A stretch of DNA of 64,000 nucleotides from Clostridiaceae bacterium JG1575 (lineage in GTDB: Bacteria; Bacillota; Clostridia; Clostridiales; Clostridiaceae). Where the stretch lies: contig LQGW01000037.1 of the NCBI GenBank assembly GCA_002838815.1, positions 114,754-178,753 on the forward strand, given 5' to 3'. Positions 1 through 64,000 of this stretch are shown in pieces. The position numbers were made by a program, and so were the translations under genes. Below the pieces are notes generated by a model that saw only the letters and a list, made by a program, of their open reading frames with translations, made no database searches and had not been told where the DNA came from. The first letter of the stretch is position 1; the number at the start of each line of letters is the position of its first letter.

Positions 1-477
1 CTTGGAAAAACCACCCTACTCAAAAGCCTCATGGGCCTCATCGAACCCCTGGAAGGATCGGTGGAGCTTGGCGAGCATCAGCAGTTGGGCTACTTCGAAC
101 AAGAGCAGGAGGTTAAAGACCACCGGACGTGTCTTGAAGATTATTGGGCGCTGTTTCCTGGAAACAACCAGTTTGAGGTGCGCTCCGCCTTAGCCAAGTG
201 CGGCCTGACCACTTCCCAGATCGAAAGCCAGGTGAAAGTGCTCTCGGGGGGCGAAAAAGCAAAGCTTCGCCTGGCGAAGCTCATGAACCAGCCCACCAAC
301 ATCCTCCTTTTGGATGAGCCGACGAACCATTTGGATCCGGACGCCAAGGAGGAATTGGCCAAGGCGTTGGCGCAGTATAAAGGAACCTTGATCTTGGTTT
401 GCCATGAGCCCGAATTTTATCGCAAGGTCGTTCAAGAGGTTTGGTCCTGCGAAGACTGGACCTTGAAGGTGTATTAA
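1..477 (+). CDS. ABC-F family ATPase, C-terminal part (5' end outside window)
   Basis: The reading frame is open from base 1, so the gene starts upstream. The visible 158 codons are one complete ABC nucleotide-binding domain: Walker A GKTTLLK at codons 2-8, signature LSGGEKAKLRL, and Walker B ILLLDEPTNHLD at bases 301-336. The DEPTNHLD form and the absence of a membrane domain are typical of ABC-F proteins, soluble tandem ATPases that act on ribosomes (translation factors or antibiotic-protection proteins). The protein ends soon after the H-loop (VCHEPEFY), without the long C-terminal extension some members carry. Which ABC-F subfamily it belongs to cannot be told without the first half. Confidence 0.85.
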   Translation, partial: LGKTTLLKSLMGLIEPLEGSVELGEHQQLGYFEQEQEVKDHRTCLEDYWALFPGNNQFEVRSALAKCGLTTSQIESQVKVLSGGEKAKLRLAKLMNQPTNILLLDEPTNHLDPDAKEELAKALAQYKGTLILVCHEPEFYRKVVQEVWSCEDWTLKVY

Positions 478-553
478 GGCATGCGGACGAGGGAAATCAA
501 GCGGCAAGAACGCGCCGCAAAGAGGGCCGTTTGGGCCGAAGGATCAAGAAACC

Positions 554-1939
554 ATGCAAGAGAAAATTGACCTGACTAAAGGGGGCATCTTCAAGACCCT
601 GACCCGATTGGCGCTGCCCATCATGGGCTCGTCATTCATTCAGATGGCCTACAACCTCTTTGACATGAAGTTTGTTGGCGACATCAGCTATAAAGCGGTG
701 ACGGCTGTGGGCACCGCCACGTTCTTTTTGATGCTCAGCCAAGGCCTCATCATGCTCACCCGCGTTGGGGCAGAGGTTCTCGTGGCGCAAAGCCTGGGCA
801 AAGGCGATGAAAAAGCCGCGGGCATCTATTCGTCCACAGCCATGAAGATGGCGCTCTATCTGGGCGTCCTTTGGAGTCTTTTTGGCTTTTTCGCCCGCAA
901 CTCCTTCATCGGCTTCTTTCAGTTGAAGGACCCCGCCGTGGTGGAGATGGCCACGAATTATATGGCGGTGATGGTGGTCTCCTTGCCGCTGCTTTTCATC
1001 AACTTTATGCTGGTGGGCATCTTCAACGCCGGAGGCTATACGGACGTGCCATTTTGGGCCAACGCCGCCGGCGTGCTCGTTAAAATCACCTCAGGCTACG
1101 TCCTGATCCACGGCTCCTTCGGCCTCCCAGAGCTGGGCGTTCAAGGCTCTGCGGTGTCAACGCTCTTGGCTCAGAGCACCACGTTGCTGCTTTTGATTCG
1201 CTTTTTGAACAAGCGACCCGATGAATACCTGCGCATTCATTTTAGGGATCGCCTGCGTGGACCGTACGCCAAGCAGATCATCCGGATTGGCTGGCCGGCG
1301 GCGCTTCAGAGCTTCTTTTTCTCATTCATCAATACCTGGATCGGACGCATCGTTACGGGCGCAAGTCTTGAAGCGGCCTCCGTGCAACGCATCGGCGCGC
1401 AAATCGAATCCGTTTCCTGGATGACCTCGGCGGGATTTGCCACCGCCTTGTCCGCCTTCACCGGGCAAAACTATGGCGCCGGCAAGCCCCAGCGCGTCAT
1501 CCGTGGCTTTCACATCGGCTCGCTCATCGTAGGCGGCATCGGCATCTTTGCTACGTTGCTCCTCATGGGCCTGCCAAGACAACTGTTCTCCATTTTTATT
1601 GCGCAACCCGAAGAAGTGGTGCAAATGGGCATCGGTTATCTTGTGATTCTTGGCATCAGCCAGTTGTTTCAGTCCCTGGAGATTTCGACCACCGGTGCGT
1701 TCAATGGGTTGGGCCTGACGAAGATCCCCTCGGTGGTGAACATCTTCTTCCAAGCCCTGCGGATCCCCGCCGCACTGGTGCTGATGAGAACCTCACTTGG
1801 GATTAACGGTATTTGGTGGGCCATCAGCTTATCCACGGTGCTCAAGGGCATTGTGGGAATGCTTCTTTTCAATCGGGGGGTCATTCGCCGCTTGAAAACG
1901 GGAGAGCCTTTGAAGCGGCAAAGGCGGCGACGCCTCTAA
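554..1939 (+). CDS. MATE family efflux transporter
   Basis: This 461-aa protein is hydrophobic throughout, with about 12 predicted membrane segments in two similar halves, as expected for multidrug and toxin extrusion (MATE) transporters, which export compounds using Na+ or H+ gradients. The N-terminus (LTRLALPIMGSSFIQMAYNLFDMKFVG) and the VAQSLGKGD and ALSAFTGQNYGAG segments are typical of the family. The ATG at 554 follows a weak GAAGGA ribosome site. A basic tail (KRQRRRRL) ends the protein. The substrate cannot be inferred. A second MATE gene of a different subgroup lies 670 bp downstream. Confidence 0.88.
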   Translation: MQEKIDLTKGGIFKTLTRLALPIMGSSFIQMAYNLFDMKFVGDISYKAVTAVGTATFFLMLSQGLIMLTRVGAEVLVAQSLGKGDEKAAGIYSSTAMKMALYLGVLWSLFGFFARNSFIGFFQLKDPAVVEMATNYMAVMVVSLPLLFINFMLVGIFNAGGYTDVPFWANAAGVLVKITSGYVLIHGSFGLPELGVQGSAVSTLLAQSTTLLLLIRFLNKRPDEYLRIHFRDRLRGPYAKQIIRIGWPAALQSFFFSFINTWIGRIVTGASLEAASVQRIGAQIESVSWMTSAGFATALSAFTGQNYGAGKPQRVIRGFHIGSLIVGGIGIFATLLLMGLPRQLFSIFIAQPEEVVQMGIGYLVILGISQLFQSLEISTTGAFNGLGLTKIPSVVNIFFQALRIPAALVLMRTSLGINGIWWAISLSTVLKGIVGMLLFNRGVIRRLKTGEPLKRQRRRRL

Positions 1940-1977
1940 AAAAGCACCCGGGATGGGGCCTCCCTCCCTCCTTTAGA

Positions 1978-2027
1978 AACCCTTCGGCGCCTGCCCCTTG
2001 AACGGGGTGGCCGTCGAAGGGTTTTTT
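1978..2027 (+). terminator. Rho-independent terminator after MATE gene
   Basis: The arms AACCCTTCGG and CGAAGGGTT enclose a GC-rich inner hairpin (CCCC/GGGG) and are followed by a run of six T. Confidence 0.8.
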
Positions 2028-2054
2028 GAGCCCATTGGCTAGGGGAACCGAAGC

Positions 2055-2083
2055 TTGACAAGAGGGGGAGCGCGGCGTAGAGT
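2055..2083 (+). promoter_or_regulatory. Sigma-70-type promoter of the MarR-MATE operon
   Basis: A perfect -35 TTGACA (2055-2060) is followed after 17 bp by TAGAGT (2078-2083). It lies 82 bp upstream of the MarR start codon. Confidence 0.65.
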
Positions 2084-2106
2084 GAGAAGGAATGATTCAG
2101 ATTACT

Positions 2107-2116
2107 TAATTAATTA
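2107..2116. promoter_or_regulatory. Possible MarR operator palindrome
   Basis: The perfect 10-bp palindrome TAATTAATTA lies just after the predicted transcription start, in otherwise GC-rich DNA. AT-rich palindromes in this position are usual binding sites for autoregulating MarR proteins. Its use here is inferred. Confidence 0.4.
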
Positions 2117-2164
2117 GCCGGATCGTTGGGCGGGGGCACGACCTTAGGAAAAAGGAGGGAGGAC

Positions 2165-2626
2165 ATGGCGGATCAACCCTTAAAGCAGAGTCTTTTGACT
2201 TTTTTTTACGCTAGTACCTTGGATGAGCTGCGGATGATGAACGAAAAGCGGCTGCCGGGAAGCATCACCTACAACAGCCTGCTGTATCTTCACTTAGTGG
2301 AGTACAACCAAGGGTGCACCCCCTCCTATCTTTCTCGCCTCTTGGGCGTGAGTAAGCCCGCCGTTACGGCTAAACTTAACGAATTGGCCGCTCGGGGCCT
2401 TTTGCTGCGGCAAAAAAATCCGCAGGATGGGCGGGAGACCATCTTGAAGCTGAGCGAGGAAGGGGCCGCTCTTTATGCGGCGTACGATCGGACCATGTAT
2501 CGCGCCATGGCCCATCTGGAGAAGCATTTCTCTGGGCAGGATCTGGCGCTTTTTTGCCGGATGCTCGATGAGGCCTCCAAGGTCTATTTAAAGGGAGGGA
2601 AAAGCGATGGCGGATCTTTTGACTAA
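2165..2626 (+). CDS. MarR family transcriptional regulator
   Basis: This 153-aa protein has a winged helix-turn-helix of MarR type: SYLSRLLGVSKPAVTAKLNELAARGLL is the recognition region and RQKNPQDGRETILKLSEEG is the wing. The ATG at 2165 was chosen over an upstream TTG at 2126 because it sits just after a strong AAAAAGGAGGGA ribosome site. The last 20 bases overlap the MATE transporter gene, so the two are translationally coupled, and this protein most likely represses the transporter until a ligand binds. The ligand is unknown. Confidence 0.88.
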   Translation: MADQPLKQSLLTFFYASTLDELRMMNEKRLPGSITYNSLLYLHLVEYNQGCTPSYLSRLLGVSKPAVTAKLNELAARGLLLRQKNPQDGRETILKLSEEGAALYAAYDRTMYRAMAHLEKHFSGQDLALFCRMLDEASKVYLKGGKSDGGSFD

Positions 2627-3965
2627 AGTCAGCGGCCACAAAGTGCTGCGCTTCACCTTGCCCACCATGCTCATGATGATCTTTATGGCCTTATACACCA
2701 TGGTGGATGGGCTCTTTGTCTCGAATTTTGTCGGCACGGATGCTCTCTCCGCCCTGAACATCGCTTATCCTGCGGTCAGTGTGGTCGTAGCGCTGGGGGT
2801 TATGCTGGGAACGGGGGGCAATGCCGTCATTGCGCGAAACCTCGGGCAGGGACGCTCGGGTCGGGCGCGCAGTCGCTTTACGCTCTTTGTGGTGGTGGGG
2901 GTCCTTTTGGGGCTGTGCTTTTTGCCGGTGGCGATCTTTTTTTTAGAGCCCTTAGTCGCCCTTTTGGGCGCCAGCCCCTTGTTGGAGGGAGCGACGGAGG
3001 ATTATCTCTTCATTGTTCTGATGGGAGCCCCCTTTGCCATGCTGCAAATGCTCTTCCAGAGCTTTTTTGTCGCGGCGGGCGCGCCAGGGCGAGGTCTTTG
3101 GATCATGGTGGCGGGTGGCGTCACCAATATGGTGATGGACTATTTTTTCATCGTAAAGCTTGGCATGGGGGTGGCGGGAGCTGCCTACGGCACGGTTCTT
3201 GGGTATTGCGTCCCCGCCTTTTATGGCCTGTGGTATTTTTCCGCAAAGCGCAACAGGACGCTTTGGTTTACGGCTCCCCAATGGGAATGGGGAATTTTAC
3301 TCAAGGCCTGTTCCAATGGCTCCTCGGAAATGATTGCCAACCTTGCCAACGCCGTCACGACGTTCTTATTCAACATCATGATGCTGCGTTATTATGGGGA
3401 AGCGGGCGTTGCCGCCATCACCATTGCCCTTTACGTGCAGTTTTTCCTCTCCGCCGTCTACCTGGGCTTTGGCATGGGCGTTGCGCCGCTATATAGTTTT
3501 TTTTACGGGAAAAAAGATCCAAAGGCCCTGCGGAATTTATACGGCATCAGCCTGCGCTTTTTGGCGGTGAATGCCGTGCTTTGGTTTGCCCTGGCCTTGG
3601 GCGGACGCGAAGGATTCTTAGCGCTTTTCGTGCCCCGAGACTCCCAGGCGGCGGCCATTGCAAGAGAAGGCTGGATGCCCTATGCCGTTTCCTTTTTATT
3701 CATCGGATTCAATTTATTTGCTTCGGCACTCTTCACCGCCTTTTCCGACGGTCGACGCTCGGCCCTCATCTCTTTTTTACGCACCTTCGTTTTTTTAGCG
3801 GGCTTTATTCTGCTGTTGCCCCTTTTCATGGGCGGCCCAGGGATCTTTTTTTCCGTGGCGGCGGCCGAAGCAATCACGTGCCTGATTTCTGCCATCCTTC
3901 TTACCCGATGCAAAAGCATTTATGGCTATGGGCGGGGTCAAAAACCAAAAAACTTCGAAGGATAA
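2607..3965 (+). CDS. MATE family efflux transporter (MepA-like)
   Basis: This 452-aa polytopic membrane protein has the N-terminal pattern of the MepA-type MATE group (LRFTLPTMLMMIFMALYTMVDG, then ARNLGQG). The GTGGNAVIARNLGQG region and the second-half repeat of the fold are visible. It starts inside the MarR gene, after the ribosome site AAAGGGAGGGAAAAGCG. Co-transcription with a MarR regulator suggests an inducible drug or toxic-compound exporter. It differs from the first MATE protein in this window, so this is not a recent tandem duplication. Confidence 0.88.
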   Translation: MADLLTKVSGHKVLRFTLPTMLMMIFMALYTMVDGLFVSNFVGTDALSALNIAYPAVSVVVALGVMLGTGGNAVIARNLGQGRSGRARSRFTLFVVVGVLLGLCFLPVAIFFLEPLVALLGASPLLEGATEDYLFIVLMGAPFAMLQMLFQSFFVAAGAPGRGLWIMVAGGVTNMVMDYFFIVKLGMGVAGAAYGTVLGYCVPAFYGLWYFSAKRNRTLWFTAPQWEWGILLKACSNGSSEMIANLANAVTTFLFNIMMLRYYGEAGVAAITIALYVQFFLSAVYLGFGMGVAPLYSFFYGKKDPKALRNLYGISLRFLAVNAVLWFALALGGREGFLALFVPRDSQAAAIAREGWMPYAVSFLFIGFNLFASALFTAFSDGRRSALISFLRTFVFLAGFILLLPLFMGGPGIFFSVAAAEAITCLISAILLTRCKSIYGYGRGQKPKNFEG

Positions 3966-3998
3966 ATCACAAACCCCAAAATCTTTTGTGAAAGCACA

Positions 3999-4027
3999 TT
4001 GTCAAGTCAGGGATTTTAGGGTACCAT
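3999..4027 (+). promoter_or_regulatory. Promoter of tRNA-Phe
   Basis: TTGTCA (3999-4004) is followed after 17 bp by TACCAT (4022-4027), ending 21 bp before the mature tRNA 5' end. Confidence 0.55.
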
Positions 4028-4048
4028 TAGCCTTATCATCCACCGTTT

Positions 4049-4124
<76 letters not shown>

Positions 4125-4134
4125 AAAAAAGAAA

Positions 4135-4178
4135 GACCCTGCCGGGGAGACCTTCTCCGGCAGGGTCCTCATTTTTTA
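4135..4178. terminator. Bidirectional terminator (tRNA-Phe / peroxiredoxin)
   Basis: The GACCCTGCCGG/CCGGCAGGGTC stem is followed by six T on the plus strand and preceded by a seven-A run, so it can end both the tRNA transcript and the minus-strand peroxiredoxin transcript. Confidence 0.85.
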
Positions 4179-4192
4179 GGGCAGGGGCAGGC

Positions 4193-4666
4193 CTACTTGA
4201 CGGACTTCAAGAAGGAGAGGATTTCCTCTGCGTGGCCTTCGGGTTTGGGCTTGCGGTAAATTTTTAAAAGCGTACCGTCGGGGCCGATGACAAAGGTCGA
4301 GCGGATGATGCCCAACGCGGTTTTGCCAAAGAGGGATTTCTCCTTGAAGACGCCGTACTGGGTCAGCACATCGCCTTCTTCATCCGAGAGCAACACGAAA
4401 GGGATGCCGAGCTTATCGATGAATTTGTCGTGGCTTTTCATGGAATCCTTGGACACGCCAAGAATCACTGCATTTAGGTTCTCATAATCCTTATGAGCGG
4501 CGCTGAAGCCTTGGGCTTCGCAGGCTCACCCCGGGGTGTTGTCTTTGGGATAGAAGTAGAGGATGACAATCTTTCCTTGATAGTCGGACAATCGATGGGT
4601 TTTTCCATCGGAACCGGGGAGGGCAAAATCGGGGGCTTTGTGGCCCTCTAACAATTCAGTACTCAT
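4193..4666 (-). CDS. Selenocysteine-containing peroxiredoxin (BCP/PrxQ type), in-frame TGA
   Basis: Read through one in-frame TGA (plus 4526-4528), the frame gives a continuous 157-aa thioredoxin-fold peroxiredoxin. The N-terminal half is EGHKAPDFALPGSDGKTHRL, then FYPKDNTPG-U47-ACEAQGF; the second half (GVSKDSMKSHDKF to the C-terminus) lies after the TGA. The TGA sits exactly at the peroxidatic cysteine of the PGC motif, so it encodes selenocysteine. C49 (U-x-C) could resolve the oxidised state. Peroxiredoxins reduce H2O2 and organic peroxides in the cytosol; Sec peroxiredoxins are known from amino-acid-fermenting Clostridia. The ATG at 4666 follows TGGAGGACCC. A 6-bp hairpin starts 6 nt after the TGA. 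A caller that stops at TGA would report only the fragment from 4468. Confidence 0.93.
4505..4519 (-). promoter_or_regulatory. SECIS-like hairpin of the selenoperoxiredoxin
   Basis: On the minus strand, GAAGCC-CAA-GGCTTC forms a perfect 6-bp hairpin 6 nt after the UGA, extendable by GC/GC across a bulged A. It lies inside the coding region, where bacterial SECIS elements for SelB are found. The 3-nt loop is smaller than usual. Confidence 0.55.
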
Positions 4667-4830
4667 AATAGGGTCCTCCATATGCTTTTTATTCAGATTC
4701 TATTGAACCAAAAACATATGAACAAAAAGGATCGAGAAAAAGAAACAGTTTTTGAATAAGAAGTATTTTTCGAGGTCGCAAGGTTCTATGGTATGATTAG
4801 AGGTAGATTTTCAAAAAAAGGAGCAAACTC

Positions 4831-5577
4831 ATGGAAGAAAAGAACACCGTACTGGCCACCGTCAACGGCCTGGAAATTACCGAAGCGCTTTTGGAGGCGA
4901 CCATTGAAAAGTTTCCCGAGGACAAGAAGGCCTATTTTAGCAGCGAATTCGGCAAAAAGCAGCTTTTGGATCAGATCATCAACGTCGAGCTGATCAATGC
5001 TTACGGACGGGAGATCGGCATCGAGTCCGATGAATTCTATAGAACCCAAATGGAGCAAGCGGAAAAAGACATCCGGTTCAACGCCACCATGAACCAAATC
5101 ATGAGCGGCCTGTCCGTGGATGATGAGGAAGTCAAAGCCCACTACGACAGCAATCCCTCCGCCTTCTCCAAGGGAGAAACCATTGCCGCACGCCATATTC
5201 TGGTGGATTCCAAGGAGAAAGCCGAAACGATCAAGGGACAGATTGAGGCGGGCGCCGTCACGTTTGAGGCGGCGGCCAAGGAGCATTCCAGCTGTCCTTC
5301 CAAGGAATCCGGGGGCGATCTGGGTCGGTTTGGCCAAGGATCCATGGTTCCTGAATTCGATCAAGCCGCCTTTAGTGCTCCCTTGAACGAAGTCAGCGAG
5401 CCAGTCAAGACCATGTTCGGCTACCACCTAATTCAGGTGTACGACCGCGCCGAGGCAGAAGCTCCCGCCTTTGAGGCGGTTCGCGAGAGCATCGCTGGCA
5501 ATCTGTTGAAGGACAAGCAAATGGAGCGCTACACCACGTTGGTCCAGGAGCTCCGGGAAAAATATTACAATAAATAA
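4831..5577 (+). CDS. Peptidyl-prolyl cis-trans isomerase, parvulin (PpiC) type, cytosolic
   Basis: The 248-aa protein has a SurA/PrsA-like N-terminal helical chaperone part (residues 1-110; VLATVNGLEITEALLEATIEKF) and one parvulin domain at about 115-205 (ARHILVDSKEKAETI, then SSCPSKESGGDLGRFGQGSMVPEFDQAAF and GYHLIQVYDR). Unlike PrsA it has no signal peptide or lipobox, so it should act in the cytoplasm, helping proteins fold by isomerising prolyl bonds. It is preceded by AAAAAAGGAG and a possible extended -10 (TGGTATGAT, 4789-4797), divergent from the peroxiredoxin. A strong terminator follows, so it is probably monocistronic. Confidence 0.88.
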   Translation: MEEKNTVLATVNGLEITEALLEATIEKFPEDKKAYFSSEFGKKQLLDQIINVELINAYGREIGIESDEFYRTQMEQAEKDIRFNATMNQIMSGLSVDDEEVKAHYDSNPSAFSKGETIAARHILVDSKEKAETIKGQIEAGAVTFEAAAKEHSSCPSKESGGDLGRFGQGSMVPEFDQAAFSAPLNEVSEPVKTMFGYHLIQVYDRAEAEAPAFEAVRESIAGNLLKDKQMERYTTLVQELREKYYNK

Positions 5578-5582
5578 CGGCA

Positions 5583-5624
5583 AAAAAGAGCTCTTCGGCC
5601 TTACGTGCGAAGAGCTCTTTTTTA
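5583..5624. terminator. Bidirectional terminator between PpiC and aminotransferase
   Basis: The AAAAAAGAGCTCTTCG/CGAAGAGCTCTTTTTT arms form a near-perfect symmetrical hairpin usable by both converging genes. Confidence 0.88.
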
Positions 5625-5639
5625 GGATGAGCGGTGTCG

Positions 5640-6845
5640 TTACTCTACAATCCCCTCAGCGCGGTATTCCGCCATGAGTTTTTCAAAAAGCGGCAGGCAT
5701 TTTTCAATGGTTTCCGTTTTTACGCAATAGGAGAGGCGCATGTGGGAGGGGACGCCAAAACCCGTTCCAGGCACGAGAAGAAGATCGTATTTTTTGGCGC
5801 GTTCGCAGAATTCCTCGCCCGATCCGGAAGGGGATTCAATGAAGGCATAGAAGGCCCCATCGGGCTTGGCCATGCGGTACCCCATCTGTCTTAAGCGATT
5901 CCAGAGCAAGTTGCGGTTGGCTTCATAAATGCGAAGATCCGGCTGCACGTCCACGCAGCGCTCGATGACCTGCTGGAATAACGAGGGCGCGCATACGAAG
6001 CCTAGAATGCGAGCGGATCCGAAGACGGCCGCCATGAGGTCCTTGGCGCCCTGCAGCTTTTTGGGAATCAGGATGTAGCCGATGCGTTCGCCAGGGAGGG
6101 ACAGGGATTTGGACCACGAATAGTTCACAATGGTGTTTTCATAAAAATTCGGGACAAAATGCGCCGTTTCTCCACCGTACACCAGTTCCCGGTAGGGTTC
6201 ATCCGAAATAAGGTAAATGGGATGCCCGTATTCTTGGGCCTTTTCGCGTAGGATTTCGGCCAGCTGCTCATAGGTTTGCTTGGAGTAGACAACGCCGGAG
6301 GGGTTGTTGGGGGAGTTGATGATGAGCGCTTTGGTGTGAGGCGTCAGCGCTTGACGAAGGCCCTCAAAATCGATTTGAAAGGACTCAAGGTCTGCGGGCA
6401 CCACGACAAAGCGTCCGCCACGAGCGGTGACGAAAAAACGGTACTCTGGGAAAAACGGAGCGACGGTGAGAATTTCATCCTCTTCAGAGCGGATCAGGCT
6501 TTGCAAGGTGATGTTCAAAGAAGCGGCGGCGCCGCACGTCAGATAAAGATCGTCGGCTTCGTAGTCGGTGCCGTAGCGGGTGTTTAGGTTTTTAGCAATG
6601 GCCTCTCGGGCACTCTGGGAACCGGCCGAAGAGGTGTAGCTGTGATACGCTACGGGGCTTTCCCTTTCGATAATATCCTCGATGGCCGCCTTGATGGCTG
6701 GGGGAGCGGGGACGTTGGGATTGCCGATGGAGAAATCAAAGACGTTGTCCCGGCCCACCTGCGCAGCCCGCTGGTTGCCGAATTCAAAAATTTCACGGAT
6801 CACCGAGCGCTGTGTGCCCAGTTGGATCATTTCTTGGTTGAACAT
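5640..6845 (-). CDS. PLP-dependent class I/II aminotransferase
   Basis: This 401-aa fold-type I aminotransferase has the substrate and cofactor motifs of the aspartate aminotransferase superfamily: SIGNPNVPAPP near the start, CGAAASLNI (phosphate binding), SPNNPSGVVY, SDEPYRELVY (the Asp that contacts the PLP pyridine nitrogen) and YSWSKSLSLPGER, with the PLP lysine at about residue 246. It transfers amino groups between an amino acid and a 2-oxoacid; the amino acid cannot be deduced, although the host's amino-acid fermentation makes a catabolic or biosynthetic role plausible. The ATG at 6845 follows AAGGGGG, and an extended -10 (TGGTATGAT, minus strand) lies just upstream. Confidence 0.88.
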   Translation of the reverse strand: MFNQEMIQLGTQRSVIREIFEFGNQRAAQVGRDNVFDFSIGNPNVPAPPAIKAAIEDIIERESPVAYHSYTSSAGSQSAREAIAKNLNTRYGTDYEADDLYLTCGAAASLNITLQSLIRSEEDEILTVAPFFPEYRFFVTARGGRFVVVPADLESFQIDFEGLRQALTPHTKALIINSPNNPSGVVYSKQTYEQLAEILREKAQEYGHPIYLISDEPYRELVYGGETAHFVPNFYENTIVNYSWSKSLSLPGERIGYILIPKKLQGAKDLMAAVFGSARILGFVCAPSLFQQVIERCVDVQPDLRIYEANRNLLWNRLRQMGYRMAKPDGAFYAFIESPSGSGEEFCERAKKYDLLLVPGTGFGVPSHMRLSYCVKTETIEKCLPLFEKLMAEYRAEGIVE

Positions 6846-6884
6846 ATGGAACCCCCTTGGTTTGATACATGGCCATCATACCAC

Positions 6885-6924
6885 AAAAGCAAAGAAGGGT
6901 GTAACGGATTACAGCCTTCTTTGC
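6885..6924 (-). terminator. Terminator of the HAD phosphatase gene
   Basis: A perfect 10-bp stem GCAAAGAAGG/CCTTCTTTGC with a 16-nt loop is followed on the minus strand by TTTT. It directly abuts the -10 element of the next minus-strand gene. Confidence 0.6.
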
Positions 6925-7012
6925 CGATTCAAGGCCCCTCAAGGCCTTTCCTTATGGTTTTGTTGAAGAGGGAGCGCCTTCGTTATGAAAAGAACGAGAC
7001 GAATTCTGGAGC

Positions 7013-7690
7013 TTATCTCTCCGGAAGGCGTAAGCTTTCTTCAAAGAGCAAACTTTGAAAATCCTCCAAAAATCGCTCCGCCAAGGCCTCATCCCCTTCC
7101 GGAAGGCTCGTGTGACGATCTTTGATGCCGACGACGCGCATGCCCGCCGCCCGGGCGCCGCGCATGGCGGGGGCGACATCCTCAAAAACCATGCACTCCT
7201 GGGGGGAGACCCCGATGCGTTGGGCGGCCAGCAAAAAGACATCCGGCTCCGCCTTGGTTTTCGCGCGGCTTTCATCGGTGGTGACCAGGGCATCAAAGAG
7301 ACCCAAGATGCCGTTGGCTTGAAGGCACACTTCCAGCAAATCCCGGTTGTTGGAGGTTGCTAGGGCCAGCTTGATGCCCAGTTCCTTGAGGCGAAGCAAA
7401 AACTCACGAGCGCCGGCTTTTAACGTAACGCTGGTGGAATATTCTCGATGCGCGGCGTCAATCCACAGCGCTTTGATTTCGTCCACACTCTCGGGAAGGC
7501 TGAAGGTATCCTTGAAATAGTGGGCGGTTTGATGAAAGGAAAAGTGGGCGACGACATTCATCAGTTCCTCAGGAGTAATGGACAAGGACCGGGACTCGAT
7601 AAAGTCCTGATCGATTTTTGACCAGACCCACATGGAATCCACCAAGGTTCCATCCAAATCAAAAATGACGCCGCGGATGTTTTTGAACAT
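7013..7690 (-). CDS. HAD family hydrolase (beta-phosphoglucomutase-like phosphatase)
   Basis: This 225-aa HAD superfamily protein has the nucleophile motif DLDGTLVDS (motif I) near residue 11, a helical cap of about 60 residues, motif II ATSNN, motif III lysine in KAEPDVFLLAAQRIG and motif IV VFEDVAPAMRGARAAGM. This arrangement is that of the subgroup including sugar-phosphate phosphatases and beta-phosphoglucomutase. It probably hydrolyses small phosphorylated metabolites in the cytosol; the substrate is unknown. It lies 15 bp downstream of the PAP2 gene on the same strand and is probably cotranscribed with it. Confidence 0.85.
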   Translation of the reverse strand: MFKNIRGVIFDLDGTLVDSMWVWSKIDQDFIESRSLSITPEELMNVVAHFSFHQTAHYFKDTFSLPESVDEIKALWIDAAHREYSTSVTLKAGAREFLLRLKELGIKLALATSNNRDLLEVCLQANGILGLFDALVTTDESRAKTKAEPDVFLLAAQRIGVSPQECMVFEDVAPAMRGARAAGMRVVGIKDRHTSLPEGDEALAERFLEDFQSLLFEESLRLPER

Positions 7691-7705
7691 AAAGAAACAA
7701 CACTC

Positions 7706-8332
7706 CTATAGCAGCAGGGCCGCGATCGGCCCAGGAAGAGGCAAAAAGCAGACGGCGATCCCTCTCCAAAGGAGGCGTCCGACGCTTTGGGACAGATGCA
7801 TCAGCATCCAGGGGGTGAGTAGGTGCACCAAAATAGCGAAAAAACTGCCGATGAGGGCGCCGGCAATCACATCCGAGGGGTAGTGAACCGCAAGATAGAT
7901 GCGAGAGAAGCCCACGCAGAACGCCAAAAATAAGAAACCGGCGCTGATGGCCGCCCCTCGGGTTAGAAGGCTCATGGAGGCCGCTAGAGCAAAGGCGGCC
8001 GCCGTATGGCCCGAAGGAAAGGAAAACTGATCCACGCCAATGCGGATGGAACGAAGGCTTTCCATTTGCTCAAAGGGCCGCTTTCTTTTGAAAATGCGCT
8101 TGAGCAGTTGAACGACAATGGTGGAAATAATGAGGGTCACCGCAGCTTGGACGGCAAAGGGACGAAAGTACTGCTGAGGCAGAAACACTAAGGCCAAGAC
8201 CACCCCCAGGGCAAAAACATCCGAGCCAAGATAGGTGACGGCGATGTTGAAATAGTCCAGTAGCTGACTGCGCATCCTCGTGTTGATGAAGCGGATGATG
8301 CGGTAGTCCATCCGAAAAATAGAATCGAGCAT
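7706..8332 (-). CDS. PAP2 family membrane phosphatase
   Basis: This 208-aa protein has about five membrane helices and the three-part acid phosphatase signature: KRIFKRKRP (C1), FPSGHTAAAFA (C2, catalytic His) and SRIYLAVHYPSDVIAG (C3). Such enzymes dephosphorylate lipid pyrophosphates or phosphatidic acid at the membrane; undecaprenyl-pyrophosphate recycling is one possible role. An upstream in-frame ATG at 8425 exists, but the ATG at 8332 has the good ribosome site GGAGGAGGGGAG, so it was chosen. It diverges from the TrmN6-like gene, with AT-rich -10-like sequence between them. Confidence 0.87.
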   Translation of the reverse strand: MLDSIFRMDYRIIRFINTRMRSQLLDYFNIAVTYLGSDVFALGVVLALVFLPQQYFRPFAVQAAVTLIISTIVVQLLKRIFKRKRPFEQMESLRSIRIGVDQFSFPSGHTAAAFALAASMSLLTRGAAISAGFLFLAFCVGFSRIYLAVHYPSDVIAGALIGSFFAILVHLLTPWMLMHLSQSVGRLLWRGIAVCFLPLPGPIAALLL

Positions 8333-8413
8333 GGGCTCCCCTCCTCCGCGCCCTAAGGCGTGGTAAAATAGATTCCATACAATATTATACACGAAGGGAG
8401 GGGCGAGCTTTAA

Positions 8414-9172
8414 GTGAAAAATCAAGACCCTTGGAGGATCCCCGGGGAAACCCTTGAGGAGCTCGGGGTGAAAAACCTAAAGATTCTGCAAAAAGCCAAG
8501 GGGTTTCGCTTTGGAACCGATGCGGTTTTTTTGGCTCATTTTGCCAAATCGCAGAAAATGGAACGAGCCATTGATCTTTGTTCCGGCAGCGGTATTGTGC
8601 CCTTGTTGCTGTATGCCCATGGTGCCTATTCGTCCATCAAAGCACTGGAGCTTCAACCGGCCCTTGCGGACATGGCCGACCGAAGCGTCCGCATGAACGG
8701 CTTGGAGGAATGCATCACCGTTTGCCAGGGGGATGCAAAGGATCCCCAAGTGCTGGCGGCTTTAGGGAAGGCGGAGCTTGTCACCTGCAACCCTCCGTAT
8801 AAACCCTTGGGCTCTGGCCTTTTGAACCCTTCTTTGGAGATTTCTTTGGCCCGCCACGAGGTAGCACTGACGCTGGCCCAGCTGATGCAGGCGGTGCGGA
8901 CAGTTTTGGTACCCGGGGGCCGCATATGCCTTGTGCATCGGCCCGAACGGATCTTGGATGTGCTTCTTGCCATGCGCCAAGCGGGCTTGGAGGCTAAACG
9001 CCTGGCTCTGGTCTTCGATCGCCCCGCTCGCCCGGCGCGGCTTCTTTTAGTGGAAGGGCGACGGGGGGCGAAGCAGGGGCTTCGCTGGGATCCCCCTCTA
9101 TTCATCCATCAAGCGGATGGATCTTACGATCAAATCTTGAAGGAGGTTTACGGCGATGGACGACACGGTTAG
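8414..9172 (+). CDS. tRNA1(Val) adenine-N6 methyltransferase-like (TrmN6 family)
   Basis: This 252-aa class I SAM-dependent methyltransferase carries FRFGTDAVFLAHFA, the SAM-binding IDLCSGSGIVPLLL, and the N6-adenine motif TCNPPYKPLGSG at about residue 125. Family members methylate adenine, for example A37 of tRNA1(Val) in E. coli (TrmN6). The start is GTG at 8414 after GGGAGGGG. The last 17 bases overlap rsmI, a pairing very common in Firmicutes, so both belong to one RNA-modification operon. Confidence 0.85.
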   Translation: MKNQDPWRIPGETLEELGVKNLKILQKAKGFRFGTDAVFLAHFAKSQKMERAIDLCSGSGIVPLLLYAHGAYSSIKALELQPALADMADRSVRMNGLEECITVCQGDAKDPQVLAALGKAELVTCNPPYKPLGSGLLNPSLEISLARHEVALTLAQLMQAVRTVLVPGGRICLVHRPERILDVLLAMRQAGLEAKRLALVFDRPARPARLLLVEGRRGAKQGLRWDPPLFIHQADGSYDQILKEVYGDGRHG

Positions 9173-10004
9173 GCTTTATGTGGTTGCGACGCCCATCGGC
9201 AACCTTTCGGATCTCTCCCCTCGGGCGGTGGAGGTGCTTCAAACGGTGGATCTCATCGCCTGCGAGGACACGAGGACGACGGGCCGGCTTTTAAAACACA
9301 TCCACTCCAGCGTCCCCACCATCAGCTATCATCAGCACAATGAGGAAAGTCGCTCAGAGCAGTTGCTGGAGATGATGCTTCAGGGCAAAACGCTGGCGGT
9401 GGTATCGGATGCAGGCATGCCGGGGATTTCCGATCCCGGGGAGCGCCTCATCGCCAAAGCCGTGGATCAGGGGCTGCCCTTGTCGGTGTTGCCGGGTCCG
9501 TGCGCTTTTTTGACGGCCTTGGTCGGCTCGGGGTTGCCCGCCTCAAGGTTTAGCTTTATCGGGTTTTTAGAGAAGAACCGCAGCGCGAGAAGGGCAGAGC
9601 TTCAGGCTTTTTCGCAAAGGGAAGAGACCCTCATCTTCTACGAGGCGCCCCATCGACTAAAGGAAACCTTGGCGCTTTTTCACGAGGTGTTCGGCGATCG
9701 TCGAGCGTGCCTGGCCCGGGAACTTTCCAAGCTGCATGAGGAGTATGAGCGGGGACCCTTGGGCGAACTGGCGCAGCGTTATGAAACTAAGACGCCCCGG
9801 GGGGAGTACGTTCTCATTTTGGAAGGATTCACTCAAGCGCAGCGGGAAGACGAAGCGCGGGCCCATGAGGCGGCGTATACTGTGCGCGAAGATGTTTTGG
9901 CGGCTTTAAAGCAGGGATGCTCCAAAAAAGAAGCCATCAAGCAGGTGGCTCGAGCCCGCGGCCTTTCAAAAAATCAGGTCTATCAGGAAGTGCTCGATCT
10001 TTAA
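9156..10004 (+). CDS. rsmI: 16S rRNA (cytidine(1402)-2'-O)-methyltransferase RsmI
   Basis: The 282-aa protein is a tetrapyrrole-methylase-fold enzyme with RsmI motifs: LYVVATPIGNLSDLSPRAVE at the start, ACEDTRTTGRLL, VVSDAGMPGISDPGERL and FLEKNRSARRAEL. RsmI 2'-O-methylates C1402 in the decoding centre of 16S rRNA using SAM. The C-terminal segment (KKEAIKQVARARGLSKNQVYQEVL) is a small helix-turn-helix-like tail seen in many RsmI proteins. It is translationally coupled to the TrmN6-like gene upstream. Confidence 0.95.
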   Translation: MDDTVRLYVVATPIGNLSDLSPRAVEVLQTVDLIACEDTRTTGRLLKHIHSSVPTISYHQHNEESRSEQLLEMMLQGKTLAVVSDAGMPGISDPGERLIAKAVDQGLPLSVLPGPCAFLTALVGSGLPASRFSFIGFLEKNRSARRAELQAFSQREETLIFYEAPHRLKETLALFHEVFGDRRACLARELSKLHEEYERGPLGELAQRYETKTPRGEYVLILEGFTQAQREDEARAHEAAYTVREDVLAALKQGCSKKEAIKQVARARGLSKNQVYQEVLDL

Positions 10005-10069
10005 GGACGGCCCAGCACCATCTTGAGTGCGGTGGATCTTTGTTTTATGATGAAAAGGAGGTGGTTGTT

Positions 10070-10648
10070 ATGAGCCCAATGAGTGAGGGGACAGCGCATC
10101 CCATTCCGTTGCAGCATCTGCCGGATTACGATCTTTTTTTGTCCCAGGTGACGGATCTTTTTCAGGAGTGGTTCCCCAAAGAACATCTGACCAGCCATGT
10201 GATTCAAAACTACATCCGAAGCGAAATCCTCACAAAGCCCGTGCGCGGGCGAAAACGAGGCTATACGCGCATGCACATCATTCAATTGGTGTTGCTTTGC
10301 TATATGCGCCCCATCCTCACTGCGGAGGAAATCAAGGCCGTGTTTGCCCTGGCGTTCAACGACATCAATCAGCAAGAGGATGATATCATCACCTGGGAAG
10401 AGGCCTATGAGCTGTTTTTGAAAGCCTATGAAGCGGCGAAAGACTCCGGCGGCTTCGAGGCGCAGCGGGAGGATGAACTGATTCAGGATTCTCTGGGGGT
10501 GTTGAAGGTGCGTTCAGCGGATCAAACCGCCATCCGCCAATTCATTGAGGTCTTAATTTTAGTCACCCGAGCCTCGGCGCAAAAAGCTCGAGCCCAACAG
10601 ATTTTAAGCCGAGCCCCCAGCGGGAAAGCGTCCCTCCTTCGACCCTAA
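10070..10648 (+). CDS. DUF1836 domain protein
   Basis: This 192-aa protein resembles DUF1836, a Firmicutes family of unknown function with a MerR-like helical core (VIQNYIRSEILTKPVRGRKRGYTRMHIIQLVLLCYMRPILTAEEIKAVFAL). The pattern suggests a winged-helix DNA-binding regulator, though no ligand domain is visible. The ATG at 10070 follows a very strong ribosome site AAAAGGAGGTGG and was chosen over upstream in-frame starts overlapping rsmI. A terminator follows directly. Confidence 0.75.
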   Translation: MSPMSEGTAHPIPLQHLPDYDLFLSQVTDLFQEWFPKEHLTSHVIQNYIRSEILTKPVRGRKRGYTRMHIIQLVLLCYMRPILTAEEIKAVFALAFNDINQQEDDIITWEEAYELFLKAYEAAKDSGGFEAQREDELIQDSLGVLKVRSADQTAIRQFIEVLILVTRASAQKARAQQILSRAPSGKASLLRP

Positions 10649-10652
10649 CGAG

Positions 10653-10678
10653 GTCCCTGGCAACAGGGACTTTTTTTT
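10653..10678 (+). terminator. Terminator after DUF1836 gene
   Basis: The 7-bp stem GTCCCTG/CAGGGAC with loop GCAA is followed by eight T. Confidence 0.92.
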
Positions 10679-10754
10679 GAATGTTTTTTAAAAATCGAGG
10701 AACTTATCGCCCTTTGCCTTGCCGGGACCTACTTATTGCTTAGGAGGTGATCGG

Positions 10755-10901
10755 ATGGATGAATGGGCCCACTTCATTGGAAACTTAGGGTTTCCCATTG
10801 CTGTGACGCTGTATCTTTTGATTCGCATCGAAAGCAAGCTGGAGCTATTAACCCAGAGCATCAATCAACTGTCCCAGGCACTCCAAAAGGAGAGCCGTTA
10901 G
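10755..10901 (+). CDS. YvrJ family small membrane protein
   Basis: A 48-aa protein with one hydrophobic segment (IGNLGFPIAVTLYLLIRIESKLE) followed by an amphipathic helix (LTQSINQLSQALQKE). The GNxGFPIxVxxYLLxRxE pattern is that of YvrJ, a short Firmicutes protein family without known function. The ATG at 10755 follows TTAGGAGGTGATCGG, close to an ideal Shine-Dalgarno site, which supports real translation. Confidence 0.8.
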   Translation: MDEWAHFIGNLGFPIAVTLYLLIRIESKLELLTQSINQLSQALQKESR

Positions 10902-10921
10902 GCCCTCCCCCAAAGAGCAGC

Positions 10922-10958
10922 CGGGCAGGGCACGCCCTTTTGCGTGCCCTGCCCGTTT
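10922..10958. terminator. Hairpin between YvrJ and the converging selenoprotein gene
   Basis: A perfect 14-bp stem CGGGCAGGGCACGC/GCGTGCCCTGCCCG has a 6-nt loop and is followed by only TTT on the plus strand. It is probably the shared transcription end of two convergent genes. Confidence 0.6.
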
Positions 10959-10995
10959 CAGCAATTTCCGGGGAACGAAGCTTCCAAAGCCTGCT

Positions 10996-11286
10996 TCAAG
11001 AAAAGGTAAAAACGACGTCCCCGAAGCGCTCGCTTAAGCCGATTTGGAGTCGGTGGAATGAAGCGGCGGTTTCTTGGGAGACGTAAAGGGGCGGGGTGTC
11101 GTCTTTTTGCGGGTAGACGAGGGCGTCTTTAGGGGCTTGTTCCTTCTGAACCAGATGGAAAACAGGCCCCGTTCATAAGTGAGCCGCTGCTTCGAGGCAA
11201 TAGACGAAGCCTGGGCGGTGCTCTTTTGTTAATTTTTCCTGAGCAGCCGTTGCCACCCATAGGCTTGGGGGAAAGGATTTGGACAT
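10996..11286 (-). CDS. Small HesB/IscA-like selenoprotein candidate, in-frame TGA (U38)
   Basis: Reading from the ATG at 11286 through an in-frame TGA at plus 11173-11175 gives a continuous 96-aa protein ending at 10996. Before the TGA: LWVATAAQEKLTKEHRPGFVYCLEAAAHL. After it: TGPVFHLVQKEQAPKDALVY, a middle strand, and FGDVVFTFS. The flanks AAHL-U-TGPVFHL align by eye with the AGFGCGGPSFGL core of HesB/IscA-like proteins, placing Sec on the conserved Cys. The overall pattern (V-x-x-A start, LVQKE strand, terminal beta strand) also fits. The ATG follows GAGGAGGT. A long hairpin begins 2 nt after the UGA. The family call rests on by-eye similarity and could be wrong; readthrough coding is better supported than the family. 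HesB relatives bind Fe-S clusters, but the function here is unknown. Confidence 0.65.
11132..11170 (-). promoter_or_regulatory. SECIS-like hairpin of the HesB-like selenoprotein
   Basis: On the minus strand GGGGC pairs with GCCCC, then across a C/A mismatch TGTT pairs with AACA, plus two G-U wobbles; an inner CTG-GTT-CAG hairpin caps it. It begins 2 nt after the UGA, the expected place for a bacterial SECIS. Confidence 0.6.
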
Positions 11287-11294
11287 GGGGACCT

Positions 11295-11327
11295 CCTCAA
11301 TCCCGTTCGGGGGATTGAGGCTATTGT
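11295..11327 (-). promoter_or_regulatory. Promoter -10 and 5' hairpin covering the ribosome site of the selenoprotein gene
   Basis: Minus strand: TACAAT (11327-11322) is a probable -10. Directly after it CCTCAATCCC pairs with GGGATTGAGG over a 6-nt loop (11320-11295). The 3' arm includes the first part of the GAGGAGGT Shine-Dalgarno sequence, so the hairpin can mask the ribosome site. No good -35 is visible. Confidence 0.5.
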
Positions 11328-11406
11328 ACGGTAAAAAAGGGGACCAGGGAAAGGGATCCTTCCAAAAGATCTGTGGGGGTTTTTCGGCAAATCTGTGCGC
11401 CATCAG

Positions 11407-11435
11407 TTGACAAATATTACCAAAAGTCCTTTAAT
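11407..11435 (+). promoter_or_regulatory. Promoter of the lipoprotein gene
   Basis: TTGACA (11407-11412), a 17-bp spacer, then TTTAAT (11430-11435). The start codon of the lipoprotein gene is 113 bp downstream. Confidence 0.75.
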
Positions 11436-11547
11436 AGCATATGCTGAGGCCCTGAAAACGGCATACAGAGCGAAATAAGTGCCGCGCCGGCTCGGGTTTT
11501 CAGATGGGAATGACCCCAACCTATCATTATTTCTGGAGGAATACCTA

Positions 11548-12018
11548 ATGAAACACTGTACCCAACGCAAAAAGGCCCTTCGTCTTGCCGTCCTCGCCGT
11601 TCTGATGGGAAGCATGCTTTCTGCCTGCGGCCCCACCAAGGCCACTCCCGCAGGACCTAAAGAGACGCCTAAAAACACCACCGCCGCCAAAGCGACCCAA
11701 AGCAATGAATCCAAACCCAAAGTTTCTTTGGAAGAATCCACCAAGGCCTTTGAAAAGGCTCAGGAATTCGAAGAAAAAAGCAATGCCCTCATGGCCGCTC
11801 GGCAATACATGAAGGTCCTCGAGGAAGACCCCAATTACCCGAAAGCTCAGGAGCGCCTGAAAGTCGTCTTGCCTGCAGCCCGGGACATCATCTATCTTCG
11901 CACCGTGGTGGAAAAAGATTGCGAAAAAATCTTCAAGCGCGACGAGGCGATTTTAAAGGGAGATCCTAATTATCCTCAAAAGCTTAAGGAATGCCAAGCG
12001 AAGAAAAATACAAAGTAA
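11548..12018 (+). CDS. Lipoprotein, TPR-like helical
   Basis: The 156-aa protein has a lipoprotein signal peptide: positive start, hydrophobic core LRLAVLAVLMG and lipobox MLSAC with the lipidated Cys at about residue 27. A Thr/Pro/Lys-rich linker follows, then a helical region, KAFEKAQEFEEKSNALMAARQYMKVLEEDPNYPKAQERL, which resembles one tetratricopeptide repeat. It should be anchored on the outer face of the membrane. The ATG at 11548 follows CTGGAGG. No specific function is recognised; TPR-like lipoproteins commonly act as adaptors in envelope complexes. Confidence 0.78.
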   Translation: MKHCTQRKKALRLAVLAVLMGSMLSACGPTKATPAGPKETPKNTTAAKATQSNESKPKVSLEESTKAFEKAQEFEEKSNALMAARQYMKVLEEDPNYPKAQERLKVVLPAARDIIYLRTVVEKDCEKIFKRDEAILKGDPNYPQKLKECQAKKNTK

Positions 12019-12103
12019 GACTCGAAGCATAGGCTTCGAAAGCGCCTGAGCGCCAAAGGGCCAGGCGATAGAGCGGGGATCCCCCCGTTCCGGTTTTGAG
12101 GAA

Positions 12104-12152
12104 GACCCCCGAGGGCCGCTGCGCGGTTTTTGCGGGGGTCGCTGGTTTTTTT
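12104..12152 (+). terminator. Terminator after lipoprotein gene
   Basis: The GACCCCCG (12104-12111) and CGGGGGTC (12133-12140) arms are followed by GCTGG and seven T. A second small inverted repeat, TTTGCGGG/CCCGCAAA, follows at 12150-12168. Confidence 0.55.
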
Positions 12153-12263
12153 GCGGGGATCCCGCAAACCCCAAGAAGTTTTTTCTTATGGTACCATTAG
12201 AGGGAATTTTGAGACGAATCTTCATTATTTTGGGCGAGCGATCGCCGGGAGGAGGACCAGGCC

Positions 12264-14618
12264 ATGCGGTCCATTATGTTATCCGTACGAAAATTAGTGG
12301 AATCCATGCTGATGAGCGGCGATCTGGGGACTGAAGGACTGATGCTTTCGCCGCAAAGGGCTCAGGAAGGGTCCAGGGTGCATCGATCGCATCAGGAACG
12401 CCAACAACAAGAGGATTCGACCTATGAGCGGGAAGTGTTTTTAAAGCATACCTTTGAGTTTGAGGATTTAGCCATTACTCTTGAGGGACGAGCCGACGGC
12501 ATTCTCCCGGGACAATACATTGAAGAGATCAAAAGCACCTACCTGGACAAGGACACGCTAGAGCGCTATGAGAACCCGCTGCATTGGGCACAGTTGCTGG
12601 TGTACGGCTATCTTTATGCATTGGATCAAGAAAAAAAAGTCCTACCGCTGCGCCTGACCTACATTCATGTGGAAACCGCTGAGCGCACGCACCGGGAGCG
12701 CAACTATTCCTTTGAGGAATTGGAAACCTTCGTCCAAGAGGTGTTGGACCGCTTCGTGTTCTTTCGTCGCCTGGAGCTTTCTTGGCGCATTCGGCGCAAT
12801 CAAAGCATCGCCTCGCTGCCCTTTCCTTTTTCAACCTATCGTTTGGGCCAACGGGAACTGGCGGTGAGCGTTTATGGCACGATTCGAGAAGCCAAAAAGC
12901 TCTTTGTTCAGGCTCCGACAGGCATCGGCAAAACCATCTCGACGCTATTTCCCGCGGTGAAAGCGCTGGGGGAGGGCAAAATCGATCGGATTTTCTACCT
13001 AACTCCTAAAAGCACGGGAAAGGCCATCGGGGAGGAGTCCGTTGCCCGCATGCGCCGATCCGGAGCTTCCTTGCGCAGCATTACCCTGACCAGTAAAGAA
13101 AAGATTTGCTTTATGGAGCAGGTTCGCTGTGAGGCGTCGGAATGCCCCTACGCCAAGGGCTTCTACGATCGTCTGCAAGAGGCCTTGCGCGATATTCTCG
13201 TAGAGGAAGAATCCTTTTCTCGCAGCGTGGTGGAAGCCTATGCCCAAAAGCATCAAATCTGCCCCTTTGAATTTGCGTTGGAGCTTTCTTTATATGCGGA
13301 CATCATCATTGGGGACTACAATTATGCCTTTGATCCCAGGGTTTATCTGAAGCGCTTTTTTGATGAAAAAAGCGAGCGGTATGCTTTTTTGGTGGATGAG
13401 GCCCACAACCTCCTCGATCGTGCGCGCAGTATGTTCTCTGCCGCTTTGGTGTTGGAAGAGTTTCAAGCCTTTGAAGAGAGCCTTCCCGCCAAGCAAGCCG
13501 CTTTGAAAAGAAGAAGTCAGAATTTTTTGCAGGCTTTTCGAAGCGTTCAAGAGGCGTTGGGGGATGAAGGGCGCGTGGCAACGCCCGAGCCGCCCCAGGA
13601 GCTCATTGAGGCAGCGGAGTGCTTTCGCGACGCGCTGCAAAAGGTGTTGGAAGAAGAACAAGCCGGCGCCCAAGAGCTCCAGGAAGAACGCGAGGCGCTT
13701 TTGGCCCACTATTTTGAGTTGATCGGCTTTTTGCGCATCGCAGAACTTTATGGGCCGGGCCATGTAACCTATTTTGAACAAACAAAAGAGCACTTTTTGT
13801 GCAAGCTTTTTTGCCTGGATCCTGCGCCCAATTTAAAAGCGGCCAGCCTTCGAGCCGACAGCATTGTCTTTTTCTCCGCCACCTTGAGCCCCATGCAGTA
13901 TTACATGGATTTATACGCCGGGACTGAGGCGGATTACCGCATGCGCCTGCCGTCTCCTTTTCCCAAAGAGCATTTAACGGTTTACTGCGATGAACGCATC
14001 GATACGAGGTACCGAGTGCGTCCCCAAAGCTATGAGGCCATTGCCGAGAATTTAGCGTGGATGGTGCGCCAAAAAAAAGGCAATTACATCGCCTTTTTTC
14101 CATCCTATCGATATTTGGAGAACGTATTTGAGGTGTTTGACGCCCGCTACGGCAAAGTATGTGACTACAAGGCGCAAACCCCCGGACAAAGCGAAGGCCA
14201 GCGGTTGGAGGTTTTAAAGACCTTTTCGCAAGCGCGCGACGAGTCCCTGTTGTATTTCATGGTGCTGGGCGGGGTCTTTTCCGAAGGGATTGATTTAAAA
14301 GGGGATCAACTCATCGGCTGCGCCCTTATCGGACTGGGGTATCCGCCTCTGGATTATGAGCGCGAGCTTTTGTTGCAGTTTTTTGAAGCGGATCGCGGAC
14401 AGGGCTTTGCCTATGCTTACACCTACCCGGGCTTGAGCAAAATCACGCAGGCAGGGGGGCGGGTGATTCGCAGTGAAACCGATGAGGGACTTCTATTTTT
14501 GATGGATACCCGCTATCAAATGAGTGACATTCAGCACCTCTTGCCGTCCGCCTGGCTCCCTATGGCAAAGCCCCCTGCCCGGGGACCTCAAGAGGCAAAC
14601 GTTCAGGAGGGGCCTTGA
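12264..14618 (+). CDS. XPD/DinG-type Fe-S DNA helicase with nuclease-like N-terminus
   Basis: This 784-aa superfamily 2 helicase (Rad3/DinG group) has Walker A APTGIGKT at about 217-224, DEAH box VDEAH at 377-381, SATLSPM, GGVFSEGIDLKGDQL and the QAGGRVIRSETDEG arginine-finger motif. Four cysteines, C282, C289, C294 and C333, lie between the ATP site and DEAH, the pattern of the XPD 4Fe-4S domain. The N-terminal 150 residues carry GRADG (75-79) and EEIKS (87-91), the spacing of a PD-(D/E)xK nuclease core. It is expected to unwind DNA 5' to 3' in repair; nuclease activity is an inference. ATG follows GGGAGGAGG. Confidence 0.88.
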   Translation: MRSIMLSVRKLVESMLMSGDLGTEGLMLSPQRAQEGSRVHRSHQERQQQEDSTYEREVFLKHTFEFEDLAITLEGRADGILPGQYIEEIKSTYLDKDTLERYENPLHWAQLLVYGYLYALDQEKKVLPLRLTYIHVETAERTHRERNYSFEELETFVQEVLDRFVFFRRLELSWRIRRNQSIASLPFPFSTYRLGQRELAVSVYGTIREAKKLFVQAPTGIGKTISTLFPAVKALGEGKIDRIFYLTPKSTGKAIGEESVARMRRSGASLRSITLTSKEKICFMEQVRCEASECPYAKGFYDRLQEALRDILVEEESFSRSVVEAYAQKHQICPFEFALELSLYADIIIGDYNYAFDPRVYLKRFFDEKSERYAFLVDEAHNLLDRARSMFSAALVLEEFQAFEESLPAKQAALKRRSQNFLQAFRSVQEALGDEGRVATPEPPQELIEAAECFRDALQKVLEEEQAGAQELQEEREALLAHYFELIGFLRIAELYGPGHVTYFEQTKEHFLCKLFCLDPAPNLKAASLRADSIVFFSATLSPMQYYMDLYAGTEADYRMRLPSPFPKEHLTVYCDERIDTRYRVRPQSYEAIAENLAWMVRQKKGNYIAFFPSYRYLENVFEVFDARYGKVCDYKAQTPGQSEGQRLEVLKTFSQARDESLLYFMVLGGVFSEGIDLKGDQLIGCALIGLGYPPLDYERELLLQFFEADRGQGFAYAYTYPGLSKITQAGGRVIRSETDEGLLFLMDTRYQMSDIQHLLPSAWLPMAKPPARGPQEANVQEGP

Positions 14619-14714
14619 GGCTTTGGGTCCTCTGCTTTAGGGCTAATCTTGCCAGGACCCGACACACAAAACCCCTGGAACCGATGATTTATAGAAAAGG
14701 AGAAAAACCCTTGG

Positions 14715-14739
14715 GGGAGCGCGAGGATCGCTCCCTTTA
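14715..14739 (+). terminator. Probable terminator after helicase gene
   Basis: The perfect 7-bp stem GGGAGCG/CGCTCCC has a 7-nt loop and a short TTTA tail. Confidence 0.45.
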
Positions 14740-14881
14740 GGCTCTTCTTAGAGGATTTAGGGATTCTTCATTGATTAGGACCTCTTTTGGTCATGGTTTT
14801 TTGTTAAAATGACCAATGGGTGCTCCTTGGGAGGTTTTTCTGAGGGGAGTGCTCGAAGCGACCCTCAAAAGGAAGGTACCT

Positions 14882-15838
14882 ATGGAACAACATAAAAACA
14901 AGGGCATTCTAAGCCTCTCATTTGTCAAACGTCTAGTGGATAAGCTGATGAAAGACGACGCCATCCCCTATGCGTATCAACTGGCCTTCAGCCTCGTCAT
15001 GGCCCTATTTCCCTTTATGATTTTTCTACTCACCTTGATCGGGTTTATGAATCTGGACCCCCACGCCATTTTGGCGCAGATCGCCCGGGTTTTGCCCGGG
15101 GAAGCTTATAAACTTTTCGAAGGAATCATTAAGGAAGTCACCTCCAAGCAAAACGGGACCTTGCTCTCGTTGTCCATCGTCTTTGCCATCTGGGCTGCGT
15201 CGGGGGGGTTTAAGGCCTTTATGCAGGCCATGAATAAAGTCCATGGCATCAAGGAGACGCGATCCATCATCGCCTTTAATGCGGCCTCCATTCTATACGT
15301 CATCCTGCTGGCGTTTGGCATTGCCGGAGCCCTCTTGCTGTTGGTCTTTGCCCAACCCATCATCGATGGTCTTCGAGCCTTTTTCCCCAACGCCAATTTG
15401 AACATGTTTCAAAGCATTTTCAGCTATATTTTCCCACTGGGGTTTATCTTTGTGCTCTTTGCCATCTTCTACATGTTTGTACCGGCTCGCCGCGTCAAGT
15501 TTCGTTACGCCATGCCTGGAGCCATTTTTTCTGCCCTCGCCTTTACCTTGGTTTCCTTGGGCTTTAAGATCTACGTCAACGGCTTTGCCAATTACAATCG
15601 CTTCTATGGGTCCATTGGCGCTGTGGTGATTTTAATGTTTTGGTTCCTTTTGGTGTCCATGATCATGGTCATCGGAGGCGCGCTAAACTCCCTACTCATT
15701 GAGCGATTGGGCATTTCTGAACCTTTTTGCGCGGGCGCTCGCGCCACGCCCAATCAATTGAGCGAAGCGGCCAAGCGCGCCATTCGGGAAAAGTATCGGG
15801 AGACTAAAGAGGAAGATTCCAAGGATGCCCGCATCTAA
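14882..15838 (+). CDS. YihY/UPF0761 (BrkB) family membrane protein
   Basis: The 318-aa protein has six membrane segments and family hallmarks: AYQLAFSLVMALFPFMIFLLTLIG, WAASGGFKAFMQAMNKVHGIKETRS and the late YNRFYGSIGAVVILMFWFLLVSMIMVIGGALNS. The family was once called ribonuclease BN by error; its role is unsettled. The ATG at 14882 follows AAAAGGAAGG; an earlier in-frame ATG at 14816 has no ribosome site and lies at the expected transcription start of the extended -10 TGTTAAAAT (14802-14810). The C-terminus is charged and cytoplasmic. Confidence 0.88.
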   Translation: MEQHKNKGILSLSFVKRLVDKLMKDDAIPYAYQLAFSLVMALFPFMIFLLTLIGFMNLDPHAILAQIARVLPGEAYKLFEGIIKEVTSKQNGTLLSLSIVFAIWAASGGFKAFMQAMNKVHGIKETRSIIAFNAASILYVILLAFGIAGALLLLVFAQPIIDGLRAFFPNANLNMFQSIFSYIFPLGFIFVLFAIFYMFVPARRVKFRYAMPGAIFSALAFTLVSLGFKIYVNGFANYNRFYGSIGAVVILMFWFLLVSMIMVIGGALNSLLIERLGISEPFCAGARATPNQLSEAAKRAIREKYRETKEEDSKDARI

Positions 15839-15943
15839 TCCTGGGTTGGGCGACGAAAAAGAAAAGAAGGTAGTCTTATGGCGTCGCTCAAAAAAAACGA
15901 CCGGGTACTCCAAGCTGGAGTACCCGATTTGGCTGCAATCTGA

Positions 15944-15969
15944 AACGGCACCTTTGGTGTCGTTTTTTC
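15944..15969 (+). terminator. Terminator after YihY gene
   Basis: AACGGCACC-TTT-GGTGTCGTT (one G-U pair) is followed by a T run. A second perfect 11-bp hairpin, CGGGTACTCCA/TGGAGTACCCG, lies just upstream at 15902-15926. Confidence 0.8.
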
Positions 15970-16052
15970 TTTAAAACTCATTATTTTGAGGTGACTTTGG
16001 GAGGCAAGAAGTTTTTGCCGGTGCGGCCTCTTCGCCTGACCATCGGTCGCTG

Positions 16053-17309
16053 CTAGTTCAGCGGCCGCACGCGCTCCTCCCCTAAAGAAAGGAACCCTTC
16101 AAAGCCCTTTTCCTTGAGCCGATTGAGGAAGGGGCCCAGCTTTTTGGGGGTCTCAAGGAGGGTCACGGCATAGTGCTCCCGCAAGCGCTCGGCCTCGAGG
16201 AAGGCGGCCTCCAAATCCTTAGAATCATACAAGAGCGCCGTCTTGGGTTTTTCGCCAGGAATCTGGAATTCCTGGGCCATCAAGATGGAAAAGATGCGCT
16301 CAAAGCCGATGGAAATGCCCACGGCGGGCACGTCTTCCCGAATGAATTTGCCGATGAGGTTGTCGTAGCGCCCGCCCCCGGCGATGGACCCGGAAAATTG
16401 GTCCGAAACCACTTCAAACACGGTGCCTGTGTAGTAGCCTTGGCCCCGCACCAAGGAGGGATCAAAGACCACTTCATAGGCGCGGTGAGGGTCGCCCTTG
16501 GCTTGGGCTTTGGCCAGGCTTTGGGAGACCGCTAGGATCTTCTCTAAATTCTGAGCGGCTTCATTCCCGGGCAGACGCGCCATGAGGGATCCTAGATCGA
16601 AGGATCCTTTCGCTAAAAAGGCAGAGAAGGCCTCAATAGCCGAGGAAGGAAATCCTTTGTCCGTCAGCTCTTGGGCAACGGCCCCTGCGCCGATTTTATC
16701 GAGCTTGTCAAAGCTGATGCAGACAGAATCCAAGGTATCCTCGGCAAACCCCATGTCCAAAAGCAGCGCTTTTAGGACCCGACGATCGTTCAGTCGGATG
16801 GTGAAGCCATGGATTTGAATGGCCAAAAGGGTTTGGGCGATGACGTAAAGCAGTTCCACCTCAGCGGCAAAAGAGGAGGTCCCGATGATGTCGATATCGC
16901 ACTGCATGAATTCACGCAGGCGCCCTTTTTGCGGACGCTCTGCACGGTATACGGTGCCCATTTGGATTACTTTAAAGGGCTGTATGAGCTTGCCCCGGTT
17001 GTTGGCCACGTAGCGGCAAAGGGGTAGGGTCAAGTCATAGCGCAGCCCAAGATCGGAAAGCTCTTTTTCTTGGGCGGCCCCCAGCGCTTCTTGAAGTTTT
17101 TCGCCCCGCTTTAATATTTTGAAGACCAGATTGAGGTTGTCGCCTCCCTCGCTTTTATCCAGGTTTTCTGCATCTTCCAAGATGGGCGTGACGATGCGCT
17201 CGAAGCCGTACCGACGGTACACCTCGAGAATGGTTTGCTGGAGATAGTCTCGAATTTCAGATTCCCTTGGGCTAAAATCGTTGGTGCCCTTTACGGGTGT
17301 GGTTTTCAT
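16053..17309 (-). CDS. hisS: Histidine--tRNA ligase
   Basis: This 418-aa class II aminoacyl-tRNA synthetase has motif 1 region VKGTNDFSPRESEIRDYL, motif 2 YRAERPQKGRLREFMQCDIDIIG, the histidine-specific GQGYYTGTVFEV and motif 3 GGGRYDNLI, plus GISIGFERIFSIL. The C-terminal alpha/beta anticodon-binding domain is present, which favours HisS over the HisZ paralogue. It charges tRNA-His. The ATG at 17309 follows AAAGGAGCGCG. No T-box leader (no recognisable specifier/antiterminator pair) is visible in the 137 bp upstream. Confidence 0.93.
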   Translation of the reverse strand: MKTTPVKGTNDFSPRESEIRDYLQQTILEVYRRYGFERIVTPILEDAENLDKSEGGDNLNLVFKILKRGEKLQEALGAAQEKELSDLGLRYDLTLPLCRYVANNRGKLIQPFKVIQMGTVYRAERPQKGRLREFMQCDIDIIGTSSFAAEVELLYVIAQTLLAIQIHGFTIRLNDRRVLKALLLDMGFAEDTLDSVCISFDKLDKIGAGAVAQELTDKGFPSSAIEAFSAFLAKGSFDLGSLMARLPGNEAAQNLEKILAVSQSLAKAQAKGDPHRAYEVVFDPSLVRGQGYYTGTVFEVVSDQFSGSIAGGGRYDNLIGKFIREDVPAVGISIGFERIFSILMAQEFQIPGEKPKTALLYDSKDLEAAFLEAERLREHYAVTLLETPKKLGPFLNRLKEKGFEGFLSLGEERVRPLN

Positions 17310-17446
17310 CGCGTTTCGCGCTCCTTTCGCTCATGGACCATCCGGGCCGTTTCAAAACGAGAGCATCGACCGGATCGCTTCCCATCTTTCTCCCATCTTA
17401 TCATAAGGGAATAAAAGGAGGCAGCGGCCCGGGGGAGAATGCAAAC

Positions 17447-18697
17447 TTAGGGGACAGGGGTGCCTTTTTGGGACAAGGGGTTCGCGCAGAAGCTGGCCAG
17501 AGCATCCTGCACCTGCATATGGCGTTCAATAGCCTTGGATAGTTTCATGGCGGCGGCGGTGTTGCCCATGAGGACGGCGGCGACCAAATGGTTTTCTTTG
17601 AAGAAAAGTTTGATGTAGTCTTTATGGTAATCGCCGGTCTCATAGGTGCGAAGCTCCGGATCGTCAAAGTGTACTTGGCCTGTGGAGAAGACCTTACAGC
17701 CCAAGGAATGGAACAAGGTATTGAGGATGTAGGGTTTGAGTGCATCGCAGCAGCCGGTGGCGTTTTTTCCAGCGAGTTTTCCGCTTTGCATGGCAAAGCT
17801 CCAGGTACCGTAGACCATGCCTTCGCGCTCCACGGCATCGCCGCAGGCCCAGACCTTGGGTAAGGAGGTGGCTAGGGTGGAATCCGTCACGATGCCCCGC
17901 TGAGTTTTTAACACCCCTTCATAAGGAGCCAGGTGAGGGCGGATGCCGATGGACATCAGCAACATGTCGCACTCGAGGAATTCCCCCGAAAGCAGCGTCA
18001 GGCCCACTAGGGCATCGTCATCGAACTGCAGCTGCTTCACGGAGGTTCCCAAAAGGAAGGTTAAGCCATATTCCTCCGCTTGGGTCTGGAGGAACTGGGA
18101 GGATTTCTCATCGAGCTGGCGCGGCAAAAGGCGTGGGGCAAATTCCACTACGGTGACGTCTAGCCCTTGATCCAGCAAATCCGAAGCGGCCTCAAGACCC
18201 AAAAGTCCTCCGCCCACCACCACCGCTTTTTTCGCAGACTTCATATGCCGGCGGATGCGTGAGGCATCCTTGAGGGTTCGCATGGTGTAAACACCCTTAG
18301 CCTCATCAATGGTCCAGGAATCGACGCTTTGCAGTGTGGAATGCCCAAGGCAGGGCATCGGTGGGACGAAATTGTAGGCGCCCGTGGCCAAAATTAAGCG
18401 ATCATAATGGATCGTTTCCCCGTTGGAGAGGATAAGGGAGGCGTCCTCTGGATTGAGGCGTACAAGGGTTGCGGCAATGGCGCGGATGCCGTGGGATTCG
18501 TAAAAGTCCCGGGCCGTCATAAAAAATTTTTCGTCCGACACGAGCCCTAAGGTATAGGGGATCAGTTGCGTTCGCATGTAGGTGCGGGGGTCTTCATCAT
18601 ACACCACGGTGATTTTGAAGGGCGTATCGCTTTTTAAGACCTCTTGCAACGCGCTGTGTCCGGCGATGCCGTTGCCGACGAGGACGAGGTGTTCCAT
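17447..18697 (-). CDS. FAD-dependent NAD(P)H oxidoreductase (NirB/rubredoxin-reductase-like)
   Basis: The 416-aa protein has two dinucleotide-binding folds: the N-terminal FAD site LVGNGIAGHSALQEV (Gly-rich loop at residues 6-11) and the central NAD(P)H site VVVGGGLLGLEAASDLLDQG, followed by the second FAD motif VWACGDAVE. This is the layout of pyridine nucleotide-disulfide oxidoreductase relatives without a redox disulfide, such as rubredoxin reductase and the NirB N-terminal part. It would pass electrons from NAD(P)H to a small carrier or to O2; with a flavodiiron protein in this window, an oxygen-detoxification role is conceivable but unproven. The ATG at 18697 follows TAGGAG; a -10 TATAAT (minus) lies at 18761-18756. 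Confidence 0.85.
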   Translation of the reverse strand: MEHLVLVGNGIAGHSALQEVLKSDTPFKITVVYDEDPRTYMRTQLIPYTLGLVSDEKFFMTARDFYESHGIRAIAATLVRLNPEDASLILSNGETIHYDRLILATGAYNFVPPMPCLGHSTLQSVDSWTIDEAKGVYTMRTLKDASRIRRHMKSAKKAVVVGGGLLGLEAASDLLDQGLDVTVVEFAPRLLPRQLDEKSSQFLQTQAEEYGLTFLLGTSVKQLQFDDDALVGLTLLSGEFLECDMLLMSIGIRPHLAPYEGVLKTQRGIVTDSTLATSLPKVWACGDAVEREGMVYGTWSFAMQSGKLAGKNATGCCDALKPYILNTLFHSLGCKVFSTGQVHFDDPELRTYETGDYHKDYIKLFFKENHLVAAVLMGNTAAAMKLSKAIERHMQVQDALASFCANPLSQKGTPVP

Positions 18698-19047
18698 AAT
18701 ATCTACTCCTATCGAGCCCCTTACAGGGGGCGTGTTTTGAAACAATCTATTCCTCATTATAGTATAGAAAGGCCCCTTGGGGGAATGAACTCTTGGCCTT
18801 TGCGAAGTTGGTGCGACCGGAGCCCACCGGTCAAGGCCAGGTCCAATCCGTTAAAAAGCCCTGACGGAAGGTCTGGCTGAAGGGGATGTCCTCATCCAAG
18901 ATGAGCCGGTATTGATTTTGGCTTCGCTAAAAATCCCTTTCCCTTTAATTTGCAATTTGCAATCCACTTTGGGTCGCTGGGTTTTTGGTGTGTAAAAGGC
19001 TTCGGGATGCTATAATGGGAGGATGAATGGGATCAAAGGGGGCGCCT
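18698..19047. other. Divergent intergenic region, no gene
   Basis: It holds the promoters of the FAD oxidoreductase (minus) and acpS (plus). A minus-strand 31-codon open stretch at 18831-18926 has no start codon or ribosome site. A TTTGCAA direct duplication lies near 18950. Nothing else is supported. Confidence 0.5.
19008..19016 (+). promoter_or_regulatory. Extended -10 promoter of acpS operon
   Basis: TGC-TATAAT is a perfect extended -10 element 31 bp before the acpS start; no good -35 is seen at standard spacing. Confidence 0.6.
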
Positions 19048-19425
19048 ATGATTTACGGAATGGGGTGCGATATCGCGCAAGTTTCCCGAATTGAAAAAGT
19101 GTTTGAAAAACCGGCACATTTGAGCCGCTGCTTTACGCCGCGCGAGTGCGCGTATCTTTTGGGACATCCTCAGCGGATTGCCGGAGCCTTTGCCGCCAAA
19201 GAAGCCTTTGCGAAAGCATTGGGGACGGGCTTTCGCGGCTTCACGCTTTTGGATGTGGAGGTGCTAAGGGACGAATGGGGCCGGCCTTTCATTACGGCAG
19301 ATTCCCTTCGCAAGGTCCTAACCCTTGCCAACATCTGCGATTCGTTACGGGTTCTTCTGTCCATTTCTCATGAAAAAGAATACGCCGTGGCCACCTGCAT
19401 TTTAGAGCGAGCGCATTCGCACTAA
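19048..19425 (+). CDS. acpS: Holo-[acyl-carrier-protein] synthase
   Basis: A 125-aa AcpS: GMGCDIAQVSRIEKV contains the metal-binding Asp, and GAFAAKEAFAKALGTGFRGF contains the conserved Glu and Lys. AcpS transfers phosphopantetheine from CoA to ACP, activating fatty-acid synthesis. The ATG at 19048 follows AAAGGGGGCG; an upstream ATG at 19027 has no ribosome site. It is first in a probable operon with the next membrane protein and nnr, a common Firmicutes neighbourhood (acpS-nnr-alr). Confidence 0.95.
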   Translation: MIYGMGCDIAQVSRIEKVFEKPAHLSRCFTPRECAYLLGHPQRIAGAFAAKEAFAKALGTGFRGFTLLDVEVLRDEWGRPFITADSLRKVLTLANICDSLRVLLSISHEKEYAVATCILERAHSH

Positions 19426-19435
19426 AGGGAAAGAC

Positions 19436-19864
19436 TTGGCCGAGTCGACCCCGGCAAAGGAGGGGATTTCCATCAATACACGCAAAAACCGTTTAACCCT
19501 CGGGGCGCTGGTGCTCCTCTTTTTTGGGACTGCTCTTTTTTATCAGTACGGCTGGCGCTACACCGGCTATAAAATGGTGACCGAACCCAACTACCTCATT
19601 GTGGAAGAGGTGCAAGAGAAGGGGCGGGATATCGTCATTGACGGCGTCACCGCTTTGAACATCGGCTCTTACGTAGGCAGTATTTTGACCTACGAAGACG
19701 GGGTGCTCTACATTGGCGTGCGGTATTCCTTATTTGGGGACGATACGCACTTTCATATTGTCTACCCGCAAACCAAAGGGGTAGTGGATCGAGTGGTCCT
19801 GCAAAAAAAAGATACAGAAAAAACCATTTGGATTCGTCCATGGAAGGAGCGCGCGAAGAAATGA
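19436..19864 (+). CDS. Membrane-anchored protein of unknown function
   Basis: The 142-aa protein has one N-terminal membrane segment (LTLGALVLLFFGTALFYQYGW), then an outward-facing beta-rich domain (YLIVEEVQEKGRDIVIDGVT and following). No family is recognised. The start is uncertain: TTG at 19436 has AAAGGGA in front, but the stronger site AAAGGAGGGG (19456-19465) is spaced for an in-frame ATC at 19472. The stop overlaps the nnr start (ATGA), so it is coupled to nnr and driven from the acpS promoter. Confidence 0.65.
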   Translation: MAESTPAKEGISINTRKNRLTLGALVLLFFGTALFYQYGWRYTGYKMVTEPNYLIVEEVQEKGRDIVIDGVTALNIGSYVGSILTYEDGVLYIGVRYSLFGDDTHFHIVYPQTKGVVDRVVLQKKDTEKTIWIRPWKERAKK

Positions 19865-21390
19865 AGATCGCCACAGCAAAACAGATAAGAGAATTGGAGC
19901 GCCGGGCGATCCAGGAGCTGGGAATCCCCTCGATTCTTCTCATGGAACAGGCCGCCATGCAGGTATTAAAGCATGTGGATCTTTCCATGAGCTATTTCGT
20001 GGTGGTCGCAGGCCGCGGCAACAACGGCGGAGATGGATTGGCCTTGGCTCGCAAGCTTCGGGTGTTGGGCAAGGATGTGGACATTTACTATCTTTGTGCG
20101 GATGCTTCGGGCAGCGCTGAGGCGGTGATGAATCTCAACATCTGTAAAAATATGGGGATCAATACGTATTTTCTCCATGAAGAGGCGGATCTATGGGATC
20201 TTCGCGAGGCCATCAATGATGCGGATGTCGTCATTGATGCGATCTTTGGCATCGGGCTCTCCCGCCCCGTGAAAGGCATCCATGCCGACGTTATTGAAAT
20301 CATCAACGAGATGAGTCGTTGCACGATCTCCATTGACGTGCCTTCGGGCATCCACGCCGACAGTGGGGAAATATTGGGCACTGCGATTCGAGCCACAAAG
20401 ACGGTCACTTTTTTTTGCTACAAAAAAGGCTTTTTAAATTACTGCAGCGTGGAGTACTGCGGCGATATCGCAGTGGAAAACGCGGGGATTCATCAAGAGC
20501 TCATCAACCAAGTGGGGAGCGCGGAATATTTGATCCGTCACGAAACCGTAACAGGGTTGATTCCCAGGCGCAGCCGCACCGGCTATAAAGGGGATTACGG
20601 CAAGGTGCTCATCGTTGCGGGCTCTCCGGGCTATACCGGGGCAAATAAAATCGCATCGGAGGCCTGCATTGCATCTGGGGCAGGGCTTGTCACCGTTTCA
20701 TCGGATCCTCGGGTGATGGAGCTGATTTCCGATCACGTGCGCGAGGCCATGACGGTGCATCCTGATTGCATCGAGGAAGCGGTCGCGGGCAGCAACGTCA
20801 TCGCCTTTGGCCCGGGGATGGGGAACAACGAAGACACCATGCTCTTACTCATCCGCATCATCAAAAAGCTGCGCGCTGAGGGCAAGTCCGATACGGTGCT
20901 TATTTTGGATGCGGATGGACTGAATGTACTGGAAGGACAAACGGATCTTCTGGAGAACATCGGGGTGCGCATCATCCTCACGCCCCATTTTGGGGAGATG
21001 GCCCGCCTGACGGGATTAAGCATCGAGGAAATCAAGAAAAACCGCATGGACATCTGTAAAAAGTTTGCCCGGCGGCACCACGTGACCGTGGTATTAAAAG
21101 GGCACAACACCATTATTTCCGATGGCGTGACCTGTTTTGTCAATCCCACCGGCTCCTCGGCCATCGCCTCGGGCGGCATGGGGGATTGCCTTACGGGATT
21201 GATGGCGGGCTTGGCCGGTCAGCGACTGGCCCCCATTGAGGCCGCCATTGCCGCTGCCTATATTCATGGACGCATCGGGGATGAATTGGCCAAATCACGC
21301 TACGCCGTGACCGCATCGGAGATCATCGCCAAGATTCCGTTTGAATTGAAGCGGATGGTTCAAGAAGAGGGCGCGAGCGAGGACCGATAG
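19861..21390 (+). CDS. nnr: Bifunctional NAD(P)HX epimerase / ADP-dependent dehydratase
   Basis: A 509-aa fusion. The N-terminal YjeF epimerase half (to about residue 210) has VVVAGRGNNGGDGLALARKL, DVVIDAIFGIGLSRPV and SIDVPSGIHAD. The C-terminal YjeF_C kinase-like half has KGDYGKVLIVAGSPGYTGA, AFGPGMGNNEDT, ILDADGLNVL, LTPHFGEMARL and the nucleotide-site GGMGDCLTG. Together they repair hydrated NADH and NADPH. The ATG at 19861 is preceded by AAGGAGCG and overlaps the upstream stop, so it was preferred to the ATG at 19828. Confidence 0.94.
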   Translation: MKIATAKQIRELERRAIQELGIPSILLMEQAAMQVLKHVDLSMSYFVVVAGRGNNGGDGLALARKLRVLGKDVDIYYLCADASGSAEAVMNLNICKNMGINTYFLHEEADLWDLREAINDADVVIDAIFGIGLSRPVKGIHADVIEIINEMSRCTISIDVPSGIHADSGEILGTAIRATKTVTFFCYKKGFLNYCSVEYCGDIAVENAGIHQELINQVGSAEYLIRHETVTGLIPRRSRTGYKGDYGKVLIVAGSPGYTGANKIASEACIASGAGLVTVSSDPRVMELISDHVREAMTVHPDCIEEAVAGSNVIAFGPGMGNNEDTMLLLIRIIKKLRAEGKSDTVLILDADGLNVLEGQTDLLENIGVRIILTPHFGEMARLTGLSIEEIKKNRMDICKKFARRHHVTVVLKGHNTIISDGVTCFVNPTGSSAIASGGMGDCLTGLMAGLAGQRLAPIEAAIAAAYIHGRIGDELAKSRYAVTASEIIAKIPFELKRMVQEEGASEDR

Positions 21391-21505
21391 CCTTTGAGGC
21401 GGCATGAAACGGACAGCAACGACGCATCGAGAATAAACCCCCCGCGCTTTGACGAGGGGACCGTCCGATCAAACCCGGCAGATTGGAGGGAAGGAAGGGA
21501 TAAGT

Positions 21506-22651
21506 ATGTACGAATTGGAACGGCCCGTATGGGCTCAGGTGGATCTGGATCAATTGGCGGAGAATATGCGAGCCATACAGCGAGCGGTGCCGGGCAAACG
21601 GATTATGAGCGTGGTCAAGGGGGATGCTTACGGTCATGGAATGATCCCTGTGGCTCGAACGTTTAAAAGCTGCGGGATCCGGGATTTTGCCGTCGCCCTT
21701 TTGGGAGAGGCCGTGGAGCTTCGGGAGAAAGATCCTGAGTCCACCATTATGGTCCTTGGGTATTCGGATCCCCGCGGAGCCCGGATTGCCATCAGCGAAG
21801 GCATCACCAGCACGGTTTTTGATTATTCCGTGGCGGAAGAATTCTCGAAAGAGGCTTGCCGCCTGGGCAAGGAGGCGAAAATCGCCATAGTCTTGGATTC
21901 AGGCATGGGTCGCATTGGGTATGTGCCCTCCCCAAAGACTTTGGAGGAAATACAGGCCATCGCGAAGCTTCCAGGGTTGCGTCTTGAGGAATTTTTCAGT
22001 CACTTTGCCACGGCGGATGCGCGGGATCCTCGGGAAGCCAAGCGGCAACTGGCTCGTTATGAGGCGTTTCGCCAAGAGCTGGCCGAGGTCGGCGTCCATT
22101 TCAAGCACTACCATATGGCCAACTCCGCAGCGATCTTAAACCACACCGGGAGCCTTATGGATACGGTTCGACCGGGAATTATTCAATATGGGTATTATCC
22201 CAGAGCCAAAGAGCCTTCAAAGAGCATCAAGGTGTCGCCTGTTTTAACTTGGAAGACCAAGCTCATCCAAGTGAAAGAGGTAGCCCAAGGAACGCCCATC
22301 GGCTATTCCCAAACTTGGCGTGCGCCCCGTACGAGCCTCATCGGAACCATTCCACTGGGCTATGCGGACGGATTGACGCGGGCCCTCTCCAACAAGGGCC
22401 GCGTCCTCATCCGCGGAGCAGCCGCCCCCATTCGGGGCCTTGTGTGCATGGATCAGTGCATGGTGGATCTGACGCAAATACCAAAGGCCCGAGTCGGGGA
22501 TGAGGTCACCGTTCTTGGAACCGATGGCGGCGCAGTCTATGATGCCGATGATATGGCCAAAGACCTGTCCACGATCTCCTACGAGGTGCTTTGCGACATC
22601 AGCCGTAGAGTGCCGAGAAAATACATCCACGGAAAAAAAGAAGGGCAATAG
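21506..22651 (+). CDS. alr: Alanine racemase
   Basis: The 381-aa fold-type III PLP enzyme has the PLP-lysine motif VVKGDAYGHGM near residue 37, LDSGMGRIG, HMANSAAIL, and the catalytic tyrosine motif PIGYSQTWRAP near residue 265. It interconverts L- and D-alanine for peptidoglycan. The ATG at 21506 follows GGAAGGAAGGG and lies 115 bp after nnr. No catalytic residue seems missing. Confidence 0.94.
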   Translation: MYELERPVWAQVDLDQLAENMRAIQRAVPGKRIMSVVKGDAYGHGMIPVARTFKSCGIRDFAVALLGEAVELREKDPESTIMVLGYSDPRGARIAISEGITSTVFDYSVAEEFSKEACRLGKEAKIAIVLDSGMGRIGYVPSPKTLEEIQAIAKLPGLRLEEFFSHFATADARDPREAKRQLARYEAFRQELAEVGVHFKHYHMANSAAILNHTGSLMDTVRPGIIQYGYYPRAKEPSKSIKVSPVLTWKTKLIQVKEVAQGTPIGYSQTWRAPRTSLIGTIPLGYADGLTRALSNKGRVLIRGAAAPIRGLVCMDQCMVDLTQIPKARVGDEVTVLGTDGGAVYDADDMAKDLSTISYEVLCDISRRVPRKYIHGKKEGQ

Positions 22652-22797
22652 GGCGTCCCCTGCGCATCCAACGAGAACCTAGCCGACTCTAGCGGGGAGT
22701 CGCTGGCAACGCTACGCCAGTGGCACCATAGTCAACAAAAGCAGAAGGGCTTGACCCAGTCCATAGCCTACGAACACGCAAAAGCGGGGGGCATACA

Positions 22798-23313
22798 ATG
22801 ATAGTGTTGATAGCAGGGGCATCTCATACGGGAAAAACGGCGCTTGCCCAAAAATTACTTGAAAAATACCACTATCCGTACCTATCAATCGACCATTTGA
22901 AAATGGGACTGATTCGTAGCAAGAATACAGAATTGACGGCTGATAGCAACGATCAAGCGCTTACGGACTATTTGTGGCCTATCGTCTGCGAGATGATCAA
23001 AACGGCCATCGAGAATCATCAAAATCTCATCGTGGAGGGGTGCTACATTCCTTTGGATTGGCGGAAAGATTTTGACCATGAGTATCTACAACATATTCAC
23101 TATGTGTGTCTCATTATGAGCCAGGAATACATCAAGAAGAATTTTGCTCGCATCCAGGAATATGCAACCATTGTTGAAAAGCGAATAAACGATGACTATT
23201 GTACGATGGATCGTGTTCTAAAAGAGAATGAACACTATTTCAAGCTCGCCAGAAAACATCAGGTGAACTACGTATTGATTGAAGATTCTTACGATATTGA
23301 GGTTGAGTTATAA
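22798..23313 (+). CDS. Small P-loop NTPase/kinase (zeta-toxin or adenylate-kinase-like)
   Basis: The 171-aa protein starts with a strand and Walker A loop (LIAGASHTGKTALAQKLL) and has IDHLKMGLIR, LIVEGCYIPLDW (possible Walker B strand) and an ARIQEY lid-like segment, as in small-molecule kinases of the zeta-toxin/chloramphenicol-phosphotransferase type. The substrate is unknown and no antitoxin gene is adjacent. Base use differs from neighbours: two 60-base lines I counted (23101 and 23161) have 40% and 37% G+C, against about 70% in one alr line. A 146-bp gap precedes it and 454 bp follow, so it stands alone and was probably acquired. ATG follows GCGGGGGGC. Confidence 0.7.
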   Translation: MIVLIAGASHTGKTALAQKLLEKYHYPYLSIDHLKMGLIRSKNTELTADSNDQALTDYLWPIVCEMIKTAIENHQNLIVEGCYIPLDWRKDFDHEYLQHIHYVCLIMSQEYIKKNFARIQEYATIVEKRINDDYCTMDRVLKENEHYFKLARKHQVNYVLIEDSYDIEVEL

Positions 23314-23584
23314 AAACGTTGCAAGGGCTAAGGGGTGGAGAGTTTCTTATTCAAGCACCCGATTAGGGGCATGGTCTGGTGGGTCAAAAACCAGAGAGGA
23401 CGCCCCGCTCTTACAATGGAGGCATCCCCCAAGGCATCAGACGAAAGGACGTCTTCTCAAGGCAATTTGCGTGGCGACATCGCCCTTTGGTCGGTAGAAG
23501 GGGGGAGCTGGGGCTGATGAGCGAATAGGAACCAGGGCGACCTTGATCTTTGAACCGATCGTCGGTTGACGTCATGGGGATTGA
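23314..23584. other. Intergenic stretch without recognisable gene
   Basis: Six-frame reading shows only short overlapping frames without ribosome sites or family motifs. No repeat or tRNA is seen. Base composition returns here to GC-rich. Confidence 0.5.
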
Positions 23585-23613
23585 TTGAAAACCTTCTTGG
23601 GCCTTGATATAAT
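23585..23613 (+). promoter_or_regulatory. Promoter of yitT-like gene
   Basis: TTGAAA (23585-23590), 17 bp, TATAAT (23608-23613). The predicted start leaves a leader of about 150 nt before the coding region. Confidence 0.75.
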
Positions 23614-23624
23614 GAAAAAGGTGA

Positions 23625-23721
23625 AAAGCGGCGGAGGATTCTTTGCTAATCATACAGTCTCCAGCCTGTCGCATATTATACATCCGTGTTTCCACAGGCC
23701 TCCCCCGGGAGGCTTTTATTT
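23625..23721 (+). promoter_or_regulatory. Structured leader with terminator: candidate attenuator or riboswitch
   Basis: Within the leader a 5' GGCGGAG/CTCC-A-GCC stem and a CCTGT/ACAGG stem precede a terminator-like hairpin GCCTCC/GGAGGC (23698-23713) followed by TTTTATTT. The GGAGG in the first stem could instead pair with the CCTCC of the terminator, giving mutually exclusive folds. No known riboswitch core was recognised. Confidence 0.45.
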
Positions 23722-23767
23722 GGGTGAGGACCCTTTTAGGCAGACACGGTTCATAGGGGGGAAAACC

Positions 23768-24628
23768 ATGAAAAACAAAAAAGCGGCCTTAAAAGATTAC
23801 ATCATGATAGCCTTGGGATGCATCCTTGTGGCCATCGCGCTGCACTTTTTCTACTTTCCGGCCAACCTTGCAGCGGGTGGAATTTCCGGGCTGGCCATTA
23901 TCTTGGAGGAGCTCTTGCCCTTCATTTCTAAGGCGAATTACGTTCTGGTTTTGAACATAGTCTTTTTCATCATCGGCTTTATCTTCCTGGGCGGAAAATT
24001 TGGGGCAAAAACAATTTTTGCGAGCTTTTTTATGGCCGGAGTCTTGGAAGTGCTGCACCTTACGGTAGGGGATGTGGCGTTGACAAAGGACATTTTCCTC
24101 AATACCTTCTATGGAACGCTCTTGGCGGCCGTGGGCATGGTGATGGTCTTCAACTATGGGGGCTCCACTGGGGGCACGGACATCATTGCAAAGATCCTCA
24201 ACAAATACTTTCATTCGGATTTGGGCAAATCCCTTTTGGTGGTGGATTTCGTCATCACACTGGGCGGATTTATGGTGTTTGGTCCTGAGGTCGGGCTTTA
24301 TTCCCTGCTCTCGGTCCTCATCAACGGGAACCTCATCGACCGACTAATGGATGGCACGAAGACCGCCAAGGAGATTATGATCATCTCCAAAGAGCACGAC
24401 GCCATTCGAAAGTTCATCTTACAAAAACTCGACCGCAGCTGCACGCTGCTTAAGGGCTATGGCGGCTACACCAAGGCGGATACGGAAGTCGTCTATGTGG
24501 TGCTCAACCGCCGGGATTACATCAGCCTTCGACAATTCATCCGAGAGGTGGATCCTCGAGCCTTCGTCAGCGTCAATGAAGTTCGAGAAGTGTTGGGCGA
24601 AGGATATCAGGATATTTCCGTCCTTTAG
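23768..24628 (+). CDS. YitT family membrane protein (DUF161 + DUF2179)
   Basis: The 286-aa protein has five to six N-terminal membrane segments (DYIMIALGCILVAIALHFFYFPANLAAGGISG), the NYGGSTGGTDIIAKIL signature, then a soluble C-terminal DUF2179 domain with TLLKGYGGYTKADTEVVYVVLNRRD. Family function is not established; it is thought to be a transporter with a regulatory domain. The ATG at 23768 follows GGGGGGAAAACC. Confidence 0.88.
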   Translation: MKNKKAALKDYIMIALGCILVAIALHFFYFPANLAAGGISGLAIILEELLPFISKANYVLVLNIVFFIIGFIFLGGKFGAKTIFASFFMAGVLEVLHLTVGDVALTKDIFLNTFYGTLLAAVGMVMVFNYGGSTGGTDIIAKILNKYFHSDLGKSLLVVDFVITLGGFMVFGPEVGLYSLLSVLINGNLIDRLMDGTKTAKEIMIISKEHDAIRKFILQKLDRSCTLLKGYGGYTKADTEVVYVVLNRRDYISLRQFIREVDPRAFVSVNEVREVLGEGYQDISVL

Positions 24629-24682
24629 GACGTAGACGTCCTTGGCCTCCTCATGGAGCATCCAAAGAGGCTAAGGCAGACC

Positions 24683-24720
24683 AAGGAGCGGCGCCCGAGA
24701 TCTGGCAGTCGCTCCTTTTG
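24683..24720 (+). terminator. Terminator after yitT-like gene
   Basis: The 8-bp stem AAGGAGCG/CGCTCCTT is followed by TTTTGG. Confidence 0.55.
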
Positions 24721-24903
24721 GCTATCCGTAGCCCTGCGGGCGGGGTTTTCGGAAAGCTTATGGGATCTTCACATGTTTGTGACAAAATGGACTACTCATA
24801 GAGGGTACAATATAAAAAGAACGAACGAGGGGTCCAGATTTAGGATCCGCCAATGAGCGGAAAGGGAAGAACCCTTTCCCATGATAAAGGAGAACCACAC
24901 GTT

Positions 24904-25584
24904 ATGATTGAATTTCAGCATGTGACTAAGGAGTTCAAAAGCATCACGGCGCTGACGGATTTTTCCGTAAGCATCGAGGATGGGGAATTCGTCTTCCTCA
25001 TCGGCGCCTCCGGAGCCGGCAAATCAACCTTTATTCGACTCTTGTTGCGAGAGATCACCGCGTCTCAAGGGAAGGTTTTGGTGGATGGCAAGGATTTATC
25101 ACGCATCCGAAACCGGGACATTCCGACGTATCGACGGCGCATCGGCATGGTGTTTCAGGACTTTAAGCTCATTCCCACCATGACGGTCTGGGAGAATGTT
25201 GCCTTTGCGATGCGCGTAACCTCTGCCCGGCGGGACGCCATCAAACGACGGGTTCCGGAAGTTTTGGCTCAAGTTGGGCTGACGGGGCGAGAAAAAGCTC
25301 GGCCCAATGAACTCTCCGGCGGCGAGCAACAGCGGGTTTCCATTGCCAGGGCCTTGGTCAACAAGCCTGTGATTCTGATCGCCGATGAGCCCACAGGCAA
25401 TCTGGATCCGACCACCAGCCACGAGATCATGGAGATTCTTCAAAAGATCAACAGCCAGGGAGCCACCGTGATCATGGCAACGCACAGCAGGGAGCTTGTA
25501 GATTCCATGGGCAAGCGGGTCATCGCCCTGGAGCGGGGAAGCCTCGTTCGGGATGAGGAGAAAGGACGGTACAGCCATGAATAA
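24904..25584 (+). CDS. ftsE: Cell division ATP-binding protein FtsE
   Basis: The 226-aa ABC ATPase is of FtsE type: Walker [11 protein letters not shown]-loop [22 protein letters not shown], signature [15 protein letters not shown], Walker [13 protein letters not shown] and H-loop MATHSREL. With FtsX it forms a membrane complex that switches on peptidoglycan hydrolases in Firmicutes. The ATG at 24904 follows AAAGGAG. It overlaps ftsX by 8 bases. Confidence 0.95.
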
Positions 25585-26464
25585 CTTTTTTATGGGGATT
25601 GGGGATGCGTTGAAATCCCTCAAGCGAAACTTTTCGGTGACCTTGGGCTCCATGGCCACCATGATGGCCACCATGCTGATTTTTGGCGTCTTCCTCATGG
25701 TTGCCACCTCCATCAACCATCTGGTGCGCAGCGTGGAAGAACAAACCGTAGTCCGCGTGTTTTTGAAAGAAGAAGCATCGCCGGCGCAAAGAAGTCGGCT
25801 GGAAAAGAGTATGGAAAGCCAGCTGGGCGTCGCCCAAATAACCTTTGAAGATAAGGTTACGGCATTTCAAAAGGCCCAAGCAGCGCTCGGCAACGACTCC
25901 AAGCTCCTGGAAGGCTACGATGCGCATACTCGAAACCCCTATCCCAATTCCTATATCATCCGACTGGAGAAGCCGGAATACAGTGAGAACTTTGTGAAAA
26001 GCACCGCGAAAGCCAGTGGGGTGGAATCCGTCGCCAACGATTCGGATACCGTAAATCTGTTGATCCGTTGGGCCAACATCATCCGGGTTGCAGGTATGGT
26101 GATCTTTGCGGTCCTTTTGGTGATCTCCATCTTCCTCATCGCCAACGCCATTAAGATGGCGGTTTATGGACGACGCAAGGAGATTGAGATTATGAAGTTC
26201 GTCGGCGCCACCAACACCTTTATCCGATGGCCGTTTATCATTGAAGGCATCCTGATCGGGCTCATTGGTGCGGCGTTGGCGGTGGTGCTCTTGTATTTTG
26301 GCTATCGCTATGCGTACACTCAAGCCACCATCGGCCTGCCTTTTGTTACTTTGCCGCACCCCGAAGTGGTTCTCACCACGTACTCTTGGACCTTCGCTTT
26401 GGGAGGAATGGCCATCGGCGCCGTCGGTTCCCTGTTCTCCACGCGCAAGCACCTCAATGTGTAG
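25577..26464 (+). CDS. ftsX: Cell division protein FtsX
   Basis: The 295-aa protein has four membrane segments, one near residue 30 and three in the last 130 residues, with the extracellular loop of about 120 residues that contacts hydrolases or adaptors in between. VYGRRKEIEIMKFVGATNTFIRWPFIIEG is the conserved cytoplasmic-loop motif. It begins within the end of ftsE, so the pair is coupled. A S41 protease with a likely envelope role follows 19 bp later. Confidence 0.95.
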   Translation: MNNFFMGIGDALKSLKRNFSVTLGSMATMMATMLIFGVFLMVATSINHLVRSVEEQTVVRVFLKEEASPAQRSRLEKSMESQLGVAQITFEDKVTAFQKAQAALGNDSKLLEGYDAHTRNPYPNSYIIRLEKPEYSENFVKSTAKASGVESVANDSDTVNLLIRWANIIRVAGMVIFAVLLVISIFLIANAIKMAVYGRRKEIEIMKFVGATNTFIRWPFIIEGILIGLIGAALAVVLLYFGYRYAYTQATIGLPFVTLPHPEVVLTTYSWTFALGGMAIGAVGSLFSTRKHLNV

Positions 26465-26483
26465 GGGTTAGGAGAGACCGCAT

Positions 26484-27734
26484 ATGGATCAAAACAACTA
26501 CAATTATGAGCCCAAGCGTCGCAAAGGGGGGCGGGTGCTGCTTTTCTTGTTAAGCGCCATCATCTTGCTGGGCAGCGGATTTTTGGGCGGTTGGCTTTTG
26601 GGCGAGAAAAACGGCTCACCGAATCAGTACCTTCCCCAAGCGTCCCCCGCTGGGGCTGGGGAAGGTGCAGGGGCGGACTGGAATAAGCTCAACCGAATCA
26701 AGGATCAAATCTATAAAGCCTATGACGGCCCCATCGATGACGCCCTTCTTTTGGAAGGCGCCATCAAAGGCATGGTGAATTCCCTAGGTGATCCCTACAG
26801 CCAATTCTTCAATGCTAAGGAATTCAAACAGCTCAATGAAAGCTTTTCGGGCAAGTTCATCGGCGTAGGCATTCAGATCAACGTAGAGAACGATGAAATT
26901 GTCGTTGTAGCCCCCATTGATGGAAGCCCGGCCAAGGCTGCGGGCATCCAGTCGGGAGACGTCATCGTGCGCATCGATGATAAGGTCTATAAAGGCAAGG
27001 ATCTTGAGAGCGCAGTGAACCATATGCGGGGCGAGGCGGGCAAGCCGGTCAAGCTGACGGTTCGCCGCAACAAAAAAGAGCTCAGCTTTACCATCCAACG
27101 AGCGGAAATCACGCAAAAAAGCGTTCGGTCGGAACTCTTGCCCGGATCCATGGGGTACATCACCATGTCTCAGTTCAGTGAAAAAGTCGATGTGGACTTT
27201 AAGGCCGCGCTGGATGAATTAAAGGCTAAGGGTGCCAAGGGCTATATCGTCGATTTCCGGGGCAATCCCGGGGGCTATTTGAATGAATCCATCCGCGTGG
27301 CGTCCAACTTCATCAAAAAAGGCGACCTGGTCCTTTCCACAAAGGATAAATATCAAAAAGCACACGAAGATCGTTCCATAGGCGGCGACTACCTCGGGGT
27401 TCCGTTGGTGCTTTTGGTGGACCGCGGTTCAGCGTCCGCCTCTGAAGTCGTGGCCGGCGCCTGGAAGGACTACAACGCCGCCGTGATTGTGGGAGAGAAA
27501 ACCTTCGGCAAAGGCATCGTTCAAAGTATTCAGCCCCTGGCCCACGGGGAAGGTCTGAAGCTTACCACGGCGGCCTACTATTCGCCCAAAGGAACCTCCA
27601 TTCATAAAAAGGGGATTGTACCCGATGTTTCGGTGGCTATGCCGAAGGATTTGACGCCGGATCAATACACCAAGGAAAAAGATACGCAGCTGCAAAAAGC
27701 CATTGAAATCTTAAAAGGCAAGCTGCCCAAATAG
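26484..27734 (+). CDS. S41 family C-terminal processing protease (CtpA/CtpB-like)
   Basis: The 416-aa protein has an N-terminal membrane anchor (VLLFLLSAIILLGSGFLGGWLLG), a PDZ domain at about 120-200 (IQSGDVIVRIDD) and the S41 catalytic core GSASASEVVAGAWKD, serine within 316-320, with the lysine in GEKTFGKG near residue 343. Such proteases act outside the membrane and cleave C-termini of secreted or membrane proteins. Position after ftsEX, a conserved Firmicutes arrangement, suggests a cell-envelope role. Confidence 0.92.
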   Translation: MDQNNYNYEPKRRKGGRVLLFLLSAIILLGSGFLGGWLLGEKNGSPNQYLPQASPAGAGEGAGADWNKLNRIKDQIYKAYDGPIDDALLLEGAIKGMVNSLGDPYSQFFNAKEFKQLNESFSGKFIGVGIQINVENDEIVVVAPIDGSPAKAAGIQSGDVIVRIDDKVYKGKDLESAVNHMRGEAGKPVKLTVRRNKKELSFTIQRAEITQKSVRSELLPGSMGYITMSQFSEKVDVDFKAALDELKAKGAKGYIVDFRGNPGGYLNESIRVASNFIKKGDLVLSTKDKYQKAHEDRSIGGDYLGVPLVLLVDRGSASASEVVAGAWKDYNAAVIVGEKTFGKGIVQSIQPLAHGEGLKLTTAAYYSPKGTSIHKKGIVPDVSVAMPKDLTPDQYTKEKDTQLQKAIEILKGKLPK

Positions 27735-27739
27735 GCAAT

Positions 27740-27804
27740 AAGGAGCGCTGGCTCCTTGGTTCATCGAGCTTCGGTGTGTCTTCCCGCAGTCTGCGTGCGG
27801 GAAG
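27740..27804 (+). terminator. Two hairpins after the S41 protease gene
   Basis: AAGGAGC/GCTCCTT (27740-27757) and CTTCCCGCA/TGCGGGAAG (27780-27804) are perfect stems, but neither has a strong T run. Confidence 0.35.
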
Positions 27805-27876
27805 CTCCGGGGCTCTTTTGGTCCATTAAAAAGCAATGAAGCGGGCTATTTTCCAAAAAGTTCACCGGATCCCTCG

Positions 27877-27904
27877 TTGACGAAGAGCGTGCCTGTGGCA
27901 TAAT
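27877..27904 (+). promoter_or_regulatory. Promoter of uvrB-uvrA
   Basis: TTGACG (27877-27882), 16 bp, CATAAT (27899-27904). No clear LexA-type operator was recognised. Confidence 0.65.
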
Positions 27905-27977
27905 GGAGAAGTAGAACGTATGTTTATGTTGATTTGGCCTGGAATCCAATCCCCAGGCGCCAAGAGGAGGGGTATCG

Positions 27978-29978
27978 TTGGAAGGACGTTTTCAAATTAG
28001 TTCAAAATTCAAACCTACGGGGGATCAGCCAGAGGCCATCCGCCAATTGGTCTCGTCCATCCGCTCGGGCAATACCTACCAGACCTTGATGGGCGTTACG
28101 GGTTCGGGCAAAACCTTCACCATGGCCAACGTCATTGAGCAGTTGCAGCGACCGACCTTGGTGTTGGCGCACAACAAAACCTTGGCGGCTCAGCTTTGTT
28201 CTGAGTTTCGGGAATTTTTCCCAGACTCCGCGGTGGAATATTTTGTTTCATATTACGATTATTATCAACCCGAAGCCTACGTACCCCAATCGGACACGTA
28301 CATCGAGAAGGATTCGTCCATCAACGACGAGATTGAAAAGTTGCGTCACTCGGCCACCAACAGCCTCTTTGAGCGGCGGGACGTCATCATTGTGGCTTCG
28401 GTTTCCTGCATTTACGGCTTAGGAAATCCGGAGGAATACCGGAACTTGTCGCTTTCGCTACGTCCTGGCATGGTGAAGGATCGCGATGAGATCATTCGAA
28501 AGCTCATTGAAATGCAGTTTGAACGCAACGATGTGGATTTTACCACCTCCACCTTCCGGGTGAGGGGGGACGTCTTGGACATTGTGCCGGCGTTTACCTC
28601 GGAGAACGCTATTCGGGTGGAGTTTTTCGGCGATGAGATCGAGCGGCTGCGGGAATTCGATATTGTGAGCGGGGAAATTCTACGCGAACTCTCCCATGTG
28701 TTCATCCGTCCGGCATCGCACTTTGCCACGCGGGAAGAAAAGCTCAAGCCGGCCTTGGACGTTATCGACGAGGAGCTGCAGGCGCGGCTGAAGGAATTGA
28801 CGGCCCAAGATAAAATCCTCGAGGCGCAGCGCCTGAAGCAGCGCACCCAGTTTGATATGGAAATGATTCAGGAGATGGGCTATTGCAGCGGTATCGAAAA
28901 CTACAGCCGAATTTTGGATGGCCGGGCGCCGGGAACGCCGCCCCATACGCTCATCGACTACTTCCCGAAAGACTATCTGCTGTTCATCGATGAAAGTCAC
29001 GTCACGCTGCCGCAGCTGCGAGCCATGCAGGCGGGGGATCGCTCCCGCAAGCATTCTTTGGTGGACTATGGGTTCCGCATCCCGGCGGCTTATGACAACC
29101 GGCCGCTTTCCTTTGAGGAATTTACTGGGAAAATCAATCAGTGTCTCTTTGTCTCGGCCACTCCCGGTCCTTATGAAAAAGAACATTCGGCCATGGTGGC
29201 CGAGCAGATCATCCGGCCCACGGGTCTCTTGGACCCTCAAATTCTCATTCGGCCCGTGCAGGGGCAGATGGATGATTTGCTGGCGGAGATCCAAAAAACC
29301 ACTGCGAAGGGGTTCCGAGTTTTGGTCACGACGTTGACCAAGCGGATGGCGGAGGATTTGACCCGCTACTTTCAGGAGCTTGGCGTGAAAGTCACCTACA
29401 TGCATTCGGAAATTGACACCCTGGAGCGCATGCGCATCATTCGTTCCTTGCGTTTGGGCGAAGCGGAGGTGCTCATCGGCATCAACTTGCTGCGCGAAGG
29501 CTTGGATTTGCCGGAAGTGGCTTTGGTGGCGATTTTGGATGCCGACAAGGAAGGTTTTTTGCGTTCGGAGACCTCGTTGATTCAAACGGTGGGCCGAGCC
29601 GCCCGTAATTCGCAGTCCCGCGTCATCATGTATGCGGATCGCAGAACGGGCTCCATGGAACGAGCCATCGCCGAAACCACCCGGCGACGCTCCCTGCAGA
29701 TGGCTTATAACGAAGCCCACGACATCACCCCCACCACCATTCAAAAGGACATTCGTAAAGTCATCGACATCTCTCAAGGAGACGTTGAGCAGGTGCACTA
29801 TGAGAGCCTGGAAGAAGCCGTTTCTCGGGATGCTAAAGAACTCGAGCGTCTCATTAAGGACGTGGAGCGGGAGATGAAAGCAGCTTCAAAGGCGCTGCAG
29901 TTTGAACAGGCCGCCCATCTTAGAGATCGGCTTTTTGAATTGAAGAAAGAACGAAACCGGGTCAAAAGCGGCCTGTAA
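27978..29978 (+). CDS. uvrB: Excinuclease ABC subunit B
   Basis: The 666-aa protein matches UvrB length and motifs: [14 protein letters not shown], Walker [15 protein letters not shown], the beta-hairpin region [20 protein letters not shown], the DEAD-like [15 protein letters not shown], helicase motifs SATPGPYE and [19 protein letters not shown], and the C-terminal UVR motif that binds UvrC. UvrB verifies damage handed over by UvrA. The start is TTG at 27978 after AGAGGAGGGG. It is followed 27 bp later by uvrA. Confidence 0.97.
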
Positions 29979-30005
29979 CTCCCCGAAAATGAGGTATTAG
30001 ATACT

Positions 30006-32945
30006 ATGAAAAATAAAATCACAATTAAAGGGGCCAAAGTCAATAATTTAAAAAACATCAATTTGGAGATCCCCCGGGATCAGCTGGTGGTTTTCACGGG
30101 TCTTTCCGGTTCTGGAAAGACGTCTTTGGCGTTTGACACTCTTTATGCCGAAGGACAACGGCGCTATGTGGAGTCGCTCTCGGCGTATGCCCGTCAGTTT
30201 TTAGGCAACATGGACAAACCCGATGTGGAGTCCATCGAAGGACTCTCCCCCGCCATCTCCATTGATCAGAAAACCACATCCCGAAACCCTCGCTCCACCG
30301 TGGGGACGGTGACGGAGATCTATGATTACCTAAGGCTCCTCTACGCCCGCATCGGCATTCCCCATTGCCCCATCTGCGGGCGAGAAATTACCAAGCAAAG
30401 CGTCGATCAAATGGTGGATCGGATTCTCGAGCTGCCTTTGCGCTCGCGCCTGCAAATCCTTGCGCCCCTCGTAAGGGGGCGCAAAGGCGAACACGAAAAG
30501 GTCTTGGAATCCATACGAAAAAACGGCTTCGTGCGCGCCCGCATTGACGGGGTTATGGTGGACCTCACGGAAGAAACCGTGACCCTTGAAAAAAATCAAC
30601 GCCACACCATTGAAGCGGTCATCGACCGGCTTTTGGTGAAGGAGGACATTGCCGCAAGGCTTACTGGTTCCTTGGAGCAGGCCCTGAAGCTCGGGGAAGG
30701 CGTGGTGTTGGTTCATGTGGACGGCGCGGAGGATTTGACCTTTTCAGAGCATTATTCCTGTCCCATCCACCAGGTGGGCATCGCGGAACTCGAACCACGG
30801 ACCTTCTCCTTCAACTCCCCTTGGGGGAAATGCGATGAGTGCGACGGTCTGGGCACCCTCTTGGAGATCGATCCGGACCTTGTGATCCCCGACCGCTCCA
30901 AATCGTTACTAGAAGGAGCCTTTGCCTCCTGGGGGGAGGGGCGGCTGAAGGAGAATTCTTGGAGTTTTGGGATCTTGGAAGCGCTGGCCCAAAAATACAA
31001 ATTCGATTTGGCCACTCCCATTGAGAAACTCCCTGAAGGGATCGTGGATATTCTCCTTTACGGAACCCATGGAGAAAAAATCAAGGTGCACTACACCAAG
31101 GATTACACGAAGGGCGTCTACAATCACGTCTGGGAAGGGGAGGTAAACAACCTCAAGCGCCGGTACCTCGAGACGGGATCGGATTGGATGAAGGGCGAGA
31201 TTGAGCAGTTTATGAGCAACAACCCCTGCCCCAAGTGCCATGGCATGCGCTTGTCCCAAGAGGCCTTGGCCGTGACGGTGGGGGGGAAGAACATTTCCGA
31301 ATTTACCGCGCTCTCTGTACTGGAGGAAATTGATTTTCTGGAGCATTTGGCCCTCACGCCCAAGGAGCAGACCATTGCAGAGCAGATCCTGCGAGAAATC
31401 CGCGCAAGGCTCCAGTTTTTGGCCAATGTCGGATTGGACTATTTGGATCTGGCCCGTCAGGCGGGAACCCTCTCTGGCGGAGAGGCCCAACGAATACGCC
31501 TGGCCACGCAGATCGGGTCGGCCCTCATGGGCGTGCTCTACATTTTGGACGAACCTAGCATCGGCTTGCACCAAAGAGACAACGACCGCCTCATTGAAAC
31601 CTTGCGGGCCCTGCGGGATGCGGGCAATACCCTGGTGGTGGTGGAGCACGATGAGGACACCATCCGCAGTGCAGATTACATCGTGGACATCGGCCCCGGA
31701 GCCGGGGAACATGGGGGGGAAGTGGTGGCCCAAGGCACTTTGGCTCAGGTGATGCGGGCCAAGCGCTCCATCACAGCGGACTACCTCAACGGACGTAAGC
31801 GAGTGGAGATTCCGGCGTTGCGCCGTAAGGGCTCCGGCCAATCCATCACGGTTCGAGGCGCCCAGGAAAACAACCTAAAGGACATCGACGTCTCCTTCCC
31901 CCTGGGCACGCTGATGGCGGTGACGGGGGTGTCGGGCTCGGGGAAGTCCACCCTGGTGAATGAAGTGCTTTATAAGGGCTTACATCGACGGATCAATAAG
32001 GCCCGTGTGCTCCCGGGGCGCCATCGCGATCTGGAAGGCGCGGAATGGATCGATAAAATCATTGACATCGACCAAAGCCCCATCGGGCGAACCCCTCGGA
32101 GCAATCCCGCTACTTATACCGGGGTGTTTGATCTGATTCGGGAGCTTTTTGCCGCCACTCCCGAGGCCAAGGCTCGGGGCTATAAACCCGGACGGTTTTC
32201 CTTCAACGTCAAGGGCGGCCGTTGTGAGGCCTGTTCCGGGGACGGCATCATCAAAATCGAGATGCAGTTTTTATCCGATGTCTATGTGCCCTGCGAGGTC
32301 TGTCAGGGCAAACGCTACAATCGGGAAACCCTCGAGGTAAAGTATAAGGGAAAGAATATTTGGCAGGTGCTGGACATGACGGTGGAGGAGGCCTGGCGCT
32401 TTTTTGAAAACATTGGACGCATTCATTCCAAGCTTCAGACCCTGATGGACGTGGGTCTTGGCTACATTCGGCTGGGGCAACCCTCAACACAGCTCTCCGG
32501 CGGCGAAGCCCAGCGGGTGAAGCTGGCTTATGAGCTTTCCAAGCGGTCCACGGGAAAAACCCTTTATATTCTGGATGAACCCACCACGGGTCTACATGTG
32601 GATGATGTGAATCGGCTGATTCAGATCTTGCAGCGCCTGGTGGACGGCGGCAACAGCGTCATTGTCATCGAGCACAACCTCGACGTCATCAAAAGCTGTG
32701 ATTACCTGATCGATTTAGGTCCTGAAGGGGGAGACCGTGGCGGCAGTGTTGTGGCCGTGGGGACCCCTGAGCAGATCGCTCAACAGGCGGATTCCTACAC
32801 GGGCCAATATTTGGCGCCTATTTTGGCCGCTCATCGAGACCAGCCGCCCGTCCCCCGAGCGGCAAAGAGCCCAGGCAAGGCTCGCAAAAAAGCCAGCATC
32901 GCCAAGGCCTCGACCACGAAGAAGACCGCCAAAAGCGCCCGCTGA
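30006..32945 (+). CDS. uvrA: Excinuclease ABC subunit A
   Basis: The 979-aa tandem ABC ATPase has Walker A motifs [12 protein letters not shown] (near residue 34) and [15 protein letters not shown] (near 643), signatures [12 protein letters not shown] and [12 protein letters not shown], and zinc-binding CxxC pairs ([15 protein letters not shown] with CEVCQGKR). It scans DNA for lesions and loads UvrB. Odd: after the usual end the protein continues with about 39 residues rich in Lys and Ala (from AAHRDQPP to the C-terminus), a basic low-complexity tail. The ATG at 30006 has a weak ribosome site (GAGGT). Confidence 0.97.
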
Positions 32946-33054
32946 TCCTGCGGCTTGAAGCCTGAGGATAAAGCGTCCCTTCGGGGCGGGGGGCTCCTCC
33001 TTTTTCTTGGTTCTTTCAAGGGGAAAAGTCCGGGGGGAGCGATCGGCCTTCTTT

Positions 33055-33083
33055 CTGACAAGAAGGGGGATCCATGTTAAAAT
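33055..33083 (+). promoter_or_regulatory. Promoter of flavodiiron protein gene
   Basis: CTGACA (33055-33060), 17 bp, TAAAAT (33078-33083), with a TG extension just before the -10. Confidence 0.75.
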
Positions 33084-33125
33084 AAAAGGTGAGAGATGCA
33101 TTAATCATAACTTTGGAGGTTTGGA

Positions 33126-34346
33126 ATGATCAAAAAAATTGCCGATGGCGTTCAATTGGTTTCGTTAAATGTGGAGAATCTTCTGTTTGAAGGCATGTGG
33201 GAAATGCCTCATGGAGTAACCCTCAACACATACATTGTCCAAGGGGAAGAGACGGCCATCATTGATGGATTCTGCGGCTGGGATGGAATCCCTGAGACCC
33301 TCTATGAGCTCTTGGACCAGGCTGGCGTTTCCTTGGAATCCATCCGCCATCTGGTGGTCAACCATATGGAACCGGATCACTCCGGCTGGATCGAAGACTT
33401 CCAAAAACTGCATAAGGATTTTGAGATTTGGGCCACCAAGGAAGCAGCGGCAATGATTCGCTCCTTCTACCGCTTTGAGGGAACCATCCATGAAGTCAAA
33501 GACGGGGATACGTTGGATCTTGGCGGAAAGATCCTGCGGTTCACCAAAGCGCCCAACGTCCATTGGCCCGATACCATGATGACCTTGGATGAGAGCACGG
33601 GGTGCTTATTCTGCTGTGATGCCTTTGGCGCCTTTGGAAAGCTCGATCAGCATTTGGCTTCCGAGCACAGCAACGAGAGTCTTCAGGAAATTGAGCGCGA
33701 GCAGCTGCGTTATTATGCCGGCATCTTAGGGACCTTCGCTACCTTTGTTGGCAAAGGCATTGATAAAGCCCAGGCGTTGCCGGTGCGGATGATTTGCCCG
33801 GGCCACGGCCTGATTTGGGATGGCGAGGAGCGTATGGAACGCATTTACAACGATTATCGTCGCTATGTGCAGTATTCCTCTGGAAAGGCCAAGGAGAGCG
33901 TGGCCATTGTCTGGGGCACCATGTATGGGAATACGCAAAAGATGGTGGAGTATGCCAAAAGCTATTTATTGGAAAAAGGCGTGCCCGTGACGTGCATTCA
34001 GGTTCCAGAAACGGACCTCGGTACGGTGCTGATGTACGTTCTAGAGAGCAAGGGCTTAGTGTTTGCAGCCCCTACCTATGAGTACAAGATGTTCCCCCCC
34101 ATGGCCCACACCCTAGACGAGCTGGGGAAAAAGCGTGTGTTCCATCGCAGTGCCGTTTATTTAGGCAGCTATGGCTGGAGCGGCGGCGCCCTCAAAGAAT
34201 ACAACGAAATCGTGGAGCGCAACCGGATGAATTATCAAACGGTAGGCGCTGTGGAATTCAACGGATCGCCCAAGGAAGAGGATAAGGCTCGGGTGCGCGA
34301 AGCGCTGGACGCCTTGGTGGCTCGCATCCAAGAAAAAGATCAGTAG
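33126..34346 (+). CDS. FprA-type flavodiiron protein
   Basis: This 406-aa A-type flavoprotein has a metallo-beta-lactamase-like diiron domain (HMEPDHSGW ligand motif near residue 80, then WPDTMMTLDE and CCDAFG, and PGHG ligand region) and a flavodoxin domain (IVWGTMYGNTQKMVEYAKS, FMN-binding, near residue 260). Such enzymes reduce O2 to water or NO to N2O and protect anaerobes. It has its own promoter and terminator, so it is monocistronic. The ATG at 33126 follows TTTGGAGG. No rubredoxin or flavin-reductase domain is fused, so electrons must come from a separate partner. Confidence 0.93.
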   Translation: MIKKIADGVQLVSLNVENLLFEGMWEMPHGVTLNTYIVQGEETAIIDGFCGWDGIPETLYELLDQAGVSLESIRHLVVNHMEPDHSGWIEDFQKLHKDFEIWATKEAAAMIRSFYRFEGTIHEVKDGDTLDLGGKILRFTKAPNVHWPDTMMTLDESTGCLFCCDAFGAFGKLDQHLASEHSNESLQEIEREQLRYYAGILGTFATFVGKGIDKAQALPVRMICPGHGLIWDGEERMERIYNDYRRYVQYSSGKAKESVAIVWGTMYGNTQKMVEYAKSYLLEKGVPVTCIQVPETDLGTVLMYVLESKGLVFAAPTYEYKMFPPMAHTLDELGKKRVFHRSAVYLGSYGWSGGALKEYNEIVERNRMNYQTVGAVEFNGSPKEEDKARVREALDALVARIQEKDQ

Positions 34347-34403
34347 AATCCTCCCCAGAGAAAAAGAGCAGGACTTTTCGGGCGTTGAGCGAAGGCCCGA
34401 ATG

Positions 34404-34439
34404 GGAAGGCATGCCATGGTTGTGGCATGCCTTCCTTTA
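34404..34439 (+). terminator. Terminator after flavodiiron gene
   Basis: The perfect 12-bp stem GGAAGGCATGCC/GGCATGCCTTCC has an 8-nt loop and is followed by TTT. Confidence 0.75.
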
Positions 34440-34716
34440 CCGTTCAAGGATAAAAAAAGAGACGCCAGACGATGAGGCGGTCGAATCTTAAGAAGTTGAA
34501 AGGTTCTTTTTAACTGATTTTCATATGCCGCTGGTAGGATACATTCTGGGCCCTTCGTCAAGAGCTGGGACTTTTTATCGCAGCCTTTCATTTTTTCTTA
34601 ACCTATTTTCTCTTGGGAATTGGTACACTCCTAGGAAGAAGAGATGGGGCAGGGGAAAAGCCTTGGGAGCTTATTGGCAGCCCAAAGATTTTCGAACGTT
34701 CAAAGGAGGTGGGTTG
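34440..34716 (+). promoter_or_regulatory. Upstream region of the FHA-ftsW-PBP operon
   Basis: No gene is seen. A possible promoter is TTGAAA (34496-34501), 17 bp, TTTCAT (34519-34524); a second -10-like TACACT lies at 34624. Confidence 0.4.
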
Positions 34717-35157
34717 ATGGAACCGACAAAAATTATTTCCGGCATTTTTTCCGTTATTTTTCTCGTATTGCTTTATGTATTTATTTTTCGCGCCCTGCGC
34801 CTGATGCGGGCTGACTTCAAAGCTGAAAAGAGTGCACCGCTGCAAAGTGGCGCCCCGCGCTGGGGACTGGAGGTCGTGGAGACCCCAGCGGGAAGCCGGC
34901 TGAAAAAAGGCATGCTGATTCCGTTGAAGAGCGGCATGACCCTGGGAAGGAAAAAAGACAACACCATTGTCCTAGAGGATCCCTACGTGTCTTATTATCA
35001 CGTTCGATTTTTTGTGCATGACGAGCGCTTCGTCATCGAGGATTTAAACAGCACCAACGGCACCTTGCTCAACGGGGGGTCTTTGGCTCAGAAAACCTAT
35101 CTGCGCATCAACGATCTCATCACCCTTGGGGAAACGACCCTACGGGTCGTCAGTTAG
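34717..35157 (+). CDS. Membrane-anchored FHA domain protein
   Basis: The 146-aa protein has an N-terminal membrane helix (IISGIFSVIFLVLLYVFIFRAL) and a C-terminal forkhead-associated domain: LGRKKDNTIVLEDPYVSYYHVRF with the phosphothreonine-binding Arg, and IEDLNSTNGTLLNGG. FHA domains bind phosphothreonine peptides, so it probably links Ser/Thr kinase signalling to cell-wall synthesis, consistent with its place before ftsW and a PBP, an arrangement known in Gram-positives. The ATG at 34717 follows AAAGGAGGTGGG. Confidence 0.88.
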   Translation: MEPTKIISGIFSVIFLVLLYVFIFRALRLMRADFKAEKSAPLQSGAPRWGLEVVETPAGSRLKKGMLIPLKSGMTLGRKKDNTIVLEDPYVSYYHVRFFVHDERFVIEDLNSTNGTLLNGGSLAQKTYLRINDLITLGETTLRVVS

Positions 35158-35167
35158 GAGGCGGGCC

Positions 35168-36364
35168 ATGGAACCCAAACGCAAGAGCATCGCGCTGCCC
35201 ATCTATCTTTTAACAGCGGCCCTATTTTTGAATATTACCTTGGCCAGTCGACCCTTGGATCCTGGAGCTTTGATCATTGGTCTTTCCATGATCATCCTCA
35301 TCGCCTACGTGCATTTTCTCGTGCGCCGGTTCTTCTCCTACGGGGATCCCTACCTCGTGAGCTTAGTCAGCATCCTGCCGGTGGTGGGGATTGCACTCAT
35401 CTACCGCATCAATTCGGCCTTGGCGTTTCGCCAGGTGATTTGGTTTATTCTAGGGATCTTCGTCTTCAGCGTCGTCGTGATCCTATTGCCGGATTTGCAA
35501 CGCTTTGCCAAGTTGCGTTATCTTTATTTGGTGCTCACCTTGGCGTTTGTCAGTATGGCCATGCTCATCGGCACGGAAGTTTACGGCGCAAAAAACTGGG
35601 TGTTCATCGGCGGTTTCTCCTTTCAACCCAGTGAATTTGGCAAAATTTTTTATGTGCTTTACCTAGCCAGCGCCCTGCGCACCTACAAAGATTTGAAGAG
35701 TCTTTTGGAGCCTGCGGCCGTGGTGGCGGTCTGTCTTGGCTTCATGGTGCTGCAAAAGGATCTGGGCTCAGCGTTGATTTTTACCTTTGTGGCCTTGGCC
35801 ATGCTCTTTGTCGCCACCCATAAGCTGAAGTACATCCTGGCATCCTTTGGCGTAGGAAGTCTCGGGGCGGTGGTCAGTTACAAGCTTTTCCGCCACGTCC
35901 GCATCCGAGTGTTGATGTGGCGCAACCCTTTCAGCGACCGCAATGGCGACGGCTATCAAATTGTCCAAGGGCTCTACGCCATTGCCTCGGGCGGGCTCTT
36001 TGGACGAGGCCTTTTTCAGGGCAGTCCCCAGTCCATCCCGGTGCGCGAATCCGACTACATCTTTGCCGTTATGGCGGAGGAGCTGGGGCTGCTGTTTTGC
36101 CTCGGGATTCTCTTAGTGTACCTTTTGATCTTCTATCGAAGCATCCGGGTGTCTTTAAATGTGGAGAGTCTATTTTCCTCCCTGCTTACCGTGGGATTTT
36201 CCATCATGATCGCCATGCAGGTGCTGGTCATCGTCGGAGGGGTGATGAACGCCATTCCCTTGACGGGCATTACGCTGCCCTTGATCAGCTATGGAGGAAC
36301 CTCCATGCTCACGGTCTTCTTTGCCCTAGGCATCATTCAAAAAACATCGGAGGAGGTGCAATAA
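35168..36364 (+). CDS. FtsW/RodA/SpoVE family peptidoglycan glycosyltransferase
   Basis: The 398-aa SEDS protein has about ten membrane segments and family motifs: GAKNWVFIGGFSFQPSEFGKI, VLQKDLGSALIF (catalytic-region Asp), RNPFSDRNGDGYQIVQGLYAIASGGLFGRGLFQG and the terminal PLTGITLPLISYGGTSML. SEDS enzymes polymerise lipid II together with a class B PBP, here encoded immediately downstream with abutting start and stop. The ATG at 35168 follows TAGGAGGCGG. Confidence 0.92.
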   Translation: MEPKRKSIALPIYLLTAALFLNITLASRPLDPGALIIGLSMIILIAYVHFLVRRFFSYGDPYLVSLVSILPVVGIALIYRINSALAFRQVIWFILGIFVFSVVVILLPDLQRFAKLRYLYLVLTLAFVSMAMLIGTEVYGAKNWVFIGGFSFQPSEFGKIFYVLYLASALRTYKDLKSLLEPAAVVAVCLGFMVLQKDLGSALIFTFVALAMLFVATHKLKYILASFGVGSLGAVVSYKLFRHVRIRVLMWRNPFSDRNGDGYQIVQGLYAIASGGLFGRGLFQGSPQSIPVRESDYIFAVMAEELGLLFCLGILLVYLLIFYRSIRVSLNVESLFSSLLTVGFSIMIAMQVLVIVGGVMNAIPLTGITLPLISYGGTSMLTVFFALGIIQKTSEEVQ

Positions 36365-38086
36365 ATGACAGACCCCAATAAAAAATCATGGTGGAGTCGT
36401 CTTTGGCGTCCCTCTCACGAAGACTCTTTACATCAAGAGGCATCCCAACCACTCTTTTTGCAAAGGGATGAAGTCCCCGATGAAGGAACGGACCCTTGGT
36501 GGGAGGAGGTTCAAGGGACCGATTCTCTAGAAGAAGAACGCGACGAAGGGGACGAACCGTCCCGGTTCGTGGAAGGCGGGGCCCATCCCCCCGAGCCTAA
36601 GGAGAAGGAGTCCACCCAACGGGTGCACCGCAGTATCCGCCAGGTCTCTGGAGTCATGGTGTTGCTTTTTGTCAGCCTCATCAGTTACATCGTCTATTTT
36701 CAGGTCACCAAGGCCGAGGGGCTGCGCACGGACGTGGAGAATCGTCGCACCGCCGAAGAGCGAGCCAAGGTGTTGCGGGGGGCCATCTTTGACCGAGAGG
36801 GTCAGGTGCTGGCGCAAAGTCGGCTCAAAGAGGACGGCACCCAGGTGCGCACCTACAATGGCGGCGCTGCCTTGGGGAATATCGTAGGGTATGTCTCCGA
36901 TAAATATTCGGTGACGGGCTTGGAAGCTTCCATGGATCGGACGCTCAGCGCCGATGAAGGCATCAAGGCGGTGTTCAACAAGGAATTTTTGCGCTCCCTC
37001 ATCCATCCCGAGGAAGCGGTGACAAAGAAGAAGCAAGGACATTCCCTGACCCTTTCCTTGGATCTTGGCCTGCAAAAGGCCGCCTATGCGGCCATGGATG
37101 GTCGGCCGGGCTCCGTGGTGGTGATTCGACCCAAAACCGGAGAAATCTTAGCCATGGTCTCCGCTCCAGGCTTCTCCGCCGACAACCTGGATGCGGTGAT
37201 GAAGCGAGTCAATGAAGATAAAGAATGGGCCGCCAAGGCGCCCCTCATCAACCGGACCCTGCATTCGGTCTTTGCTCCAGGGTCCACCATGAAGACCATC
37301 ACGCTCTCGGCGGGGTTGGAATACCTGCCGAACCTCGCCAAGCGGACCTTTGATGACAAGGGATTCATTGCTTTTAAGGACGGCACCCGGCTCAATAACT
37401 TCAACAACAACGTCTATGGGCGCATGAATCTGCAAGAGTCCTTCACCAATTCGTCCAATTACGTCTTTGGCAATTTGGGCTTGGAGCTCAGCAATCAGCA
37501 GCTGCGCCAGACCGCAGAAGCCTTTGGGTTCAATAAACCCATTGTTTTTCAGGGAATGGAAGCGGAAAAAAGCATCTTTCCTAAGCTCACGGAGTATCAG
37601 GGGGGAGAAAAAGCCCTCAGCGCCATCGGTCAGGGCGGGGTGGCGGCCACGCCGCTTCAGATGGCCTTAGTGGCCGCCACCATTGCCAATCAAGGCAAGA
37701 TGCCCGAGCCTTGGATCATTGCCGGCATCAAAGACAAGGACGGCAAGGTCCTCTCGCCGCGGCCTCAGCCCAAGCTTCAAGAAGTGTTGACCCAAAGCGT
37801 TGCTCAAAAGGTGGGCGCCTATATGCGGGGCAACGTGGAAGCCGGCGCTCCTGGATATGCGCGAGTGATGGACTGGTCGGCGGCGGGTAAAACCGGTACA
37901 GCAGAGGTGGAAACTGAAAAAGGCAAGCGCGTCCACGCTTGGTTCACCGGCTTTGCCCCCTACGACAATCCCGACATCGCCATTGCCGTGTGCATGGAAG
38001 ATTTGGCGGACGTCAAGGAAAATACCGGGGCCCAGCAGGCCATTCCCGTGGCGCAAAAAATCTTGGAGTACTGGCTGGACCGTTAA
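36365..38086 (+). CDS. Class B penicillin-binding protein (transpeptidase, PbpA-like)
   Basis: The 573-aa protein has a long acidic cytoplasmic N-terminus of about 95 residues (many Glu/Asp), one membrane anchor (VSGVMVLLFVSLISYIVYF) and a penicillin-binding transpeptidase domain: catalytic STMK at S307, SSN at 363-365 and KTGTAEVE from K509. It cross-links peptidoglycan and would partner the FtsW-type enzyme encoded just upstream. The ribosome site ATCGGAGGAGGTG lies in the end of the ftsW-like gene. The stop codon overlaps the first copy of an 11-bp tandem repeat. Confidence 0.93.
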   Translation: MTDPNKKSWWSRLWRPSHEDSLHQEASQPLFLQRDEVPDEGTDPWWEEVQGTDSLEEERDEGDEPSRFVEGGAHPPEPKEKESTQRVHRSIRQVSGVMVLLFVSLISYIVYFQVTKAEGLRTDVENRRTAEERAKVLRGAIFDREGQVLAQSRLKEDGTQVRTYNGGAALGNIVGYVSDKYSVTGLEASMDRTLSADEGIKAVFNKEFLRSLIHPEEAVTKKKQGHSLTLSLDLGLQKAAYAAMDGRPGSVVVIRPKTGEILAMVSAPGFSADNLDAVMKRVNEDKEWAAKAPLINRTLHSVFAPGSTMKTITLSAGLEYLPNLAKRTFDDKGFIAFKDGTRLNNFNNNVYGRMNLQESFTNSSNYVFGNLGLELSNQQLRQTAEAFGFNKPIVFQGMEAEKSIFPKLTEYQGGEKALSAIGQGGVAATPLQMALVAATIANQGKMPEPWIIAGIKDKDGKVLSPRPQPKLQEVLTQSVAQKVGAYMRGNVEAGAPGYARVMDWSAAGKTGTAEVETEKGKRVHAWFTGFAPYDNPDIAIAVCMEDLADVKENTGAQQAIPVAQKILEYWLDR

Positions 38087-38134
38087 AGGAAAGAGAAAGG
38101 AAAGAGAAAGGAAAGAGAAAGGAAAGAGAAAGGA
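38085..38134 (+). repeat. 11-bp polypurine tandem repeat, four copies plus part
   Basis: AAAGGAAAGAG is repeated perfectly four times (38085-38128) and continues as AAAGGA. The PBP stop codon falls in the first copy. A GGCGTT/AACGCC hairpin region (about 38138-38193) follows; then 160 bp without a gene lead to uvrC. Confidence 0.95.
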
Positions 38135-38359
38135 CGCAGGCGTTCTCTCTCGCACTCAGAGCGCTTTTCCTACGAGAAGGAGAAACGCCCTGGGTGCTTT
38201 GCCGCTTTTTTTCAGCGGATCCGGGCCCCGTATGGGGGTAGGCATGGTAAAAAACCTATGGTATGTTAGGAAAAAACAGGGGAGTTTAAAAAATACCACC
38301 ATCAAAGCCCCCCCAAGGCATTTGTTAACACCGACATCAGTATTTTAGGAGGAGAGCCC

Positions 38360-40294
38360 ATGTTTGATTTTGATCATCAGTTGAGTCTTTTGCCCAAATC
38401 ACCGGGGGTCTATCTCATGAAGAACGCTTCGGGGGACATCATCTATATTGGGAAGGCCAAGGTACTGCGCAACCGGGTCCGCCAGTATTTTCAATCGCCG
38501 CAGCGCCTGGATCGAAAAACGCAGCTCATGGTGTCTCACGTAGCGGAATTTGATTACATCGTCACGGACACCGAAGTGGAAAGCCTCATTTTGGAGCAGA
38601 ACCTCATTAAGGAGAATTTGCCCAAATATAACATCAATTTAAAAGATGACAAACGCTATCCCTTCATCAAGATCACGATGAAGGAGGATTTCCCAAGGGT
38701 CTTCATGACCCGCCGCCTAGAAAAGGATGGATCCCGTTATTTTGGCCCCTATACGGATGTGGACTCCTTGGCGGAAACCTTGGAGTACCTCAAAAAGAAT
38801 TATCCCATTCGGACGTGCAAGCGGATTATTATAGCGGGGGGCGAGCCGCAGCGTCCCTGCCTCAACTATCACATGGGTCTTTGCAAGGCGCCCTGTGCGG
38901 GGCTCATCTCGCAGGAAGCTTATGGGGGCATGATCGAAGAAATCCTGCAGGTGCTCTCGGGGCATGAGGTTCGTTTGAACCGAACGTTGAAAAAACAGAT
39001 GGAAGAAGCGGCTCAAGCCCTGCGCTTTGAGGAGGCGGCCGCTTTGCGCGATCAGCTTCTCGCCTTGGAGTCGGTCCAGCGAAAGCAAAAAATTCATTTT
39101 GCTCAAAAGGATTCCGATGAGGATTATATCGCTCTCGCCAAAGATGCAGAGGATACGTGCATTCAGGTGTTCTTTCTTCGCGAGGGGAAAATTAAGGGAC
39201 GGGAGCATTTTATTCTAAAGCAAACCCTGGATCAGGCGCCCGAGGAACTCTTGGGGGAGTTTTTAAAAAGTTTTTATGGAAAAACGGCGTATATTCCCAG
39301 TCGTATTTACGTGCAAGAGACTCAGGATCTGGCACTCATCGCCTCGTTTTTGTCCCTAAAAAAAGATGCCCCCGTGCACTTAGACCTGCCGTTGCGTGGG
39401 GATAAGAAGCGTCTTTTGGATCTCGTGGAAAAAAACGCCCAAGTAACGCTCTCAGCGTTCAAGGGCAAGATTCTTCGGGAGGCGCAGCTGGGAGAGGAGG
39501 CCCTAGAGCAGTTGGCAGAGCTTTTGGGGCTGCCGCAAGCGCCCACGCGCATCGAAAGCTACGACATCTCCAATATTGCCGGAGTGGATTCCGTGGGGAG
39601 TCTGGTGGTGTTTGAAAACGGCAAAGAAAAACCCTCGGATTATCGGCGCTTTCGCATTAAAAGCGTGCGCGGCCCCGATGATGTGGCGTCCTTGAAAGAA
39701 ATCATGACCCGGCGCTTTGCCCGAGGACAACAGGAAATTGAGGCGCTGAAAACTCAGGATCTTGCCGTCGACGCGAGCAAATTTTCCTTTTTCCCGGATC
39801 TTATTTTGATGGATGGGGGTAAGGGGCAGATTCATGCCGCGCAGCAGGTACTTCAAGCCTTTCACCTAGACATTCCCGTGGCGGGGCTCGTGAAGGATGA
39901 TCGCCACCGAACCCGGGGGATTCTCTATGAGGGTCGGGAGGTGCCGCTTAAAAAAAATCCCAACGTCTTGCAATTTCTCACGAAGATTCAAGATGAGGTG
40001 CACCGCTTCGCCATCACCTATCATCGCTCCTTAAGAAAGCGCACACAGATTCGTTCGGTTTTGGAGGACGTTCCAGGCATTGGCCCGCGGCGGCGCAAAA
40101 ATCTGCTGTTGCACTTTGGCTCGGTGGCGGCCATTCAAGAAGCCACTGCGGAGGCGCTTTTAAAAGTGCCCGCCATGGATAAGCGATCCGTCGCCTCTTT
40201 GATGGATTTTTTCCATCCAAAAGAGGGAGGCCCGTCGGAGGCATCCACGGGGCCGGAACAGGGAAATGCGAAAGGTTCGCAGGGCTTTGGTTGA
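38360..40294 (+). CDS. uvrC: Excinuclease ABC subunit C
   Basis: The 644-aa protein carries the GIY-YIG nuclease domain at the N-terminus (SPGVYLMKNASGDIIYIGKA), the Cys cluster region CLNYHMGLCKAPCAG, a UVR motif (MEEAAQALRFEEAAALRDQL), an RNase H-like second nuclease domain (ESYDISNIAGVDSVGSLVVF, DLILMDGGKGQ) and C-terminal helix-hairpin-helix repeats (VPGIGPRRRKNLLLHFGS). It makes both incisions around a lesion. The ATG at 38360 follows TTTTAGGAGGAG. It is the first gene of a conserved Clostridial wall/repair neighbourhood (uvrC-murB-rapZ-yvcK-whiA). Confidence 0.97.
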   Translation: MFDFDHQLSLLPKSPGVYLMKNASGDIIYIGKAKVLRNRVRQYFQSPQRLDRKTQLMVSHVAEFDYIVTDTEVESLILEQNLIKENLPKYNINLKDDKRYPFIKITMKEDFPRVFMTRRLEKDGSRYFGPYTDVDSLAETLEYLKKNYPIRTCKRIIIAGGEPQRPCLNYHMGLCKAPCAGLISQEAYGGMIEEILQVLSGHEVRLNRTLKKQMEEAAQALRFEEAAALRDQLLALESVQRKQKIHFAQKDSDEDYIALAKDAEDTCIQVFFLREGKIKGREHFILKQTLDQAPEELLGEFLKSFYGKTAYIPSRIYVQETQDLALIASFLSLKKDAPVHLDLPLRGDKKRLLDLVEKNAQVTLSAFKGKILREAQLGEEALEQLAELLGLPQAPTRIESYDISNIAGVDSVGSLVVFENGKEKPSDYRRFRIKSVRGPDDVASLKEIMTRRFARGQQEIEALKTQDLAVDASKFSFFPDLILMDGGKGQIHAAQQVLQAFHLDIPVAGLVKDDRHRTRGILYEGREVPLKKNPNVLQFLTKIQDEVHRFAITYHRSLRKRTQIRSVLEDVPGIGPRRRKNLLLHFGSVAAIQEATAEALLKVPAMDKRSVASLMDFFHPKEGGPSEASTGPEQGNAKGSQGFG

Positions 40295-40430
40295 GCCGCC
40301 GCTCAGAATAAGTTAGTATTAGAAGGGTTCTTCTAGTCGTCAATCTTGGATTGGTGAACCGAGAGGGCAAAACCAATGGCTTGGGCGCCCGGTTTGCTTT
40401 TTCAACGAATGAGAAGATGGGAGGATTTAA

Positions 40431-41441
40431 ATGAATCAATATAGAAAATACAAAGACCAATTCGCGCAATGCTTGGATCAAAATCGGCTGACCATCGATG
40501 CGGATCTTGTGGAAATCATGGATCACACGGCCCACCGCCAGGTGCGACTGGAGCGCATTCAATTCGATGTGGACATGAAAGAGCACACCAATTTCCGCCT
40601 CGGGGGCCGGGCGGACGTCATGGTGTTTCCTGAGACCCAAGAGGAACTCGTGGCGTTGGTTCGCTTTTGCCGAAACGAAGGCATTCCCGTATTCGTCATG
40701 GGCAACGGCTCCAACATCCTCGTGATGGATGAAGGGATTGAGGGAGTGGTTTTGAAATTAGAGCTGATGCGTCAGCTGGACCTGGACGATAACGTCATGA
40801 AGGTCGGACCGGGCACGCTGCTGAAGGTGCTCTCGGATGTGGCGTTGGCGCACTCCTTGCGGGGATTGGAGTTTTGCTGCGGCATTCCAGGATCTATGGG
40901 TGGAGCGATTTTCATGAATGCCTCGGCGTATTCAGGATCTTTTGAATCCTGCCTGCAAAGCCTCAAGGTGCTGACGCCGGATGGGCGCATTCAGGAGCTG
41001 TCTCGGGAGGAATTGGACCTTTCCTACCGGTCCTCAGTGCTGCGCAAAAAAAATCTCATTGCCTTGGAGGCAACCTTGGTTTTGGAAAAAGGAGATTCCC
41101 AGGAGATTTCCCACCTTGTGGCGGAGAATACTCGCAAACGAACCACGAGCCAACCCCTGGAGAGTCCCTCTGCCGGATCCACGTTTAAGCGGCCGGATCG
41201 TAGGGAAGGGGAAGATCAACAGTACGCCAGCGCGCTCATCGACGCCACGGGCCTCAAGGGCTTTGTGTATAAAGGAGCCGCCGTTAGTCCAAAGCATGCG
41301 GGCTTCTTGATTAAAAATCAGGAGGATTGCACCACGAAGGACGTGATTGAACTCATCGCCTTGATTCAAGAGCGAGTGGAGGAGGCCACGGGCTACCACC
41401 TAGAACCGGAGGTTCTGCTGGTGGGGCGCGATTCCTTTTAA
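40431..41441 (+). CDS. murB: UDP-N-acetylmuramate dehydrogenase
   Basis: The 336-aa FAD enzyme has MKEHTNFRLGGRADVMVFP, VMGNGSNILV (FAD pyrophosphate), CGIPGSMGGAIFMNASAYS and the catalytic serine motif SPSAGSTFKRP, ending with the Glu-containing LEPEVLLVG. This is the MurB type typical of Firmicutes, with about 45 extra N-terminal residues. It reduces UDP-GlcNAc-enolpyruvate to UDP-MurNAc with NADPH. The ATG at 40431 follows GGGAGGATTTAA. Confidence 0.95.
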   Translation: MNQYRKYKDQFAQCLDQNRLTIDADLVEIMDHTAHRQVRLERIQFDVDMKEHTNFRLGGRADVMVFPETQEELVALVRFCRNEGIPVFVMGNGSNILVMDEGIEGVVLKLELMRQLDLDDNVMKVGPGTLLKVLSDVALAHSLRGLEFCCGIPGSMGGAIFMNASAYSGSFESCLQSLKVLTPDGRIQELSREELDLSYRSSVLRKKNLIALEATLVLEKGDSQEISHLVAENTRKRTTSQPLESPSAGSTFKRPDRREGEDQQYASALIDATGLKGFVYKGAAVSPKHAGFLIKNQEDCTTKDVIELIALIQERVEEATGYHLEPEVLLVGRDSF

Positions 41442-41499
41442 AGTGGGGCCCCCAAAAATGGCGTGGGCGGTGCAGTTTCCTGATTTGAAACGCTCATGG

Positions 41500-41544
41500 A
41501 AAAAGCCAAGGGGCTGCTCTGTTTTTAAAGAGCAACTCCTTGGC
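41500..41544 (-). terminator. Terminator for nrdDG transcript
   Basis: On the minus strand GCCAAGGAG and its partner CCCTTGGC close a large hairpin with an inner GCTCT/AGAGC stem, followed by TTTTT. Confidence 0.7.
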
Positions 41545-41558
41545 TTAGACTGTTGACA

Positions 41559-41599
41559 TACAAGGTATTCCCAAATGGAGTACCTTGTAGATTTTTTTT
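41559..41599 (+). terminator. Terminator of murB
   Basis: TACAAGGTATTCC pairs with GGAGTACCTTGTA (13 bp, one G-U) over a 5-nt loop and is followed by GA and eight T. Confidence 0.88.
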
Positions 41600-41619
41600 G
41601 AGCCAATATTTAAATGCGT

Positions 41620-42135
41620 TTACAAAGGACCGATAAGGACGGGTTTTTGTTGCTGTAAGCTTAGCTCAACGTCTAAAACCCGTTGATTCATGCTGCCGCA
41701 AAAGGGGAGGGAGAGGTTTTTTTCTTCCAGAAGAAAGCGGCCGTCCACCAAGACATCGCAAAGGCTTAAAAGCGCTCTCTTTTCTGGATCCTGCAAAAGC
41801 TCTTCGAAGGTGTAGCCCGACCAGACCCAAACGTCTCGCTGGAGCCCCTGCTCTTCCCAATGGTCGCGCAGGCGGCGCAGCAGGGGCAATAACCCTTCGG
41901 TGTTTTGAAAGGGCTCTCCGCCCAAAAGACTCAGGCCAGTGATCAGGGGCGCGTCCAGCGCGGCAACGAGTGCTTGCTCGAGCTTTGAGGACCAGGGGGT
42001 TCCGTAAGAAAAATCCTGGAAAATATCGTTAAAGCACCCCGGGCAGGCGTGGCGGCACCCCGAGACAAAGAGGCTCACACGGATGCCCGGGCCGTTGGCC
42101 ACGTCCAGGGGACGCATCAGGGCTTGGCGCATCAT
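41620..42135 (-). CDS. nrdG: Anaerobic ribonucleotide reductase activase
   Basis: The 171-aa radical SAM protein has the CxxxCxxC cluster motif SGCRHACPGCFN near residue 27 and GLSLLGGEPF for SAM binding. It generates the glycyl radical on NrdD using SAM and a reduced flavodoxin or ferredoxin. Its start overlaps the nrdD stop by 4 bases (ATGA type), so they form a coupled operon. Confidence 0.94.
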   Translation of the reverse strand: MMRQALMRPLDVANGPGIRVSLFVSGCRHACPGCFNDIFQDFSYGTPWSSKLEQALVAALDAPLITGLSLLGGEPFQNTEGLLPLLRRLRDHWEEQGLQRDVWVWSGYTFEELLQDPEKRALLSLCDVLVDGRFLLEEKNLSLPFCGSMNQRVLDVELSLQQQKPVLIGPL

Positions 42136-44285
42136 ATGTGGAGAACCCGGGCCTCAATTTCCTTAGTCCGCCCCTCATTCCAGAAGTTTTCTCCAAGATA
42201 GCCGCAGGTTCTGCGGACCACGGTGAGGTGTTGGCGGCTGTGGTTGCCGCACTGCGGACACTCCCACTGACCGTCTTCGTTGACCCGAATTTCTCCATCG
42301 TAGCCGCATTCATGACAATAATCGGAACGGGTATTGAATTCCGCATACATGATGTTGTCGTAGATGAAGCGGATGAGGGTGAGAAGTGCGGGAACGTTTT
42401 GATTCATATTGGGAATTTCCACATAGCTGATCATGCCGCCGGTGGAGCGTTCCTGGAACTTTTGCTCGAAACGGAATTTTGAGAACACATCAATGGGCTC
42501 CCGAACATCCACATGGTAGCTGTTCGTATAATATCCTTTGTCCGTAACGTTCTCGATGCTGCCAAAGCGGGCAAAATCCAAGGAACAAAAGCGGTGGGTC
42601 AGCGATTCGGCGGGAGTTCCGTAAACAGCGAACTGCACTTTTTCCGCTTCGGTCCATTCTTCTTTTTTCGCATTGAGCACCTCCATGATGCGCATGGCAA
42701 ACGCTTCACCTTCGGGCGTGGTATGGGATTTTCCGGTAATTAAAAGGGAGGCTTCGTAAATGCCAATGTAGCCCATGGTCAGCGTGGAATAGCCGTTGTG
42801 GAGGTATTTTTTGATGGATTCTCCGGGAGCGAGGCGTGCAATGGCGCCGTGCTGCCAATGGATGGGCGAGACATCGCTTGTTACTTTTTCCAGGCGTTCA
42901 TGACGAACCATGAGCGCTTTTTTCATCAGCTCCAAGCGTTTCTCCAAAAGCTGGAAGAATTGTGACTCATCTCCCTTGGAGAGGATGGCGATTTGGGGCA
43001 AATTGATGGTGACGACGCCTTGGTTGAACCGTCCGTCAAAGCGGTATGCGCCCGTCTCATCCGTCCAAGCGGGGAGGAACGCGCGGCAGCCCATGGGACT
43101 AAAGACATTGCCTTCGTAGAGTTGCTTCATTTTCTTTGCGCTGATGTAGTCTGGGTACATGCGCCGGGCTGAGCATTTGGCGGCGAGCTCCGTCAGGTAA
43201 TAATAGGGGGCATCGGGGTGGATGTTGTGTTCATCCAAAACATAGATCAATTTTGGGAAGGCTGGGGTGACGTGGATTCCGGCGGCGTTCTTGATGCCTG
43301 TGATGCGCTGATTGAGGATCTCCTCGGTGATGAGGGCCGCCTCTTTAGCCAAGGAATCCTTCGGGTCCAAATACAAAAATAGAGTCACAAAGGGGCTTTG
43401 CCCATTGGTGGTCATCAAGGTGTTGATCTGGTATTGGATGGTCTGCACGCCGTCTTTGACTTCCTTTTTGGTGCGCTGCCAGGCAATCTTCTCTGCCGCA
43501 ACGAGATCGGGTTCGGTCAAGTGGTAAACCTCGCGCTGCTCCTCCAAAACTTGCTTTAAGTATTTTTCATAAGACTTTCGGACGTAGGGGGCCAAGATAC
43601 GGTCCAAGCCGTTGATGCTCTGGCCGCCAAATTGACTGGAGGCGACCTGGGCAATGATCTGCGTCGTGACGGTGCAGGCCACCTGGAACGAGCGGGGTTC
43701 ATCGATCATTTTGCCGTTGATCATCGTCCCGTTTTTCAGCATGTCCGCCAGGTTAATGAGGCAACAGTTGAACATGGGCTGAATCATATAATCCAGGTCA
43801 TGGACGTGGATGGCACCGGTTTCATGGGCTTCCAACACATCCGTGGGCAAAATCAAGCGCTTAGCGATGTCCTTGGAGACCTCACCGGCGATCAAATCGC
43901 GCTGCGTGGCGATGACCCGGGCATTTTTGTTGGAGTTTTCATCCATGAGCTCGGCATTGGTAGCATTCAAAAGGCTTTCAATGACGGAGTCCGTGGTGTT
44001 GGTACGACGCTTGTAAGCCTGAACGGCTTTATAGTTTTCATAGGCTCGGGCCGTCTGTGCATTGCCGGCTTCCACCAGGGCATAATATACGAGATCTTCG
44101 ATTTGATAGACGGAGAGGGTCTCTTTGCCTAAGGAGTGTACGGATTCTTCGATTTCTTCCGCAATCCGACGGGCTTGTCCTGGAACAAAGAGTCCCTGGG
44201 GAGAATTCATGGCAAGTTCAATCGCCCTTGAGATTTTTTCCGGTCTAAATTCAGTTATTTGACCATTTCGTTTGATCACCTGCAT
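42132..44285 (-). CDS. nrdD: Anaerobic ribonucleoside-triphosphate reductase
   Basis: The 717-aa class III reductase has an N-terminal ATP-cone (MQVIKRNGQITEFRPEKISRAI), the catalytic barrel, a C-terminal zinc ribbon (CHECGYDG and CPQCGN) and the glycyl-radical motif RRTCGYLGENFWNEG, radical Gly about residue 695. It makes dNTPs without oxygen. The ATG at 44285 is preceded by AAAAGGAGAGG. A structured RNA with its own promoter and terminator lies upstream, so expression may depend on readthrough. Confidence 0.95.
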   Translation of the reverse strand: MQVIKRNGQITEFRPEKISRAIELAMNSPQGLFVPGQARRIAEEIEESVHSLGKETLSVYQIEDLVYYALVEAGNAQTARAYENYKAVQAYKRRTNTTDSVIESLLNATNAELMDENSNKNARVIATQRDLIAGEVSKDIAKRLILPTDVLEAHETGAIHVHDLDYMIQPMFNCCLINLADMLKNGTMINGKMIDEPRSFQVACTVTTQIIAQVASSQFGGQSINGLDRILAPYVRKSYEKYLKQVLEEQREVYHLTEPDLVAAEKIAWQRTKKEVKDGVQTIQYQINTLMTTNGQSPFVTLFLYLDPKDSLAKEAALITEEILNQRITGIKNAAGIHVTPAFPKLIYVLDEHNIHPDAPYYYLTELAAKCSARRMYPDYISAKKMKQLYEGNVFSPMGCRAFLPAWTDETGAYRFDGRFNQGVVTINLPQIAILSKGDESQFFQLLEKRLELMKKALMVRHERLEKVTSDVSPIHWQHGAIARLAPGESIKKYLHNGYSTLTMGYIGIYEASLLITGKSHTTPEGEAFAMRIMEVLNAKKEEWTEAEKVQFAVYGTPAESLTHRFCSLDFARFGSIENVTDKGYYTNSYHVDVREPIDVFSKFRFEQKFQERSTGGMISYVEIPNMNQNVPALLTLIRFIYDNIMYAEFNTRSDYCHECGYDGEIRVNEDGQWECPQCGNHSRQHLTVVRRTCGYLGENFWNEGRTKEIEARVLHI

Positions 44286-44371
44286 GATATTTATCCTCTC
44301 CTTTTCGTGGTTCGAGACCCCGCAGGGGATCCCTTCAAAACGTCTAAATACAATGTTATAAAAATATCGAT

Positions 44372-44396
44372 AAAAAAAGCCCGCCAAGAGCTGGCG
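44372..44396 (-). terminator. Terminator in nrdD leader
   Basis: Minus strand CGCCA-GCTCT-TGGCG is followed by GGC and seven T, 87 nt before the nrdD start codon. Confidence 0.75.
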
Positions 44397-44545
44397 AAGT
44401 CCGTCTGCGTATGTTCCTGGGCTCAGTACTTTTCGGCTCCAGGCGACTTTGTTGCGGAAAAGGCCGCAACAAACCCACCCCTATTTAGCCCATGAATGCG
44501 AGGCACAGATCAAAGATTCAACAGCCGATAGGTCCTTCTTAAATC
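44372..44545 (-). ncRNA. Candidate structured RNA upstream of nrdD (leader or small RNA)
   Basis: A strong minus-strand promoter (44580-44552) and a terminator (44396-44372) bound about 170 nt with no ORF. Visible pairings: a perfect 10-bp hairpin TTTGTTGCGG/CCGCAACAAA (44473-44448) with a 6-nt loop; TTCATGGGC with GCCCAGGAA (one A-G mismatch) enclosing it; an alternative CCTGG/CCAGG; and TCTG/CAGA outside. It may be a riboswitch controlling nrdDG or an independent small RNA. No known family was recognised. Confidence 0.5.
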
Positions 44546-44551
44546 AACCTA

Positions 44552-44580
44552 AGTATAGCAGTTTAGAATTATGGTGACAA
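44552..44580 (-). promoter_or_regulatory. Promoter of the nrdD leader RNA
   Basis: Minus strand: TTGTCA (44580-44575), 17 bp, TATACT (44557-44552), with an extended TGC before the -10. Confidence 0.75.
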
Positions 44581-44893
44581 CATGTAGCGGATCAAAAAGA
44601 TTATTTCACAAGATGTTGTTGTTTTGGGAAGGGGGCCCAGCGGGGCTGGTGCGTTTTCTTAAGGGATGGTCCGATAAAAAGAGATTCTTTTTATGGGAAG
44701 CAAGAGAACTCTTCGTCATTATATAGCCCAGAGTTTTAAAAGGGTAGGCGCCGTCAAGTCCATAAAAAGGGCTCTGAGAAGAGGAGAAGGCCATAGCCTC
44801 CGATTTCTAGAACGATTGCCGTTTTTACCCGGTGGGGGTGATTTGCTACAATAAAAAAAAGGCTCCTTTGGAAGAGCCGATGGGAGGCAGCCG
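44581..44893. other. Intergenic, no gene; promoter of the desulfhydrase-like gene
   Basis: A plus-strand extended -10, TGC-TACAAT, lies near 44850 and a small GGCTC/GAGCC hairpin sits in the leader before 44894. Nothing else is supported. Confidence 0.45.
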
Positions 44894-45919
44894 ATGAAAC
44901 GCCTAGAATTATCCAACACCCCAACGCCCATTCAGCCCTTGGAGGCACTCTCTGGAGAGCTTGGAACCCCGCTGTATCTTAAACGGGATGACCTGACGGG
45001 CTTTGCCTGCTCTGGCAATAAAATCCGCAAGTTGGAATATCTTTTGGCGCAGGCACTGGACCAAGGGGCGGATACCATCATCACCTGCGGCGCCAGCGGC
45101 AGCAACCATGCACGAGCCACCGCGGCCTCTTGCGCCCGGCTGCATCTTGCCTGCTGGCTGATCTTGCCCGTGGAACAAGGAGAGGCTCTAGATGGGAATC
45201 TTTTTTTGGATGTTCTCTTTGGAGCCAAGATTCTATGTGTGACGAAAGAAGCGTATGACCAGCACCGAGAAGCGCTCTTTGAGCAGGCAGCTCAACGGGT
45301 GCGGTCGATGGGGGGCAACCCCTACGTCATTCCTATGGGCGCATCCAACCCCTTGGGGACCTTTGGTTCTATTAACGCTTTTGAGGAGCTACGCGCGCAG
45401 GAAAGTGCCCTGGGCGTCTATTTTGATGTGGTGGCCTGTGCCGTGGGATCGGGCGGCACCTACCTTGGCCTCGCCATGGGGGCAAAAAAAGAAGGGCGGG
45501 GCCGCAAGGTATTGGGCTTTAATATTCTAGGAGAGGCTTCCGATTTTCAAAAAAGCCTGCCCCCTCTTAGCCAGGGGGTTGAAGCTTTAGGAGGACCCAA
45601 GGCGTTGCAGGCAAAGGAGTTGCAGATTCTGGACGGTTATGTGGGACAAGGGTATGCAAAAAGCGCGCCGGAGGAACTGTTGTTTTTGCAAAAGGTGGCT
45701 CAAACCGAAGGGGTGCTTTTAGATCCTGTGTACACGGGAAAGGCGTTTCGAGGCCTTTGGATGGAAACGCTTCAGGGACACTCGCTTCTTGTGGGCGCCC
45801 GCCGGATTCTTTTCCTTCATACGGGTGGCGCCTTTGGCCTCTTCCCAAGAAAAAAAGACCTCTTAGCCCTTAAGGCTCCTTCGTTTGAGCTGCTTTCGTT
45901 GCCAAAGTCAAAATCTTAG
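44894..45919 (+). CDS. D-cysteine desulfhydrase / ACC deaminase family PLP enzyme
   Basis: The 341-aa fold-type II PLP enzyme has LKRDDLTGFACSGNKIRKLEYLL (PLP lysine in SGNKIRK near residue 50), CGASGSNHARATAA, VACAVGSGGTYLGLA (phosphate-binding Gly-rich loop) and FLHTGGAFGLFP. This family degrades D-cysteine to pyruvate, ammonia and H2S, or deaminates related D-amino acids; the exact substrate is not determined by these motifs. ATG 44894 follows GGGAGGCAGCC. The stop overlaps the stop of the converging lipoprotein gene by 4 bases. Confidence 0.88.
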   Translation: MKRLELSNTPTPIQPLEALSGELGTPLYLKRDDLTGFACSGNKIRKLEYLLAQALDQGADTIITCGASGSNHARATAASCARLHLACWLILPVEQGEALDGNLFLDVLFGAKILCVTKEAYDQHREALFEQAAQRVRSMGGNPYVIPMGASNPLGTFGSINAFEELRAQESALGVYFDVVACAVGSGGTYLGLAMGAKKEGRGRKVLGFNILGEASDFQKSLPPLSQGVEALGGPKALQAKELQILDGYVGQGYAKSAPEELLFLQKVAQTEGVLLDPVYTGKAFRGLWMETLQGHSLLVGARRILFLHTGGAFGLFPRKKDLLALKAPSFELLSLPKSKS

Positions 45920-46536
45920 GGCTTCGTTTTGGTCAAATCCTCCGCTCGGATGCTCGTCAGGGCCAGGCGTAGGGTGTGATCGTCGAGATTCTTCGAAAAG
46001 ACGCTGAGGCGGCAGCCGTCGATGATGGCATAAGCCATGGTTGCATGGGGCTTTGAGGGATCTTTTTCGAGATAAAAGCGTAGAGAACCGTAAAGATCCG
46101 AGGTGAGAAGCGGGTTGTTCTCCAGTTCTTCCTTGGCTTTTTGCGCGTTGGGCACTCTCTCGGTGCGAAGGCTCAGACGAAGATCCGCCGAGGCTTCATG
46201 GACGTAGCGGACCTCAACCCGCCCCGCCTTGGCGTAATACAACGGGACAAGGCCGGTGGGCGGCTGGGGGATCCAATAGATCCTTTGGACCTCTTTTAAA
46301 TCCGGATCGCCTTCGTCGCGCTCTTTTTTTAAAGCCGTCAAAGAAAGGTATGAGGTCATTTCTTCCACGGAAGGCGTGGTGGTGGGGATGCTGCTTTGCG
46401 GTCGCAAATGGGTGGCAATGGGAACCTGGGTATTGATTTTTGGAGAGAGGGCGGGCTTTTTTTGGCCGCTGCACCCGCTGAGGATCAAACAAAGGGTCAA
46501 AGCCAAAAGGGGCCCGGTGCGTTGGGGCTGTTTCAT
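45916..46536 (-). CDS. Lipoprotein of unknown function
   Basis: The 206-aa protein begins with a lipoprotein signal (LLALTLCLILSGC, lipobox LSGC, Cys near residue 22), a Pro/Thr/Ser-rich linker, and a mixed alpha/beta domain with YYAKAGRVEVRYVHEASADLRLSLR. No family is recognised. It should be tethered outside the membrane. The ATG at 46536 follows GGAGGTTTATC. Confidence 0.75.
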   Translation of the reverse strand: MKQPQRTGPLLALTLCLILSGCSGQKKPALSPKINTQVPIATHLRPQSSIPTTTPSVEEMTSYLSLTALKKERDEGDPDLKEVQRIYWIPQPPTGLVPLYYAKAGRVEVRYVHEASADLRLSLRTERVPNAQKAKEELENNPLLTSDLYGSLRFYLEKDPSKPHATMAYAIIDGCRLSVFSKNLDDHTLRLALTSIRAEDLTKTKP

Positions 46537-46735
46537 GATAAACCTCCAGGGAGTCGTTTGTTGTCTTTATTGTAGCGGGTGTTTTTAGAATGCGGGGGAC
46601 TTTTTTTGCCTTTGAACAGGTCAAGGCCGGGCCTTTTGGCGCTGCCTGAGAAGAACCCCAAAAGAGGGCGCATTAAGGGTATAATAAAAGTGCAGCGCCC
46701 CCAGGGCATGGGGCGTAAAAGGAAGGGATCAAACC

Positions 46736-47617
46736 ATGAAAATCATCATCATCACGGGGATGTCCGGTGCTGGAAAAAGTCAGGCTGTGAAGGTCTTTGA
46801 AGACCTGGGCTATTATGTTGTGGATAATTTGCCGCCCAATCTTATGGGAAAATTTGTGGATGTTTTATCCAACTCGGAAAATAAATACGCCCAAGTCGCG
46901 TTGGTCATGGACATCCGCTCCGGCCGATTTTTCGATACCATCGAGGAGTCCATCAAGGATTTGGAAGCCAAGAATGTGGATTTTGAAATCCTATTTTTGG
47001 ACGCCGAGGACGATGAGATTGTCAACCGATTCAAAGAAACCCGCAGGGTACATCCCCTTTCCTATCGGGAGCGGCTCTTAAGCGGAATCGAAAAGGAACG
47101 AAAGCTCTTAGCCCCCATTCGCGAGCGAGCCGATTACATCATCGACACCACGGGGCTGCCGCTACGTAAATTCCAAGAAAAGATCAAAAAGCGCTATGTG
47201 CGAGAAGAATCCAAGGAAACGTTGACCATCAATGTGCTCTCCTTTGGCTTTAAATACGGCGTGCCAGTGGATGCGGATCTGATTTTTGACGTGCGGTTTA
47301 TTGAAAATCCATTTTATATTGATGAGCTTCGCTCCTTATCGGGCTTGGATCAGCCGGTCAAGGACTTTGTCTTGGGCAACGACATCACGAAGGTCTTTTT
47401 GGAAAAGGTATTGGACCTTTTGGTGTTTCTGGTCCCGCATTACCTTGAGGAGGGCAAAAAGCAACTAATTGTAGGGATTGGCTGCACGGGCGGTCGGCAT
47501 CGCAGCGTCGCCATTACAGAGGAGATCGCTCTTAGAATGCGCCACAACGGATGTCCGGCCACTTCTTTTCATAGGGATTGCGAGGAGGATGGACGGGAAC
47601 GGAGTTTGCGCCTTTAG
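46736..47617 (+). CDS. rapZ: RNase adapter / nucleotide-binding protein RapZ (YvcJ)
   Basis: The 293-aa protein has Walker A TGMSGAGKSQAVKVFEDLGY, DNLPPNLMGKF, the FLDAEDDEIVNRFKETRRVHPLS region and the C-terminal GCTGGRHRSVAI. RapZ binds nucleotides and, in E. coli, glucosamine-6-phosphate to control cell-wall precursor synthesis; the Firmicutes homologue is less understood. A TATAAT (46680-46685) lies 51 bp upstream. It starts the conserved rapZ-yvcK-whiA cluster. Confidence 0.95.
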   Translation: MKIIIITGMSGAGKSQAVKVFEDLGYYVVDNLPPNLMGKFVDVLSNSENKYAQVALVMDIRSGRFFDTIEESIKDLEAKNVDFEILFLDAEDDEIVNRFKETRRVHPLSYRERLLSGIEKERKLLAPIRERADYIIDTTGLPLRKFQEKIKKRYVREESKETLTINVLSFGFKYGVPVDADLIFDVRFIENPFYIDELRSLSGLDQPVKDFVLGNDITKVFLEKVLDLLVFLVPHYLEEGKKQLIVGIGCTGGRHRSVAITEEIALRMRHNGCPATSFHRDCEEDGRERSLRL

Positions 47618-47628
47618 GAGGTGGTTTT

Positions 47629-49011
47629 GTGTCGTTACGAAAAAGCAAAGATTGGTTGCGTTATGGCCTGCGTCTCAAGCGATGGATTGTTTTTGGCCTG
47701 TTGGGCATTTTGCTCATTCTCTTGGGGAGCACCGAGATTCTGACCAATCGGTTTTATTCCATGAACTACCAAATTTATTACGGGCTGCTCATCGTCTCGG
47801 GCAGCTACATCGTGATCCTCAGCCATCTGGAAGGGGTCAAGAACTTTGTGGAATCCATGTATCGAGGCGAGATACAGGTGGATTTAAATTCGCGACAGAT
47901 CAACAATACCTATGCGGAGCGAGAGTTGAAGGCGCATGGGGTGAAGATCGTCGCCATCGGTGGAGGCACCGGCCTATCCACCATGCTGCGCGGTCTGAAG
48001 CATTACACCGACAACATCACCGCGGTGGTGACGGTGGGGGACGATGGCGGCAGCTCAGGCATCTTGCGCAAGGATCTGGGCATTCCTCCTCCAGGCGACA
48101 TCCGCAACTGCCTTGTGGCCCTCGCCAATACGGATCAGTTGATGTCCAACCTAATGGAATACCGTTTTGATCATGGGACGCTTGAAGGACATTGCTTTGG
48201 CAATATCTTCATTGGGGCTATGGAACGGGTCACCGATAATTTTGAGCAGGCCGTGCAGAAAACCTCGGAGGTTTTGGCCATCACGGGGAAGGTCCTGCCC
48301 GTCACGCCCACCCCCCTGTCTTTGAAAGCCAGGATGGCCAACCAGGAATGGATTGAGGGCGAATCGAAAATCGGACATTCGGCCACGAAGGAAAACCGCA
48401 TCCGCGAAATTTTCATTGATCCCTCAGCCGCCCAGGCTACTGAAGCAGTGCTTGCGGCCATCCAAGAGGCGGATGCCATCATCGTGGCGCCGGGCTCCTT
48501 ATACACGAGCATCATCCCGAATTTCCTCGTGGGGGGAGTGACCGAGGCCATTCAAAAAGCCAACGCGGTAAAAATCTATGTGACCAACATCATGGCGCAG
48601 CCGGGGGAAACCAATGGCTACACGGTGTCCGATCACCTCAATGCCGTTCGAGACGTTGGGCACTTTGAAGCGTGGAATTACGTCATCATCAACAGCGCCG
48701 CTCCGCCGGCCGATGTGCTAAAGAGCTATGAGGCGGCAGGGTCCGACTTTGTAAAGGACGACTATTCGGGAAGAGACGATCGCAAATGCATGACGGTACT
48801 TGGAGACATTATTGAAGTCCAGGACAACATTGTGCGCCACTCCAGCCAAAAGCTCGCCTCCACGATTTATCAGACGATCTTGAACGATCGTTCCTTTAAA
48901 AAAACCACGAATCCGATGAATCTAATCTATCTCGAGCGCAGCAAGATCATTCAGGAGAGACGCATGGAGCACTCCGAGGTCAACCACATCCTGCCCAATT
49001 CCCTCCTTTAG
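47629..49011 (+). CDS. yvcK: YvcK/GlmR family gluconeogenesis and cell-wall regulator
   Basis: The 460-aa protein has two N-terminal membrane segments (WIVFGLLGILLILLGS and IYYGLLIVSGSYIVIL) and then a CofD-like Rossmann domain: VAIGGGTGLSTMLRGLKHYTDNITAVVTVGDDGGSSG, DIRNCLVALA, GHCFGNIFIGA, AIIVAPGSLYTSIIPNFLV. GlmR binds UDP-GlcNAc and steers carbon into peptidoglycan precursors. The start is GTG at 47629 after TTTAGGAGGTGG, 11 bp after rapZ. The membrane anchor is an addition compared with the soluble B. subtilis protein. Confidence 0.93.
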   Translation: MSLRKSKDWLRYGLRLKRWIVFGLLGILLILLGSTEILTNRFYSMNYQIYYGLLIVSGSYIVILSHLEGVKNFVESMYRGEIQVDLNSRQINNTYAERELKAHGVKIVAIGGGTGLSTMLRGLKHYTDNITAVVTVGDDGGSSGILRKDLGIPPPGDIRNCLVALANTDQLMSNLMEYRFDHGTLEGHCFGNIFIGAMERVTDNFEQAVQKTSEVLAITGKVLPVTPTPLSLKARMANQEWIEGESKIGHSATKENRIREIFIDPSAAQATEAVLAAIQEADAIIVAPGSLYTSIIPNFLVGGVTEAIQKANAVKIYVTNIMAQPGETNGYTVSDHLNAVRDVGHFEAWNYVIINSAAPPADVLKSYEAAGSDFVKDDYSGRDDRKCMTVLGDIIEVQDNIVRHSSQKLASTIYQTILNDRSFKKTTNPMNLIYLERSKIIQERRMEHSEVNHILPNSLL

Positions 49012-49028
49012 GACATCCATCCGAACAT

Positions 49029-49084
49029 CACCAAATGCCGTCGCGCAGCATCCAAAGGCTGCAGGGGGGGTTTGGTGTTTTTTT
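49029..49084 (+). terminator. Terminator after yvcK
   Basis: CACCAAA (49029-49035) and TTTGGTG (49071-49077) close a GC-rich hairpin followed by seven T. Confidence 0.75.
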
Positions 49085-49371
49085 ATCGAGGCCTTGCTTG
49101 GCCGTAGGGCATCTAAGAGAAGGCTTCTGGGAGGCGATGGAAAAGAGAAGGCTTTTTTGCCGGCAACCAGCTGTTTTAAAATGGCGCAAAAGGGGTCATT
49201 TCTGGGGTCACAGTGGGCGCTTGAAAAAATGGAACAGTCCGTAGTTTTTTTAACGGGGAGTCCTATTTTTATCCAAAAATACTTCAATTTCTGTTATAAT
49301 TATAGGCGGCCTGTATTAATAGTAAGCCCCGATCGTCCCAAGATTTGTCTGTGATGGTCGAAGGAGGTCTC
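49085..49371 (+). promoter_or_regulatory. Upstream region of whiA with extended -10
   Basis: No gene is seen in this gap. TGT-TATAAT (49292-49300) is an extended -10 element 72 bp before whiA; a -35 is not obvious. Confidence 0.55.
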
Positions 49372-50325
49372 ATGTCCTATTCCGCTCAAGTGAAAGCAGA
49401 AATCATTCGTAATTTTGAACCCACCCGTCCAGAATTCATGGCCCTTTTGGCGGCCGTGATGAAGGTGTGCGGGACCTTGTCCCTTTTGCCGGGACAGGGA
49501 GTGGGTTTTCGCATTTCTACAGAAAATGCCGCTACGGCCCGTCTTTTGACCAAGTATTTTAAGCAGTATGTGGATCAACGGGTGAATGTCGTCGCTGTGC
49601 GCGGGTCCACCTTTAAAAAGAACAATCTTTATGTGCTCAAGCTAGATGACATCGCGGATTTGAAAGGCTTGCTTTTGGATACGGGGATTTTAGCCCTGGA
49701 AGGCGAGAACCTCGTCATCAGCGACCAAATTGCGCGGCGCTTCACACAGGCCGAGGGGCCGATGCGCGCCTACCTCAAGGGCGCTTTTTTGGGCTCAGGG
49801 TCCATTGCCCATCCCGAAAAGCAATACCACTTGGAATTTGTCACTCATTCGGAGAATTACGCCAAAGAGCTGGTTCGCCTTTTGGCGCGCTACGATCTGC
49901 GCGGGCGCATCATCGCTCGAAAAGGCAGCCAGGTCGTGTATTTCAAGGAAGGGGAGCAGATCGTGGATCTTTTGAACCTCATGGGGGCGCATCAGGCGCT
50001 TTTTGAGACGGAGAACATCCGCATCGTCAAGGACATGCGCAACAACGTCAATCGATTGGTCAACTGCGAAACGGCAAATTTGAGCAAAACCGTCAACGCG
50101 TCCGTGCGCCAAATGGAGGCGATTCGAGCCATTGAGCGCACCATCGGCCTTTCAAGGTTGCCAGAGCTTTTGCAAGAGGTGGCCGAGGCCCGCCTCCATC
50201 ATCCCGATTTGACCTTGGCCGAGCTTGGGGAGCTGCTCGATCCTCCCGTGGGAAAATCCGGCATCAATCATCGCCTCAGAAAGATTGAAAAAATAGCGAG
50301 CGAACTTGAAAAGGAAGGACGATAA
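49372..50325 (+). CDS. whiA: DNA-binding protein WhiA
   Basis: The 317-aa protein has an N-terminal LAGLIDADG-like domain (AYLKGAFLGSGSIAHPEKQYHLEF) and a C-terminal helix-turn-helix (ANLSKTVNASVRQMEAIRAI, then HPDLTLAELGELL and GKSGINHRLRKIEKIA). WhiA influences cell division and DNA segregation in Firmicutes and sporulation in actinomycetes. The ATG at 49372 follows GAAGGAGG. Its separate promoter splits it from rapZ-yvcK. Confidence 0.95.
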   Translation: MSYSAQVKAEIIRNFEPTRPEFMALLAAVMKVCGTLSLLPGQGVGFRISTENAATARLLTKYFKQYVDQRVNVVAVRGSTFKKNNLYVLKLDDIADLKGLLLDTGILALEGENLVISDQIARRFTQAEGPMRAYLKGAFLGSGSIAHPEKQYHLEFVTHSENYAKELVRLLARYDLRGRIIARKGSQVVYFKEGEQIVDLLNLMGAHQALFETENIRIVKDMRNNVNRLVNCETANLSKTVNASVRQMEAIRAIERTIGLSRLPELLQEVAEARLHHPDLTLAELGELLDPPVGKSGINHRLRKIEKIASELEKEGR

Positions 50326-50328
50326 ATC

Positions 50329-51615
50329 ATGGCGAAAGTACATCTTGTTGTGGATTACATCAAGAACCTGGAAATCGGACGAAAGATTTCCGTGCGCTCC
50401 ATCGCCCAGGAGCTTTCCATCTCCGAGGGCACGGCGTATAAAGCCATCAAGGAGTGCGAGGAGGAGGGATACCTAAAAACCCTGCCCCGGGCGGGGACCG
50501 TTCGGGTGGAGTCGCCCAAGGAAAAAAAGATCAAAAACCTCACCTATGAGGAAGTGCTGAAAATTGTGGAAGGCGAACTTCAAGGGGGCGGTGCCGGCAT
50601 CGAAAAACCCATCTACAAGTTTGTCATCGGGGCCATGGAGCTCGATGCCATGAAAAAATACATCACCCCCGGGGGCATCCTTATCGTGGGCAACCGAGAA
50701 GCGGCTCAAAACATGGCCTTAAAGCATGAAAACGGAGTGCTGATCACCGGAGGCTTCCAGGCCACGAATAAAATCCGGGAAATGGCCGACAAGCTGTCCA
50801 TCCCCGTGATCTCCTCCAGCCACGATACGTATACGGTGGCGAGCCTCATCAATAAAGCACTCTCGCAAAACATGATTCGCCAGCGCATCCTCTATGTTTC
50901 CGATATTATGAAGTCCACCCCTCAGGCGTTGCGGGAATTTGAGACCATCCAAAACTGGCGGGACCGCGCGGCAAAAACTGGATTTGAGCGCTTTCCAGTG
51001 TTGGATGAAAAAGACAAGCTGGTGGGCATGATCAGTCCTCGGGAAGCCTTAGGTCAGGATCCCGAGGAATTCATCAGCCGCTTTATGAAAAAGCCCATTC
51101 AGGTGAATCCAAAAACCACCGTGGCTTATGCCGCTCATCTCATGGACTGGGAGGATGTGGAGCAGATCCCCGTGACGGAAGGCGATAAGCTGTTGGGCGT
51201 GATTTCCCGAGGGGACGTCCTGAAGGGCCTTAAGGAACGGTGGATGTCCCATAAGACCAATGAATCCTTGGAGGACATCATCATGGAGGGCTTCGCTTTT
51301 GAAGAAAAAGACGGAAAGTCCGTCTTCCAAGGGCGAGTCACCGGAGAAATGTTGGATCCTTTGGGCACCCTCTCGCGCAGTCTACTCTCGATGATCATGG
51401 TGAAGTGCTCCTCGGTGATCTTTAAAAACAAGAATCTTTACACCGAGATCGACAACATCAGCATCAATTACATCAAGCCCATACAGCCGGAGCATCGCTT
51501 TTTCGTGGAAGTGGACCTTGTCTATTCCTCCCGCAGCTACTCCAAGGCAGAGCTTCGGGTGAAGGATGCCGATGGGCGGTGCATTGCCCTAGGGCTGATT
51601 TCTGCGGTGCACTGA
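50329..51615 (+). CDS. YtoI-like regulator: HTH, DRTGG, two CBS, hotdog domains
   Basis: The 428-aa protein has an N-terminal winged helix (SVRSIAQELSISEGTAYKAIKECEEEGYL, residues 20-50), a DRTGG-like domain (to about 190), two CBS domains at about 195-310 (VSDIMKS, FPVLDEKDKLVGMIS, IPVTEGDKLLGVISRGDVLKGL) and a C-terminal thioesterase-like hotdog fold. CBS pairs bind adenosine nucleotides, so it may be a nucleotide-responsive regulator with unknown targets. It follows whiA by 3 bp. In B. subtilis ytoI lies near dnaE, so the prd genes here interrupt an old neighbourhood. Confidence 0.87.
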   Translation: MAKVHLVVDYIKNLEIGRKISVRSIAQELSISEGTAYKAIKECEEEGYLKTLPRAGTVRVESPKEKKIKNLTYEEVLKIVEGELQGGGAGIEKPIYKFVIGAMELDAMKKYITPGGILIVGNREAAQNMALKHENGVLITGGFQATNKIREMADKLSIPVISSSHDTYTVASLINKALSQNMIRQRILYVSDIMKSTPQALREFETIQNWRDRAAKTGFERFPVLDEKDKLVGMISPREALGQDPEEFISRFMKKPIQVNPKTTVAYAAHLMDWEDVEQIPVTEGDKLLGVISRGDVLKGLKERWMSHKTNESLEDIIMEGFAFEEKDGKSVFQGRVTGEMLDPLGTLSRSLLSMIMVKCSSVIFKNKNLYTEIDNISINYIKPIQPEHRFFVEVDLVYSSRSYSKAELRVKDADGRCIALGLISAVH

Positions 51616-53210
51616 TGAATAAAAAGCACCGGGAGTCTTCCCCCAAGGGCCTGCCTGTTTGGGCGCAATCCTTTGTCGTCCCTCAAGATGCGGCAAGTGA
51701 ACGGGCTCCCCACGTCAACTGGGAGGGCCAGAACAAAAAAGAGGCGCTGGCCGGGCTTCTTGAAGCCCACTTCCCCAGGGTTGTGGTGGATCCTTCGGGA
51801 CGTGCCCTGGATGTTCCGGCGATCTTTGAATCGATGCTCTCCGATCAGGCCAAGGAAGTTTCGCTGCTGAGCCGGGTGCTGGATCAGATTCAGGAGGGGA
51901 TCTGTGTGGTGGATGAGTCCGCCCGCGTTCTGTATTGGAATCCGGCCATTGAGGAACTGTATGCGGTGCGAAAGGAAGAGATCTTGGGGCGCTCGCTGAG
52001 CGATTTCTTTCCAGATGCCGTGAACCTCAGCGTTTTGGCTTCGGGGCAATCCGTCAAAGATCTGCCGCATTCGCCTCGTCCGGGAACCAAGATCGTCATT
52101 TCGGCGTCTCCGGTGTGGGAGAAGGGACGAATTTTGGGGGTGGTGAGTTCTGACCGCAGTCAAAAGGACATTCAAGAGCTCTCCCAAAAGCTCAGTGAGG
52201 CGGCCAAAACTATTGTCAAGCTCAAGCAAAACATCGATCTGTTGGCGAAGGGAGAAACGAAAGAGTTTTTCTTCGGCAAAAGCCCCGCCATGGTGGCGGG
52301 CATTCAGCGGGCGCTGAAAGCTGCGCCCACGGATGTTCCTCTGTTGATCCTCGGCGAGACGGGTACGGGCAAGGAGGTCCTCTCCCGATTCATCCATGAA
52401 AATAGCGGACGAAGCGGTGCCTTTGTCGCCGTCAATTGCTCCGCCATCCCGGACACGCTCTTTGAGAGTGAATTTTTTGGCTATGTGCGTGGCGCCTTTA
52501 CGGGAGCCGATCAAAAGGGACGAGCCGGTTATTTTGAACAGGCTCATGGCGGCACGCTGTTCTTAGACGAAATCTCAGAGCTGCCCTGGGCGCAACAGAC
52601 GAAGCTTCTGCGGGTGTTGCAAGAAGGTCGGGTGCGTCCGCTGGGCTCAGAGAAGGAAATCCCCGTGGCGGTGCGCATCATCAGCGCCTCCAATGAAAAT
52701 CCTCGGGACCTTTTGGAGCAAAAAGCCTTCCGAGTGGACCTTTATTACCGCCTCCAGGGCGTCACCATGACCATTCCTCCCTTGCGAGAACGAAAAGAAG
52801 ATCTTGAGGATCTTTTGGAGTTTTTCCGTAAGCGCAGCGCCCTTCGCTATGGGCGAAGCATCACGGGGTTCTCCCCGGAAGCATTGCGGCTGCTTTGTGC
52901 CTATCCTTGGTATGGCAATATCCGAGAGTTGGAGAGCGCCGTGCGTCAAATGGTGATTTTGGCCAAAGGTGCGGTCATTGATTTGGCGGATCTGCCGGCA
53001 GAATTTACGTATTTGGCGCAAAGTGCCGCCCCGCAGGGGGCCTCCCTCTCTTTGTCCGAGCACCTATTGCAGGTGGAGCGAGCCTTTATTTTGAAAGCGC
53101 TGGAGGAAACGGGGGGCAATGTGCAGCAAAGCGCGTTGCGCTTGGGGCTTGCGCGGGGGACTTTGCAGTATCGAATGAAAAAACTGGGCATCGGCCCCCA
53201 AAGGCGCTGA
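51615..53210 (+). CDS. prdR: Sigma-54-dependent proline reductase activator PrdR
   Basis: The 531-aa protein has a PAS domain at about 100-185 (ILDQIQEGICVVDESARVLYWNPAIEELY written from LDQIQ), a coiled segment, a sigma-54 AAA+ domain (LGETGTGKEVLSRFIHE, GAFTGA contact loop, GGTLFLDEIS) and a Fis-type helix-turn-helix (GGNVQQSALRLGLARGTLQYRMKKLG). PrdR activates the proline reductase genes in response to proline in related Clostridia. Its start overlaps the ytoI-like stop (TGATG) without a good ribosome site; a GTG at 51579 is an alternative. The UAS pair begins in its last codons. Confidence 0.9.
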   Translation: MNKKHRESSPKGLPVWAQSFVVPQDAASERAPHVNWEGQNKKEALAGLLEAHFPRVVVDPSGRALDVPAIFESMLSDQAKEVSLLSRVLDQIQEGICVVDESARVLYWNPAIEELYAVRKEEILGRSLSDFFPDAVNLSVLASGQSVKDLPHSPRPGTKIVISASPVWEKGRILGVVSSDRSQKDIQELSQKLSEAAKTIVKLKQNIDLLAKGETKEFFFGKSPAMVAGIQRALKAAPTDVPLLILGETGTGKEVLSRFIHENSGRSGAFVAVNCSAIPDTLFESEFFGYVRGAFTGADQKGRAGYFEQAHGGTLFLDEISELPWAQQTKLLRVLQEGRVRPLGSEKEIPVAVRIISASNENPRDLLEQKAFRVDLYYRLQGVTMTIPPLRERKEDLEDLLEFFRKRSALRYGRSITGFSPEALRLLCAYPWYGNIRELESAVRQMVILAKGAVIDLADLPAEFTYLAQSAAPQGASLSLSEHLLQVERAFILKALEETGGNVQQSALRLGLARGTLQYRMKKLGIGPQRR

Positions 53211-53242
53211 ATATTCAGCGCTAACTGATGAATATTCAGCAG
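53204..53242. promoter_or_regulatory. Two palindromic PrdR sites (upstream activating sequence)
   Basis: GCGCTGAATATTCAGCGC (53204-53221) is a perfect 18-bp palindrome; CTGATGAATATTCAGCAG (53225-53242) shares the core TGAATATTCA. Centres are 21 bp apart, two helical turns, and lie 110-130 bp before the sigma-54 promoter, as usual for bacterial enhancer-binding proteins. Confidence 0.75.
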
Positions 53243-53297
53243 TGCGGAAGCGGCACCCCCGGGGCAACCCGGCTCTCATTTTGGGGGAAACCCGCTG

Positions 53298-53330
53298 GAA
53301 CAGCCCTTTTCCGGGGTTGTTCTTTTTTTT
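53298..53330 (+). terminator. Terminator of prdR
   Basis: GAACAGCCC/GGGTTGTTC (one G-U) is followed by eight T; it lies between the UAS and the sigma-54 promoter, isolating prdR from the structural genes. Confidence 0.88.
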
Positions 53331-53338
53331 AGGGGAAA

Positions 53339-53355
53339 TGGCACGCTTTTTGCTT
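53339..53355 (+). promoter_or_regulatory. Sigma-54 (-24/-12) promoter of the prd operon
   Basis: TGGCAC-N5-TTGCTT matches the sigma-54 consensus at both the -24 GG and -12 GC; 37 bp before prdC. Confidence 0.92.
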
Positions 53356-53391
53356 AAGTATATTTGTGGAAATAAAAAGGAGGATCGCAAC

Positions 53392-54711
53392 ATGACAAAG
53401 GATCGATATCGTTTGGCGTTGAAAAACGGCATCGGGGCGCCGTCAGTGCCCGTGGTGGCCCCCAACGATCCCGTACAACGAGGTCAAATGATTGCTCGAT
53501 ACGTTCCCGAGGCCCTCAGCGTTTCGCTGCATTCCCCGGTGACGGGGGTGGTGGAGGAGGTCACCGCGGAGGCCGTGGTGATTCGGGGGGAGAAACGTTC
53601 CGAGGATTTTCTTGCTTTGGATCGGACGTTGCCCGTGGGCGAGCTGGTACGCTCAGCGGGCATCATCGGCCAAGGCGGTGCAGGATTTCCAGCCTATGTA
53701 AAACTTCAGACGGATCTTAAGGACGGCGGCTATGTGCTGTGCAACGCGGCCGAATGTGAACCGGGTCTTTGCCATAACCTCGCCCAAATCAAAAGCAATC
53801 CGCAGGGCCTCTTGCGGGGGATGCGCATCGCCATGGAGGCAACGGGCGCCCCCAAGGGCATCATCGGCATTAAGTGGAAGCATCGGGACACGATCCGTCT
53901 TTTGACGGGGACCTTGAAGCGTTTGGGCATCGGGGACATCCGCGTGCTTCCGCTGCGCAATGTTTATCCCGTTGGTGAAGAGCGGGCCCTCATTCGGGAC
54001 ACCTTGAACATCCTTTTAGGCCCGGGGGAATTGCCCATGGCGGCCCACTGCGTGGTCTTTAACGCAGAGACCCTAGACTCCATCCGCCGGGCCGTGGATG
54101 AGGGGAAGCCTTTGATAGACAAATGGCTCACCGTGACTGGAGCGGTAAACGGCTTTGAAAAAGGCGACTCCCGGGTCCTCGAAGTACCCATTGGCACCCC
54201 CGTGGAGAAGGTTCTGGCAGACTTAGGGGGAGTCAAAGAGCCCTTGGGGGAAGTCCTTTTGGGCGGTCCTTACACGGGGCATCGGGCCGAGGCGGGGGAA
54301 GGGGTTACGAAAATTCTGGGCGGCATCATCCCCACGGAGCCTTTCGAGAAGGTCGGCGAGCCGCTGGGAATTATTCAGTGCGCCTGTGGACCTACATACC
54401 CGCGGATGCTGCAGATCGCTCAGTCCATGGGCGCTCCGGTGGTGGCCCATGAGATCTGTAAAAACGCCCATGAAGTCAAAGGTGCCTATAAATGTGAAAA
54501 TCCCGGGCACTGTCCCGGACAGGCGGAAAAGGTCTTAGCCCTTAAAAAGGCTGGAGCGACCCATGTGCTCATCGGTCACTGCACCGATTGCACCAACACC
54601 GTCATGGGCTCCGCCCCTAAGCTTCAGATGACCGTGCATCACTGCACGGACCACATTATGAAGACCCTGGGCAAGCCCCTCATCCGAACGTATGATGAAG
54701 ATCAACTCTAA
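53392..54711 (+). CDS. prdC: Proline reductase electron-transfer protein PrdC (RnfC-like)
   Basis: The 439-aa protein is similar to RnfC/NuoF: residues 90-130 carry GIIGQGGAGFPAYVKLQTDL and CNAAECEPGLCHNL, an FMN/NADH-binding fold. C-terminal cysteines occur in IIQCACGPTYPRM, KCENPGHCPGQ and GHCTDCTN, suited to redox or metal roles. PrdC is thought to pass electrons (from NADH) to proline reductase. No Sec codon is seen in this copy. The ATG at 53392 follows AAAAGGAGGATCGCAAC; it is first in the sigma-54-driven operon. Confidence 0.9.
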   Translation: MTKDRYRLALKNGIGAPSVPVVAPNDPVQRGQMIARYVPEALSVSLHSPVTGVVEEVTAEAVVIRGEKRSEDFLALDRTLPVGELVRSAGIIGQGGAGFPAYVKLQTDLKDGGYVLCNAAECEPGLCHNLAQIKSNPQGLLRGMRIAMEATGAPKGIIGIKWKHRDTIRLLTGTLKRLGIGDIRVLPLRNVYPVGEERALIRDTLNILLGPGELPMAAHCVVFNAETLDSIRRAVDEGKPLIDKWLTVTGAVNGFEKGDSRVLEVPIGTPVEKVLADLGGVKEPLGEVLLGGPYTGHRAEAGEGVTKILGGIIPTEPFEKVGEPLGIIQCACGPTYPRMLQIAQSMGAPVVAHEICKNAHEVKGAYKCENPGHCPGQAEKVLALKKAGATHVLIGHCTDCTNTVMGSAPKLQMTVHHCTDHIMKTLGKPLIRTYDEDQL

Positions 54712-54755
54712 CTCTTTCTTTTCGATCCCCAAAAGACATTTCAAGGAGGACTGTC

Positions 54756-56618
54756 ATGTCAATCACGAAGGAAACGGCCTTGGCCCATGCCAAGGATCCG
54801 GCGGTAACCTGCTGCCGATTTGAAGAAGGCACGGTGTTGGATGCCCACAATTTAGAGGATCCAGCGATTTTTCCCGACCTCATCGACACGGGACTTTTGG
54901 ACCTTACAAAGGAGGTCTTGCCCATCGGCGCAGTGCTTGGTGCAAAACTTCGCAGAACCCTCGATGCCCTGACGCCCATCACGAAGGAGGATGTGGAGGA
55001 AGACTCCTTAAACCAGATCAGCGACGACAAGGAAGAGCCCCAGGGGCCAAAGGAGCGCTCCCCTCGGGACGTCCCCGCTCCGGCTCAAAGCGTTTCAGCG
55101 GTTGCCCCCCAGGGCTCCATTTTGATTCACATCGGCAAAGGGGAGGACATCCATCTGGAAATTCCCTTAGCGGGCTACGGCACGCCCGCAGCCTCTGGAG
55201 TCCTGACCCCAGACCCTACGACGCCAAAGGCCGCGGCCCCCTCTTTGCCCCATCGCGTGCTTCGAACTTTGGAGCGCAAGCATTTTCCCATCACTCAGGT
55301 GCGCCGTGGGCCTAAAACCGTCCTTGAGGGAACGGTGTTGACTTTACGCGAAGGCATTGAAGAAGAAGCCGCCCAAACCCAGGATCTAGTGGTGAGTCTT
55401 CGCTTGGATCTCATTCCTAAGGAACGCTATGGCGACTACTCAGAGACGATTTTGGATGTGCAGCCCTTGGCGGTGAAAGAATCCGGAGACTTGGGCGTTG
55501 GAGTCACTCGGGTGCTCGATGGCGTAGTCTTAATGGTTACGGGCACCGATGAACTCGGAGTTCAAATCGGAGAATTCGGCTCCTCGGAGGGCCCCCTGGA
55601 CCGAAACATCATGTGGGGCCGTCCCGGTGCTCCGGATTTCGGAGAGATTTTCATCAAAACCCAGGTGACCATCAAAGCTCATACCAATATGGAGCGGCGA
55701 GGCCCTCTGGCGGCTCATAAGGCCTCCGACTACATCGCCCAGGAGATCCGGGATGCGCTAAAAGAAGCGGATCCTGCCTTGGCGAGGGCTTCGGAAACCT
55801 TCACCCACAGCCGTACTCCGGGCAAAAAGAAACTCCTGGTGGTCAAAGAGATTATGGGGCAAGGTGCTATGCACGACAACCTCATTTTGCCCACAGAGCC
55901 CGTGGGCACCCTAGGAGCCAAGCCCAACGTGGACCTGGGAAATCTTCCGGTGGTCCTCTCCCCCTTGGAGATCCTCGACGGCGGCATTCACGCCCTCACC
56001 TGCATTGGCCCCGCATCCAAAGAAACGTCGCGGCATTACTTCCGGGAACCCTTGGTTTTGGCCGCCCTCCAGGATGAAGAAGTGGATCTTTATGGCGTGG
56101 TGTTGGTGGGCTCCCCCCAGATCAACAGCGAAAAATTCTATGTTTCGCAACGCCTTGGCATGCTCATTGAAGCCGTGGAGCCCGATGGGGTCATCATCAC
56201 CACGGAGGGCTTTGGCAACAACCACATCGACTTTGCCGCGCACCATGAAGAGGTGGGCAAGCGGGGCATTCCCGTGGTAGGCATGACCTTCTCCGCCGTC
56301 CAGGGCGCCTTGGTGGTGGGCAATGAATACATGACGCACATGGTGGACCTTAATAAGTCCCGTCAAGGCATTGAGAATGAAATTTTAGAAAACAACTGCT
56401 TGGCTCCAGAGGATGCCGTTCGGGCCATGGCGATGATCAAAGCGGCCATGGCCGGCGAACCCGTGGCTGCGCCGGAACGCAAGTACAATCGCAACGTGAA
56501 GCTTGAAAACCTCGCCCGCATCGAAGAAGTCACTGGGGTTGCTGTGACGCTGGAACCCAACGAAGAGGTGTTGGCGAAATCCGAAAAGCGCGCAAAAATC
56601 TACGAAAAGGACGAATAG
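54756..56618 (+). CDS. prdA: D-proline reductase proprotein PrdA (pyruvoyl-forming)
   Basis: The 620-aa proprotein self-cleaves to beta and alpha subunits. By comparison with the known PrdA site, cleavage is before Cys416 in ALTCIGPASKETSRHYF, the cysteine becoming the N-terminal pyruvoyl group of the alpha chain (205 residues). The proximity of PrdA and Sec-containing PrdB is what reduces D-proline to 5-aminovalerate. The beta part (1-415) includes the Cys-poor nucleotide-free fold also seen in PrdD. RBS: CAAGGAGGACTGTC before ATG 54756. Confidence 0.95.
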   Translation: MSITKETALAHAKDPAVTCCRFEEGTVLDAHNLEDPAIFPDLIDTGLLDLTKEVLPIGAVLGAKLRRTLDALTPITKEDVEEDSLNQISDDKEEPQGPKERSPRDVPAPAQSVSAVAPQGSILIHIGKGEDIHLEIPLAGYGTPAASGVLTPDPTTPKAAAPSLPHRVLRTLERKHFPITQVRRGPKTVLEGTVLTLREGIEEEAAQTQDLVVSLRLDLIPKERYGDYSETILDVQPLAVKESGDLGVGVTRVLDGVVLMVTGTDELGVQIGEFGSSEGPLDRNIMWGRPGAPDFGEIFIKTQVTIKAHTNMERRGPLAAHKASDYIAQEIRDALKEADPALARASETFTHSRTPGKKKLLVVKEIMGQGAMHDNLILPTEPVGTLGAKPNVDLGNLPVVLSPLEILDGGIHALTCIGPASKETSRHYFREPLVLAALQDEEVDLYGVVLVGSPQINSEKFYVSQRLGMLIEAVEPDGVIITTEGFGNNHIDFAAHHEEVGKRGIPVVGMTFSAVQGALVVGNEYMTHMVDLNKSRQGIENEILENNCLAPEDAVRAMAMIKAAMAGEPVAAPERKYNRNVKLENLARIEEVTGVAVTLEPNEEVLAKSEKRAKIYEKDE

Positions 56619-56619
56619 G

Positions 56620-56883
56620 ATGGAACACTTAAAGTATGCCTCCACGGAACAGTACCATGAGGGCATCATCATAGAGGTTACCGATGGATCGGTGACCATC
56701 GACTTCAAAGGGCGTTTGGGGACCCTCAAGGTGCCCCGGCGCATGGTCATCACCGACTGGCCCATCACCCCCGGCATGGAAGTAGGCTTTTTGATGAGCT
56801 ATCCCGAGGTTTTGCGGGAAGCGCCCCGGGAGTCTTTCGAGCATCCCAACACACCTAAGGAGGATCAACACTCATGCAATTAA
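56620..56883 (+). CDS. Small prd-cluster protein between prdA and prdB
   Basis: An 87-aa protein with a beta-rich segment, EGIIIEVTDGSVTIDFKGRLGTLKVPRRMVI. It starts 2 bp after prdA and overlaps prdB by 10 bp, so it is clearly within the operon. A similar small ORF stands at this position in prd clusters of other Clostridia, but its role is unknown; chaperone, assembly factor or structural subunit are equally open. Confidence 0.75.
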   Translation: MEHLKYASTEQYHEGIIIEVTDGSVTIDFKGRLGTLKVPRRMVITDWPITPGMEVGFLMSYPEVLREAPRESFEHPNTPKEDQHSCN

Positions 56884-57599
56884 CTGTGGTCTCTGGCTTG
56901 CAGTCAGAAATCTACGTCCCGGTAACGCCCCAGCCTGTGTGGACACCGGTGACCAAGGAGTTGAAACAAATGCGCGTGGCCATCGCCAGCGCCGCAGGCG
57001 TTCATTTGAAAACCGACAAGAAATTCAATTTGGCCGGAGATTTTACCTTCCGGACCATCCCAGGGGATGTGACGAGCGATGAGTTGATGGTTACGCACGG
57101 CGGGTACGATAATGCCGATGTCAATAAGGACATCAACTGCATGTTTCCCATCAACCGCCTGCAGGAGCTGGCTCAGGAGGGCTTCATCAAAGAGGTCGCG
57201 CCCTTCCACTACGGCTTTATGGGCGGCGGCGGCGATCAGGAAAAATTCACCCGGGAAACGGGCCCGGAAATTGCAAGACAGCTCAAGGCGGAAGGCGTAG
57301 ATGCCGTCTTGTTGACCGCGGGCTGAGGCACCTGCCATAGATCCGCTGTCATCGTGCAGCGCTCTATTGAGGAATCGGGAATTCCTACTATTATCATTGC
57401 AGCGCTTCCACCCGTCGTGCGTCAAAACGGCACGCCTCGGGCGGTTGCGCCCCGGGTGCCCATGGGGGCCAATGCGGGAGAACCCAACAATAAAGAAATG
57501 CAGACCGCCATTGTCCGGGCGACATTGGAGGCGCTGACCCAAATTTCCTCCGCGGGACAGATTGTCCCCTTGCCCTTCGAATACGTCGCAAAGGTCTAG
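56874..57599 (+). CDS. prdB: D-proline reductase subunit PrdB, selenoprotein (U151)
   Basis: The frame runs through an in-frame TGA at 57324-57326 and gives 241 residues. AVLLTAG-U151-GTCHRS matches the known Sec site of PrdB, and the part after it (IPTIIIAALPPVVRQNGTPRAV to PLPFEYVAKV) is needed for family length. The Sec attacks the substrate at the alpha C-N bond together with the PrdA pyruvoyl group. ATG 56874 follows AAGGAGGATC. A SECIS-like hairpin lies 10-40 nt after the UGA. Calls stopping at TGA would split the gene. Confidence 0.96.
57337..57367 (+). promoter_or_regulatory. SECIS-like hairpin in prdB
   Basis: ATAGA/TCTAT (57337-57341, 57363-57367) encloses CGCTG/CAGCG (57344-57348, 57357-57361) with an 8-nt loop, starting 10 nt after the UGA. 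Confidence 0.65.
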
Positions 57600-57602
57600 C
57601 TC

Positions 57603-58346
57603 ATGGGCCAAAGGTTCCAAGACAGCCTCACGGTAAAGGGCTTTTTGGTTCGAGAGGTTCGCCTCAATGCACCCTTGGGGTACGAAGACGGGGTGCTGAG
57701 CCTTCCGGGGCTAAAAAAAGAACACCGTGAGGGCGTGGTGGCTACAACCCTCACACGGATCCGCCCGAGCGACCCCGATCGGACCATCAACACCATCATG
57801 GACATCCTGCCGCTTTCAGCCAAGGTGCTGGGGGCGCTGGGCGAAGGCATCACGCATACCTTCTTGGGCGTGTACGTCCTCTTGACGGGTTGCGATGAGA
57901 CCGGGCGTCAGATGCATGAATTTGGGGCGTCCAACGGCCTGCTCACGGAAAAAATGCGACGTGGGCGAGCTGGGACCCCTGGGGCGACGGATCTAATCCT
58001 GCATTTGGACGTACTCTTGCAAGGCCAAAGGCCTTTGGATCGGGCCCTCGCTATGGCGGCTTTTCAAACCTGTGAAGACTTTATTGCCCCCATCCGTCAG
58101 ATCCTCAAACAGTTGCCCGGAGAGCGCGCCCATGCGGTGCGTACGTTTCATCAAGGGACGCGCAAAGGGCGTCCGGGGGTCTTATTGGTCAAGCAGGTGG
58201 CGGGGCAAGGCGCCATGTACGATACCATGGTTTTGCCCAAAGAGCCCGCAGGTTTATTCGGAGACTCCATCATCGATCTGAAAAACCGCCCACAGCTTCT
58301 CACCCCCAACGAATATCGGGACGGCGCGCTGCGCTCCCTACATTAG
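57603..58346 (+). CDS. prdD: Proline reductase cluster protein PrdD (PrdA beta-part paralogue)
   Basis: The 247-aa protein resembles PrdA residues about 175-415: TRIRPSDPDRTINTIMDILPLSAK, LGVYVLLTGCDETGRQMHEFG, GRAGTPGATDLILHLDVLLQ and KQVAGQGAMYDTMVLPKEPAG all have PrdA counterparts. It ends (PNEYRDGALRSLH) just where PrdA cleaves itself. Its biochemical role is unknown; it may assist assembly or form a second complex with PrdE. ATG 57603 is 4 bp after prdB. Confidence 0.88.
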   Translation: MGQRFQDSLTVKGFLVREVRLNAPLGYEDGVLSLPGLKKEHREGVVATTLTRIRPSDPDRTINTIMDILPLSAKVLGALGEGITHTFLGVYVLLTGCDETGRQMHEFGASNGLLTEKMRRGRAGTPGATDLILHLDVLLQGQRPLDRALAMAAFQTCEDFIAPIRQILKQLPGERAHAVRTFHQGTRKGRPGVLLVKQVAGQGAMYDTMVLPKEPAGLFGDSIIDLKNRPQLLTPNEYRDGALRSLH

Positions 58347-58358
58347 GAGGAACCGCAC

Positions 58359-58826
58359 ATGGGAATCGGACCGTCGACCAAGGAAACGACGCTCCATCGC
58401 ATCCAAGACCCACTGGCTGAAGCGCTTTCTGAGGATACGGACGTGGATTTTCTTGGGGTTTTGGTGGTGGGAACGCCTCAGGATCAGCTGGAAAAGCTGC
58501 ACTGCAGTCAGCGTGTGGCGAAGGTGGCTTCGATGATGCGCGTGGGCGGGGCTGTGGTATCCTGTGATGGGTGGGGAAATTCTCACTTGGATTTTGTGGA
58601 AATCTTGGACCAACTGGCCAAAGAACACATTCCCACCGTAGGGGTCACCTTTCAGGGGACGCAAGGAACCTTTGTGGTGCCGCCGCGGGCCAAGGTGCCC
58701 ATGGTGGATGTCAATAAGACTAAAGAAGGGATCGAAAGCGAAGTGGTGGGGGAAAACACCACGGATCGCAAGGATGCGCGCTTGGCGCTGGCTTTATTAA
58801 AGCTCCACATGCGAAAGGGGATATAA
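58359..58826 (+). CDS. prdE: Proline reductase cluster protein PrdE (PrdA alpha-part paralogue)
   Basis: The 155-aa protein matches PrdA after its cleavage site: GIGPSTKETTLHRIQDPL against CIGPASKETSRHYFREPL, then VDFLGVLVVGTPQ, VGGAVVSCDGWGNSHLDF and VDVNKTKEGIESEVVGENTT. The pyruvoyl-forming Cys is a Gly at residue 2, so this chain cannot form the pyruvoyl cofactor. It is 12 bp after prdD and ends 1 bp before prdF. Function unknown. Confidence 0.88.
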   Translation: MGIGPSTKETTLHRIQDPLAEALSEDTDVDFLGVLVVGTPQDQLEKLHCSQRVAKVASMMRVGGAVVSCDGWGNSHLDFVEILDQLAKEHIPTVGVTFQGTQGTFVVPPRAKVPMVDVNKTKEGIESEVVGENTTDRKDARLALALLKLHMRKGI

Positions 58827-59834
58827 ATGAACATATCGAGAGTAATCAATGCCGTGGATTCCCATACGGCCGGGGAACCCACCCGCATCATCACGGGCGG
58901 AATTCCGACCATTCCTGGGGCCTCCATGCCGGAGAAGAAAGCATATCTTAGCGAGCACATGGATTGGCTGCGCACGAGCCTCATGCATGAACCACGGGGG
59001 CATGATGATATGTTCGGCTCCATCTTGACGGCGCCGACGAATCCTAAGGCGGATTTTGGCATCATCTTCATGGATGGGGGGGGCTACCTCAACATGTGCG
59101 GCCACGGGTCCATCGGCGCCGCCAGCGTTGCTGTGGAGACAGGCATTGTGCCGGCCCAGGAGCCGATGACGCGCATTTGTATGGAAGCTCCGGCCGGTTT
59201 GATTCAGGCGGAGGTGGAGGTGGAACACGGTCACGCCAAATCCGTCACCATCACCAACGTTCCATCCTTTTTGTATCAGCGCAACGCAACCCTTTTGGTT
59301 CCGGAGATGGGAGAAGTCACCTTCGACATCGCCTTTGGGGGCTCCTTTTTCGCCATCGTCCAAGACCGCTATTTCGGCTGCAGCATCTGTTCGGAAAATA
59401 AAAAAGAACTGATGCGCAAAGCGCTTCTTCTGCGTGAGGTCATCAATCGGGAAATCAAGGTAGCACACCCGACGCTGCCACACATCAAGACCGTGGATCT
59501 TGTGGAGATCTACGGGGCGGCAACCTCTGAGGCGGCAACCTATCGCAACGTCGTGATCTTCGGGGAAGGCCAAGTGGACCGCTCGCCCTGTGGCACGGGA
59601 ACGTCGGCGAAAATGGCCACGCTTTACGCCAAAGGCCAGCTGGCGGTGGGTGAGGACTTCGTCTACGAATCCATCATCGGAACGACCTTTAAAGGGCGCA
59701 TTGAAGAAACCGCCACCGTGGGGCCCTTCGACGCTGTGATCCCCAAAATCCAAGGATCTGCCTGGATTACAGGGTTTCATCAATTTGTTATGGATGAAAC
59801 GGATCCTGTGAAATACGGCTTTTCGTTACGCTAA
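58827..59834 (+). CDS. prdF: Proline racemase PrdF
   Basis: The 335-aa protein is a proline racemase/epimerase with the two catalytic cysteines: C91 in GYLNMCGHGSIG and C255 in DRSPCGTGTSAK. It interconverts L- and D-proline, providing D-proline for PrdA/PrdB. The start overlaps nothing but follows prdE directly with AAAGGGG as ribosome site. It is the last gene before a strong terminator, so the prd operon ends here. Confidence 0.96.
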   Translation: MNISRVINAVDSHTAGEPTRIITGGIPTIPGASMPEKKAYLSEHMDWLRTSLMHEPRGHDDMFGSILTAPTNPKADFGIIFMDGGGYLNMCGHGSIGAASVAVETGIVPAQEPMTRICMEAPAGLIQAEVEVEHGHAKSVTITNVPSFLYQRNATLLVPEMGEVTFDIAFGGSFFAIVQDRYFGCSICSENKKELMRKALLLREVINREIKVAHPTLPHIKTVDLVEIYGAATSEAATYRNVVIFGEGQVDRSPCGTGTSAKMATLYAKGQLAVGEDFVYESIIGTTFKGRIEETATVGPFDAVIPKIQGSAWITGFHQFVMDETDPVKYGFSLR

Positions 59835-59910
59835 AAAAGTCCGCGAGAAAATGGGCCATCGCCCGAGAAACTGCGACCTTTTGAACGGCCGTCGCGCTGC
59901 GGCGGGCAAG

Positions 59911-59937
59911 AGGACTCCCACCAGGGGTCCTTTTTTT
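59911..59937 (+). terminator. Terminator of the prd operon
   Basis: AGGACTCCC-ACCA-GGGGTCCT (one G-U) is followed by seven T. Confidence 0.9.
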
Positions 59938-59951
59938 GTGGGGACGCCATG

Positions 59952-59960
59952 TGGTACAAT
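59952..59960 (+). promoter_or_regulatory. Extended -10 promoter of Dabb gene
   Basis: TGG-TACAAT, 35 bp before the start codon; no clear -35. Confidence 0.5.
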
Positions 59961-59995
59961 AAAAGGAAAGAAAGGACACGTGGGAGGCGAAAGGC

Positions 59996-60283
59996 ATGTA
60001 TACTCATGTGGTGTTGTTTCGGGTCAAAGATCCCAAAGACGCGTCAACGGTAGCGGAGGTTTTGCGGTCCATGGAAGGCCAGATCCCAGAGCTCCAGGGC
60101 TTGGAGGTTGGGCTCAACGACATTTCTTCGCAACGAAATTACGATGTGGTGTTGATCACTCGGTTTTTATCCAAGGAGGAGATGCAGCGCTACCAAGTCA
60201 GCGCCTATCATCAAGAGCAGGTGCTGCAGCGAATTCGTCCGCTGATCGCCATGAGTGCGGCGGGAGATTTTCCCAGCGCATAG
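59996..60283 (+). CDS. Dabb family (stress-responsive alpha/beta barrel) protein
   Basis: A 95-aa dimeric alpha/beta-barrel (Dabb) protein: YTHVVLFRVKDPKDASTVAEVL at the start, a central LEVGLNDISSQRNYDVVLITRF and the C-terminal YQVSAYHQEQVLQRIRP. Members are small and catalytically varied; function here is unknown. The ATG at 59996 follows GGGAGGCGAAAGGC. It sits between the prd terminator and dnaE with its own promoter. Confidence 0.85.
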   Translation: MYTHVVLFRVKDPKDASTVAEVLRSMEGQIPELQGLEVGLNDISSQRNYDVVLITRFLSKEEMQRYQVSAYHQEQVLQRIRPLIAMSAAGDFPSA

Positions 60284-60301
60284 GCGAAGGAGAAGGTCGG
60301 G

Positions 60302-60342
60302 CCGGCGAGGAGTGCTGAATCTTCAGCACCTGCCGGTCTTTT
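60302..60342 (+). terminator. Terminator-like hairpin containing a PrdR-site-like palindrome
   Basis: CCGGC/GCCGG arms enclose GTGCTGAA-TC-TTCAGCAC (60312-60329), followed by TCTTTTG. It fits a terminator after the Dabb gene; the inner TGAA/TTCA resembles the PrdR palindromes. Confidence 0.6.
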
Positions 60343-60386
60343 GTCATGAAGGGATGAACGGATCCAAAAGGAAGGGAAGTGAAGCA

Positions 60387-63300
60387 GTGAAACGAAACCA
60401 AGAAGCAAATGCGCTACGGCATAAAGAAGGGATCCCCGCTGGGAAGAAGGATTTCGTGCACCTTCATCTGCACACGGAGTATTCCTTGCTGGATGGGTCG
60501 GGCAAAATCAAAGAGATGGTGGCTCGGGCCAAGGAATTGAACATGGATGCCCTAGCCATCACCGATCACGGCGTCATGTACGGCTGCGTGGAGTTTTACA
60601 AGGCCTGCAAGACGGCGGGAATCAAGCCCATTTTGGGTAGTGAAATCTATGTGTGCGCCTCGGACATGCATAAACGCACCTTGCACGACAACGCCATTCA
60701 CCACCTGGTGCTGCTGGTGAAAAACCAGACGGGCTATCAAAACCTCATGAAGATTGTCTCCGAGGGGTCTCTCTCCGGCTTTTACTATAAGCCCCGGGTG
60801 GATCACGATTTTTTGGCGCGCCACAGCGAGGGCCTCATTGCCTTGTCGGCCTGTCTTGGGGGAGAGGTTCAGGAAAATTTCAATCACGGTCAAAATGAAA
60901 AAGCCCGGGCGGCGGCCTTGTTTTATAAGGAAACCTTCCAGGACGGGTTCTACCTAGAGCTTCAAGATCATGGGCTGGCGGAGCAGAAAAAGGTCAACGC
61001 CCTCAACATTGAATTGGCTCGGGAGCTGGATATTCCCTTGGTTTGCACGAACGATGTGCACTACATCCGTCCAGAGGATGTGAAAAGCCATGATGTGTTG
61101 CTTTGCATTCAAACCCAGACCGCGGTGGATGAATCGGACCGCATGAAATATCCTTCTCCGGAGTTTTATTTAAAAAGCCCCGAACAAATGTGGGATCTTT
61201 TTAAGGAAGTGCCTTCGGCTTTGACGGCCACCCGGCGCATTGCGGATGAATGTTTTTTTGACTACGATTTTACCCAAAAACACGTCCCCACTTTTGATCT
61301 GCCCGAAGGGGTGGATCATGGGGAGGCGCTGGAGGCTCTTTGCTATGAGGGGCTGGCCCAAAAATACGAGGTCTTTTCTTTTGCACGGGGGCAAAAGATG
61401 ACCCAAAGCCTCGTCGCGCGCATGAAGGAACAGGAAGATCCCAAAGCAAAAACCTTGAATGAGCGGTTGCAGTATGAGCTTTCCGTCCTCAACCGCATGG
61501 GCTATGTGGATTACTTTCTCATTGTTTGGGATTTTATCAAATTTGCCGACGACCACGGCATCCCCACGGGGGCCGGCCGGGGATCTGCCGCAGCCTCTCT
61601 CGTGGCCTACACCCTAAACATTACAAAAATTGATCCCATCGCCTACCAGCTGCTTTTCGAGCGGTTTTTGAACCCCGAGCGCATCAGTATGCCCGACATT
61701 GATTCCGACTTTTGCTATGAGCGCCGTCAGGAAGTCATCGATTATGTAGTGGAGAAGTATGGGCAAGGCAATGTGGCGCAGATCATCACCTTTGGCACCA
61801 TGGCTGCTCGCGCGTGCATTCGCGATGTGGGCCGGGCCATGGGCTATCCCTATGGGGAGGTGGATCAAATCGCCAAGATGGTGCCGCAGGTGCTGGGCAT
61901 CACCATCGACAAAGCGCTGACCATGAATCCAGAGCTTCAAGGGGCCTATGAGAAGGATCCGCGGGTGCAAGAGCTCATCAACATCTCAAGGCGGTTAGAG
62001 GGCCTGCCGCGTCACGCCTCCACTCATGCCGCTGGGGTCGTCATTTCAGGACACCCCCTCGTGGAGGAGGTTCCGCTGCAGGCGAACGACGGCGCCATCG
62101 TCACTCAGTTTCCCATGGGGACTTTGGAGGAGTTGGGTCTTTTAAAGATGGATTTTTTGGGCCTTCGCACCTTGACGGTTATGCAAGACGCGGTGGAGAT
62201 GATCCGGGAGAATCGGGGCGTCGACATCGCCTTGGATGCCCTGGATTTTGAGGATCCCGAAGTCTATCAGATGATCGGCGAGGGGCACACGGTGGGGGTT
62301 TTCCAGTTGGAATCGGCGGGCATGACCTCGTTTATGAAGGAGCTCAAGCCAGAGAGCCTTGAAGACATCATCGCGGGAATCTCGTTATACCGTCCCGGAC
62401 CCATGGCGGAAATTCCCCGCTACATCGAAAACAAGCACCATCCCGAACAAGTCACCTATCTAACGCCGGAATTGGAACCCATCCTCAACGTGACCTACGG
62501 CGTAATGATCTACCAAGAACAAGTCATGCAGATTGTTCAGAATCTGGCCGGTTATTCCTTGGGGCGTGCGGATCTTGTGCGCCGAGCCATGAGTAAGAAA
62601 AAGCATGACGTTATGGAAAAGGAGCGGAAAAACTTCATTGAGGGCATTGTGGAGGATGGCGTCATCAAGGTCGCGGGCACCCGCCGGCGCGGGATCCCGG
62701 ACGAAGCGGCGGAAAAGATCTTCGATCAGATGGATTTTTTTGCATCCTATGCCTTCAATAAAGCCCATGCCGCCGCTTATGCGGTGATTGGCTATCAGAC
62801 CGCCTACCTGATGCATTATTATCCCGTGGAATGTATCGCAGCCATGCTCAATTCCTTTATTGGATCTGCCGACAAGGCTCATTTTTACATTCGCTACGCC
62901 AAATCTTTGGGGATTGACGTATTGCCCCCAGACATCAACGAATCCAAAACGCGCTTTACCGTCAAAGGCAACAGCATCAGCTTTGGTCTGGGCGGCATCA
63001 AAAACCTGGGCTTCTCCTTTTTGGATGCCGTGATCGCGGTGCGCCAAGACAAGGGGCACTTCCAATCCTTTGGCGAATTTGTGGCCGCTACAGAAGAAGT
63101 CGGGCTCAACAAGCGCGCCTGTGAATGCCTCATCAAATCGGGCGCTCTCGATGGGTTCGGGGTGGCCCGCGCCAGTCTTTTAGCGGTCTATGAACGCCTT
63201 TTGGAGAGCTACTCGGCCAAAAGGCGCAGCGTCATTAAAGGGCAACTCTCGTTTTTTGAGGCGTCCGAGGCGTTGGGGGCTCCTAAGGGATTGGGATTGG

Positions 63301-64000
63301 GTCTTGAGGCGCCGGAGCTTCCGGAGTTTCCGCTGAAGGATCGTCTGCAGATGGAAAAAGAGATGACCGGTCTCTATCTTTCGGGTCATCCCTTGGACGA
63401 ATATCAAGAGGAGCTGGCGGCGGTTTCCACCGTGTATGCCGACGATTTACAATCGGACGGCCTTTTGGATGATGTACGGGATGAAGCCAGTCTTCATTTG
63501 GAGCAAAACCTGGGGGAAGACCCGCTCTATCGAGATGGGATGCGCGTCACCATGGGTGGCATTGTTACGGGCATCACGCGGAAAATTACGAAAAAAAATA
63601 CCATGATGGCTTTTGCGGTTTTGGAGGATCCCACCGGAGAGGTGGAACTTGTCATCTTTCCCCAATCCTATGAATCCCTCAAGGGATTTTTGCGGGAAGA
63701 TGAAGTGGTGGCTGTTTCTGGGCGCCTTCAGATGCGGGAGGAAGAGGGCGCCAAGATTTTGGTGGAGGATATCGTGCCCATTGAGCGTGGGAAGACCCCC
63801 CTTTTTCGCTTGGGCAAGGGCCGGCCACAGACCCGGCGGACCCTGGCGCCTGAAAAAAAGAGTCCAGAGCCCCAAGGGCCTCCTTCCAAGCCCGTACCCC
63901 CCTCAAAGGGGAAGGAAACGGCGCAAGAGGCGGCAGATAAAATATATTTGCGGTTTTCCGACCGGGAAACGGCCCAAGCGAATTTACGGGACCTTGGGGA
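60387..64000 (+). CDS. dnaE: DNA polymerase III alpha subunit DnaE (3' end outside window)
   Basis: The frame stays open to the window edge (over 1200 codons). An N-terminal PHP domain (FVHLHLHTEYSLLDGSGKI, ITDHGVMYGCVEF) is followed by the C-family polymerase core: GRGSAAASLVAYTL and the catalytic MPDIDSDFCYERR near residue 434, then helix-hairpin-helix (GFGVARAS region) and an OB domain (VTMGGIVTGITRKITKKNTMMAF). The start is GTG at 60387 after AAAAGGAAGG. DnaE synthesises DNA; in Firmicutes it often works with PolC. No stop in the window. Confidence 0.95.
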   Translation, partial: MKRNQEANALRHKEGIPAGKKDFVHLHLHTEYSLLDGSGKIKEMVARAKELNMDALAITDHGVMYGCVEFYKACKTAGIKPILGSEIYVCASDMHKRTLHDNAIHHLVLLVKNQTGYQNLMKIVSEGSLSGFYYKPRVDHDFLARHSEGLIALSACLGGEVQENFNHGQNEKARAAALFYKETFQDGFYLELQDHGLAEQKKVNALNIELARELDIPLVCTNDVHYIRPEDVKSHDVLLCIQTQTAVDESDRMKYPSPEFYLKSPEQMWDLFKEVPSALTATRRIADECFFDYDFTQKHVPTFDLPEGVDHGEALEALCYEGLAQKYEVFSFARGQKMTQSLVARMKEQEDPKAKTLNERLQYELSVLNRMGYVDYFLIVWDFIKFADDHGIPTGAGRGSAAASLVAYTLNITKIDPIAYQLLFERFLNPERISMPDIDSDFCYERRQEVIDYVVEKYGQGNVAQIITFGTMAARACIRDVGRAMGYPYGEVDQIAKMVPQVLGITIDKALTMNPELQGAYEKDPRVQELINISRRLEGLPRHASTHAAGVVISGHPLVEEVPLQANDGAIVTQFPMGTLEELGLLKMDFLGLRTLTVMQDAVEMIRENRGVDIALDALDFEDPEVYQMIGEGHTVGVFQLESAGMTSFMKELKPESLEDIIAGISLYRPGPMAEIPRYIENKHHPEQVTYLTPELEPILNVTYGVMIYQEQVMQIVQNLAGYSLGRADLVRRAMSKKKHDVMEKERKNFIEGIVEDGVIKVAGTRRRGIPDEAAEKIFDQMDFFASYAFNKAHAAAYAVIGYQTAYLMHYYPVECIAAMLNSFIGSADKAHFYIRYAKSLGIDVLPPDINESKTRFTVKGNSISFGLGGIKNLGFSFLDAVIAVRQDKGHFQSFGEFVAATEEVGLNKRACECLIKSGALDGFGVARASLLAVYERLLESYSAKRRSVIKGQLSFFEASEALGAPKGLGLGLEAPELPEFPLKDRLQMEKEMTGLYLSGHPLDEYQEELAAVSTVYADDLQSDGLLDDVRDEASLHLEQNLGEDPLYRDGMRVTMGGIVTGITRKITKKNTMMAFAVLEDPTGEVELVIFPQSYESLKGFLREDEVVAVSGRLQMREEEGAKILVEDIVPIERGKTPLFRLGKGRPQTRRTLAPEKKSPEPQGPPSKPVPPSKGKETAQEAADKIYLRFSDRETAQANLRDLG

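Follow-up and report, generated by a model that had tools for sequence, protein, structure and literature searches.

The window (the whole stretch of DNA that was analysed, 64,000 nucleotides from Clostridiaceae bacterium JG1575) carries on its minus strand the genes nrdD and nrdG, preceded by an intergenic region of 608 nt that holds a promoter, a putative leader RNA and a terminator. The product of nrdD is a class III ribonucleotide reductase, an oxygen-sensitive enzyme making DNA precursors; NrdR is the usual repressor of such genes. In the direction of transcription, the features are as follows, with the boxes, the promoter and the terminator observed as sequence matches:

44606-44621, minus strand: NrdR box 1, CAACAACATCTTGTGA; 11.0 bits with the first matrix, the top single match in the 64-kb window
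44575-44590, minus strand: NrdR box 2, CCGCTACATGTTGTCA; 5.9 bits alone with the first matrix and 2.0 with the second, covering the -35 hexamer
44552-44580, minus strand: promoter with -35 TTGTCA, a 17-bp spacer and an extended -10 TATACT (TG before the -10); 10/12 matches
44372-44545, minus strand: putative leader RNA of about 173 nt, matching no known family (no Rfam match above cut-off)
44372-44398, minus strand: intrinsic terminator, stem 44398-44380, then C and T7 (44378-44372)
44295-44304, minus strand: nrdD ribosome binding site, AAAGGAGAGG, read from the sequence
42132-44285, minus strand: nrdD, class III ribonucleotide reductase, 717 aa, ATG at 44285 (NF006732, 926 bits; TIGR02487, 542 bits)
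41620-42135, minus strand: nrdG, activase (TIGR02491, 153 bits), sharing 4 bases with the end of nrdD

A sequence-only reading of this DNA had placed promoter, RNA and terminator ahead of nrdD on the minus strand, and both the placement and its coordinates were right. From the end of the terminator to the nrdD start codon there are 86 nt, and about 260 nt, including the terminator, separate the inferred start site from nrdD. Two further hairpins lie nearby. One, at 44314-44333, can be seen by eye downstream of the terminator and ahead of the nrdD ribosome binding site; it is rich in GC, has a single bulged base and is without a T run. On the minus strand at 44861-44878, a terminator-like hairpin with T8 is located directly upstream of a plus-strand D-cysteine-desulfhydrase-like (dcyD-like) gene; no evident minus-strand gene ends at that point.

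The promoter and its NrdR boxes

The near-consensus promoter of the sequence-only reading was borne out as an extended -10 promoter at 44580-44552, from which transcription would be expected to start near 44545. Over a 1.5-kb region, both strands together contained four promoter-like sites, compared with 1.5 +/- 1.1 in shuffled sequences. A second minus-strand site (44595-44568, 9/12 matches) overlaps the main promoter. From the terminator to nrdD, the minus-strand scan at a threshold of at least 9/12 matches gave no promoter-like site; a weaker promoter may lie downstream of the terminator.

The two NrdR boxes were absent from the sequence-only reading, and box 1 lies beyond its coordinates. 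We scored them with two matrices. The first comprises 83 sites located upstream of the gene in 43 of the best 80 nrdD loci, themselves taken from at least 563 confirmed loci. The second comprises the best 45 of 79 nrdD loci with box pairs 30-33 bp apart, one locus (L053) being left out of this set because it is without upstream sequence. Box 1 and box 2 are offset by 31 bp, with a spacer of 15 bp, and reach a pair score of 15.1 with the second matrix, compared with 4.2 for the next pair in the 64-kb window at offsets of 30-33. The pair stays the best in the window at offsets of 20-59, where the best listed pair without box 1 scores 6.9. In simulations, no sequence reached a score of 15.1, whether among 40 of 64 kb (maximum 13.2) or among 2000 of 608 nt. 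In both boxes the conserved C is followed by the conserved G nine bases on; in box 1 they occupy positions 4 and 13. Conserved GC pairs of NrdR boxes are described in an excerpt of PMC9110341, whose positions for S. coelicolor nrdRJ match both the nine-base distance and the offset of 31 bp. The usual spacer between boxes is 15-16 bp according to an excerpt of PMC12051234.

Set against the comparison loci, the pair scores low: the best 45 loci all reach at least 26.6, box 2 is weak alone, and among the 56 of 79 loci with a pair score of at least 15 the candidate would rank near the bottom. The offsets of 30, 31, 32 and 33 in the 45 best loci, a range fixed by construction, occur 9, 12, 13 and 11 times. 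Because they are evenly spread, the argument for a preferred spacing rests on the papers. Downstream of the terminator, the best box-like sequence scores only 0.4 bits with the first matrix, and the upstream flanks of nrdJ (1158 nt) and nrdA (780 nt) in the same genome contain no comparable box pair. The genome has an NrdR gene (TIGR00244, 177.2 bits against a cut-off of 124.65), which adjoins ftsZ (448 bits). Judged from these sequence matches, the promoter is most likely an NrdR-type nrdDG promoter.

Folding of the RNA and its terminator

Three elements within the RNA are needed to describe its folding:

44515-44545, minus strand: predicted 5' hairpin of 7 bp, segment 1 GATTTAA (44545-44539) with TTGAATC (44521-44515)
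44517-44526, minus strand: segment 2, a possible antiterminator strand, pairing with the terminator 5' arm 44398-44389 at 9/10 positions
44448-44473, minus strand: apical perfect hairpin of 10 bp with a 6-nt loop, to which the predicted fold adds flanking pairs

The 10-bp perfect hairpin that had been read from the sequence is present at 44448-44473. Counting perfect hairpins with a stem of 10 bp or more and a loop of 3-10, we found six in the window and 0-2 in each of six Markov simulations; further long ones are found at 5582-5623 (16 bp), 10922-10955 (14 bp) and 34404-34435 (13 bp). The several nested pairings proposed around the hairpin fared less well, the whole RNA folding no better than chance. 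Its minimum energy is -59.2 kcal/mol (z -1.62, equalled by 14/200 shuffles), and a repeat with 500 shuffles gave z -1.51 with 6.6% equal or better. As background we took 160 stretches (80 places in the window, each on both strands, with 30 shuffles per stretch), of which 16% had z <= -1.6. With such values common in the background, the RNA as a whole folds in an ordinary way. The one exception is its apical 61 nt, with z at -5.0 and 0/500 shuffles as good, but this piece was picked after the hairpin was seen. The statement that about 170 nt are without an open reading frame is nearly right, but GTG frames of 27 codons (44506-44423) and 40 codons (44478-44356, crossing the terminator) exist on the leader strand, both with no Shine-Dalgarno visible ahead.

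The terminator with seven T was confirmed at 44398-44372. Terminator-like sites in the 1.5-kb region numbered six, compared with 1.8 +/- 1.4. When the terminator was forced, the RNA folded, including the 5' hairpin, at -56.4 kcal/mol, compared with -59.2 kcal/mol for the minimum-energy fold; the computed energies of the two folds are near-equal. The minimum-energy fold contains the pairing of segment 2 with the terminator arm, for which pairing probabilities are 0.84-0.96, and segment 2 shares bases with the 3' strand of the 5' hairpin. The predicted probability of the terminator was 0.62-0.93 with 0-120 nt of upstream context (0.93 with 120 nt), 0.03 for the full leader, and 0.93 again once the first 27 nt were removed. 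By itself, a low terminator probability is common among shuffled leaders: values no higher than the observed one occurred in 18% of 400, and values of 0.05 or less in 120/500. Shuffles that were low in full and at least 0.9 after removal of 27 nt were rarer (7/500), which we treat as a hint since this test was designed after the fold was seen. In the comparison loci, with 400 nt upstream examined, a terminator-like site lies between the best box pair and the gene in 4/79 loci, and in 2/56 of those with a pair score of at least 15. The layout is therefore uncommon, not unique.

Known RNA families, relatives and the origin of nrdDG

At gathering thresholds, Rfam found only a tRNA in the whole window. 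Permissive runs on 701, 201 and 174 bases produced no row near a family cut-off on the candidate. The top rows were Arrc14 (21.1 bits, cut-off 99), ivy-DE (16.6, cut-off 41.4) and isrK (14.3, cut-off 50), which we take as chance because they are far below their cut-offs and the first two vary with the stretch given. The cobalamin riboswitch (RF00174) gave no row on the candidate, neither at the gathering threshold nor at E <= 10. These scans agree with the sequence-only reading, which had seen no match when comparing the RNA with the B12, THF, preQ1 and 2'-dG classes. No Rfam family scored above its cut-off on the candidate, so a match that would speak against a new RNA is absent.

6S RNA (RF00013) was suspected because the Rfam model matches 53/58 relatives at E <= 0.1 and nothing in this genome even at E <= 10, and because a rod-like fold is predicted for the candidate. 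At least two 6S matches are present in many of the relatives. We built a lineage 6S model from 16 of 20 relatives' 6S loci, dropping L135 for its long insert and L127, L130 and L138 only to limit the size of the set. It recovered the genome's own 6S RNA, missed by RF00013, at G000:C51:69963-70142 (L146, 100 bits), elsewhere in the genome. The model gave strong matches in 5/6 genomes given, one of which (G002) also contributed to the model. Three genomes (G001, G007 and G019) show no Rfam 6S match at E <= 0.1, yet score 79-111 bits with the lineage model. On the candidate, RF00013 gave no row at E <= 10 and the lineage model, with filters off, at most 1.2 bits in 44300-44650. The candidate shares its size and rod-like predicted fold with 6S RNA, but by eye the blocks conserved in the 6S alignment of the family are absent from it, and it scores about 0 bits with the lineage model. 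With a 6S gene elsewhere and at most 1.2 bits at the candidate, it is not this lineage's usual 6S RNA.

Relatives of the leader were searched for with blastn in 58 relatives, 206 family genomes and 391 class genomes, where the window's own copy was the only full-length match. Among the 58 relatives, 15 genomes (own included) match at E <= 1, the non-own matches covering 16-35 nt. The family genomes added three other genomes with 22-33 nt (E 0.003-0.008), and the class genomes gave the own genome only at E <= 0.001. Phages and plasmids yielded pieces of about 30 nt only (E 0.2-0.6), and the exact hairpin pattern had no match in viral contigs. A one-sequence covariance model (R3), run on the window, the best 80 nrdD loci and those of genome G054, found its source and three rows of 10-15 bits; in the 206 family genomes, at E <= 0.1 with stricter filters, it found its source only. 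The partial blastn and R3 matches are taken as chance. The nearest nrdD upstream regions (ten read, thirteen folded, eight in both) bore no resemblance to the leader, and blastn of the leader against the nrdD loci gave no match longer than 19 nt apart from the window's own copies. The 608-nt intergenic region compared with the sequence upstream of the dcyD-like gene in a genome of the same genus (G002) gave matches of at most 16 nt. As no homologue was found, there is nothing to compare for covariation; the missing homologues are an absence of data, not evidence against structure. The leader is a single-genome candidate.

In three other nrdD leaders, those of Aedoeadaptatus pacaensis (L028), A. 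ivorii (L034) and Peptoniphilus nemausensis (L036), we observed a short strong 5' hairpin with a sequence varying by species. This hairpin could be conserved with compensating changes.

Close nrdD genes (E <= 1e-100) were found in 2/58 genomes, own included, and the best named ones among the matches listed are from Khoudiadiopia (73%), Aedoeadaptatus and Veillonella. The same-genus genome G002 keeps in order murB, the dcyD-like gene and a gene that we take to be rapZ. A small gene after the dcyD-like gene has no family match in either genome, and the two copies look alike by eye. At the position of nrdDG, G002 has two MFS transporter genes, with an ISLre2-type transposase before rapZ. The simplest explanation for nrdDG in the window is therefore that it is an acquired block; the leader's arrival together with it is a guess.

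Possible control of nrdDG and its precedents

The sequence-only reading had offered a choice between a riboswitch for nrdDG and a free small RNA. Of the two, the cis side, a 5' leader of nrdDG, is favoured over the free RNA by the NrdR boxes found at the RNA's promoter. Given an NrdR-type promoter and no other minus-strand promoter-like site before nrdD at the scan threshold, the nrdDG leader is the best interpretation of the RNA, in which case nrdDG expression would require passing the terminator. Overall, we consider that the stretch is probably the regulatory head of nrdDG and the RNA an attenuator leader. What the sequence features suggest is a candidate attenuator or orphan riboswitch rather than a free small RNA.

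The attenuator reading could work as follows. NrdR loaded with dATP and ATP would occupy both boxes and block the promoter, as the boxes and published NrdR work suggest. Transcripts that do start would give a leader of about 173 nt stopping at the intrinsic terminator, and nrdDG would be expressed only from read-through transcripts. The off fold would combine the 5' hairpin with the terminator, and in the on fold the 5' segment would pair with the terminator arm, the two folds being mutually exclusive. A ligand, a protein or translation favouring one fold would then set the level of read-through. NrdR binding, transcription of the leader, conditional termination and what is sensed are the parts that we infer. 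If true, the enzyme would be controlled at two successive steps, at the promoter and then at termination.

A simpler arrangement is a fixed partial terminator, where the leader senses nothing and lowers nrdDG expression, with the short RNA as a by-product. The ordinary folding energy of the whole RNA and the lack of any relative found fit this explanation, and by the simple measures above (18% of 400 and 24% of 500 shuffles) the switch-like pairing could be chance. On the other hand, the strong apical hairpin and the three-segment arrangement (7/500) would then both be accidents, although both were picked post hoc. We regard a fixed terminator as unlikely. It is possible but rather doubtful that the leader is the first known member of a new riboswitch class, controlling termination in nrdDG downstream of NrdR and represented by one sequence; it would perhaps sense a deoxynucleotide or a corrinoid, or some other signal that tells which reductase is in use.

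The compact unit of promoter, RNA and terminator is also what a free small RNA would look like, with nrdD transcribed from a weak promoter of its own (possible -10 TATAAC at 44360-44355). This is quite improbable, considering that the RNA's promoter carries the NrdR-like boxes, that nothing box-like past the terminator scores above 0.4 bits, and that no promoter-like site lies there at the scan threshold. Attenuation by a leader peptide would require a ribosome on the frame TTG AAT CTT TGA (44521-44510), behind AAGAAGGA (44540-44533), to pick the fold. As read from the sequence, the Shine-Dalgarno-like run is 11 nt before the frame and the frame overlaps segment 2, but it has three codons, a TTG start and no codon run indicating an amino acid, and we judge such a frame easily found by chance, so that this mechanism seems very unlikely. 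A second or divergent 6S RNA, or another known RNA, is largely refuted and retains hardly any probability: a length of about 173 nt, a rod-like minimum-energy fold, the relatives with at least two 6S matches and the failure of the plain Rfam model to find any in this genome speak for it, but the 6S gene at 100 bits lies elsewhere, 44300-44650 scores at most 1.2 bits, and no Rfam match on the candidate reaches a family cut-off.

Ribonucleotide reductase genes are under NrdR control at the promoter, and in some bacteria they have cobalamin riboswitch leaders. Beside NrdDG, the genome encodes a B12-dependent class II NrdJ (NF005122, 1193 bits; TIGR02504, 559 bits) and a class I NrdA (NF009028, 1474 bits), behind which an NrdB frame (Pfam Ribonuc_red_sm, 157 bits) is cut by the locus end. 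NrdJ and NrdAB (L166 and L167) thus bring three ribonucleotide reductase classes into one genome. As class I, II and III enzymes are all encoded, choosing between them would make sense. Among the open-access papers listed on reductase riboswitches and attenuation, titles and abstract openings named no non-cobalamin leader of nrdDG. If the attenuator reading is true, a non-cobalamin leader on an NrdR-controlled nrdDG would be a second sensor in the choice among class I, II and III enzymes.

For the promoter, the closest likeness comes from systems described in excerpts of PMC12051234. In Listeria monocytogenes nrdDG, a box pair likewise lies on the promoter, over the polymerase site, with a spacer of 16 bp compared with 15 bp here. 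In Streptococcus pneumoniae nrdDG, box 2 includes the -35, as in the candidate promoter; unlike the candidate, that locus has 25 bp between its boxes, which is unusual, and the ATG follows box 2 by 53 bp. The candidate boxes, as putative NrdR sites, are weaker than those of the best comparison loci.

For the layout as a whole, the nearest precedent that we found, by analogy, is nrdAB and nrdDG of Propionibacterium acnes, as presented in excerpts of PMC3848588. The P. acnes nrdDG box pair is far downstream of the active promoter, whereas here it is on the leader's promoter, and the P. acnes leaders are annotated with cobalamin riboswitches, whereas the candidate leader has no match to the cobalamin model. 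According to the same excerpts, P. acnes has nrdRJ, nrdAB and nrdDG, the 5' UTRs of nrdAB and nrdDG are annotated with cobalamin riboswitches, and much of the nrdAB transcription appears to stop ahead of the gene. What the two systems appear to have in common is a 5' leader before reductase genes in a genome that also has a class II enzyme.
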